DNA from: Flexilinea sp.
GTDB lineage: Bacteria > Chloroflexota > Anaerolineae > Anaerolineales > Anaerolineaceae
Reading direction: 5' to 3'
Assembly (NCBI GenBank): GCA_017432685.1
Contig: JAFRIR010000024.1
Span: 1-37,231, forward strand
Length of the DNA stretch: 37,231 nucleotides
In this document: one piece after another, positions 1-37,231 of the stretch
How the letters are laid out: each line of letters starts with the position of its first letter
Position numbering within the stretch: the stretch's first letter is position 1
Translations under genes and position numbers: made by a program
The notes under the pieces: generated by a model
The model's database searches: none
The model's input: only the letters and a program-made list of their open reading frames with translations
What the model was told of the DNA's origin: nothing

Positions 1-1
1 C

Positions 2-775
2 ACCCAGGGTGTTGACTACATCCTCTTCACCGGCGTTGTTGAAACCGGTTGGGACGAAGTTCTGAAGGAAGTCAACGAAGCTGAAATTCCGTTGATCCTG
101 CTGGACCGCATGCCCTCCTGCGCTGATCAGATCGATTACGTTGCCGCTTTCGGTGGTGACTTCGTCAAAGAAGGTTACCGTCAGGTTGCCTGGGCCGGCG
201 AATATCTGAAGTCCGTTGGCCGCGATGGCGAAGATGTCCAGGTTGTTATCATGGAAGGTACCACCGGTTCCGGCGCCCAGGTCGGCCGCACCGAAGGTAA
301 CCTCGCTGCCATGGAAAAATATCCTTTCCTGAAACTGGCTGCCCAGCAGTCCGGTAACTTCACCCGCGCTGAAGGTCAGGCTGTCATGGAATCCTGGCTG
401 AAGTCCCTCGACAAGATCGATGTCCTCATTGCCCAGAACGATGACATGGCCCTCGGCGCTATCGACGCCATCAAGGCCGCCGGCCTCGTCCCCGGTAAAG
501 ATATCATCATCGTTGGCTGCGACTCTGTGAAGGCTGCTTTCGACGCCATCGTCGCCGGCGAAATGAACTGCACCGTTGAATGCACACCGCTGTATGGCCC
601 GACCGTTGAATCCTTCATCGAACGCATTGAAGCCGGTGAAGAATTCTCCAAGGAAATCGTACATCCGGAAGAATTCGTCTACGATATGGACGGCGGAATC
701 GTTCTTGAAGATAACGACGGCGGAAGCACCACTTCCATCAAAGCTGCCGATGTCATCGACGAACGCCAGTACTAA
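2..775 (+). CDS. ytfQ: Sugar ABC transporter substrate-binding protein, YtfQ-like (5' truncated)
   Basis: This is the C-terminal part of a periplasmic-binding-protein-like (type 1, COG1879) sugar receptor. The frame is open to the left window edge, so the signal peptide and N-lobe are missing. The visible part follows E. coli YtfQ closely from memory: IPLILLDRMP, then GGDF, QQSGNFTRAEGQAVME, AQNDDMALGAIDAIKAAGL and PGKDIIIVGCDS. YtfQ binds furanose sugars (galactofuranose), and the following araABD genes suggest L-arabinofuranose here. Codon use is strongly biased (GGT, GAC, ATC, TTC), as expected of a very highly expressed binding protein. Two hairpins separate it from the ATPase gene. The family is clear; the exact ligand is inference. 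Confidence 0.9.
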   Translation, partial: TQGVDYILFTGVVETGWDEVLKEVNEAEIPLILLDRMPSCADQIDYVAAFGGDFVKEGYRQVAWAGEYLKSVGRDGEDVQVVIMEGTTGSGAQVGRTEGNLAAMEKYPFLKLAAQQSGNFTRAEGQAVMESWLKSLDKIDVLIAQNDDMALGAIDAIKAAGLVPGKDIIIVGCDSVKAAFDAIVAGEMNCTVECTPLYGPTVESFIERIEAGEEFSKEIVHPEEFVYDMDGGIVLEDNDGGSTTSIKAADVIDERQY

Positions 776-792
776 TCAATTGTAAACATCCT

Positions 793-817
793 GAAGCTCC
801 CCTTATTGGGGAGCTTC
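793..817 (+). terminator. Hairpin after the first binding-protein gene
   Basis: A perfect 10-bp stem (GAAGCTCCCC at 793-802 with GGGGAGCTTC at 808-817) and a 5-nt loop lie 18 bases after the stop codon. There is no T-run, so it looks more like an mRNA 3'-end stabiliser than a full terminator. It would raise binding-protein mRNA over the downstream transporter genes. Confidence 0.6.
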
Positions 818-872
818 AAAATACAGGGCGGATGAGCCTTACTGCAAAAACGCTCTTCCGTCCTGTATTTTT
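818..872 (+). terminator. Second hairpin with T-run, attenuator-like
   Basis: A 15-bp arm at 818-832 pairs with 857-871 (one G-T pair). The loop contains a small inner GAGC/GCTC stem, and the 3' arm ends in TTTTT. It starts directly after the previous hairpin and ends 4 bases before the AAGGAGG of the ATPase gene. It probably terminates part of the transcripts between binding protein and ATPase, and could also mask the ribosome binding site. Confidence 0.6.
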
Positions 873-887
873 AATAAGGAGGGCACC

Positions 888-2399
888 TTGGCAAACGATT
901 ATATTCTTGAAATGAAACAGATCGAGATTCAGTTTCCCGGCGTCAAAGCGCTGGATAAAGTGGATTTCAATCTGAAGCCCGGCGAAGTTCATTCTCTGCT
1001 TGGAGAAAACGGAGCCGGTAAATCTACTCTGATCAAATGTCTGACCGGTGTGAATCATAAAGACGCCGGGACGATCATTTTGGATGGTAAAGAAATCACG
1101 CCGACATCTCCGCAGGATGCCATTGCCATGGGCATCTCAACGGTGTTCCAGGAGATCAATCTTTGTCCGAACCTGACCGTAGCGGAAAACATCTTTGCCG
1201 GACGTCAGCCGATGAAGCACAAACAGGTCAATTGGAAAGAGATCAACAAGCGCGCAGAACAACTGATGCAGCGTTTCCATATGGATATCGATGTGACCCG
1301 TCCGCTTTACGTTTACTCGACTGCGGTGCAGCAGATGGTTTCCATTGCACGGGCTGTTGACATTCAGGCAAAGATCCTCATTCTGGATGAACCGACTTCC
1401 TCTCTGGATGATAATGAAGTGAAGCTGTTATTTGATGTGATGCGCGAGCTGAAAGCGGAAGGCATGGGGATCATCTTCATTACCCACTTCCTTGACCAGA
1501 TCTATCAGATCTCCGACCGCATGACGATTCTCCGGAACGGACACCTGGTTGGTTCTTACAACATTGATGAGCTGACAAAAGTGGAACTGGTCACAAAGAT
1601 GGTTGGTAAGGATATGGATACGATCTTCAACCTGAAGCGTGCCAATGTTGATCCGGACGCTCCCTATATGCTTACCGCAAGTCATATCGGAATCAAGGGC
1701 TCTGTGGAAGATGTTTCCATCAGTCTCAAGAAGGGCGAATTGATGGGCTTTGCCGGCCTTTTGGGATCCGGACGTACCGAAACAGCGGAAATGCTGTTTG
1801 GTGTGAAGAGCGCTGAGACCGGCGAGATCAAAAAGAATGATAAAGTGGTTAACCTCCGCCAGCCGCACGATGCCATTGCCAACAAGATCGCTTTCTGTCC
1901 GGAAGACCGGAAGCGTGATGGGATCATCGGTGATTTGACGATCCGGGAAAATATTGCCCTGGCGCTTCAGGCACGGAGAGGTTTCATGCACCCGATCAGC
2001 CGGAAAGAGCAGGATGAACTTTCTGATAAATTTATCAAAGCCCTTGGCATTGCCACTCCGGATGCCGAAAAGAAAATTGGTGAACTTTCCGGCGGCAATC
2101 AGCAGAAAGTGATTCTTGCCCGCTGGATGGCGACGGATCCGGATGTGCTGATCCTGGATGAACCGACCCGCGGTATTGATGTCGGTGCGAAAGCCGAAAT
2201 CCAGCGTTTGATGCTGGAGATGTGTGACCAGGGACAGTCCGTGATTTTTATCAGTTCCGAGTTGGATGAAATCATCCGTTGTTCCAATCGTATTGAAATT
2301 ATGCGTGACCGCCAAAAAGTCGCTGAAGTCAACGGTGAAGGCTGCACACAGCAGGATATTCTGAACATCATCGCTGAAGGCGCTTCAGCTGTGAAATGA
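888..2399 (+). CDS. ytfR: Sugar ABC transporter ATPase, YtfR-like (two NBDs)
   Basis: A 503-residue cytoplasmic ATPase that powers sugar import, with two fused nucleotide-binding domains as in RbsA/XylG/YtfR. NBD1 has Walker A GENGAGKST and Walker B ILILDEPTSSLD with a degenerate signature (YSTAVQQM). NBD2 has a degenerate Walker A (GLLGSGRTE), a full signature LSGGNQQK and LILDEPTRGID. This one-active-site pattern is normal for the family. Resemblance to E. coli YtfR is strong (FPGVKALDKVDF, FCPEDRKRDGII). The start is TTG at 888, preceded by AAGGAGG; no ATG fits better. It is followed after 9 bases by the first permease gene. Confidence 0.93.
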   Translation: MANDYILEMKQIEIQFPGVKALDKVDFNLKPGEVHSLLGENGAGKSTLIKCLTGVNHKDAGTIILDGKEITPTSPQDAIAMGISTVFQEINLCPNLTVAENIFAGRQPMKHKQVNWKEINKRAEQLMQRFHMDIDVTRPLYVYSTAVQQMVSIARAVDIQAKILILDEPTSSLDDNEVKLLFDVMRELKAEGMGIIFITHFLDQIYQISDRMTILRNGHLVGSYNIDELTKVELVTKMVGKDMDTIFNLKRANVDPDAPYMLTASHIGIKGSVEDVSISLKKGELMGFAGLLGSGRTETAEMLFGVKSAETGEIKKNDKVVNLRQPHDAIANKIAFCPEDRKRDGIIGDLTIRENIALALQARRGFMHPISRKEQDELSDKFIKALGIATPDAEKKIGELSGGNQQKVILARWMATDPDVLILDEPTRGIDVGAKAEIQRLMLEMCDQGQSVIFISSELDEIIRCSNRIEIMRDRQKVAEVNGEGCTQQDILNIIAEGASAVK

Positions 2400-2408
2400 G
2401 GTGAAAGC

Positions 2409-3476
2409 ATGAGCAATAAGAAGTTCAATTTATCAGATATTACAAAATCAAAAATCTTCTGGGCTGTGGTCGCGGAGCTGTTGATCCTCTTTGTATGTCT
2501 TCTCAAGCGCCCTGATTTTTTCAAAATCAGTTACCAGCCTGCGACCGGAATGCTTTACGGTTCTTTGATCGATATCATCAACCGGTCTGCTGAGATCACC
2601 ATTATCGCTTTGGGAATGACGCTTGTGATCGCACTCGGAGGAACTGACCTTTCTGTAGGCGCCTTGGTAGCCGTGGCCGGAGCGATCGCGCTGAAGTTCA
2701 TGCGCTGGGATGTGCTGGTTTACAACACCCCGGGCGACTATACAGTCAAGCCTTTTGCTCTGGCGATCCTTGTTCCTCTTTTTGTCTGCGTTCTGATGGG
2801 TATGTTCAACGGTTTTCTGATCGGTGTCGGCAACATCCAGCCGATCATCGCTACACTGGTCCTGATGGTCTGCGGACGAGGTGTGGCTCAGATCGTTACC
2901 AACGGGAAACAATTCACTACCCAATATTCACCTTTCCGTGTGATTGGACAGGGACATTTCTTGGCGCTTCCAATGCCGATCATCATCACGATCGTCGTGA
3001 TCATTTTGATGTATATTTTTGTCCGCAAGACAGCTTTCGGGACCTTTGTGGAATCCGTCGGTATCAATCGCAGCGCCAGCCGTCTGGCAGGTATTGACGC
3101 GACGAAAGTGATCATCATCGTCTATGCGATCACAGGGCTGCTTTCCGCAATTTCCGGTTTGATCTACTCCAGCCGCATCATGAGTAACGACTCGAACAAT
3201 GCCGGGCTCAACTATGAAATGGACGCAATCCTGGCGGTGGTAATCGGGGGAACCAACATGAACGGCGGTAAGTTCAGCCTTGCCGGTACGGTCATCGGTT
3301 CCATCATCATCCGCACGATCGTCACCTTCGTATACTATTTCGGTATTGTCTCTGAAGCCACGATGGCCTTCAAGGCCCTGATCATCGCAGTCGTGATCGT
3401 TCTGCAGTCTGAACCGGTACGGAATTACTTCTCAAAGAAGTTCGCAAAGAAAAACCCTGCATTGAAGGAGGCATAA
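2409..3476 (+). CDS. ytfT: Sugar ABC transporter permease, YtfT-like
   Basis: A 355-residue inner-membrane permease of the RbsC/AraH family (BPD_transp_2), one half of the heterodimeric pore of the furanose importer. The sequence shows about eight to ten hydrophobic segments, the family motif ALGGTDLSVGALVAVAG and the loop EMDAILAVVIGGTNMNGGKF that contacts the ATPase. It starts at ATG 2409 with GAGGTG upstream, 9 bases after the ATPase stop. An AAGGAGG near its 3' end serves the next gene, which begins one base after its TAA. Gene order (receptor, ATPase, permease, permease) is that of ytfQRT-yjfF. Confidence 0.9.
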   Translation: MSNKKFNLSDITKSKIFWAVVAELLILFVCLLKRPDFFKISYQPATGMLYGSLIDIINRSAEITIIALGMTLVIALGGTDLSVGALVAVAGAIALKFMRWDVLVYNTPGDYTVKPFALAILVPLFVCVLMGMFNGFLIGVGNIQPIIATLVLMVCGRGVAQIVTNGKQFTTQYSPFRVIGQGHFLALPMPIIITIVVIILMYIFVRKTAFGTFVESVGINRSASRLAGIDATKVIIIVYAITGLLSAISGLIYSSRIMSNDSNNAGLNYEMDAILAVVIGGTNMNGGKFSLAGTVIGSIIIRTIVTFVYYFGIVSEATMAFKALIIAVVIVLQSEPVRNYFSKKFAKKNPALKEA

Positions 3477-3477
3477 G

Positions 3478-4530
3478 ATGGCAGAGAAAACAAGCGCTTC
3501 AAAACGCCAGACCTTCTGGAATAAGGTTTTCAATCCGAATTTCATCATGGTTTATGCGGCTATTCTGATCTTCCTGATCATCTACGCATTCGGTGCGATC
3601 ATGTATGGGAAAGTCGGGTTCACAACGCTCCGTACCTTCATCAATATGTTCATTGACAATTCCTATTACGGGATCTCAGCGGTGGGTATGACCATGGTGT
3701 TGATCACCGGGGGCATTGACCTGTCTGTTGCGGCTGTTGCCAGCCTAACCGGTATGATCATCGCTTACGGTACCGGCGTGATGGGAATTCATCCGGCGAT
3801 CTGCATTCTCTTCTCCTTTGTCGTCGGGGTCGGCCTCGGGTTGCTGATGGGCGCAACGATCCAATACCTGAATGTTCCTCCTTTCATCACGACCCTTACC
3901 GGGATGTTCCTTGCCCGGGGTGTCTGCTCTCTGATCAGCCGTGAGTCCCTGACGATTTCACATCCCTGGATCGATCAGCTGGCCGGTTGGAAGATTTATT
4001 TCAAACACTATGTTGATGGAGAATGGGTCAAGGTGAAACCGATCGCATTCATCAATCTGAACTTCATTCTGTTCATCGCGATGATCCTGATCGGGTTCTT
4101 TATTCTGCAGCGGACACGTTTCGGCCGCAACATTTACGCAATTGGCGGCAATGAACAATCCGCGAAACTGATGGGGCTTCCGGTAGCCCGGACAAAGGTG
4201 CTGGTCTATGGCTTCAACGGTTTCTGCTCCGTTCTTGCAGGTGTAGCATATGCGCTTTATGTCAAATCAGGATGGAACCTTTCCCTTCAGGGTGGTGAAT
4301 TGGAAGCGATTTCCAGCGCAGTTATCGGTGGTACGCTGCTGACCGGCGGTGTAGGCAACATGTTGGGAACACTGGTCGGTGTGTTGCTGAAATCTGTCAT
4401 CCCGACATTGATCACTTTCAACGGCAACTTGCTTTCCTGGTGGGGGAAGATCGCGACCGGTGTGCTGCTGCTGATCTTCATCAGCATCCAGACCTTCATC
4501 ACGAATTACTCGACCCGGAAAAAGATTTGA
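3478..4530 (+). CDS. yjfF: Sugar ABC transporter permease, YjfF-like
   Basis: A 350-residue second permease of the first sugar importer, RbsC/YjfF family. It has an N-terminal transmembrane segment, the conserved ITGGIDLSVAAVASLTGM and the ATPase-contacting loop GGELEAISSAVIGGTLLTGG near residues 275-295. Its ATG is one base after the stop codon of the preceding permease and uses an AAGGAGG inside that gene, so the two are translationally coupled. It would pair with the YtfT-like subunit in the membrane. A hairpin about 16 bases downstream probably ends the transport operon before araA. Confidence 0.9.
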   Translation: MAEKTSASKRQTFWNKVFNPNFIMVYAAILIFLIIYAFGAIMYGKVGFTTLRTFINMFIDNSYYGISAVGMTMVLITGGIDLSVAAVASLTGMIIAYGTGVMGIHPAICILFSFVVGVGLGLLMGATIQYLNVPPFITTLTGMFLARGVCSLISRESLTISHPWIDQLAGWKIYFKHYVDGEWVKVKPIAFINLNFILFIAMILIGFFILQRTRFGRNIYAIGGNEQSAKLMGLPVARTKVLVYGFNGFCSVLAGVAYALYVKSGWNLSLQGGELEAISSAVIGGTLLTGGVGNMLGTLVGVLLKSVIPTLITFNGNLLSWWGKIATGVLLLIFISIQTFITNYSTRKKI

Positions 4531-4545
4531 TTTTATGAGAAAAAA

Positions 4546-4583
4546 GAATAGCCGGAAATCATGTTTTTGATACCCGGCTATTC
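4546..4583 (+). terminator. Probable terminator after the first sugar importer
   Basis: A 10-bp stem (GAATAGCCGG at 4546-4555 with CCGGCTATTC at 4574-4583), with a possible inner ATCA/TGAT pairing. A-rich sequence precedes it and only a weak T-rich stretch (ATTTGTC) follows, so read-through into araA is likely. Confidence 0.6.
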
Positions 4584-4639
4584 ATTTGTCATGTCAAACA
4601 GGTGAGTTTAAACTTATCTAACGTGTGTCTTTTTCGATT

Positions 4640-4668
4640 TATAATATAAGCGCCTGAAATTGCAGGCG
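4640..4668 (+). promoter_or_regulatory. Possible araA promoter -10 and downstream dyad
   Basis: A perfect TATAAT lies at 4640-4645 with no convincing -35 at normal spacing. It is followed by the dyad CGCCTG-AAATTG-CAGGCG (4651-4668), which ends just before the AAGGAG of araA. The dyad could be an operator or a 5'-leader hairpin; no AraR or AraC gene is present in the window to match it with. Confidence 0.4.
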
Positions 4669-4682
4669 TCAAGGAGATTAAC

Positions 4683-6146
4683 ATGAGCAAAGAATTTTGG
4701 TTCGTTGTAGGTTCTCAGGACCTTTACGGTGAGGATGTGTTAAAAACTGTGGCTGAACGCGGTGCGGAAATGGCTGCATGGTTGAGCGAAAAACTGCCTT
4801 ATCCATTGATTTATAAAGTGACAGCGATGAGCTCCAATCAGATCACTTCTATCATGAAGGAAGCCAATTTTGATGACAACTGCCTCGGTGTCGTCACCTG
4901 GTGTCACACCTTCTCTCCTTCCAAGATGTGGCTGACCGGTTTGGAACTGCTCCAGAAGCCCTGGTGCCATTTTGCGACTCAGTACAATCTGGAAATTCCT
5001 AATGAAGAAATCGATATGGATTTCATGAACCTGAACCAGGCTGCTCATGGTGACCGGGAACACGGTTTTATCGGCGCACGGCTCCGCAAAGCCCGCAAGA
5101 TCGTGGCCGGTTATTGGAAAGATGAAAAAGTCATTGAGAGACTCGCTGAATTCCAGAAGGTCGCGGTTGGTGTGGATGCATCCAAACATATGAAAGTCAT
5201 GCGTTTCGGCGATAATATGCGCGATGTGGCTGTTACGGAAGGCGACAAAGTCGAAGTCCAGAAGAAACTGGGATGGGAAGTTAACACCTGGGCTGTCGGT
5301 GACCTGGTGAAAGAAATGAATGCCGTCACTGATGAAGAAGTGGAGGCGCTCTTCAACGAATACAAAGCCAATTACGATATAGCTACTGACAATATTAATG
5401 CCATCAAATATCAGGCCCGTGAAGAGATCGCCATCAAAAAGATGATGGACCGCAATGGCTGCAAGGCCTTTTCCAACACATTCCAGGATCTTTACGGTAT
5501 GGAACAGCTTCCGGGGCTTGCTTCTCAGCATCTGATGGCTCAGGGGTATGGCTATGGCGGTGAAGGGGACTGGAAAGTCTCCGCAATGACTTCCATCCTC
5601 AAAGCTATGGGTGAAAACGGAAACGGCGCCAGCGGTTTCATGGAAGATTATACCTATCACCTTGTCAAAGGCCATGAATATTCTCTGGGCGCTCATATGC
5701 TGGAGGTTTGCCCCTCACTTGCCGCAGATAAGCCGCGGATCGAGACCCACCACCTGGGAATCGGTATGAACGAAAAAGATCCTGCCCGTCTGGTCTTCGA
5801 GGGGAAAGCAGGAAAGGGTATTGTTGCTTCTCTGATCGACATGGGCGGACGGCTGCGCCTGATCGTTCAGGACATCGAAGCTGTGAAACCGATCATGCCC
5901 ATGCCGAACCTGCCAGTAGCCCGTGTGATGTGGCGTGCTTTGCCGGACCTGACCGACGGTGTGGAATGCTGGATCACCGCCGGTGGTGCGCATCATACCG
6001 TCCTGAGTTACGATGTCACACCGGAAATGCTGCGCGATTGGGCAAAATTTATGGATATTGAATTCGTTCATATCGACAAAGATACCACTGTTGAAAAGCT
6101 GGAAGATGAACTCTTCATCAAAGATATTGCCTGGAAGCTGAGGTAA
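4683..6146 (+). CDS. araA: L-arabinose isomerase
   Basis: A 487-residue cytoplasmic enzyme that converts L-arabinose to L-ribulose, the first step of bacterial arabinose use. The N-terminus KEFWFVVGSQDLYG and the segment TWCHTFSPSKMWL are family hallmarks. The four Mn-ligand positions of E. coli AraA (E306, E333, H350, H450) are matched by E294 (GYGGEGDWK), E321 (GFMEDYTYH), H338 (GAHMLEVCPS) and H438 (GGAHHT). Length agrees with the family (about 500). The ATG is preceded by AAGGAG. The kinase gene starts 4 bases after its stop, so araA, the kinase and araD form one operon. Confidence 0.97.
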   Translation: MSKEFWFVVGSQDLYGEDVLKTVAERGAEMAAWLSEKLPYPLIYKVTAMSSNQITSIMKEANFDDNCLGVVTWCHTFSPSKMWLTGLELLQKPWCHFATQYNLEIPNEEIDMDFMNLNQAAHGDREHGFIGARLRKARKIVAGYWKDEKVIERLAEFQKVAVGVDASKHMKVMRFGDNMRDVAVTEGDKVEVQKKLGWEVNTWAVGDLVKEMNAVTDEEVEALFNEYKANYDIATDNINAIKYQAREEIAIKKMMDRNGCKAFSNTFQDLYGMEQLPGLASQHLMAQGYGYGGEGDWKVSAMTSILKAMGENGNGASGFMEDYTYHLVKGHEYSLGAHMLEVCPSLAADKPRIETHHLGIGMNEKDPARLVFEGKAGKGIVASLIDMGGRLRLIVQDIEAVKPIMPMPNLPVARVMWRALPDLTDGVECWITAGGAHHTVLSYDVTPEMLRDWAKFMDIEFVHIDKDTTVEKLEDELFIKDIAWKLR

Positions 6147-6150
6147 TTCC

Positions 6151-7704
6151 ATGGATTTAAAAGATACTGTAATAGGCATTGAGCTCGGCTCCACACGGAT
6201 CAAATCGGTTCTTTTGAGTCGGAATCATGCGGTTTTGGCTTCCGGGTCATTCACCTGGGAGAACAGCTTGATCAATGGTATCTGGACATATTCGCTGGAT
6301 GAAGTTGAAAAAGGGCTGCAGGCCTGTTTTGCTGACCTGAAAATGGATGTCCAGCATAAATTCGGCATCAAGCTGACGACTGCCGGCGCAATCGGCATTT
6401 CCGCGATGATGCACGGGTATCTGCCTTTTGACAAAAATGATAATCAGCTTTGTGAGTTCCGCACCTGGCGCAACACGATCACGGCTCATGCTGCTCAGGA
6501 ACTGACTGATGAATTTGGTTTCAACATTCCACAACGCTGGTCCATTGCTCATCTTTATCAGGCTATCCTGAACCACGAAGCTCATGTCCCGGATATCTCT
6601 TATATCACCACCCTTGCCGGTTATGTTCATTATAAATTGAGCGGTAAAAAGGTGATGGGTGTCGGGGAAGCGAGCGGTATGTTCCCCATTGACAGTAAGA
6701 CCGGTCAGTTTGATAAAGCCATGGTGATAAAATTCAACGGGCTGACGGGCCTGGACTTGCTTTCCATGCTGCCGGAGGTTCTGACTGCGGGTGATGACGC
6801 CGGTACGCTGACAAAAGCCGGAGCGCTTTATCTGGATCCCAGCGGTGAATTGGAAGAGGGAATACAATTAGTTCCCTGTGAAGGTGATGCCGGAACCGGT
6901 ATGGCAGCGACCAACAGTGTCCGTGTCCGTACCGGAAATGTTTCAGCCGGAACCAGTGACTTTGCCATGGTTGTTGTTGATAAAGAGTTGAAAGTGCATC
7001 GTGAGATCGATATGGTTACCACGCCTACAGGGAAGCCTGTGGCTATGGTTCACTGCAACAACTGCACCAGTGATATCAATGCATGGGTGAACCTTTTCAA
7101 AGAAAACCTGGAACTTTTCGGTCTGGAAATCGATACCAATACCCTTTATACAAAGCTGTTTAAAGCTGCACTGAAGGGTGAAAACAACTGCGGTGAACTG
7201 ATGAGCTACAATTACTTTTCCGGGGAGGGTGTAACCGACCTGGATGAGGGACGGCCGCTTTTCATCCGCAAGGCTGATTCTAATTTTACACTCGCCAATT
7301 TCATGCGTACGCATATGTACAGCGCTCTTGCTACACTGAAAATCGGTATGGATATCCTTGCTGAAGAAAAAGTTGCTATCGACAAAATCTACGGTCATGG
7401 CGGATTCTTTAAAACCGAGGAAGTCGGACAGCGTATGCTCTCGGCTGCAATCAATGCTCCGGTCTCTGTGATGCAGACAGCCGGAGAAGGCGGTCCTTAC
7501 GGCATGGCGCTTCTGGCGGCATATGTCCTTTGGCGGGATAAAAATGAAAGTCTGGAAGATTACCTTGACAACAGGGTGTTCGCTTCCTGTGAATCAAGCA
7601 CTGTTATGGCGAAAAAATCCGAAGTTGACGGATTTAACAAATTCATCAGAAATTATAAGAACTGCCTTGAAGTTGAAAGGGCTGCAATTAGGAGATTTTT
7701 ATAA
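6151..7704 (+). CDS. araB: FGGY-family carbohydrate kinase, probable L-ribulokinase
   Basis: A 517-residue FGGY kinase expected to phosphorylate L-ribulose to L-ribulose 5-phosphate. The N-terminal ATPase fold begins with [16 protein letters not shown]. The segments [29 protein letters not shown] and the second-lobe [13 protein letters not shown] are visible, as is [20 protein letters not shown]. It is shorter than E. coli AraB (about 566 residues) and appears to belong to the alternative ribulokinase branch found in many anaerobes. Substrate is assigned mainly from its place between araA and araD. The start is ATG 6151 with GAGG at the araA stop; araD begins two bases after its stop. Confidence 0.85.
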
Positions 7705-7706
7705 AA

Positions 7707-8399
7707 ATGCTCGAAGAATTAAAACAACAAGTCTATGAAGCCAACATGCTTCTGCCGAAGTATAACCTGGTGATCTTCACCTGGGGTAATGTCAGCGGTA
7801 TTGACCGCGAAAGCAAGCTGATGGTCATCAAACCCAGCGGTGTGGAATATGATGAACTGAAGCCGGAAGACATGGTGGTCGTCAGCATTGAGACCGGTGA
7901 AAAGGTGGAAGGCAAGTACAAGCCCTCCAGCGATACGGCGACTCATGTGGTGCTGTATAACGCGTTTCCGAACATTGGCGGTGTTGTTCACACCCACAGT
8001 AAATGGGCGGTTTCCTATGCCCAGGCCGGTGTTCCGATCCGCCCGCTTGGTACCACCCATGGTGACTATTTTTATGGCGCCATCCCCTGCACCCGCAAGA
8101 TGACCGATGCGGAGATCAAGGGAAAATACGAACTGGAAACCGGCAATGTGATCGCGGAGACTTTCCGCGAGATCGATCCGGATGCGATCCCGGGTGTGCT
8201 GGTACACTCCCACGGTCCTTTCTCCTGGGGTACTGATCCGTTCAACGCGGTCCATAACATGATGGTGATGGAGACTGTTGCCGAAATGAACTATCATGCG
8301 GAAATGCTTTATCCTGCCCTGCCCGATATGCAGCAGACACTTTTGGATAAGCATTATCTGCGCAAACATGGGAAAAACGCCTATTACGGGCAGATTTAG
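7707..8399 (+). CDS. araD: L-ribulose-5-phosphate 4-epimerase
   Basis: A 230-residue class II aldolase-fold enzyme that turns L-ribulose 5-phosphate into D-xylulose 5-phosphate for the pentose phosphate pathway. The binding segments GNVSGID and [10 protein letters not shown] are present. Residues D76, H95 and H97 (SSDTATH and VVHTHSKW) fall at the same numbers as the E. coli catalytic and zinc residues, and [12 protein letters not shown] carries the third metal histidine. Length matches the family (231). An AGGAGA lies at the 3' end of the kinase gene. A heptamer-repeat region, not a clear terminator, follows the gene. Confidence 0.97.
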
Positions 8400-8400
8400 G

Positions 8401-8516
8401 TATTAGTGAATAGGATATAGGAAATAGGGAATAGTGGGTATAAAGGTTAGATGTTAAGTCTATGATAGAAATATCTGAACTAACAACTACTGACCACTAA
8501 CCACTGACCACTGACC
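8401..8516. repeat. Heptamer-period intergenic repeat, locus A
   Basis: From 8401 to about 8456 the sequence runs in degenerate 7-base units of the type NNATAGG. From 8475 to 8516 it runs in units of the type ACTGACC, with four tandem units at 8489-8516 (one ACTAACC). The first part is G/A/T-rich and the second C/A/T-rich, so the two halves are partly complementary, though less clearly than at loci B and D. It lies between araD and the next binding-protein gene. Confidence 0.7.
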
Positions 8517-8606
8517 ACCGATGGTAAATCGACGTTTGTTTTGAACGAAGGTGCGCCTGCTGTGCGTTTGGGACAAAAGTCTGATCAAAAAAAGGAGTAA
8601 TAAATC

Positions 8607-9725
8607 ATGAAGAAATTTGTCGTGTTGCTTTTGGCTCTGACCATGCTTTGCGGCGTAGTCGCCTCCGCTTCTGCGGATGACAAAATTAAAATCGGTATCT
8701 CCATCTGGAGCTCCACCGATACCCTCGGCAGCGAAGTAAAGCGCCTCATTGACGCCGCTGCTGAAGCTCTGGACGTTGAAACCCAGTGGGTCGACCAGGC
8801 TCACATCTCTGAGCAGGTTACCGCTTCCGCTGAAACCCTGGCTCTGGCCGATTGCGATGGTATCATCATCTGCAACTCCGCTTCCGCTGAAATGGGTTCC
8901 GTCATCAAGACCGCTGACGAAAACGAAATGTATGTTGCTCAGTTCTTCCGTGTGATCGACCCGGAAGCCAACCCGGACGAATACGCCCAGGCTTCATCCT
9001 CCCCGTACTATGTCGGTGCAGTTCATGAATCCGAATTCGACAATGGTAAGACTCTGGTCACCAAACTCGGTGAAAAGGGCTGCCGCAAGATCGGTTTGGA
9101 AGGTTGGGAACCGGGCGACGCCACATTCCTTGGCCGCTGGGCCGGTTATCAGGCCGGTGTCGAAGCCTGGAACGAAGCACATCCGGATGACCAGATGGTC
9201 ATGCTTGAACCGCAGTACGGCCGCACCACCACCGATACCGGGCGTGCCACTGCCGAAGCTATCATTCAGGCGAACCCTGATATCGACGCCCTCATCGTTG
9301 CGGGCGGCGGCGGCGACACCCTGCTGGGCGCTATCGCCGGTATCGAAGGCCTGGGCCTGACCGGCAAGATCGCTGTTGCTTCCACTGACTTCCTGCCTGA
9401 TCTGGATGTCAAGCTGGAAACCGGCGCCATGGCTGTTGAATCCGGCGGCCACTATGCTGATCCGTTCTATGCCTTCCTGATGGTCTACAATGCTATTAAG
9501 GGTAATTATGAAGTCTCTACCGATGGCTTCTATGACATGGTCTTCCCGTACATGTTCGTTGCTTCTCCGGAAGACTACGCCGATTACGGCGCTTACTTCA
9601 CCGGCACCGAACTGCCGTACTATGCAGACGAAATCAAGGCTCTGGCTGAACTTCCGTACGAAGATCTGGCCGCTGCCTGCGCTTCTCTTTCTGTTGAAGA
9701 CGTTGTGGCCCGCCACGCGAAATAA
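8607..9725 (+). CDS. Sugar ABC transporter substrate-binding protein (second system)
   Basis: A 372-residue exported receptor of the type 1 periplasmic-binding-protein family. Residues 1-24 form a Sec signal (MKKF, a hydrophobic core, then ASASA before DDK); the single early Cys is not in a lipobox, so it should be released or held by other means. The mature part starts KIKIGISIW and shows the two-lobed pattern, with a hinge near ALIVAGGGGDTLLGAIAGIEG and KIAVASTDF. It is divergent from the first receptor, and its ligand cannot be read from sequence. Codon bias is strong. AAAGGAG precedes the ATG. Two permeases and an ATPase follow. A pentose or related plant sugar is the likeliest ligand from context. 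Confidence 0.85.
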   Translation: MKKFVVLLLALTMLCGVVASASADDKIKIGISIWSSTDTLGSEVKRLIDAAAEALDVETQWVDQAHISEQVTASAETLALADCDGIIICNSASAEMGSVIKTADENEMYVAQFFRVIDPEANPDEYAQASSSPYYVGAVHESEFDNGKTLVTKLGEKGCRKIGLEGWEPGDATFLGRWAGYQAGVEAWNEAHPDDQMVMLEPQYGRTTTDTGRATAEAIIQANPDIDALIVAGGGGDTLLGAIAGIEGLGLTGKIAVASTDFLPDLDVKLETGAMAVESGGHYADPFYAFLMVYNAIKGNYEVSTDGFYDMVFPYMFVASPEDYADYGAYFTGTELPYYADEIKALAELPYEDLAAACASLSVEDVVARHAK

Positions 9726-9742
9726 GATCAAGACAAATCCTG

Positions 9743-9783
9743 AAAGGGCAGATACCGCCAGGCGCGGCGGTTCTGCCCTTTTT
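9743..9783 (+). terminator. Rho-independent terminator after second binding-protein gene
   Basis: A 9-bp outer stem (AAAGGGCAG at 9743-9751 with CTGCCCTTT at 9773-9781) encloses a 6-bp inner stem (ACCGCC/GGCGGT) and ends in TTTTT. It sits 17 bases after the stop codon, inside an apparent operon, so it should cut most transcripts after the receptor gene. Confidence 0.85.
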
Positions 9784-9792
9784 GGAAATATT

Positions 9793-9865
9793 AGGTATCA
9801 GGTGTCAGGTTTCAGGTGTCAGTATTTACACCAATAACTGATCCCTGACCCCTGACATCTGACCC
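9793..9865. repeat. Heptamer-period inverted repeat, locus B
   Basis: The left arm (9793-9820) is four 7-base units of the form AGGTNTC. The right arm (9838-9865) is four units close to CTGACCC. When the right arm is reverse-complemented, about 21 of 28 positions match the left arm, so the locus can fold as one imperfect hairpin. It lies between a terminator and the first permease gene of the second importer. Confidence 0.8.
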
Positions 9866-9882
9866 CTATAAGGAAAGTTTTC

Positions 9883-10833
9883 ATGGCTCAAAAACTGGAA
9901 AAACTTAAAAGCAGCAGGTATTACGGCTTTGTGCTGTTGCTTGCTATGCTGCTGTTTTTTTATGCTGTGTTCAAGATCCTGACTCCGAATAATTTTGGAT
10001 CTCCGGCAAATCTTTATTCATATCTGCAATCATCCATTATTTACGCTGTGGGCGGCTGCGGCCTTTATTTCATTGTTGTGATGGGGCTGTTTGACTTTGC
10101 AGTCGGTTCAAACATTGTTTTGTCTTCGATCGTAGGCGTGATCCTGGCAAAGAAATTCGGTTATGCCGGGTTTATTCTCGGCTGCCTTGGCTGCGGAACA
10201 CTGATCGGCCTGCTGATCGGTTTCCTTTACAACAAGCTGAATGTTCCTTCCATGATCGTTACCGTCGGTTTGATGCTGATTTTCGAATCTGTGGCGGTTT
10301 TTGCTGCCGGCGGTGAAAAACAGACGCTTCCGGAAAACCTGCGTTTCTTTTCCGGAGCTCCGGGGAACATCATTATTGCGCTGCTTGCCTTTGCCCTGAT
10401 GTATTTCATACTGAATTACACCAAGATCGGTACTTACTGCAATGCGATCGGCTCCAATGAATTTACCGCCAAAAACATGGGTATTGATGTGAAAAAATAC
10501 AAACTGATCGGGTTCATGCTGCTGCATTTCTTTGTCGGGATCATGGCCATTCTTTCCGTCTCTTACGGGACGACCATGACTGCTTTGACCGGTATGAGCA
10601 CCATGAGCCGCAACTTCCAGCCCCTGATGGGTACATTTTTTGGTATTGCATTCCGCAAATACGGGCAGCCGATCACTGCTATTGTCGTCGGTGAATTCAT
10701 CATTTCCATCATTTTCAATGGTTTCGTTGCTTTGGGAGCTCCAACGACGATTCAAAATGTGGTTACCGGCGGAGCGCTGCTGGTGATCGTTGCACTGACC
10801 GCACGCGGCGGTAAGGGCAGCGTGGTGAAATAA
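9883..10833 (+). CDS. Sugar ABC transporter permease (second system, first subunit)
   Basis: A 316-residue permease of the RbsC-like BPD_transp_2 family with about eight to nine hydrophobic segments. The usual GGIDLSVG signature is replaced by GLFDFAVGSNIV, which marks a divergent subgroup. The family features IGSNEFTAKNMGIDVKKYK and a C-terminal GGALLVIVALTARGGKG remain. It probably forms a heterodimeric pore with the permease at 12356. The ATG at 9883 is preceded by AAGGAAAG. The ATPase gene follows after 10 bases with a GGAG site. Confidence 0.85.
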   Translation: MAQKLEKLKSSRYYGFVLLLAMLLFFYAVFKILTPNNFGSPANLYSYLQSSIIYAVGGCGLYFIVVMGLFDFAVGSNIVLSSIVGVILAKKFGYAGFILGCLGCGTLIGLLIGFLYNKLNVPSMIVTVGLMLIFESVAVFAAGGEKQTLPENLRFFSGAPGNIIIALLAFALMYFILNYTKIGTYCNAIGSNEFTAKNMGIDVKKYKLIGFMLLHFFVGIMAILSVSYGTTMTALTGMSTMSRNFQPLMGTFFGIAFRKYGQPITAIVVGEFIISIIFNGFVALGAPTTIQNVVTGGALLVIVALTARGGKGSVVK

Positions 10834-10843
10834 GGAGACCGAT

Positions 10844-12343
10844 ATGGATAAGAAAACAATATTGGTCGCTGAGAAAATCGACAAAAAATTTGACCTTACC
10901 CATGCGGTGGATAATGTGTCACTCACCATTGCAGCAGGTGAGATTCGTGGCCTGATTGGTGAAAACGGGTCCGGGAAAAGTACTTTCTGCCAGATGCTCT
11001 GCGGTATCTACTCCATCGGTGGAGGCACCTTCACACTGGACGGGAAAGAACTGCATGTGCATAATCAGGTGGAAGCCAACAATGAAGGCATTGCGATCAT
11101 CGTCCAGGAAATGGGTACGCTGAGCGGTTTGACCGTAGCTGAGAATATCTTCCTTGGTCATGAGGAACCATTCATGAACGGTGTCGTTAAAAACACTGCT
11201 GCCATGAACAAAGAAGCACAGCGGCTTCTGAATGAATACGGATTCGGACGCATCAAAGCTGCTGCTATGATCGATCAGTATAATTTCGAGGATCGAAAAC
11301 TGATCGAGATCGTCAAAGCGACTTACTTTAAACCGAAGATCCTGGTTGTCGATGAAACCACGACCGCTCTTTCTCAGAATGGTCGTTTGGAGCTTTACAA
11401 GATCATGGATCAGGTACGTGCGGATGGGCGTTCTGTGATTTTCATCAGCCATGACCTGGGCGAAGTTCTGGAACATACGGATACGGTCACGGTTCTTCGG
11501 GACGGCGAATATATCGACACAGTCAACACAAAAGACGTGACAGAAGATGACCTGAAGCGTCTGATGGTAGGCCGTGAAATCGGGAATGCCTATTACCGAA
11601 CAGATTACGGGACAAAGGTGTCGAAGGAAGTTGTTTTAACTGTAAAGAATGTTACTGTTCCGAATCAGATCTCTGATGTAAGCTTTGAACTGCACAAGGG
11701 AGAGATTCTCGGATTTGGCGGTCTTTCAGAATGCGGCATGCATGAAGTCGGAAAAGCAATTTTCGGCGCTTCCTGGGATCGGGAAGGCAGCGTTACACTG
11801 GCTGACGGAACCGAGATCAACAGCATTCCGACTGCTATCAAACATTCCATTGCCTATGCGTCGAAGGACCGTGACAATGAATCCATCATTCTCAACGAAT
11901 CCATCCGCAACAACATTGTTCTGCCTTCCATTTATGATCTGGCTTTTCATAAATTGCTGAGCACAAAGAAGCTGACAAATTTTGCGCAAAAACACGCAGA
12001 GGATATGCAGACAAAGATGGGCTCTGTCCACCAGTTTGTTTCTGATCTTTCCGGTGGAAATAAACAAAAGGTCGTTCTTGCCCGCTGGCTTGGCAAAGGA
12101 TCCGACATTCTGGTGTTGGATTCCCCTACCCGTGGTATCGATGTGAAGGTCAAACAGGCTATTTATGCGCTGATGCAGGAACTGAAGGAGCAGGGAAAAT
12201 CCATCATCATGATTTCAGAAGAAATTCCGGAATTGCTTGGGATGTCAGACCGCATTTTCATCATGAAGGATGGAAAGATCAACGGCGAATTCCTGCGCAG
12301 CAAAGAGCTGAATGAAAATGATCTGATCGCAAAAATGGTCTGA
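10844..12343 (+). CDS. Sugar ABC transporter ATPase (second system, two NBDs)
   Basis: A 499-residue double-NBD ATPase of the RbsA/MglA class. NBD1 has Walker A GENGSGKST and Walker B LVVDETTTAL, but its signature region reads YNFEDRKLIEI instead of LSxGxxQ. NBD2 lacks a normal Walker A (GLSECGMHE), keeps LSGGNKQK, and has LVLDSPTRGID, where the usual catalytic Glu is Ser. The single competent site would therefore be NBD1 Walker A/B facing the NBD2 signature, as known for RbsA-type proteins, while the second site is even more degraded than in the first importer. Start ATG 10844 has GGAG upstream; the next permease follows after 12 bases. Confidence 0.9.
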   Translation: MDKKTILVAEKIDKKFDLTHAVDNVSLTIAAGEIRGLIGENGSGKSTFCQMLCGIYSIGGGTFTLDGKELHVHNQVEANNEGIAIIVQEMGTLSGLTVAENIFLGHEEPFMNGVVKNTAAMNKEAQRLLNEYGFGRIKAAAMIDQYNFEDRKLIEIVKATYFKPKILVVDETTTALSQNGRLELYKIMDQVRADGRSVIFISHDLGEVLEHTDTVTVLRDGEYIDTVNTKDVTEDDLKRLMVGREIGNAYYRTDYGTKVSKEVVLTVKNVTVPNQISDVSFELHKGEILGFGGLSECGMHEVGKAIFGASWDREGSVTLADGTEINSIPTAIKHSIAYASKDRDNESIILNESIRNNIVLPSIYDLAFHKLLSTKKLTNFAQKHAEDMQTKMGSVHQFVSDLSGGNKQKVVLARWLGKGSDILVLDSPTRGIDVKVKQAIYALMQELKEQGKSIIMISEEIPELLGMSDRIFIMKDGKINGEFLRSKELNENDLIAKMV

Positions 12344-12355
12344 GGAGCGTACAAG

Positions 12356-13327
12356 ATGGAAAATATCAAAACAAATAACAATACAAAAACAAAGCTCCGT
12401 GCATTTTTCAGCGGAGATCAATTCAAGGCGCTGTTGCCGTTTATCGGCCTGGTGGTGATCGTTGTCGGCATGAACATCCTTACCGGTGGCAAGATCCTGA
12501 CCCCGAAGCGGCTGCGTTTGCTGCTTTCTCAGGTTTACTATCCGGCAATCGTAGCTACAGGCGTATTCTTTATCATGACATTGGGCTCCATTGACTTCAC
12601 GGAGGGCTCAACGCTTGGTGTTGCTTCGATCGTTGTCAGTATGCTTTCATTCAAAAGCATTCCTCTGGCGATCATCGGCGGCATTTTGACCGGCGCTGCC
12701 ATCGGAGCAGTCAACGGTTTCTTCCATGTGAAATTCCGCCTGCCAAGCTTCATTGTCACCATTTGTACGATGTACCTGTTCCGTGGTGTATGTGCCTATT
12801 TGACAACGGAAACAGCCCAGCCAGCCAGTGCAGCCATCAAAGCCCTGGACTCAAACGGCTTGAAAATCGCCATCACCGTTGGGGTTCTGTTGATTGGATT
12901 CTTCTATTTCCATTTTACCCATATCGGAAACGATATCAAAGCAATCGGGTCCGGTGAGACTGCTGCCCGCTTCTCCGGTGTCCGAACCGACCTGGTGAAA
13001 TTTCTGGTATTCGTACAGGCGGGTGCACTGACCGGTCTGGCAGCATTTGTAAACGTCATCAAAGTCGGTTCTATTACCTCCACAGCAGGCAATCAGCTGG
13101 AGACCCAGATTCTGATTTCCCTGGTGCTGGGCGGACTGCCGATTACCGGTGGGGCGAAGGTGCGCTTCTCAAACATCATCGTAGGTACGCTGATGTACAC
13201 GGTGTTGAATAACGGTCTGGTGATGATGGGGTACGATTCCGCGACCCAGCAGCTCATCAAGGGTGTGATTTTCCTGATCTTTGTTGCCTTGACCATCGAC
13301 CGCAAAGCCTTGAAGGTCATCAAATAG
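12356..13327 (+). CDS. Sugar ABC transporter permease (second system, second subunit)
   Basis: A 323-residue inner-membrane permease of the RbsC-like family. After a cytoplasmic N-terminus rich in Asn, Thr and Lys come about eight to nine membrane segments. The GGIDLSVG signature is altered to GSIDFTEGST, and the ATPase-contact loop reads GNQLETQILISLVLGGLPITGG. GAGG precedes the ATG, 12 bases after the ATPase stop. It is the last gene of the second importer and is followed by a strong terminator. The two divergent permease signatures suggest the pair co-evolved for a ligand different from that of the first importer. Confidence 0.87.
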   Translation: MENIKTNNNTKTKLRAFFSGDQFKALLPFIGLVVIVVGMNILTGGKILTPKRLRLLLSQVYYPAIVATGVFFIMTLGSIDFTEGSTLGVASIVVSMLSFKSIPLAIIGGILTGAAIGAVNGFFHVKFRLPSFIVTICTMYLFRGVCAYLTTETAQPASAAIKALDSNGLKIAITVGVLLIGFFYFHFTHIGNDIKAIGSGETAARFSGVRTDLVKFLVFVQAGALTGLAAFVNVIKVGSITSTAGNQLETQILISLVLGGLPITGGAKVRFSNIIVGTLMYTVLNNGLVMMGYDSATQQLIKGVIFLIFVALTIDRKALKVIK

Positions 13328-13343
13328 AGATAAAATGGTTATA

Positions 13344-13379
13344 GATGAAGGGTGATAAATGATCGCCCTTCATCTTTTT
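13344..13379 (+). terminator. Rho-independent terminator closing the sugar island
   Basis: A 13-bp stem (13344-13356 with 13362-13374, one T-G pair), a 5-nt loop AAATG and a TTTTT run. It lies 16 bases after the last permease gene. Confidence 0.9.
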
Positions 13380-13389
13380 GCATTAAAAT

Positions 13390-13419
13390 TTGCTTTTCCC
13401 CCGGCAGTTACAGTAAAAT
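13390..13419 (+). promoter_or_regulatory. Possible promoter of the TlpA-like gene
   Basis: TTGCTT (13390-13395), an 18-base spacer, then TAAAAT (13414-13419). It lies between the terminator and the next ATG at 13440, leaving a leader of about 15 bases with no clear ribosome binding site. Confidence 0.4.
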
Positions 13420-13439
13420 AATTTGTATAAAGCCTGTAT

Positions 13440-14192
13440 ATGTGTAAATATATTTCGTTCACACTTCTGATTCTTATTCTCAGCGTAACCGGTGCATGGG
13501 GTCAATCTATGCCCTTAGATGGGTTTACGAATTATCGCGGCGAAACACAAACAATGCCTGACGGAAACTTTCATGTTGATTCCGGATTGGTTTTACCGCT
13601 GCCCCGGGAAAATTATGATGCGCTCCTGAACGCTGTTTCAGAATATGTTAATGACGGGAAGCTTTCTGAAGAAGATTATGATAGGTTTTGCACGAGTCTC
13701 ACAGAGTGTACGCCGAAAAATCCTTTTTATCATCCTGTTTTCCCGGTAAATAATGATCGTTCCGGTGGGACAAATTTCTTCGTTACGACTGACTTGAAGG
13801 GCAACACGGTCCGGAGTGATTCACTCTTTGCCGGTTACAAGGTTACGATGCTCAACATTTGGGATACCACCTGTGCGGCCTGCATTACGGAGATGCCTGC
13901 TTTAGAAAAATTCAGCCATGAATTGGAAGAAAAAGGCGGGCAGCTGGTTGGGCTGGTTTATACCGCGGACGATCCGGATCTTGAAGCTGAGGCAAAAGAC
14001 ATCGTTGATGACCTGGAACTGACTTTTACCAATCTTCTGCCGACGGACGAGATCAAAGCGCTGTTTCCTGTACAATCGTTCCCGACCACCTTCTTTTTCA
14101 ATGGAAAAGGTGAATTGATCGGTGACCCGGTCATGGGCGCAAGGATGGACCAATACAGGACAAGAGTGGATGAATTTTTGTCGGAACGATAA
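13440..14192 (+). CDS. Exported TlpA/ResA-like thioredoxin-fold protein
   Basis: A 250-residue protein with an N-terminal signal peptide (about residues 1-21, ending AWG before QS) and a C-terminal thioredoxin-like domain. The redox motif is CAAC at residues 145-148 in NIWDTTCAACITEMP. The cis-proline loop is FPTTFFF, followed by GKGELIG. The domain probably reduces or exchanges disulfides outside the cytoplasm, as TlpA/ResA proteins do. Residues 25-110 match no family I recognise and include two further Cys (84 and 90). It stands alone, with its own possible promoter and no strong Shine-Dalgarno site. Its partner is unknown. Confidence 0.75.
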   Translation: MCKYISFTLLILILSVTGAWGQSMPLDGFTNYRGETQTMPDGNFHVDSGLVLPLPRENYDALLNAVSEYVNDGKLSEEDYDRFCTSLTECTPKNPFYHPVFPVNNDRSGGTNFFVTTDLKGNTVRSDSLFAGYKVTMLNIWDTTCAACITEMPALEKFSHELEEKGGQLVGLVYTADDPDLEAEAKDIVDDLELTFTNLLPTDEIKALFPVQSFPTTFFFNGKGELIGDPVMGARMDQYRTRVDEFLSER

Positions 14193-14260
14193 GATAAAGA
14201 GGAATGTAATGAAATAGGCGCTAATCGATCGAGGATCAAAAGACTGATTTCATACACCCT

Positions 14261-14309
14261 GTTTCCTAAACCTGTAACCTGATTCCTAATTCCTAATTCC
14301 TAATTTCTA
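14261..14309. repeat. Heptamer-period repeat, locus C
   Basis: Seven consecutive 7-base units. The first three vary (GTTTCCT, AAACCTG, TAACCTG), then ATTCCTA occurs three times and ATTTCTA once. It lies between the convergent TlpA-like and phosphatase genes. The last codons and the stop of the phosphatase gene (from 14293) are inside it. No complementary second arm was found. Confidence 0.75.
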
Positions 14310-16383
14310 ATTTTTCTGTGCCTTTCCAGGTGAATCCCAGCATCGTGATGTCATCAAACTGGTCTGCTTTGCCTACAAAATCGCTGATATCTTTCCGGAC
14401 ATCCGGCAGGATGATTTCCATCGGTTTCTCTTTATCACGATTCAGAATCTGCAGCATCCGCTGATCTCCGTATTGCTCGACCAGTTCATTGATTGCCTCC
14501 GGGACCCCGTCCGTATAAACGAACAGTCTGTCTCCCGGCTGCAGCTGAAGCTCATACTCCTTTGCACGGATGCCCGGCATGGCTGCCAGGGCGAGCGAGT
14601 GCTTATCCTTCAGCAGTTCAAATTCGCCCCCGGAACGCATCAGTGCAGGGTATTCGTGCCCGGCATTGGCGCATTGCATGAGACCGGTTTCGAGGTCAAT
14701 GATCCCAATCCAGGCTGTGACGAACATTTCCGCGTCATTCCCTTCACAAAGTGTGTTGTTCACCTGATAAAAGATCTCAGCCGGGGATTTTCCTTCTTCA
14801 GCGACACTGCGGATAGCTGTTTTGCTGCGCATCATGAACAGTGATGCAGGGATGCCTTTCCCGGAGACATCTGCGATCACGAGGACAAACTTATTTTTAT
14901 CGGTAAAGAAGAAATCATAAAAGTCACCGCCAACCTCTTTAGCGGGGTCCATCGTGGCGTAGATCTCAAAATCATTACGGGGAAATACAAAGTTTTTAGG
15001 CAGGGCTGAATCCTGGATCGTGTAAGCCAGTTCCAGTTCTTCCTCATAACGTTTTTCCGCAGCATCAATATAGCCCTTCAAAACATCGACCGTCTGGTTG
15101 ATATCATCGGATAGCGAAGCAAATTCGGAAGAGCTGCGGACAGTAACGATCTCATTGAGGTTGCCTTTGGTGATCTTATTCAGAGACTCATTCACCATAT
15201 TAAGGTTATTTACCACCAGTTCCTGGACCAGGAACGAGATCAGGATATAGACCCCCGCAAGCAGAAGAATATCCGCGTATGTGGTTTCGAGTGACTGGAT
15301 GTTGCGTTCTTCGTAAACTTCATCCATTGGGATCATGGTCAGGAGTGTCATGCCGTCATCCAGCAGCTCCGCTTTACAGACGGACTCGATGTTGAAAAAG
15401 GTCGCTTTGAAAATCTCCTTCGAAAGATTCTGCTGGATCAGTTCAATTTGAGGGTTCGGCAGGCTGAAGTTTTTGTGATTCCCTTCGATAATGGTGCCGT
15501 TTGGTTTGATGATGTCGAAGGTTCCGGCGCTTCCGTTTGAAACAAAATAAAGTGTATCTGATCTGTGTTCGTTGTCTTCCAGCTTGTTGTAGGCCTTTAT
15601 GATATTGCTGCTTTTTAATGCTAATGAATCACGGGCATTTTGATCAGCTTTTTGACTTTGGGTCATGAAGGAAAAGGCAAAGTTGAAAGCAAAAATGATT
15701 ATCAGCGCGATAAACAGACGGCGCTGAAAACGATCGGCAACATGGTATTCCTCTTCAGCGTGATGTTTGAACGGGTTCTTCCACTCACCGGACAGCACCT
15801 GTAGCCAGATAGATGAAATGCATAATCCCAGACCGGTGAAGATGATCATCGGATAAGAACAGATTTGAACCACGTAATACGCCATTTTCATGTCGGATCT
15901 GTGGGTGATGAGTACCACATACATGTGGAAGACTTCCATGACTGCACCCATGAACAGGGCATAAACCGGAGCAGGCTTTTTCCGTTTAAAGATGAAAATA
16001 TTTAAAAACGCAGCCAGGAAACCGGCAAGACAGGTTGAAACGCTGCAGGCGATACGGGTATAGGACCCGATTCCCCAATATGTCCCGGCTATATAGCGTT
16101 CGATGCCGCCGATGAGCCCTGCGATGATGCCGGAAATCGGGTGAAAAAAAAGTCCCGCTGCCAGAGGCCCGATATCACGGACGTTCAGCAGCATGTGCAC
16201 ATAATTTACCGCGAAATGCGTTGAGAGAATACTGCAAATTCCATATATCAGTCCGATGCCGATGATCAATGCCGGAGTCCATTTTTTGTCTTTTGTTTTT
16301 TTCCAGAGAAAAACCGTCAGAAGAATATAAAGCATGGTGACTGCTGACATTTTCAGGATCATTGTGAAAACATTTGTATCCAT
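14293..16383 (-). CDS. LytS-type 5TM sensor with HAMP and SpoIIE-like PP2C phosphatase
   Basis: A membrane serine/threonine phosphatase of 696 residues. The N-terminus has about six hydrophobic segments, including the 5TMR-LYT signature NVRDIGPLAAGLFFHPISG. An extracellular sensing region lies between two further membrane spans, followed by a HAMP-like segment and coiled coil. The C-terminal PP2C/SpoIIE domain (about residues 480-690) keeps the metal aspartates in EVGGDFYDFF and FDDITMLGF, with DVSGKGIPASLFM between them. Such enzymes usually act on anti-sigma-factor antagonists, but no such gene is nearby. I chose the ATG at 16383 because AAAGAGAG precedes it; the frame is open further upstream without a site. 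The last residues are encoded by a heptamer repeat. Confidence 0.88.
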   Translation of the reverse strand: MDTNVFTMILKMSAVTMLYILLTVFLWKKTKDKKWTPALIIGIGLIYGICSILSTHFAVNYVHMLLNVRDIGPLAAGLFFHPISGIIAGLIGGIERYIAGTYWGIGSYTRIACSVSTCLAGFLAAFLNIFIFKRKKPAPVYALFMGAVMEVFHMYVVLITHRSDMKMAYYVVQICSYPMIIFTGLGLCISSIWLQVLSGEWKNPFKHHAEEEYHVADRFQRRLFIALIIIFAFNFAFSFMTQSQKADQNARDSLALKSSNIIKAYNKLEDNEHRSDTLYFVSNGSAGTFDIIKPNGTIIEGNHKNFSLPNPQIELIQQNLSKEIFKATFFNIESVCKAELLDDGMTLLTMIPMDEVYEERNIQSLETTYADILLLAGVYILISFLVQELVVNNLNMVNESLNKITKGNLNEIVTVRSSSEFASLSDDINQTVDVLKGYIDAAEKRYEEELELAYTIQDSALPKNFVFPRNDFEIYATMDPAKEVGGDFYDFFFTDKNKFVLVIADVSGKGIPASLFMMRSKTAIRSVAEEGKSPAEIFYQVNNTLCEGNDAEMFVTAWIGIIDLETGLMQCANAGHEYPALMRSGGEFELLKDKHSLALAAMPGIRAKEYELQLQPGDRLFVYTDGVPEAINELVEQYGDQRMLQILNRDKEKPMEIILPDVRKDISDFVGKADQFDDITMLGFTWKGTEKLEIRN

Positions 16384-16503
16384 AAGTCTCTCTTTCACTG
16401 TCGTCATTCCGTATTTGTTTTTAATTCGGGGCGGATATCTTGATATTATCGCTTCAGAATGTATGCTGTTAATATTTCCATTTCCAAATTCTACCCAAAT
16501 ACT

Positions 16504-16509
16504 ATTATA
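16504..16509 (-). promoter_or_regulatory. Possible -10 box of the phosphatase gene
   Basis: A perfect TATAAT on the - strand, about 120 bases upstream of the chosen start. No convincing -35 is visible at 17-18 bases. Confidence 0.3.
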
Positions 16510-16593
16510 TCTAAAATGCAAGCTTCAGACATGAATTATTGCCATTTACAATACTGTTGGCTTATTGCCAATAATACTGAAAAATGGTAAAAT

Positions 16594-16599
16594 TATAAT
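16594..16599 (+). promoter_or_regulatory. Possible -10 box of the REC-PAS-GGDEF gene
   Basis: A perfect TATAAT about 50 bases before the ATG at 16651, in the divergent intergenic region. The best upstream hexamer (TTGCCA at 16565-16570) has a 23-base spacer, too long for a standard promoter. A small TTGGC-TTATT-GCCAA dyad overlaps that hexamer and could bind a regulator. Confidence 0.35.
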
Positions 16600-16650
16600 G
16601 AGGTGTAAATTAAAACAGTCCATGCAGGCTTTCTAAAGAGGGGGAATAAT

Positions 16651-17964
16651 ATGCAGGGAGTTTTATTGATCGCAGAACAACAATCTATCAAGGAAACATT
16701 TTCCGAAATGTTGTCTCCAATATTTCAGGTCTATCATGCTGAAACGGAAGCGGAAGGCTTGAACATTTTACATGATGCATCGGGAAATATTGCTGCGGTA
16801 CTTGTTGAGCTTCGTCTTGCCCGTAAAAGTGGTTTCAAACTGGCAGATTACATGCAGGACATCGCTCATTTTTCACTGATTCCCATGATTGCGATTTCAG
16901 ATGAACTTCCGGTTCCTGAAGACATGGATTGTATCGAACATGGTTTTTTTGACTTGATCACAGCCTATGCCCCTCAGCCATTGGTATATAAACGGATCGG
17001 AAACGCGATCAGGGCAAAAGATTCTCTTTCCCTGACGGAACTTGAAAAAATGCTGAAAGTATTACCGGCATGTATTTTCTTGAAAGATACAGAAGGGAAA
17101 TATGTTTTTTCTACACAATACTGGCGTCATCTGAATATGAACGATGATCCAAACTGGACGATTCGGGGAAAAACAGACCTGGAAATCAGGAAAGACAAAC
17201 AAAATGCCATGAAAGCTATGGAAGCAGACCAACGCATCCTGCAGACAGGTGAAGGTACGGAATATGTCATCGAGGAAAAAGAAGACGGGATCCAGGAGTT
17301 TCTGCAGCTCATCAAAAGGCCGGTTTATGATGAACAGGGAAACATCAGCGGTATTATCGCACTCATCAATAATGTTACGGAAACACAGCTGCTGAAAATG
17401 GAGCTTGAAAAACGAGCTAAAACCGATACTCTGACAGGCCTGCTGAACAAGAGCGCTGCACAGGATCTGGTTCGAATGATGCTTGCAAATTATCAGAAAG
17501 AAGATGAGCAATTTGCACTTCTCATGGTTGATATTGATCTGTTTAAAAATATCAATGATACTTACGGTCACGCCAAAGGGGATTATGTATTGGCGGAAGT
17601 CGGCCGTATAATTAAAAACAGCTGCCGTTCCATGGATATTGCCGGAAGGATCGGCGGTGACGAATTTCTGATCCTGATGAGGAACATTGCATCTCCTGAA
17701 AATGCCTGCGAGTTGGCTAAACGTTTGCAGGGACTGGTAAGTGAGGCTTTCAATAATGATGAAATCGGAAGTCAGATCACACTTTCTATCGGGATCGCTC
17801 TGTGCCCTGAACATGGAAAGCGTTTTGATGACCTTTACAAAGCAGCGGATGATGCTTTGTATTATGTGAAAAAACATGGCAGGTCAGCATATAAGGTTTA
17901 CTGTGCTGATGAAAAGACTTCTTCCGGCAACGAACAGGAGACACCGGGATATGATTATATTTAG
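16651..17964 (+). CDS. Pseudo-receiver-PAS-GGDEF diguanylate cyclase
   Basis: A 437-residue cytoplasmic signalling protein expected to make cyclic di-GMP. Residues 1-125 look like a receiver domain, but the phospho-acceptor position is Glu (E53 in AVLVELRL), the acidic pair after strand 1 is reduced to a single Glu, and the conserved Lys is not found. It may therefore be locked or ligand-driven. A PAS domain (about 135-250) ends in the usual DITE-like linker (NNVTETQLLKMELEKRAKTDTL). The GGDEF domain has an intact GGDEF and an inhibitory I-site RSMD five residues upstream of it, so product inhibition is expected. GGGGG precedes the ATG closely. Its 3' end overlaps the next gene by 14 bases. 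Confidence 0.92.
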   Translation: MQGVLLIAEQQSIKETFSEMLSPIFQVYHAETEAEGLNILHDASGNIAAVLVELRLARKSGFKLADYMQDIAHFSLIPMIAISDELPVPEDMDCIEHGFFDLITAYAPQPLVYKRIGNAIRAKDSLSLTELEKMLKVLPACIFLKDTEGKYVFSTQYWRHLNMNDDPNWTIRGKTDLEIRKDKQNAMKAMEADQRILQTGEGTEYVIEEKEDGIQEFLQLIKRPVYDEQGNISGIIALINNVTETQLLKMELEKRAKTDTLTGLLNKSAAQDLVRMMLANYQKEDEQFALLMVDIDLFKNINDTYGHAKGDYVLAEVGRIIKNSCRSMDIAGRIGGDEFLILMRNIASPENACELAKRLQGLVSEAFNNDEIGSQITLSIGIALCPEHGKRFDDLYKAADDALYYVKKHGRSAYKVYCADEKTSSGNEQETPGYDYI

Positions 17965-19747
17965 CGAAGATAACAGAAAGTTTTTCGAGGCAATGACGAT
18001 TCCTCTTGCTTATTTTGGAAAAGAGGATGGGAAGATCAAAGCGATCCTGGTATCGGATGGTTTGTGTGAAATGATGAAAACCGGTCGTGATGCTTTGATC
18101 GATTCATTGAATTTTGGCATGTTTGACCGTATCCATCCTGACGATTCGGTGAGGATCACCCGGATCGTTCGTGAATTTGCACAGCATTTATGCGGTTATG
18201 ATGTGATCTATCGTGCAAAATATGCTCAGGATGACGATTATCATTATGTTCATTCGATCGGCAGGTTTCAACATACGGATGATGGCTCAGATCTCGCTTT
18301 ATTTGTTTACACAGATGTGTCGGAAAGTGAAAGCGCAAGCCGTATGCTGGTCGATAACTACAAGATGTTTCAAAAAGATCATTTCTATTCGGATTCGGTG
18401 ACAGATCTTCCGAATTTGAATTTCCTGCTTGAATTTTCTGATGACATTTTAACAAAAATACGTGGGAATGGACACACATACGCATTGACATATTTCGATG
18501 TGATCGGGCTGCGTTATTACAATAATCAGTATGGGTTTTCCCGTGGAGATGAACTATTGCGTCAAATTTCCGATATTCTGAAAAGTGAATATCCGGATGC
18601 CTATTTGTGCAGAGGTGAGGATGATCATTTTATTTTGATTGCAGAACACCTGGATGAGGAACATACCAAAGAGAAGATCATATCCATCAATGAAAAAATC
18701 AGAGTTGGCGCCTATGGCAATGCTTCCGGGGTTCAGAGCGGCATCTGTATTATCGAGCCGGATATGGATATTCCCGGCGCTATGGATCATGCAAAACACG
18801 CGCTGAAACTGATTGGGGATGATCTTAACAAAACGCATATTTACTATACGCGGGAAGCCGGTGAAGATTATTGGGATCAGCGGTATATTCTTGAATCATT
18901 CAATATGGCGCTTGAAAATGAATGGATCAAGATCTATTATCAGGCGATCATGCGCATAAAGACCGGAAAAGCTGCCGCATTGGAGGCTTTAGCCCGTTGG
19001 GTCGACCCGCTCCGCGGGATCATCATGCCTGCTGTCTTTATTCCGGTTCTTGATAAATATCACATGCTTTACAAATTGGATCTTTATATGGTCGAACAGG
19101 TATGTAAAGAAATTCCTGAGCGGAAAAAACTTGGATTACCGATCATTCCGATCAGTGTCAATTTCTCTGCACAGGATTTTGATCATGTGAATGTGGTTGA
19201 ATCACTGAATGAACTGTTTGCACGGTATCGGGTGAAAAAGAGCGATGTGATTATTGAAATTACGGAACAGGATATTGCCCGGGGAACGGAACATTTCAGG
19301 GAGCAGATCCATGAATTGCGAAAAAATGGATTCTTTGTCTGGATCGATGATTTCGGGAGTGGTTATTCTTCTCTGAACATTTTCAGCCAGCTGCATATCG
19401 ATCTGACAAAATTTGATATTGAGTTTCTCCGTCATCTGGATGATAATAATGGCGCTAATCGTTATATTATGAAAGCTATGATTGATGTCGCAAAAAAAAT
19501 TGGCATCCGTACGCTGGCTGAAGGTGTTGAAACGGAAGAGCAACTGGAATTTTTACGAGAGATCGGTTGTGACTTTGCACAGGGCTTTTATTATTATAAA
19601 CCGCAGTCGCTGGGCGCAATTGCCTTTAAACTACAAAAAGGAAGCCCATTCATTCTCTGCGAAACACCGGAGGAACGGAAACAGTATTTGAACGATGGGG
19701 ATACCAGATTTCTGCCGGAGCAATCTGATATGATAAGAACGAAATAA
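17951..19747 (+). CDS. PAS-degenerate GGDEF-EAL c-di-GMP phosphodiesterase
   Basis: A 598-residue cytoplasmic protein. An N-terminal PAS-like domain (about 1-125) precedes a GGDEF-fold domain whose signature has become GEDDHF, so no cyclase activity is expected. The C-terminal EAL domain keeps its catalytic set: EALARW, the Asn in SVNFSAQDF, the Glu in IEITEQD, the pair in WIDDFGSGYSS, the Lys in LTKFD and the Glu in LAEGVETEEQ. It should hydrolyse c-di-GMP, opposing its neighbours. The start is ATG 17951, with CAGGAG upstream inside the preceding gene and a 14-base overlap. A longer frame to 17876 would lie inside the previous GGDEF domain and lacks a site. Confidence 0.92.
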   Translation: MIIFSEDNRKFFEAMTIPLAYFGKEDGKIKAILVSDGLCEMMKTGRDALIDSLNFGMFDRIHPDDSVRITRIVREFAQHLCGYDVIYRAKYAQDDDYHYVHSIGRFQHTDDGSDLALFVYTDVSESESASRMLVDNYKMFQKDHFYSDSVTDLPNLNFLLEFSDDILTKIRGNGHTYALTYFDVIGLRYYNNQYGFSRGDELLRQISDILKSEYPDAYLCRGEDDHFILIAEHLDEEHTKEKIISINEKIRVGAYGNASGVQSGICIIEPDMDIPGAMDHAKHALKLIGDDLNKTHIYYTREAGEDYWDQRYILESFNMALENEWIKIYYQAIMRIKTGKAAALEALARWVDPLRGIIMPAVFIPVLDKYHMLYKLDLYMVEQVCKEIPERKKLGLPIIPISVNFSAQDFDHVNVVESLNELFARYRVKKSDVIIEITEQDIARGTEHFREQIHELRKNGFFVWIDDFGSGYSSLNIFSQLHIDLTKFDIEFLRHLDDNNGANRYIMKAMIDVAKKIGIRTLAEGVETEEQLEFLREIGCDFAQGFYYYKPQSLGAIAFKLQKGSPFILCETPEERKQYLNDGDTRFLPEQSDMIRTK

Positions 19748-19773
19748 GTCTGTTTTTAGGAAAAATAATAGAT

Positions 19774-21936
19774 ATGATGGATATGGATAACGAAAAAAAT
19801 AAAAGCGTGTTAGCGCTTCTTTCCGCTGTGATCATGCTGCTGCTAATTCTGGTTGTATCTTATTTCAATGTGCCGAATCCGAACATGATCCTGATAACTG
19901 CCATGGTATTTTTTACCGGAGTCGGTGGGGTTGTTCCCGGAGCAGTGTCAGCGGTATTGATGCTTATTTATTCGATGTACTTTTTTTCAACAAACCATTC
20001 CTTTTTTCATTATTCTGAAGTGAACATGCAGAAGATACTGGTCATTATCTTCGGAATCGTGATGAACTTCGCCGTTGTCGGGCTTCTGAAAAAGCGCCGG
20101 GATGAAGATCACAGAAAACTCCGCGATACAAATAAATTTTTGATGATGACCAATGATTATCTTTATGAGAAAGCGGAGACAGCGGAAAGAATTGCCGAAC
20201 TGACTGAATCGGTGACCTCGCTTTTGACAAATATGCCGGCTTTAACCTTTTCCAAAGAAATTGAAACAGGTAAATATCTTGCCTGCAACAAGTTGTTCGC
20301 TGATTATGCCTGTAAAGAACGAACGGAAGATGTCATTGGACTGACTGATGATGAAATTTTTCCTGCCGAGGTAGCTGCACATTTCAAAGAAGATGATAAA
20401 AAAGCTTTGGAAATGGATGAACCTTATATTTTGATTGAGGATGTCCTTGATGGAAACGGGAATCCGCGTCATTTTCAGACTACGAAGCAAAAATTTACCG
20501 ATACGACCGGAAGACTCTGCATGCTTGGTATGAGTATTGATATCTCGGAACTTGTGCAAATGAAAACGGAATCCGGCAAGGTACGAGAGGCTTATGAGGA
20601 AATTCGTGCGGAAAACATTACCTATGGAAATATTGCACGGGCGCTCTCCTCAGATTATTCCTACCTGTATTATGTTGATCTTTTGACAGATAATTTTACA
20701 GAATTTAATCCGGATCCGCATCATGGCGAACTGGAACTTGTCCGGAATGAAAAGAATTTCTTCGGTCGTGCACGTGAAGATGCGCAGAAACTCATCTACG
20801 AGAAAGATCTGGAAAGATTCCTGGAATCCTTTACAAAAGAAAATATTCTTGAATCGCTGATAAGAGACCAACGCTTCAGTATTACCTACCGGTTGATGAT
20901 CGATGATGTTCCGACTTATTTTGCTATGAAAGCAATTCGCATGAACGATGACAGTGAACATCTTGTTTTCGGTGTGAGGAACATTGACAAACAGGAAAAA
21001 GAGCGGGAAGCTGCGGAACGTGCTATGGCGGAACGAACGACCTATTCACGGATCAGTGCACTTTCCGGCGACTTTATCGCTATCTATACGGTTGACCCCG
21101 ATACAGGACATTATGTCGAATATTCCGGTTCCGTTGATTATGATGCTTTGGATTTCAATAAAGAAGGGGATAATTTCTTTGAGCAGGGCATTATTGACGC
21201 CCAAAAAACAGTCTATCCGGATGACCTGGAAAAATTCAATTCACTGTTTACACGTGAAAACGTCATGAAAGCGGTCGAGACCGACGGAATCTTTTCGATA
21301 GATTATCGGCTGATGCTGGGTGGTAAACCCGTGTTTGTCCGTTTGCGTGCGGGTATGGTTAATGAGATGGATGGAGCTCAATTGATCGTCGGAGTTAACA
21401 ATGTCAATGCCCAGGTTGCTCGTGATGCTGAATATGAAAAAACTCTGATAGCCGCAAGAATTCTTGCCAACCGTGATGAACTGACAGGTGTCAAGAATAA
21501 ACGGGCTTATGCTGAAATGGAAGAACAACTGAATGCGCAGATCGAAAACGGTGAACATCTTGATTTTTGTATCGCTGTGTTTGATGTAAACGATCTTAAA
21601 GTTGTTAATGACAGCGCCGGACATCAGGCAGGAGACAGATATCTTAAACAAGCTTGTATGACCATTTGTCATATTTTTGCTCACAGCCCTGTTTTTCGCA
21701 TTGGCGGGGATGAATTTGCGGTGATTTCCCGCGGACATGATTATGAACATATTGAAGAGCTGCTTGATGAGATCAAGAAAAACAACGAGGAAAATAATTC
21801 AAAAGGCCATGTAGTGATTGCCTGCGGAATGGCTCGTTACGATGGGGAGAAAAAAGTTTCCGATGTGTTCAAAAAAGCTGACGAAATGATGTATCAAAAT
21901 AAACATGATTTGAAGGATCGTGACGGTGTTTTATAA
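19774..21936 (+). CDS. Membrane sensor diguanylate cyclase with duplicated PAS-like domains
   Basis: A 720-residue protein. About four N-terminal membrane segments (residues 12-108, resembling the KdpD-type DUF4118 bundle) are followed by a PAS domain (about 140-270). Two clearly related copies of a 130-residue PAS-like module come next; both share the order Y..I..AL..D, NFF..ARxDAQK, DLExFxxxFTxEN and IxYRLM. A GGDEF domain ends the protein, with intact FRIGGDEF and VFDVNDLKVVNDSAGH. The RxxD inhibitory site is absent (FAHS at that position), unlike in the first cyclase. AGG lies 13 bases before the ATG, a long spacing; ATG 19777 or 19783 are alternative starts. It is probably co-transcribed with the phosphodiesterase. 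Confidence 0.9.
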   Translation: MMDMDNEKNKSVLALLSAVIMLLLILVVSYFNVPNPNMILITAMVFFTGVGGVVPGAVSAVLMLIYSMYFFSTNHSFFHYSEVNMQKILVIIFGIVMNFAVVGLLKKRRDEDHRKLRDTNKFLMMTNDYLYEKAETAERIAELTESVTSLLTNMPALTFSKEIETGKYLACNKLFADYACKERTEDVIGLTDDEIFPAEVAAHFKEDDKKALEMDEPYILIEDVLDGNGNPRHFQTTKQKFTDTTGRLCMLGMSIDISELVQMKTESGKVREAYEEIRAENITYGNIARALSSDYSYLYYVDLLTDNFTEFNPDPHHGELELVRNEKNFFGRAREDAQKLIYEKDLERFLESFTKENILESLIRDQRFSITYRLMIDDVPTYFAMKAIRMNDDSEHLVFGVRNIDKQEKEREAAERAMAERTTYSRISALSGDFIAIYTVDPDTGHYVEYSGSVDYDALDFNKEGDNFFEQGIIDAQKTVYPDDLEKFNSLFTRENVMKAVETDGIFSIDYRLMLGGKPVFVRLRAGMVNEMDGAQLIVGVNNVNAQVARDAEYEKTLIAARILANRDELTGVKNKRAYAEMEEQLNAQIENGEHLDFCIAVFDVNDLKVVNDSAGHQAGDRYLKQACMTICHIFAHSPVFRIGGDEFAVISRGHDYEHIEELLDEIKKNNEENNSKGHVVIACGMARYDGEKKVSDVFKKADEMMYQNKHDLKDRDGVL

Positions 21937-21970
21937 CTGTTTCCTATGAAAGCGGGTTTAGAACAGATAA

Positions 21971-22100
21971 GGGCATCTCTAAAAACTAACGGGCGGGGGT
22001 ATGGGGGCGGCAGCCCCCGGAAACCTCCCGAGGAGATTCAGAGAATTTATTCTCTGAATCTCCTCGGGACAGAGAAAATTTTGACTTTTTAGAGGTTCCC
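21971..22100 (+). mobile_element. MITE-like element, copy 1
   Basis: A 130-bp element with terminal inverted repeats of about 15 bp (GGGCATCTCTAAAAA left, TTTTTAGAGGTTCCC right, two mismatches), flanked on both sides by ATAA (21967-21970 and 22101-22104). Inside are a G/C hairpin (GGGGGC/GCCCCC at 22003-22018) and a perfect 20-bp stem with a TTTA loop (22026-22045 with 22050-22069). There is no coding capacity. It lies 34 bases after the cyclase gene and 44 before the solenoid-protein gene. Confidence 0.8.
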
Positions 22101-22144
22101 ATAAGAATTATCTGTGTTTTTAGAATAAAGATACAAAGGAACAG

Positions 22145-24088
22145 ATGACCACGACCATAAAAATTATATTGTGGCTGCTTTGTGCAATGATCGTGTTTGT
22201 TCCGTTCGGAACACTGGTAGCGATGAATATCATTTATCCGGAGGGACCGGAATATCATTTGCTTTTCCGTGTGATGACGATTATATATTTTATTGCTGTT
22301 TTCCTTCTGATCCCGTTTATTTCCTTCCGGATCGGTGAAGCCGAAGATATTGCTGAAGCCTTTACCTGTTGTTTTTTTCTTTCTTTCTTTTCTCTTCTGA
22401 TCCTGTTATGGGGTGTGGGCTGGAAAAACATATGGGGTATTTTCTCCCTGGCTGCTCACACCGGATGGAGCAGGTTTTGGTTCTATCTGGTCTTTGGCTT
22501 CTCCTGGTTATGCTCTTCGGCAGCTTGTCTTTCGTTTATTATTTTCCCGTATTCATTTGATGATGCGGCGGAAGAGATCGCCTGTAATATTACGGAGCAC
22601 ATGGTTTTTACCGGATTGCTGCCGGGGATTGCTGAACATGATGTCAGCGGGAAAGTCCGTCGTGCGGCTGTAGACCGAATTGATAAAGAAAGCGATTTTC
22701 ATCATATTCTTCTGTGGGGGGAATATGATGACAGCCGTGTCGAGGCTGTTTCGAAAATAAAAGATCAGGAAGTTTTGAGCCATTTTGCCGAAAATGATGA
22801 ATCTGTGAAGGTAAGAAAGAAAGCTGTTTTACGGGTCAGCGATGAATTTGTATTGTGTCGAATCGCTGAAGGAGATAAGAATAGCGATGTTCGTGCAAAA
22901 GCTGCCGAAAGAATCAGTGATCAGTCTGTCCTTGAGCGCATTGCGAAAACGGATAATGCTAAAGAAGTACGTCAGACAGCGGTCAGAAAAATTGAAAATC
23001 AAAAAGCATTGGCGGCAATCGCTCAAACCGAAACAGAACCATCTGTGCGCATAGAGGCTGTGCGGAAACTCCAGCTAACAGAGGCGCTTACCGAAATCGC
23101 ATTGCAGGATGAATCTGCAGCTGTACGCAAACTGGCGATACAAAAAATAGATGATCCCGAAATTTTGGCAAAGGTCATCATGCAGGACCCGGATGACAGA
23201 ATTCGTGATATCACATTAGACAGAATCGATGATCAGGAGGTGGTGGACTGGCTGGCCGAAAATGATCCATCGCCGGTCATACGCGAAAAAGCTATCGATC
23301 AGGTGCAGGATAAAAAGATTTTGTCACGTATTGTAATTCATGATGATTTTCCCGGTATTCGAAAGAGCATTGTTATCAGGGGGCTTTCACAGACGCTGCT
23401 GAAGAATATCGCTGTAACAGATTCCAGCCCGGAAGTCCGTCTTGAAGCAGTTAAACAAATCAAAGATAAAAAGCTGTTAGCTCATATTTCAATTGAGGAT
23501 AATGATCAGAAAGTAAGGAATGAAGCAGCGCTAAAGGCTGGGACAGAAGAAATGGAAAGTGTTATCCTGCATTCAAAAAGCAGCTCTCTTCATGTCCCTG
23601 TGTCATGGGCAAAACAAGTGTCGAATGAAGCAGTTCTCAAAATCCTGGCAGAACGGGATACTTCAACTGATATTCGCATAGATTCCATTAGAAGAATTGA
23701 TGATCTGTCTTTTCTAAATCAAACTGCTCTTTCCAATAGCTGTGCGCCGGCACGAATTGAAGCTATTGAGAAAATTGATGATGCCGCTGTGCTGCGGCGC
23801 ATTATTCTCCAGGATCAGAACCTGAACATGGTGCGGGCTGCTGCAGACCGTATCGGGGATCCGGATGCGAAAGTGATCGGTTATGAAAAATTGCTGAAGG
23901 CTGATCCTTATGAAAGCAGAATTGCGGGAAAACTGCGGGATCTTTATCTGGAAACAAAAATATCTCACAGGCTGAGGGAAGAACATTCAGATATCCATGA
24001 AGAAGATGAAAACAGCGGTTCCTATTATTGCTGCTATGAAGATTATGCTGATCACGATGACACAGCTTATTACGTCGAATCCTACTGA
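22145..24088 (+). CDS. Membrane-anchored alpha-solenoid repeat protein (HEAT/LRV-like)
   Basis: A 647-residue protein of unknown function. Residues 1-140 contain four hydrophobic segments. From about 170 to 590 there are roughly sixteen repeats with a period near 26 residues, consensus VRxxAxxxIxDxxxLxxIAxxD, for example SDVRAKAAERISDQSVLERI. The pattern is like HEAT or LRV (leucine-rich variant) solenoids, and the short period is nearer LRV. Such solenoids are protein-binding scaffolds. The C-terminus is acidic and ends in a tail with seven Tyr and two adjacent Cys in the last 24 residues (starting SGSYYCCYEDYADHDD). AAAGGA precedes the ATG. The radical SAM gene begins 12 bases after its stop, which implies joint function. 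Confidence 0.8.
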   Translation: MTTTIKIILWLLCAMIVFVPFGTLVAMNIIYPEGPEYHLLFRVMTIIYFIAVFLLIPFISFRIGEAEDIAEAFTCCFFLSFFSLLILLWGVGWKNIWGIFSLAAHTGWSRFWFYLVFGFSWLCSSAACLSFIIFPYSFDDAAEEIACNITEHMVFTGLLPGIAEHDVSGKVRRAAVDRIDKESDFHHILLWGEYDDSRVEAVSKIKDQEVLSHFAENDESVKVRKKAVLRVSDEFVLCRIAEGDKNSDVRAKAAERISDQSVLERIAKTDNAKEVRQTAVRKIENQKALAAIAQTETEPSVRIEAVRKLQLTEALTEIALQDESAAVRKLAIQKIDDPEILAKVIMQDPDDRIRDITLDRIDDQEVVDWLAENDPSPVIREKAIDQVQDKKILSRIVIHDDFPGIRKSIVIRGLSQTLLKNIAVTDSSPEVRLEAVKQIKDKKLLAHISIEDNDQKVRNEAALKAGTEEMESVILHSKSSSLHVPVSWAKQVSNEAVLKILAERDTSTDIRIDSIRRIDDLSFLNQTALSNSCAPARIEAIEKIDDAAVLRRIILQDQNLNMVRAAADRIGDPDAKVIGYEKLLKADPYESRIAGKLRDLYLETKISHRLREEHSDIHEEDENSGSYYCCYEDYADHDDTAYYVESY

Positions 24089-24100
24089 TATTTTGCTGTG

Positions 24101-26275
24101 ATGGCTGTTCCCCGTTTTACCCCCAAAGTATTTCTGTTGGTTCCCACCATGGCCTGTCAAGCAGGCTGCAGTTACTGCTATGCTAAAAAGACGGGTGAGC
24201 AGATGAACAGCGATACCGCGGAAGCTGCTGTTGATTTTATGGACAAAACCAGCCGTGGAAAACGCATCAAAATCATTTTCCATGGCGGAGAACCGCTTTT
24301 GGCCGGGAAGGAATTTTACAAATTTATCCTGCCGAAATTAAGAGACCGTTTCGGACGTCGGGCTGCTCTTGCGATCCAGTCAAATTTGTGGTCGATGGAT
24401 GAAGAAATGGCATCTCTTCTTCATGCTTATGAGGTGGAAGTCAGCACAAGCATAGACGGTTATCGGGAGATGTGTGACGGACAACGTGGAGAAGGTTATT
24501 ACGATAAAGCACAGAGAGGTGCGGCCATCGTGGCCGCAGAAGGACGGCATGTCGGAAGGATCTGTACTTTTACGGCAGATCATTATCGGGATGCAGAGCG
24601 TGTATTTCGTGAAGCTGAGGCTCCTTATACAATTCATGGCGCTGTTCCAACCTATGGTGAGCTTGACAGTCCGCAGACGATTACTCCGGAGCAATTTACA
24701 AAAGTCCTGCGGGATACGTATCATGCTTATAAGCGTGATCTTTCACATACAAGGGTCAGCCTGCTGGACAGTATGGCATCGGCATTGCTGAATAAGCATG
24801 CAGGCTTATGCACCTTTTCTCCCTGTTTGGGACAATACGCGGCGATAACTCCAAACGGAGACCTTTATTCCTGCCAGCGGTTTTCCGGAATCAAACAGTT
24901 TTCACTTGGGAATGTAATGGACAGCCTTGATGAAGCAGCTGTTCTTGCCAGTGAAGCGTGGCAGCTGCTCTGGTTAAAGACTGAAGAGATGAAAGAAGCT
25001 TGCGGAGATTGTCTTCATTTCTCTTATTGTAACGGTGGATGTCTTTATTCCGCCTTTACCGCTAACGATCCGAAGGATCCTTATTGTGAAACCTATAAGA
25101 CCTTGTTTGACGAAATGCTTGCGGACCTGGGATGGGAGATCGCTTCTGTGATGCAGAATACGGAATGCGAGACTCCCGTATTGTGCATGGCCGGTGAGAA
25201 GCCGCACCCTTATGACGAACGGGTAAAAACAGATCGAATCAGGCGGGCTTTGGATTTAGGCAAGTTCCCCGGGGAAAAATGTGGCAAAGTGAAATATCCT
25301 GAAAACCAGCTCAATAAGGTCTTTTTCAATATTACAAGGCACTGTCCGCTGAAATGTTCTCACTGTTGGGTTGGTGAAAGAGAGAATTTTGAGAAGGAAC
25401 TTCCTGTTGAACGGTTGGTGCAGTTGATTCGGGAAGCAGTGAACATGCAGTTTCGCCGTATTATCATCACCGGCGGAGAACCTCTGATGTACCGGCATTT
25501 TGATGAGTTGATGGATTCGCTGACAGGTTTAGATAGAAAGGGTTCGGAGCTGATACTGCGATCATCTTTTGCCTTTTCCATAAATGAAACAAGAATGCGC
25601 AAAATTGCAGCTGTTTTTGATCGTGTGATCATCAGCATAGATGGGACCAAAATGGCACATGATGCAAGACGGGGCAAAGGATCTTATGAAAAGACGGTGA
25701 GAAATCTTGAGCTTTTTTCAGAAGTAGGTGATTCGCGGAAACTCGGCATATGGTCGGTGCTGTCCCGAGATCAGCTTGAAGGAACTGATGCAGAGGCGGT
25801 TCGGGCACTTGCGGAAAAGTTCCATGTCGGTTTTGTGCATTTTGATCCGTTGAAGCCAATGGGCTATGCGTGTTTCGGCGAATGTGACCAAACCGCTGAT
25901 TTACCGGCGAAAGCGGAGGAACTTCGTGTGCGGACAAATTGCGGCCTTGGGCATATCCTCCATGTTGAGCCGGATGGAAAAGCTTATGCATGTTATGCCT
26001 GCACCTCTCCTGAGGCGCTGTTAGCCGATCTTTCCCGGGATCCTCTTTCGTGTGTAAAGGAAAAACTGTTTGCGTATATGGATCGGGGTGTTGATACCAA
26101 TGAAAAATGTTCCGCTTGTTCTGTTCGTTACCTCTGCGGAGGACTTTGCCTGGTCTACAGACCGAATCCAAACCGACCTGACAGCGGAGAATTTAACTGT
26201 GATGCACGGAAAAAACGACTGAAACAGATGGTCAGACCGCTTTTTGTTGATCAATCAGAAAGTGTGAATTCATGA
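24101..26275 (+). CDS. Tandem radical SAM-SPASM protein, putative peptide/protein-modifying enzyme
   Basis: A 724-residue protein with two complete radical SAM modules, each with its own SPASM-type auxiliary cluster region. Module 1: CX3CX2C at C19, C23, C26, GGEP at 62-65, SPASM cysteines C237, C242, C258, C301, C304, C310, C314 and C329. Module 2: C415, C419, C422, GGEP near 458-461, then C614, C631, C634, C670, C673, C679, C683 and C700. Radical SAM-SPASM enzymes mostly form cross-links or oxidise residues in ribosomal peptides, or mature sulfatases; no sulfatase or short precursor peptide was recognised here. The start is ATG 24101 (GTG 24098 is possible); no Shine-Dalgarno is visible, suggesting coupling to the solenoid gene. 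The stop overlaps the next start (ATGA). Confidence 0.88.
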   Translation: MAVPRFTPKVFLLVPTMACQAGCSYCYAKKTGEQMNSDTAEAAVDFMDKTSRGKRIKIIFHGGEPLLAGKEFYKFILPKLRDRFGRRAALAIQSNLWSMDEEMASLLHAYEVEVSTSIDGYREMCDGQRGEGYYDKAQRGAAIVAAEGRHVGRICTFTADHYRDAERVFREAEAPYTIHGAVPTYGELDSPQTITPEQFTKVLRDTYHAYKRDLSHTRVSLLDSMASALLNKHAGLCTFSPCLGQYAAITPNGDLYSCQRFSGIKQFSLGNVMDSLDEAAVLASEAWQLLWLKTEEMKEACGDCLHFSYCNGGCLYSAFTANDPKDPYCETYKTLFDEMLADLGWEIASVMQNTECETPVLCMAGEKPHPYDERVKTDRIRRALDLGKFPGEKCGKVKYPENQLNKVFFNITRHCPLKCSHCWVGERENFEKELPVERLVQLIREAVNMQFRRIIITGGEPLMYRHFDELMDSLTGLDRKGSELILRSSFAFSINETRMRKIAAVFDRVIISIDGTKMAHDARRGKGSYEKTVRNLELFSEVGDSRKLGIWSVLSRDQLEGTDAEAVRALAEKFHVGFVHFDPLKPMGYACFGECDQTADLPAKAEELRVRTNCGLGHILHVEPDGKAYACYACTSPEALLADLSRDPLSCVKEKLFAYMDRGVDTNEKCSACSVRYLCGGLCLVYRPNPNRPDSGEFNCDARKKRLKQMVRPLFVDQSESVNS

Positions 26276-26706
26276 TTCTTGTGAGTGAATGTTTGTGCGG
26301 TGTCCCCTGCAGGATGGATGGAAAAAGCAAGCTTGTGCCGGAAATTCTGAAACTTGTGGAGGAGGGCAGGGCTGTTTCAGTTTGTCCGGAAGTTCTCGGA
26401 GGGCTGCCAACCCCGCGGAAACCGAGCGAACGGCTTGAGAATGGACGGGTGGTGAATTGTGATGGAGAGGATAACACCGAGGCCTTTGTTAAAGGTGCAC
26501 AGGAATCTCTGAACATATGCCGCAGCCATGACTGTACACTGGCAATTCTGAAGTCGAAAAGTCCCTCCTGTGGAAAAGGAATCATCCATAATGGGAAATT
26601 TGACGGCGGTCTGGTTGAAGGGAATGGTATTTTGACCGAGCTTTTACTCTCTGAAGGAATACCTGTAATGACAGAACAGGAATATCTGAAGTCAATATCG
26701 ATTTAA
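26272..26706 (+). CDS. DUF523 family protein (TudS/YbbK-like Fe-S desulfidase candidate)
   Basis: A 144-residue protein of the DUF523 family. It begins ILVSECLCGVPCRMDG, followed by VCPEVLGGLPTPR and the C-terminal LKSKSPSCGKG, the three Cys-containing blocks typical of the family. A DUF523 member, TudS, is known to use a [4Fe-4S] cluster held by three Cys to remove sulfur from thiouracil. Whether this protein acts on thiouracil, on tRNA-derived thionucleobases or has another role is unknown. It overlaps the radical SAM stop by four bases (ATGA), so it is translationally coupled. Its TAA is the end of the TTAA that flanks the downstream MITE-like element. Confidence 0.88.
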   Translation: MILVSECLCGVPCRMDGKSKLVPEILKLVEEGRAVSVCPEVLGGLPTPRKPSERLENGRVVNCDGEDNTEAFVKGAQESLNICRSHDCTLAILKSKSPSCGKGIIHNGKFDGGLVEGNGILTELLLSEGIPVMTEQEYLKSISI

Positions 26707-26868
26707 GGGAACCTCGAATAACTCACCAGCGGGGGTATGGGGGCTGCATAGCCCCCGGAAGCCATGGCGCGGGAAGGTTATTTTCCGAGAAAAAATAATT
26801 CTGAATCCCGCGCCATAATGATCGAACTGCGAATGAGGTCAGAATTTTAGGACCTTTTAGAGGTTCCA
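26707..26868 (+). mobile_element. MITE-like element, copy 2
   Basis: An element of about 162 bp related to copy 1 and in the same orientation. The termini GGAACCTC (26708-26715) and GAGGTTCC (26860-26867) are perfectly inverted, and TTAA flanks both ends (26703-26706 and 26869-26872). The block GCGGGGGTATGGGGGC and the AGCCCCCGGAA that closes the hairpin are shared with copy 1. The second hairpin has an 11-bp outer stem (26764-26774 with 26806-26816) whose sequence differs from that of copy 1. It starts directly after the DUF523 stop codon. Confidence 0.8.
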
Positions 26869-26871
26869 TTA

Positions 26872-26907
26872 AAAAAGGATGGCGTCTTTTTTAGCGCCAT
26901 CCTTTTT
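26872..26907. terminator. Bidirectional rho-independent terminator
   Basis: AAAAAGGATGGCG (26872-26884) pairs with CGCCATCCTTTTT (26895-26907) around a 10-nt loop. T-runs are present in both directions, so it serves both the DUF523 operon (+) and the opp operon (-). Confidence 0.9.
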
Positions 26908-26923
26908 GTTCAGTTGAATTATT

Positions 26924-28984
26924 TTACAATCCCAATTCTTTCCGATAACCATCCAGTTCCGGTTGATTGCCGTAAATGAAGTGGTCGGGCAGTATCTCTT
27001 TCCAGACCGGTTTATCGGTCTCATAATGATGAATGGACGGATCGTACACCAGCAGTTTTTTCGAACGTTCCAGATAGGGATTCGGGTTTGGAACGGCTGA
27101 AAGCAGCGCTTTCGTGTAGGGATGCAGCGGATGCAGGAAGAGTTCTTCAGCCTCAGCCAATTCCACGATGCGGCCTTTGTGGATGACTGCGATACGGTCG
27201 GAAATAAAGCGGACGACGGAAAGATCATGGGCAATGAACATATAGGTCAGTCCGCGGCTTTTCTTCAGATCATTCAGCAGGTTCAGCACCTGTGCACGGA
27301 TCGAGACATCCAGCGCAGAGATCGGTTCGTCAGCTACAACGAATTTCGGCTGCATGATCAAAGCGCGGGCAATGCCGATGCGCTGACGTTGACCGCCGGA
27401 GAATTCATGCGGGAAGCGGCTGGAGAATTCAGGCAGCAGACCGACTTCCTGCAGCGCCTTCTGGACCTTATCCTGACGGTCATGTTCATCTTTGTACAGA
27501 TGATGGTTGATCAGACCTTCCGATACAATATAGTCCACCTTCGCTCGTTCGTTCAGTGATGCCATCGGGTCCTGGAAGATCATCTGACAGGAACGGATCA
27601 CGTTCAGGTCCTGCTCTTTGGAGATCTTGCCGTTGATTTTCTGCCCTTCCAGGTAAACTTCCCCTGACGTGATCGGATTGATGCGTACCAGCGCCCGTCC
27701 GATAGTCGTTTTTCCGGAGCCGGATTCACCTACAAGAGCAAAAGTCTCACCTTTGTAAATCGAGAAATTGACATGATCCACGGCAACAAACTTCTTGCGT
27801 CCGGAACCGAAAGTGACCTGCATATCTTTGACTTCGATCAGAGTTTCCCGGTTGGGATCCAGATGCGGATGGTAGGCGTTGGGGTCGGTGCCTTTCGATT
27901 TATTGTCTTGAGTTTCCAGTTTTTTGATGGCCTGCGGCTGTTCAATGTGCGGAGCGCGCGGGTCGCGGATCCATGCCTTGACCATATGTGTTGAAGTTAC
28001 TTCGTACATCGGCGGTTCTTCCAGAAAGTCGATGTTCAGAGCCTTTTTGTTGCGGGGTGCGAAAGCGTCGCCCTGGATCTTGTTGAAGAGATTTGGCGGT
28101 GTTCCGTCGATCGCCGGCAGCTTTTCACCTTTTGTACCCAGCTGCGGCAGTGCGGAGAGCAGCGCCCAGGTATAAGGGTGCCATGGATCAAAGAAGACTT
28201 CATTGGCCATACCGACTTCGATCACCTGTCCCGCATACATGACCGCTACCCGATCAGCTACATTGGCGACCACACCCAGGTCATGGGTGATGTAGATGAT
28301 GGTCATGTTCTGCTCTTTTTGCAGTCTGCGGATCAGGTCGAGGATCTGTGCCTGGATCGTGACGTCCAGTGCGGTGGTCGGTTCATCACAGATCAGGATC
28401 TGCGGTTTGCAGGCAACAGCGATGGCAATAACGACACGCTGGCGCATCCCACCGGAAAACTCATGCGGGTACTGTTTGTAACGGCGTTCCGGGTCCGGAA
28501 TCCCGACGGCATCCAGGATGCGGATCGTTTCCTCTTTGGCTGCCCGGCCTCTCAGTCCCTGGTGAAGTTCGACGGATTCCTGAATCTGGTAACCGACGGT
28601 TTTCAGCGGGTTCAGGGAGGTCATTGGGTCCTGCGTTACCATGGCGATCTTTTTCCCGCGGATCTTCAGCCATTCGCGCTCTGTCAGTTTGGTGAGATCC
28701 TGCCCATCATATTCAATCGTACCATGCGTAATGGTGCCGTTTTTGTCCATCATGCCGACAAAACATTTTGTGAAGACTGATTTACCGGAACCGGATTCAC
28801 CGACGATTGCCAGCGTTTCTCCTTCATAAAGATCAAGGGATGCACGACGAATGGCGGTGAGTTTCTGACCACGCAGGGAGAATGTTACTTCCAGATCTTT
28901 TGCGGAAAGAAGCGGCTTTTGCGAAAGCACCTGACGTGCCCGGGCATCATAATCAAAGGAGTGGATATCTTTATTTTCGCTCAT
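26924..28984 (-). CDS. oppDF: Fused oligopeptide ABC transporter ATPase OppD-OppF
   Basis: A 686-residue protein that joins the two ATPases of an Opp/Dpp importer in one chain. The OppD half has GESGSGKSV (62-70), FSGGMRQRV and [10 protein letters not shown]. The OppF half, from about residue 390, has [18 protein letters not shown] and [10 protein letters not shown]. Both sites look active. The C-terminal region of the OppD half normally carries four Cys that bind an Fe-S cluster in DppD-type proteins; here the matching stretch reads [21 protein letters not shown] and HMVKAWI, with no Cys at all. AGGAGG lies 7 bases before the ATG. It is the last gene of the opp operon, starting 17 bases after oppC. 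Confidence 0.93.
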
Positions 28985-29001
28985 TTTTCTGCCTCCTTCA
29001 T

Positions 29002-30060
29002 TTATACATGATTCCGCGGGTCGCAGGCATCAGAAAAAGCGTTGCCGACCAGGTAGAATGTGATCGTGATGATGGAAACGATGATCGCCGGAAAGACCAG
29101 TGTGTAAGAGGCACGCGGGAATACGGCACGGGCAGCAGAAAGCAGCATACCGAGTGATGGCTTGCTGATGTCCATCAAACCAAGGTAGGTAAGCGTCGTT
29201 TCATAGGCAATCGTATTCGGAATGGCCAGCGCCAGGCGCAGGATGATCACCGAAACGAGATATGGGAAAATGTTGCGGAACAAAATCCGGCCAAGGCCGG
29301 TCCCCAGACATCTTGACGCCAGGTTATATTCTCTGTCCCGGTACATAAACACCAGGTTGCGGACATTGCGGGCTGTTGCCAGCCAACCGAAAGCCACCAT
29401 CGCGATTCCCATCGTCAGCATGGATTTGCCGACCATCAAAGCAATGAGTGTCATATAAATGATGGTAGGAATATTGTCAATCAGGTTGTAAAGTTCCGTG
29501 AAGAATCTGTCCAGTTTGCGGACGTAACCCCAGACAAGGCCAATCAGTACACCGAGAGTGATCTGTCCCAGCGAAACCAAAACGGCAAGCAAAATGGAGG
29601 CCCGGGTGGCATACCATACCTGTGCCCAGTAGTCCTGCCCAATCGCATTGGTCCCGAACCAGTATTTACTGTTCGGCGGAATGTAGGCGCGGTTGATCGG
29701 GTCCGGCGCCATGTTGATGTCATATTTACCGATAGCGCTGGCGATGAAAGTGAAGATGAACAGGAGGATGAAAACGATAGACATGGTCACGGCTGATTTG
29801 TTCTTCAAAAAGTTTTGCCAGACACTCTTCCAATAGGAATAGTTGGAATAGCCGATTCGCTCGGCTTCCATCGGTTTGTATTCCGCGAATTCGAACAGCT
29901 GTTTTTCTGGAAGTTCATTACGGGATTGAACGTATTCACGGCCTCTCGGACGTTCTGCTCCGGGTGTCGGATCGATCGTTTCCGGCTTCAGATCCAACTT
30001 TGGAATCGGTTGTTCCAATTCCTGGACGGTTTTCTGATGGTTTTGTGTTTTCTTGCTCAT
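29002..30060 (-). CDS. oppC: Oligopeptide ABC transporter permease OppC
   Basis: A 352-residue inner-membrane permease of the OppC/DppC family. About 80 mostly polar residues, rich in Pro, Glu and Arg, precede the first membrane segment ([20 protein letters not shown]). The conserved [21 protein letters not shown] follows, then five membrane segments and the ATPase-contact loop [19 protein letters not shown]. The end [19 protein letters not shown] is typical. Its ATG overlaps the oppB stop (TGATG), so the two are translationally coupled. The N-terminal extension is longer than in E. coli OppC (302 residues in all). Confidence 0.95.
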
Positions 30061-31235
30061 CAGCGCACCCCTTCCTTTCCGGTCAATGTGATACGTGGGT
30101 CAATGATTGTCATCAGCAGATCTCCGATGAAGACTCCCATAATGCCCATAGAGGCATAAAGCAGCACGATCCCCTGAACGAGGTTCAGATCATATCGTCC
30201 GATAGCCATAGTCAGCTCCGGTCCCATACCGGGAACGGCGAAGAAGGTTTCTACCAAAAGGGATCCTCCTACGGTAAGCAGAATGGAGTAGGGAAGGTAC
30301 TGGGCCAGCGGCACAAAAGCATTCTTCAGAACATGCCGGAACATCACCTGTTGATCAGTCAAACCTTTCAGCTTCGCAAGACGAATATAATCCTTATTCA
30401 GTTCGTCAACCATGTAACGGCGGGTCCAGAGCATATAACCTGCGGTGGACCCGATTGACAGGCATACGATCGGCAGCACCATGGTCAGTCCCGGGTTCTT
30501 GGCTGTGGCATCATAGCGCATTGGGAGACCAAAGAAAGTTGCACCGGCAATCATGATAACCGTGTAAATAACAAGATGTGGGACTGCGTTGACAATGACT
30601 GTATAGGCGGTACCGATATGATCAAAAAGCTGATCTTTATACCTGGCTTGCAAAACGCCGAAAACCACACCCAAAGCAAGGGAAATTGCCAGTGAAATCA
30701 ACCCGATTTTTGCTGAAATGGACATCTTTACCGCAATCACATCCGTGACATATTGGTTCTTTTCCAAACGAATGCTTTTCCCCAGGTTGAATTTGAGTTT
30801 GACCTGATAATCCTCTTTCAAATCTTTTCCGAAGGGATCTTCACCTTTCGATTTCATGGAAAGGTAATCCCAAACATTGACCGGTTCGATCGTTTTCACT
30901 TCCTTGCCTTTGGCGTTGTACACTCTCATCTGGAACATGTCTTTGAAGAAATCTCCCAGCTGTGCCAATACGGATCGATTTACAAAACCTTCTCCGTGAC
31001 AATGTTGACAGGGTTCCCCGTCAATTTCTCCTTGTCCGCCACACTCATGACATAATTCCATGATGCCCAGGCGTGCAAGTTTAGCATGTTTTTGTGCTTC
31101 AGTGAATTTCATCAGTTCGTCTTCGGTGAAGAAATAGTCACTAGGCATCAGACGCAGCAGGAAAAAAACAATACAAACGACTAAAAGGATCACGAGGATC
31201 GATTGAAAAAATCGTTTCAGAATGTATTTGACCAT
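30060..31235 (-). CDS. oppB: Oligopeptide ABC transporter permease OppB with DnaJ-type zinc motif
   Basis: A 391-residue permease of the OppB/DppB family (usually about 306-340). TM1 (residues 9-29) is followed by an enlarged loop up to TM2 near 172. In this loop lies CHECGGQGEIDGEPC at 62-76 followed by QHCHGEG, that is two CxxCxGxG units (C62/C65 and C76/C79) as in the DnaJ zinc-binding domain. The rest is standard: membrane segments, the LAKLKGLTDQQVMFRHVLKNAFVP ATPase-contact loop region and a final GVFIGDLLMTIIDPR. By family topology the loop lies outside the membrane. The first of three coupled genes oppB-oppC-oppDF. A hairpin terminator and a heptamer repeat separate it from oppA. Confidence 0.94.
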   Translation of the reverse strand: MVKYILKRFFQSILVILLVVCIVFFLLRLMPSDYFFTEDELMKFTEAQKHAKLARLGIMELCHECGGQGEIDGEPCQHCHGEGFVNRSVLAQLGDFFKDMFQMRVYNAKGKEVKTIEPVNVWDYLSMKSKGEDPFGKDLKEDYQVKLKFNLGKSIRLEKNQYVTDVIAVKMSISAKIGLISLAISLALGVVFGVLQARYKDQLFDHIGTAYTVIVNAVPHLVIYTVIMIAGATFFGLPMRYDATAKNPGLTMVLPIVCLSIGSTAGYMLWTRRYMVDELNKDYIRLAKLKGLTDQQVMFRHVLKNAFVPLAQYLPYSILLTVGGSLLVETFFAVPGMGPELTMAIGRYDLNLVQGIVLLYASMGIMGVFIGDLLMTIIDPRITLTGKEGVR

Positions 31236-31264
31236 GCTTTCTTTCCTCCCTTGAAATATATAGT

Positions 31265-31362
31265 GTTGGAAGTTGGTAGTTATTAGTTAATGACAGGATT
31301 TTTGATGTTGAAGTTGAAAATATTCATAAATATCTATCAACTACTAACTGCCAACTTCTAAC
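31265..31362. repeat. Heptamer-period inverted repeat, locus D
   Basis: The left arm (31265-31292) is four 7-base units of type GTTNNNA, the right arm (31335-31362) four units of type NNNNAAC. The reverse complement of the right arm matches the left arm at about 23 of 28 positions, allowing an imperfect hairpin with a 42-base loop. It lies in the gap between oppA and oppB. Confidence 0.8.
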
Positions 31363-31368
31363 TGCTCT

Positions 31369-31408
31369 AAAAAAAACCGGGGCAGTCCCTTGAGGGGAAC
31401 TGCCCCGG
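31369..31408 (-). terminator. Rho-independent terminator after oppA
   Basis: Read on the - strand, CCGGGGCAGT pairs with ACTGCCCCGG, with further pairing CCCT/AGGG inside, and is followed by a run of eight T. It lies about 45 bases after the oppA stop and inside the opp operon, so oppA mRNA should exceed oppBCDF mRNA, parallel to the two sugar systems. Confidence 0.9.
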
Positions 31409-31452
31409 AGGCAGTTCATAGTTCCGAAGTTTGATAACTCCGGGGAGGCAAA

Positions 31453-33366
31453 TTAGCCGTTATAGGCGTCGGCAAAAGCTTCTGCCTGTTCGGTGGTCAG
31501 CAGTTCGGTGCTGGTTTCCCAATCGACATAGCGATATGCCTGCATACCGTACATGGAATAGACTTTTGTATAGTCATTGACTTTGGTCAGTTCCCAGGCT
31601 ACTTCGTAGGAGCACGGGATCACCAGCGCATGGTTCAGGAAGCAAGCTTCAGCTTTTGCGAATGCGGCATAACGGGCATCCATGTCATCAGTGATGGCCT
31701 TCGCAGCGATGACAAGGTCGGTGAATTCCTGATAATCAGCGATCAGGTCTTCATCTGTAGCATCATTGATGTTGCTGTAAGCATTGGAATAGTAGGCAGC
31801 CGGATCAGCGTAGGTTTCCTGACCGAGGAAGTTGATCGGGTCAGCAAAGTCAGCGCCCCAGCCATTGATGTAGATGGAGGCCTTGCGCGGTTTGCGCACT
31901 TCGTTTGCCAGGGAGGAGATGTAGGTGTTGGTCTTCAGAACAACGTAATCATCACCCAGACCTTCGCGGAAGATGTTTTCCAGAACTTTAGCTGTCTGAG
32001 CAGCGACGTCTGAGCCGCCGGCAATGTAGTAATCAACAGTGACAGGGAATGTGACGCCCTTGGCGCTCAGTTCTTCCATGGCCTTGGCTTTGTATTCGGC
32101 AGCCAGTTCAGGGTTGACACGGGCATAGGTTTCATAGTCATACTGCAGACCGAGTTCATCGCGAACCAGCTGGGTATAGTCGGTACCGTCAGAGGTGAAG
32201 GATACACCGTTGCCGGTGTAAACAAAGTTCTGGCAGCTCAGCGGATTGATGGAGTTGGTTCGGGCGAAATAGCCGGTCAGATCCAAACCGTAGTACAGGG
32301 ACTTGCGGAAGTTTTCGTTGGCAACAGCCATGTTCCAGTTGGTGTCTTTGGTTTCGCCATCTTCCAGATTCTTGTCATAAACAAGGTGGATCTGGTAGGA
32401 GTATTTGGTCGGGCGGGCTTCAACAAGGTTGTTGTGATATTTATTGGATGCATCACCGTAGATTTCCTGCAGAGTGGCCTGGTCGAGGGAAACATGGTCA
32501 AGTTCGCCCTGATCCAGCAGCTGGTAAGCAACGGAGACGGAGTCAACCATCTTAATGGTGACGGTGTCAAAGCGTTTGACATTGGCGTCGTTCCAGTAAT
32601 TCGGGCTCTTCGTCAGCACTTTCTGATTGGAGTATTCGAAATAAGAGACGGTGTAAGCGCCGTTATACCACATATCTTCCCAGGTAATGTCACGATAACC
32701 GTCTACACCCATTTCTTCGATCATTTCAGCGGAGAGCGGGTACAGGCAGTTGTAGGTGGCAACAGACGGGAAATAAGGCAGGCTGTCGACCAGATAGTAG
32801 GTGATAGTGCCGGCCAGATCGTCAACTTCGATGCCGACCATTTCGGCAAACGCGGAATCTTCGTCAGCGGTCAGTTCATAGGCAGCTTCTGCACCTTCGG
32901 TTTCGGTGAGTGCCATGGTGTAGTTGTAATAATCTTCTGCACCGGCGATCATTTCCATCGGCATGGAAGCATTGTAGGAGTCGTTCTTCGCATAGTTCAG
33001 AACCCATTCCAGGCCGGTTGCCCAGTCGGAAGCCAGAACGTCAGCCTGATATTCACCGTCTTTATCAAACCAGGTCATGCCTTCATTGAGGGTGAAAACC
33101 CAGGTCTGTCCGCCATCCGGGCTTTCCCAGGACTTCGCGGCATTGCCTTTGAGGTTCCCATGGTTATCATTGGTCAACAGACCGTCGAAACAGTTTGTCA
33201 GGACGTTCAGGTCAGCGGCAGCCTGTGAATAGTGGATATTCCAGGTTTCCAATTCACGTGCTTTCGTTTCATAAGTGTTCAGGTTGGTCAGTTCTTCAGC
33301 CATTGCCATAGAAACAGAGCTGAGGATCATGACAAACGCTAACACAACGATGAGCATTTTCTTCAT
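31453..33366 (-). CDS. oppA: Oligopeptide ABC transporter substrate-binding protein OppA
   Basis: A 637-residue exported peptide receptor of the SBP_bac_5 family. Residues 1-23 form a Sec signal (MKKMLIVVLAFVMILSS... ending AMA before EE) without a lipobox Cys. The mature part shows LTNCFDGLLTNDNHG, AKSWESPDGGQTWVFTLNEGMTWFDKDGE and MWYNGAYTVSYFEYSNQKV, typical of this family. It is longer than E. coli OppA (543). I chose ATG 33366, which has GGAGG ten bases upstream, over an in-frame ATG at 33399. Codon bias suggests high expression. It is the first gene of the opp operon and has its own promoter and terminator. Confidence 0.93.
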   Translation of the reverse strand: MKKMLIVVLAFVMILSSVSMAMAEELTNLNTYETKARELETWNIHYSQAAADLNVLTNCFDGLLTNDNHGNLKGNAAKSWESPDGGQTWVFTLNEGMTWFDKDGEYQADVLASDWATGLEWVLNYAKNDSYNASMPMEMIAGAEDYYNYTMALTETEGAEAAYELTADEDSAFAEMVGIEVDDLAGTITYYLVDSLPYFPSVATYNCLYPLSAEMIEEMGVDGYRDITWEDMWYNGAYTVSYFEYSNQKVLTKSPNYWNDANVKRFDTVTIKMVDSVSVAYQLLDQGELDHVSLDQATLQEIYGDASNKYHNNLVEARPTKYSYQIHLVYDKNLEDGETKDTNWNMAVANENFRKSLYYGLDLTGYFARTNSINPLSCQNFVYTGNGVSFTSDGTDYTQLVRDELGLQYDYETYARVNPELAAEYKAKAMEELSAKGVTFPVTVDYYIAGGSDVAAQTAKVLENIFREGLGDDYVVLKTNTYISSLANEVRKPRKASIYINGWGADFADPINFLGQETYADPAAYYSNAYSNINDATDEDLIADYQEFTDLVIAAKAITDDMDARYAAFAKAEACFLNHALVIPCSYEVAWELTKVNDYTKVYSMYGMQAYRYVDWETSTELLTTEQAEAFADAYNG

Positions 33367-33416
33367 ATTTTTTATTCCTCCGTAAATAAAATATGACATT
33401 AAGAAATGTTATAATA

Positions 33417-33445
33417 ATTTTACCGTTTTCAAAATCATTCGTCAA
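33417..33445 (-). promoter_or_regulatory. Sigma-70 type promoter of oppA
   Basis: On the - strand, TTGACG (33440-33445) and TAAAAT (33417-33422) are separated by 17 bases, a near-consensus arrangement. The oppA start is about 50 bases downstream. Confidence 0.7.
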
Positions 33446-33554
33446 GATAATTATTAAAAAATATACGATATGTTCGTTCGTTAAACTTTGAGTAAAATCC
33501 AATATAAACTATCTGCTTTCTGGTAAAATTTCTTTATGGTAATCGGGAGGGAAA

Positions 33555-33989
33555 ATGAAAAAGATAAAAGCGATCTATGAGCCTTATATGCTGCGTCCGA
33601 TGATCTATATGACATTTACGCGTTTTGTACTGGCTCTGTTTGTTGTGCTTTTGGCAGACTTTTTCATTTCTCAAAATGTCGGATATCCTGTAAAAAAGGA
33701 CGGTTTTTTTATTTGTGCTTTTCTGTTTGCTTTACTTGCCGTGATCGCCTGGCTTCGCATGGACGGTGTTAAATTGCCACAGATAATGATGATGAGGGTC
33801 AATCCGGCAAAAAAGCCCTCCCGGATGTATGGTGACATGATCGATACCATTGATGAACGCCCCGGAATCAATTTCGATGAACTTGACGATTCCGAAAAAG
33901 ATTTCTGCATCCTTATAGCAAACCTTTTTTGTTTTATCGTTTTTTTAGTGCTCGCAATAATTTTCCAAAAACTTATCCCATCAATATAA
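33555..33989 (+). CDS. Hypothetical small membrane protein
   Basis: A 144-residue protein I do not recognise. Three hydrophobic segments are visible: about residues 19-38, 49-66 and 118-139. The loop between the second and third (KLPQIMMMRVNPAKKPSRM, then an Asp/Glu-rich stretch with DTIDERPGINFDELDDSEKD) is basic and then acidic, which places it in the cytoplasm if the positive-inside rule holds. The ATG is preceded by GGGAGGG. It is divergent from oppA and convergent with the next gene, so it is probably a single-gene unit. A weak AT-rich dyad (34006-34028) overlaps the 3' ends of both convergent genes. Confidence 0.7.
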   Translation: MKKIKAIYEPYMLRPMIYMTFTRFVLALFVVLLADFFISQNVGYPVKKDGFFICAFLFALLAVIAWLRMDGVKLPQIMMMRVNPAKKPSRMYGDMIDTIDERPGINFDELDDSEKDFCILIANLFCFIVFLVLAIIFQKLIPSI

Positions 33990-34013
33990 CAAAAAGTTGG
34001 GTCAAAAAGAAAG

Positions 34014-35582
34014 CTAAAGACTTTCTTTCCATTCGTCGAATGAAACGATGGTGAAGTTCATGTCCAGATTCAGGTCATAGAACTTTTTATATCGTTCCTG
34101 CCAGGTTCTTTCCCAGGGGTAGGAAACAATCACGTATTCTTCATAGGGAAGCGTCGGAAAAATCGTGTCGTAGTTTCCCAGTGATTCCTGATAGCGAACA
34201 TACTTGATCCGTTCCTTTTCATAATGAGCAATGACAGCATATATACTGAAAAGATATCCCCATGCAATCAGAAATATACAAAGTGAATAGGGAAAAAGGG
34301 ACTGCTCAATTGAAACAGAAATCCGGTTATTCAGCGCCTTTATATTTATGCAGGTGATTTGGCTGTAAAGAAGCAGCAAAAAGACATAGGTTGGGAAAAA
34401 TTCCCGCAATGAAAGAGGTTGTGCTATGACCAGCGGCAGTGTGATAACGGCTGCGAACAACCAGGTGAATAACAGGATTTTCTTCTGGGCTTCTGCATAA
34501 GGCAGCAGAAAGATGATAATTGGCTGTGAAACTAAAAACACAGCAGCCAATATCGATTCAATGGTTTGCGTGTAGGAAAAAAAGGCTTGCCAGGATGAAG
34601 CTGTCCATCGAAGCAGAAAATAAAAAGCGATTGCTGAATCCGCTAATGTTAACACAAATAAGGCTGTACCGGTCCTTTTTGAGGTCTTTTTCTTCATAAG
34701 AAGATAAGCAGACAAAAAGCTTGCTGCTCCGAATGTTGTCAGTACAACCATCCAACCGACAACTGCATTGGCAATAAAGCCGCGGAATGAATTGAGCCCT
34801 GTATTGATCATCTGAAGCAAGGATCCGGTTTTGGCGGACCAATAGGTTTCCTGTGGATTTCCGTTGAAGATTTGTCGATAACCGTCATCCGAAAACATCA
34901 GAATCAGTCCAAGCATGGCCCCTGCCAGGTACAACCATTCGTTGACGGATGGTTTCTTTTTTTGTAAAAAAATGAAAACGATCCAAAAAATAATGAATAT
35001 AAAATTCCCTATAGTCAGATTTTCAATGAAAAAAGATGAAAGCAGCGGAAGAATGAAAAAAAACAGGTCCGTTTTTGAATTATTACCTCGGGTATATAAA
35101 TATTTTAGATTGATTAGATACAGGGCCGAGGGAACCACATAGTTCATAAAAGCTACGCTCCAGCTAATTGACTCACGGAACATCTCCTTTGGACAAAGCA
35201 GCAGGATGGTTCCGCAGAGATAACACATCAGATTTTGTAAAGAGATAGCTGATTTATGGCTTGAATCTGCGGTAAATAAATCAATTTTGGCAGTTACAGT
35301 TATGATCAACCATAATGTCACCGTCATGATCGTGTCGCGTAAAGTCTTGTGATTTGCGGCAATAAAACCAAGTCCGTTGCCAAAATAGCGCCCGTTATTG
35401 TAAAAGTGGAAGGGATTTTCCGGATTGGAAAAGCTGTCAATAAAGGTGCTCAGACGGCTGTCTGTTCCCCAAAACCAGTCATCTCCAAAGTAGGAAAACT
35501 GGCTGCACAGAGCAAACAGTAAAACAGCCAGGAACATGAGGGGAAAAATGCGAAGAAAAGTATAATGTTTACTCATCAACAT
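34014..35582 (-). CDS. Polytopic membrane protein, DUF6056/GT-C glycosyltransferase-like
   Basis: A 522-residue protein with about twelve hydrophobic segments. The first segment is followed by FSYFGDDWFWGTDSR, an acidic DD motif in the first outer loop as in GT-C glycosyltransferases and DUF6056 proteins. NNGRYFGNGLGF and the later REMFRESISWSVAFMNYVVPSALYL are also like DUF6056. A soluble C-terminal tail of about 60 residues follows the last span. A role in adding sugars to lipid-linked or surface glycans is plausible but not shown. The neighbouring MBOAT acyltransferase supports a cell-surface role. No good ribosome binding site is seen; ATG 35576 is an alternative start. Confidence 0.6.
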   Translation of the reverse strand: MLMSKHYTFLRIFPLMFLAVLLFALCSQFSYFGDDWFWGTDSRLSTFIDSFSNPENPFHFYNNGRYFGNGLGFIAANHKTLRDTIMTVTLWLIITVTAKIDLFTADSSHKSAISLQNLMCYLCGTILLLCPKEMFRESISWSVAFMNYVVPSALYLINLKYLYTRGNNSKTDLFFFILPLLSSFFIENLTIGNFIFIIFWIVFIFLQKKKPSVNEWLYLAGAMLGLILMFSDDGYRQIFNGNPQETYWSAKTGSLLQMINTGLNSFRGFIANAVVGWMVVLTTFGAASFLSAYLLMKKKTSKRTGTALFVLTLADSAIAFYFLLRWTASSWQAFFSYTQTIESILAAVFLVSQPIIIFLLPYAEAQKKILLFTWLFAAVITLPLVIAQPLSLREFFPTYVFLLLLYSQITCINIKALNNRISVSIEQSLFPYSLCIFLIAWGYLFSIYAVIAHYEKERIKYVRYQESLGNYDTIFPTLPYEEYVIVSYPWERTWQERYKKFYDLNLDMNFTIVSFDEWKESL

Positions 35583-35695
35583 AAGTATACTTCAAAAGCT
35601 GGAAAGATCTATGAATGAAAAAATGAGAATCGGGTTATTTACGGTACAATTGAAATATAGTTTTTGAAAGACTCCAGATGATTTTATGGAGGATA

Positions 35696-37105
35696 ATGGT
35701 TTTTTCGAGTTTGATTTTCACCTTTTACTTCCTGCCTATTGTACTTCTGCTGTATTATTTGTCGAAGGAGAGCTATCGAAATTACATCCTGCTTGCAGCA
35801 AGTATATTCTTTTATGCTTACGGAGAACCGAAATTTATTTTTGTTATGGCAGTCTCGATTGCCGTGAATTATGGAATTGCACTGCTGATCGACCATAACA
35901 GACAATTGGCTAAAGGATTGCTGATCATTGATGTTATTTTCAATATCGGTATCCTCTTTTTCTATAAATACTTAGATTTTGGAATTGTGCTCGCGAACAG
36001 GTTATTTTGTACAGATTTTCATCTTTTTAATTTACTTCTGCCGATCGGAATATCCTTTTATACGTTCCAGGCACTGTCGTATGTTATTGATGTTTATCGC
36101 GGTACAGTCAAAGTACAAAAAAATCCTTTGTTTGTTGCTCTTTACATCAGTTTTTTCCCTCAGCTTATTGCCGGTCCGATTGTCCGATATCATGATATTG
36201 AAAAACAGTTGTTTTCTCGCCGCAGTGATGTGAATCTCTTCGGCGAAGGAGTAAAACGATTTCTTATTGGATTTTGCAAAAAGGTAATTTTGGCAAACAA
36301 TCTTGCGGTTGTTGCCGAAGAAGTGTTTGGTATGCAGTTCACGACTGTGAATCCATTGGTTTTGTGGTTGGGTTCTATCTGCTACAGTCTGCAGATTTTT
36401 TATGATTTTTCCGGTTATTCGGATATGGCGATAGGTCTTGGAAAAATGTTTGGTTTCACCTTTACCGAAAACTTCAATTATCCCTATATATCCCGTACCG
36501 TAACCGAGTTTTGGCGGAGATGGCACATCTCGCTGAGCTTTTGGTTCAGGGATTATGTCTATATTCCGCTGGGTGGTTCACGTGGTTCTATTGTCAAAAA
36601 TATTCAAAATATGCTGGTAGTTTGGCTGTTGACCGGTCTCTGGCACGGGGCTAATTTTACGTTTATTTTTTGGGGACTGGGCTATTTTGTTTTGCTCGTT
36701 TTTGAAAAATATCTGCTGAAACCTACAGAAAAGAAAAGCAGGATCCTTCAATTTTTTTGGCGGATTGTCACACTATTTTGCGTAAATTGGGGGTGGGTCA
36801 TTTTCAATTCGCCTTCTTTGAAAAGCGGTTTGCGCTATTGCCTTTCGATGCTTGGCGTGTATGTACACCGGTTTACCTGGGATTCTGTCATGCAGTCATA
36901 TATGCGGGAATATGGCATTTATCTTTTGCTTGGCATGATTTTTTCGACTCCGATGATGAAAGTATTGGAAACAAAAATCGGAAATTCTCGGGCGGCTTCT
37001 TTTTATAATATTTTCCAGCCGGTGATTTATGCCGCTGTTTTTTTGTGGGCCGTTTCTTTTTTGATTCTTGGTGCCCACAACCCGTTTATTTATTTTAATT
37101 TTTAG
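35696..37105 (+). CDS. MBOAT family membrane-bound O-acyltransferase (AlgI-like)
   Basis: A 469-residue integral membrane enzyme of the AlgI/DltB-like MBOAT family, which transfers acyl groups to extracellular polysaccharides. The start MVFSSLIFTFYFLP is the usual N-terminus of this group. The conserved PIGISFYTFQALSYVIDVYRG, FPQLIAGPIVRY, QIFYDFSGYSDMAIGLG and FWRRWHISLSFWFRDYVYIPLGG are present, and the catalytic His lies in TGLWHGANFTFIFWG. I chose ATG 35696, preceded by GGAGG at short spacing, rather than the in-frame ATG at 35678. The next gene starts 11 bases after its stop, as AlgJ/AlgX- or DHHW-type partner genes often do. Confidence 0.93.
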   Translation: MVFSSLIFTFYFLPIVLLLYYLSKESYRNYILLAASIFFYAYGEPKFIFVMAVSIAVNYGIALLIDHNRQLAKGLLIIDVIFNIGILFFYKYLDFGIVLANRLFCTDFHLFNLLLPIGISFYTFQALSYVIDVYRGTVKVQKNPLFVALYISFFPQLIAGPIVRYHDIEKQLFSRRSDVNLFGEGVKRFLIGFCKKVILANNLAVVAEEVFGMQFTTVNPLVLWLGSICYSLQIFYDFSGYSDMAIGLGKMFGFTFTENFNYPYISRTVTEFWRRWHISLSFWFRDYVYIPLGGSRGSIVKNIQNMLVVWLLTGLWHGANFTFIFWGLGYFVLLVFEKYLLKPTEKKSRILQFFWRIVTLFCVNWGWVIFNSPSLKSGLRYCLSMLGVYVHRFTWDSVMQSYMREYGIYLLLGMIFSTPMMKVLETKIGNSRAASFYNIFQPVIYAAVFLWAVSFLILGAHNPFIYFNF

Positions 37106-37116
37106 AGGAAAAAGAA

Positions 37117-37231
37117 ATGGGAAAGAAAACAGCCGCTGCCCTCTTTACCGTTATTTTTTTGATAATGGTTTTTGGTCTGGGAATCCTGAGTTTATCGGGA
37201 CTTGCTGATTACTATATAAATGATGAGATCA
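37117..37231 (+). CDS. N-terminal fragment of a membrane-anchored protein downstream of MBOAT
   Basis: Only the first 38 codons are in the window. ATG 37117 has AGAGG upstream. The sequence begins MGKKTAAALFTVIFLIMVFG and forms one signal-anchor segment up to about residue 30, after which the chain continues outside. Genes directly after AlgI-like MBOAT genes commonly encode AlgJ/DHHW/SGNH-like acyl-transfer partners with just such an anchor, so this is a likely but unproven identity. Cut by the window edge. Confidence 0.6.
   Translation, partial: MGKKTAAALFTVIFLIMVFGLGILSLSGLADYYINDEI

Follow-up and report, generated by a model that had tools for sequence, protein, structure and literature searches.

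Three consecutive genes of a Flexilinea sp. contig (JAFRIR010000024.1, assembly GCA_017432685.1) encode a helical repeat protein (P0001), a radical SAM/SPASM protein with two halves (P0002) and a DUF523 protein (P0003). The question raised by this locus is which of these products act together, and on what. "The window" below denotes the whole stretch of 37,231 nucleotides that was analysed. The answer that we consider probable is a two-component protein-modification system, in which the HEAT protein P0001 would be the substrate and the twin enzyme P0002 would modify its C-terminal tail. The observations behind this reading are gene content, linkage, co-occurrence, the tail motif, and, in each half of the enzyme, the cysteines typical of radical SAM and SPASM domains.

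All three ORFs were confirmed in the window (Table 1). The spacings of +12 and -4 bases reported in the initial annotation hold: the gap between the first two genes is 12 bases if P0002 starts with the ATG and 9 bases if it starts with the GTG, while the sequence shared by the last two genes is ATGA. The two repeats that flank the genes are real and related to each other. With the upstream element as the query, at least 40 near-full-length copies (query included) were identified in the genome of the window; this number is a lower bound, with 40 of 200 first-look candidates scored. The repeat family is dispersed throughout the genome and its position next to the operon is, therefore, uninformative. 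Thus, the two related MITE-like elements described earlier as enclosing the unit do exist, but their location carries no information about it, and we rejected them as a sign of operon mobility.

Table 1. Features of the locus, with putative roles as proposed in this study.
Feature	Position	Strand	Description
Dispersed inverted-repeat element, upstream	21965..22105	.	At least 40 genomic copies, own copy counted
P0001	22145..24088	+	647 aa; hydrophobic N-terminal helices, HEAT-like solenoid and C-terminal tail; putative substrate (precursor)
P0001, last helix	23915..23971	+	Residues 591-609 (SRIAGKLRDLYLETKISHR); putative recognition element preceding the tail
P0001, disordered C-terminal tail	23972..24085	+	Residues 610-647; H614-x-D616, C629 C630, H637-x-D639, Y642 Y643; putative modified core
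P0002	24098..26275	+	725 aa; radical SAM/SPASM enzyme with two halves; initiation at GTG 24098 or at ATG 24101
P0002, N-half	24098..25117	+	Approximately residues 1-340; TIGR04083-like radical SAM + SPASM
P0002, C-half	25310..26272	+	Approximately residues 405-725; second radical SAM + SPASM
P0003	26272..26706	+	144 aa; DUF523/TudS thiouracil desulfurase-like; 4-base overlap with P0002; judged to lie outside the system
Related element, downstream	26704..26875	.	Related to the upstream element

P0002 contains two radical SAM cores, C20/C24/C27 and C416/C420/C423, as well as SPASM cysteines in each half, in agreement with its first description as a twin radical SAM-SPASM enzyme. Judging from these cysteines, it could carry up to six Fe-S clusters. 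The SPASM cysteines of the N-half are C238, C243, C259, C302, C305, C311, C315, and C330. The CX3CX2C core and all eight of these residues are invariant in an alignment of eight sequences, so that the N-half has the cysteines expected of TIGR04083 ("peptide-modifying radical SAM enzyme", rSAM_pep_methan). This is also the best-matching family for the N-half, and the match extends over nearly the whole model. The score of P0002 (294.5 bits) is just below the cut-off of 300 bits; in the genome search it was 262.7 bits. Protein scans of four relatives gave scores above the cut-off (319.5, 359.9, 395.5, and 399 bits). In the genome search with TIGR04083, four of the seven matching family genomes exceeded the cut-off; the relative from G059 scored 295.8 bits there and 319.5 bits as a protein. 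One of 14 control genomes, that of Methanosarcina acetivorans, also contained a match to this family. The C-half is most similar to the sactipeptide maturase StsB, but the scores of 100.2 bits (window) and 109.7 bits (G319; query with one residue mistyped) are far from the cut-off of 625 bits and do not place it in that family. An RRE/PqqD-like domain, suspected by eye in the linker between the halves of the relatives, was not detected at E <= 1 in Pfam scans of three twin proteins.

Repeat signatures in P0001 are weak. The whole protein scores 28.7 bits with PF02985 (cut-off 23.5), although none of its stretches reaches this value by itself, and 22.6 bits with PF13646, below the cut-off of 27.7. 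Five longer HEAT relatives that were scanned lie well above the Pfam HEAT cut-offs; no HEAT match over any cut-off was obtained in the Pfam scan of the 153-aa protein from G046. Scans of the HEAT proteins against NCBIfam and Pfam yielded repeat-type or sub-threshold matches only and nothing that names the tail. The single-sequence AlphaFold model of P0001 (mean pLDDT 64) comprises N-terminal helices, a regular array of helices, the last helix 591-609, and an unstructured tail, with pLDDT values below 50 for residues 605-647. Judged by eye from its hydrophobic sequence, the N-terminal part is putatively composed of membrane helices. Such a part was seen in P0001 and in the protein of G046, a member of the same genus, while the remaining HEAT proteins look soluble by eye. 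Of the membrane-anchored solenoid initially proposed, the solenoid is retained as a HEAT array and the membrane part was seen in these two genomes only. Other HEAT-like genes are present in the genome of the window; two of their products, encoded away from the enzyme, do not possess an H-x-D/Cys tail. A 245-aa HEAT ORF of G652 (L038 5326-4589) also has no tail.

The search for the enzyme was confined to the phylum of the window. With the genome of the window counted, it was detected in 7 of 147 family genomes (E <= 1e-60; the same seven were retrieved with TIGR04083), 3 of 400 order genomes (E <= 1e-70), 5 of 396 class genomes, and 5 of 400 phylum genomes (both E <= 1e-100, with two candidates scored per genome). 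These draws overlap and give a total of 14 distinct genomes, including that of the window (13 others). Both halves are present in 10 of the 14, although the gene of G577 reads as two ORFs. In three genomes (G003, G1013, and G1019) the enzyme consists of the N-half, and a search for a separate C-half gave nothing at E <= 1e-25; one of these genomes, G003, has a completeness of 84%, and only part of its HEAT gene is present, at a contig start. Only a C-half, on a short contig, was seen in G554. Two weaker radical SAM matches elsewhere in that genome, one of them over the N-half, were read as other enzymes. Among plasmids, one weak relative of the N-half was observed, in Cetobacterium (26% identity, 46% coverage), and a scan of genome contigs gave one distant match.

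A tailed HEAT gene is located beside the enzyme gene or within approximately 1 kb of it in nine of the 14 enzyme-bearing genomes: G000 (the window), G046, G059, G319, G577, G652, G934, G1013, and G1019. The clusters of G319, G577, and G934 include three, two, and two such genes, respectively. Both components occur in 13 of the 14 genomes; the remaining one is G554, where no tailed HEAT gene was found with all candidates scored. The four genomes of genus g3 (G003-G006) have their tailed HEAT gene away from the enzyme, adjoining an ABC exporter gene (checked with Pfam in G006 only), which is a hint that the product may be exported. The initial annotation had asked whether the solenoid gene is always adjacent to the enzyme gene, and had named independently scattered homologues as the outcome that would speak against a unit. 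The linkage and joint presence found here are not those of scattered genes as far as the HEAT-enzyme pair is concerned. In several linked genomes, the HEAT and enzyme genes are within 10 bases of each other or overlap. An AAA_28-type gene was observed 3' of the HEAT gene in G577, G934, and G767 (in the latter by eye), and a similar gene 3' of the C-half in G554 (by eye). No peptidase was noticed by eye near the system.

The HEAT proteins have a C-terminal tail in common, H-x-D ... C ... H-x-D, which is the most informative feature of the locus and is absent from the initial annotation. Outside the genus of the window, these tails consist roughly of H-x-D, a few residues, a cysteine, a few residues, and H-x-D, and often end with G-[VL]-[DE]-F-x-L. 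Across the tails, the distance from the cysteine to the aspartate of the following H-x-D varies from 2 to 11 residues. The strict pattern H.D..C..H.D, applied to the last 50 residues, is present in 15 of 18 tails, a number which is descriptive since the pattern was drawn up after the tails had been seen, and in none of 224 other ORFs, a background of non-overlapping reading frames of >=120 aa taken from the window and the loci retrieved, not all of which are real genes. The three misses are G319_c, with one strict H-x-D, and G1013 and G003, both without the cysteine; the tail of G1013 also has a ragged end. The tail of G767 is counted among the 18, although the enzyme was not found in that genome. 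G046_b was left out of this table of tails because a frame shift separates it from its membrane part and its reading frame continues into the enzyme gene; for tail alignments, it was cut after AYYGG. The C-terminal 38 residues show 76-89% identity among three genomes of genus g3, compared with 57-64% for the HEAT part. The tail does not exceed the HEAT part in conservation in two paralogue pairs, those of G577 and G934. Taken generally, tail motif, linkage, and co-occurrence fit the arrangement of RiPP or radical-SAM-modified peptide systems, namely a conserved core in a variable precursor encoded together with an enzyme, with the homology of the window's own tail to the others unproven.

The occurrence of the tail cysteine varies with the composition of the enzyme. 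It is absent from two of the three N-half-only genomes (G003 and G1013) and kept in all 10 twin genomes (p = 0.04, the genomes not being independent); the exception is G1019, which has an N-half-only enzyme and retains the cysteine. This distribution hints at a split of tasks between the N-half and the C-half. A modification of the tail is supported by the similarity of the N-half to TIGR04083, a family named as peptide-modifying, and by the best match of the C-half being a sactipeptide maturase.

The same two genes could be explained by a HEAT protein that serves as a scaffold or partner of the enzyme, such as a delivery chaperone or a complex subunit, the real substrate being another protein and the tail docking or binding a metal in unmodified form. 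HEAT solenoids are common scaffolds, H-x-D and cysteine residues are also good metal ligands, and adjacency alone does not separate a partner from a substrate. We nevertheless consider this explanation unlikely. G319 encodes three paralogous HEAT proteins of differing lengths but with similar tails beside one enzyme, which fits several substrates of one enzyme better. The lack of the tail cysteine in two of the three N-half-only genomes and the naming of TIGR04083-type enzymes as peptide-modifying also favour the tail as the target.

A different composition of the system, with P0003 as a third component, was suggested by its 4-base overlap with P0002 and by its relationship to TudS. P0003 is indeed a DUF523/TudS protein, with 140 bits for PF04463 (cut-off 34.7) and a match to the TudS structure 6z92 at 4.1e-31. 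In a three-gene system, this protein would supply or handle sulfur; the initial annotation had assigned it to sulfur handling or cluster repair. However, among the 13 relative loci (13 genomes, 5 to 15 kb each, the same-genus G046 included) no DUF523 match was better than E = 0.57, and the gene adjoins the twin enzyme in the window only. Because of this restriction to the window, DUF523 probably does not belong to the system. It was rejected as a conserved component, and the three-gene reading, largely refuted as a conserved unit, is highly improbable. What persists of the undescribed modification system proposed at the outset is a recurring pair of HEAT solenoid and twin enzyme that looks modification-like, without the DUF523 protein.

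The association between tail and enzyme was examined with a tail profile, A3, built from eight tails of five genomes (G577, G934, G059, G319, and G652). With all candidates scored, near-full-length matches (E <= 2e-11) were obtained in 11 of the 14 enzyme-bearing genomes. The next matches, at E >= 0.0046, covered mostly profile positions 1-24 and represent ordinary HEAT sequence. The three enzyme-bearing genomes without a strong match were those of the window, G046, and G554. Of these 11 genomes, six (G003, G004, G005, G006, G1013, and G1019; all E <= 2e-11) had supplied no tail to the profile, and they make up the held-out count of six matched out of six. In the class draw, A3 was found in 4 of 396 genomes (G006, G577, G652, and G767); of the 391 in which the enzyme was not detected, one had a match. 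This single case is G767, where an enzyme of the twin kind was not found (best match 90 bits). Completeness of this genome is 72%, and a contig begins with its tailed gene, so that the enzyme, by analogy with G934, would lie beyond the contig edge. The comparison of 6/6 held-out genomes with 1/391 gives a Fisher value of 1.3e-12, and that of one genome per genus (3/3 versus 1/391) a value of 4e-7, relatedness not being fully corrected for. Four of the held-out genomes belong to one genus, and all but one of the six come from outside the class draw. Search depth was also uneven, with all candidates scored in the 14 genomes, at most 14 per genome in the class draw, and two per genome for the enzyme.

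The window's own tail is the weakest case and required separate consideration. P0001 ends with HSD...CCYEDYADHDDTAYYVESY. In the three tails available for this genus, one from P0001 and two from G046, the residues H614, D616, C630, Y631, H637, D639, Y642, and Y643 are invariant, as are A, RDLY, and K in the region of the last helix. A profile of these tails was searched in 14 genomes of the genus. Strong matches (E ~1e-36 or better) were confined to the two that bear the enzyme, with the next match at E = 0.13; in the other 12, where the enzyme was not detected, the best value was E = 0.19. Since the profile was built from the two genomes that it matches, only its negatives are informative. 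A3 did not match the tail of P0001, and in the profile comparison of A3 with the window-genus tails the last helix alone could be aligned (probability 3%, E = 0.014), so that a proof of homology failed. That the tail of P0001 is of the same kind as the other HEAT tails is probable but not proven. We count it with them because its position next to this enzyme is the one that the other tails have, because its invariant residues are those of the motif plus tyrosines, and because of the negative result in the 12 genomes where the enzyme was not detected. Other HEAT-like genes exist in this genome and the tail of P0001 taken alone is marginal, the motif arising by chance in 3% of its shuffles, but the clear gap between the full-length A3 matches and the next ones, the matches in all held-out genomes and the absence of the motif from the background ORFs leave very little room for chance neighbourhood and a compositional accident.

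From the sequences, we infer the tail as the substrate, and also a division of labour, the type of bond, and a function for the proposed two-component modification system. The HEAT solenoid and the last helix would act as a carrier and recognition element presenting the disordered tail, which would enter both active sites of the twin enzyme. The TIGR04083-type N-half would most likely act on the H-x-D segments, and the sactipeptide-maturase-like C-half would most likely make a thioether from the tail cysteine. This would yield a HEAT protein with a cross-linked tail, the latter being either kept on the carrier or released. A use of the His/Asp/Cys tail for metal binding or redox reactions would be a guess. 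The complete version of this model, in which the solenoid carries a built-in cross-linked His/Asp/Cys tail, either as a protein-derived centre for metal or redox chemistry or as a modified peptide that can be released, and the enzyme halves perform two different reactions on this one tail, is put forward tentatively and as doubtful.

A role in defence was rejected. PADLOC gave no match for P0001 or P0003. For P0002 it gave pVip matches of up to 80.7 bits, which lie over the second radical SAM core and were read as a shared fold. The matches of a relative HEAT protein to HEAT-ARM_XIII (61.4 bits) and of a neighbouring NTPase to PtuA (20.7 bits, weak) were interpreted in the same way.

Most known radical SAM/SPASM maturases act on short precursor peptides, and those of sactipeptides and ranthipeptides make thioethers from cysteine. 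QhpD, the quinohemoprotein amine dehydrogenase maturase, and the anaerobic sulfatase maturase act on proteins, not small peptides. Of the latter maturases, StsB gives the top family match of the C-half and PapB one of the top matches of the N-half, but these and the SCIFF maturase all score far below their cut-offs. The corresponding systems employ a short precursor peptide, whereas in the present pair a large repeat protein would provide the substrate with its tail. The models of QhpD and of the anaerobic sulfatase maturase both match the N-half, also far below cut-off; for the latter (TIGR03942), P0002 scores 173.7 bits against 349.45 and is thus not a member. P0002 has a Gln aligned with the catalytic Asp that follows the SPASM cysteine in anaerobic sulfatase maturases.

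In the literature search, which covered few subscription titles, no paper naming TIGR04083 or giving its function was found. The N-half is similar to this family but is fused here to a second radical SAM/SPASM half in 10 of 14 genomes. The His-Xaa-Ser system (HxsA with the radical SAM maturases HxsB and HxsC; compare PMC9062424) follows a similar logic, since a pair of radical SAM units acts there on a target in which His-x-residue motifs are repeated. It differs in its H-x-S targets and two maturase genes, as opposed to H-x-D and one fused enzyme. P0002 scores 113.7 bits with the HxsB model (cut-off 370) and the tails have H-x-D, which places the pair outside the Hxs systems. The FxSxx-COOH/FxsB system, according to PMC7159879, combines a SPASM enzyme with a variable precursor that has a conserved C-terminal motif. 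This motif differs from the one described here and the precursor is not a HEAT protein; a metallopeptidase was not noticed by eye in the loci studied here. No description of a HEAT protein paired with a radical SAM/SPASM enzyme was found among the papers listed, judged by titles and abstract openings, in a search that covered few subscription titles.

Thus, a radical SAM/SPASM enzyme with a target that has a conserved core is a kind of system already known, and it is the pair of HEAT protein and twin enzyme for which no description was found. The HEAT tail is proposed here as a substrate for a TIGR04083-type enzyme. If the model is true, the C-half would be needed for a cysteine-dependent change in the tail, and the modification itself would represent an undescribed kind of bacterial protein modification. 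Unlike the short precursor peptides, the likely substrates would mostly be large repeat proteins that have only a short tail in common.

In four genomes of one genus (G003–G006), a gene for an ABC exporter lies closely 3' of the tailed HEAT gene (loci L074–L077), the gap between the two being within about 50 bases in G004–G006. Given this adjacency, the modified product may be exported. The radical enzyme gene of these genomes is located away from the pair. Its own neighbours include a gene for an N_BRCA1_IG lipoprotein-like protein (L016 in G005; L018 in G003; L025 in G004; and L026 in G006) and, in G003–G005, a gene of the AAT (acyl-CoA:6-APA acyltransferase) family; each call was made with Pfam for one example and by eye for the remainder.

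A small AAA_28-type NTPase gene was present downstream of a system gene in four genomes. One of these, G554 (L040), displayed the C-half alone of the twin enzyme, on a short contig, and a search of this genome for a tailed HEAT gene found none. Possibly, enzyme and partner decayed jointly.

AAA_28-type NTPase genes and the system genes preceding them
Locus	Position	Preceding gene
L039	8060-8650	tailed HEAT gene
L041	10169-10768	tailed HEAT gene
L041	12357-	tailed HEAT gene
L040	3573-4205	enzyme C-half
L085	downstream of base 602	tailed HEAT gene

The system in G319 adjoins a very large gene (L024, 8921-14002), whose product, judged by eye, resembles a DUF4062/WD40-type signalling NTPase. This neighbour might link the system to conflict systems.

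An inverted-repeat element of ~140 bases with a perfect 21-base hairpin at its centre occupies window positions 21965-22105; at least 40 copies occur genome-wide.

In G046, a member of the same genus as the window organism, a membrane protein without HEAT repeats (L015, 8431-7431) apparently runs directly into a tail in a different frame, through either a frameshift or an assembly error. This arrangement suggests a membrane-anchor-plus-tail form.
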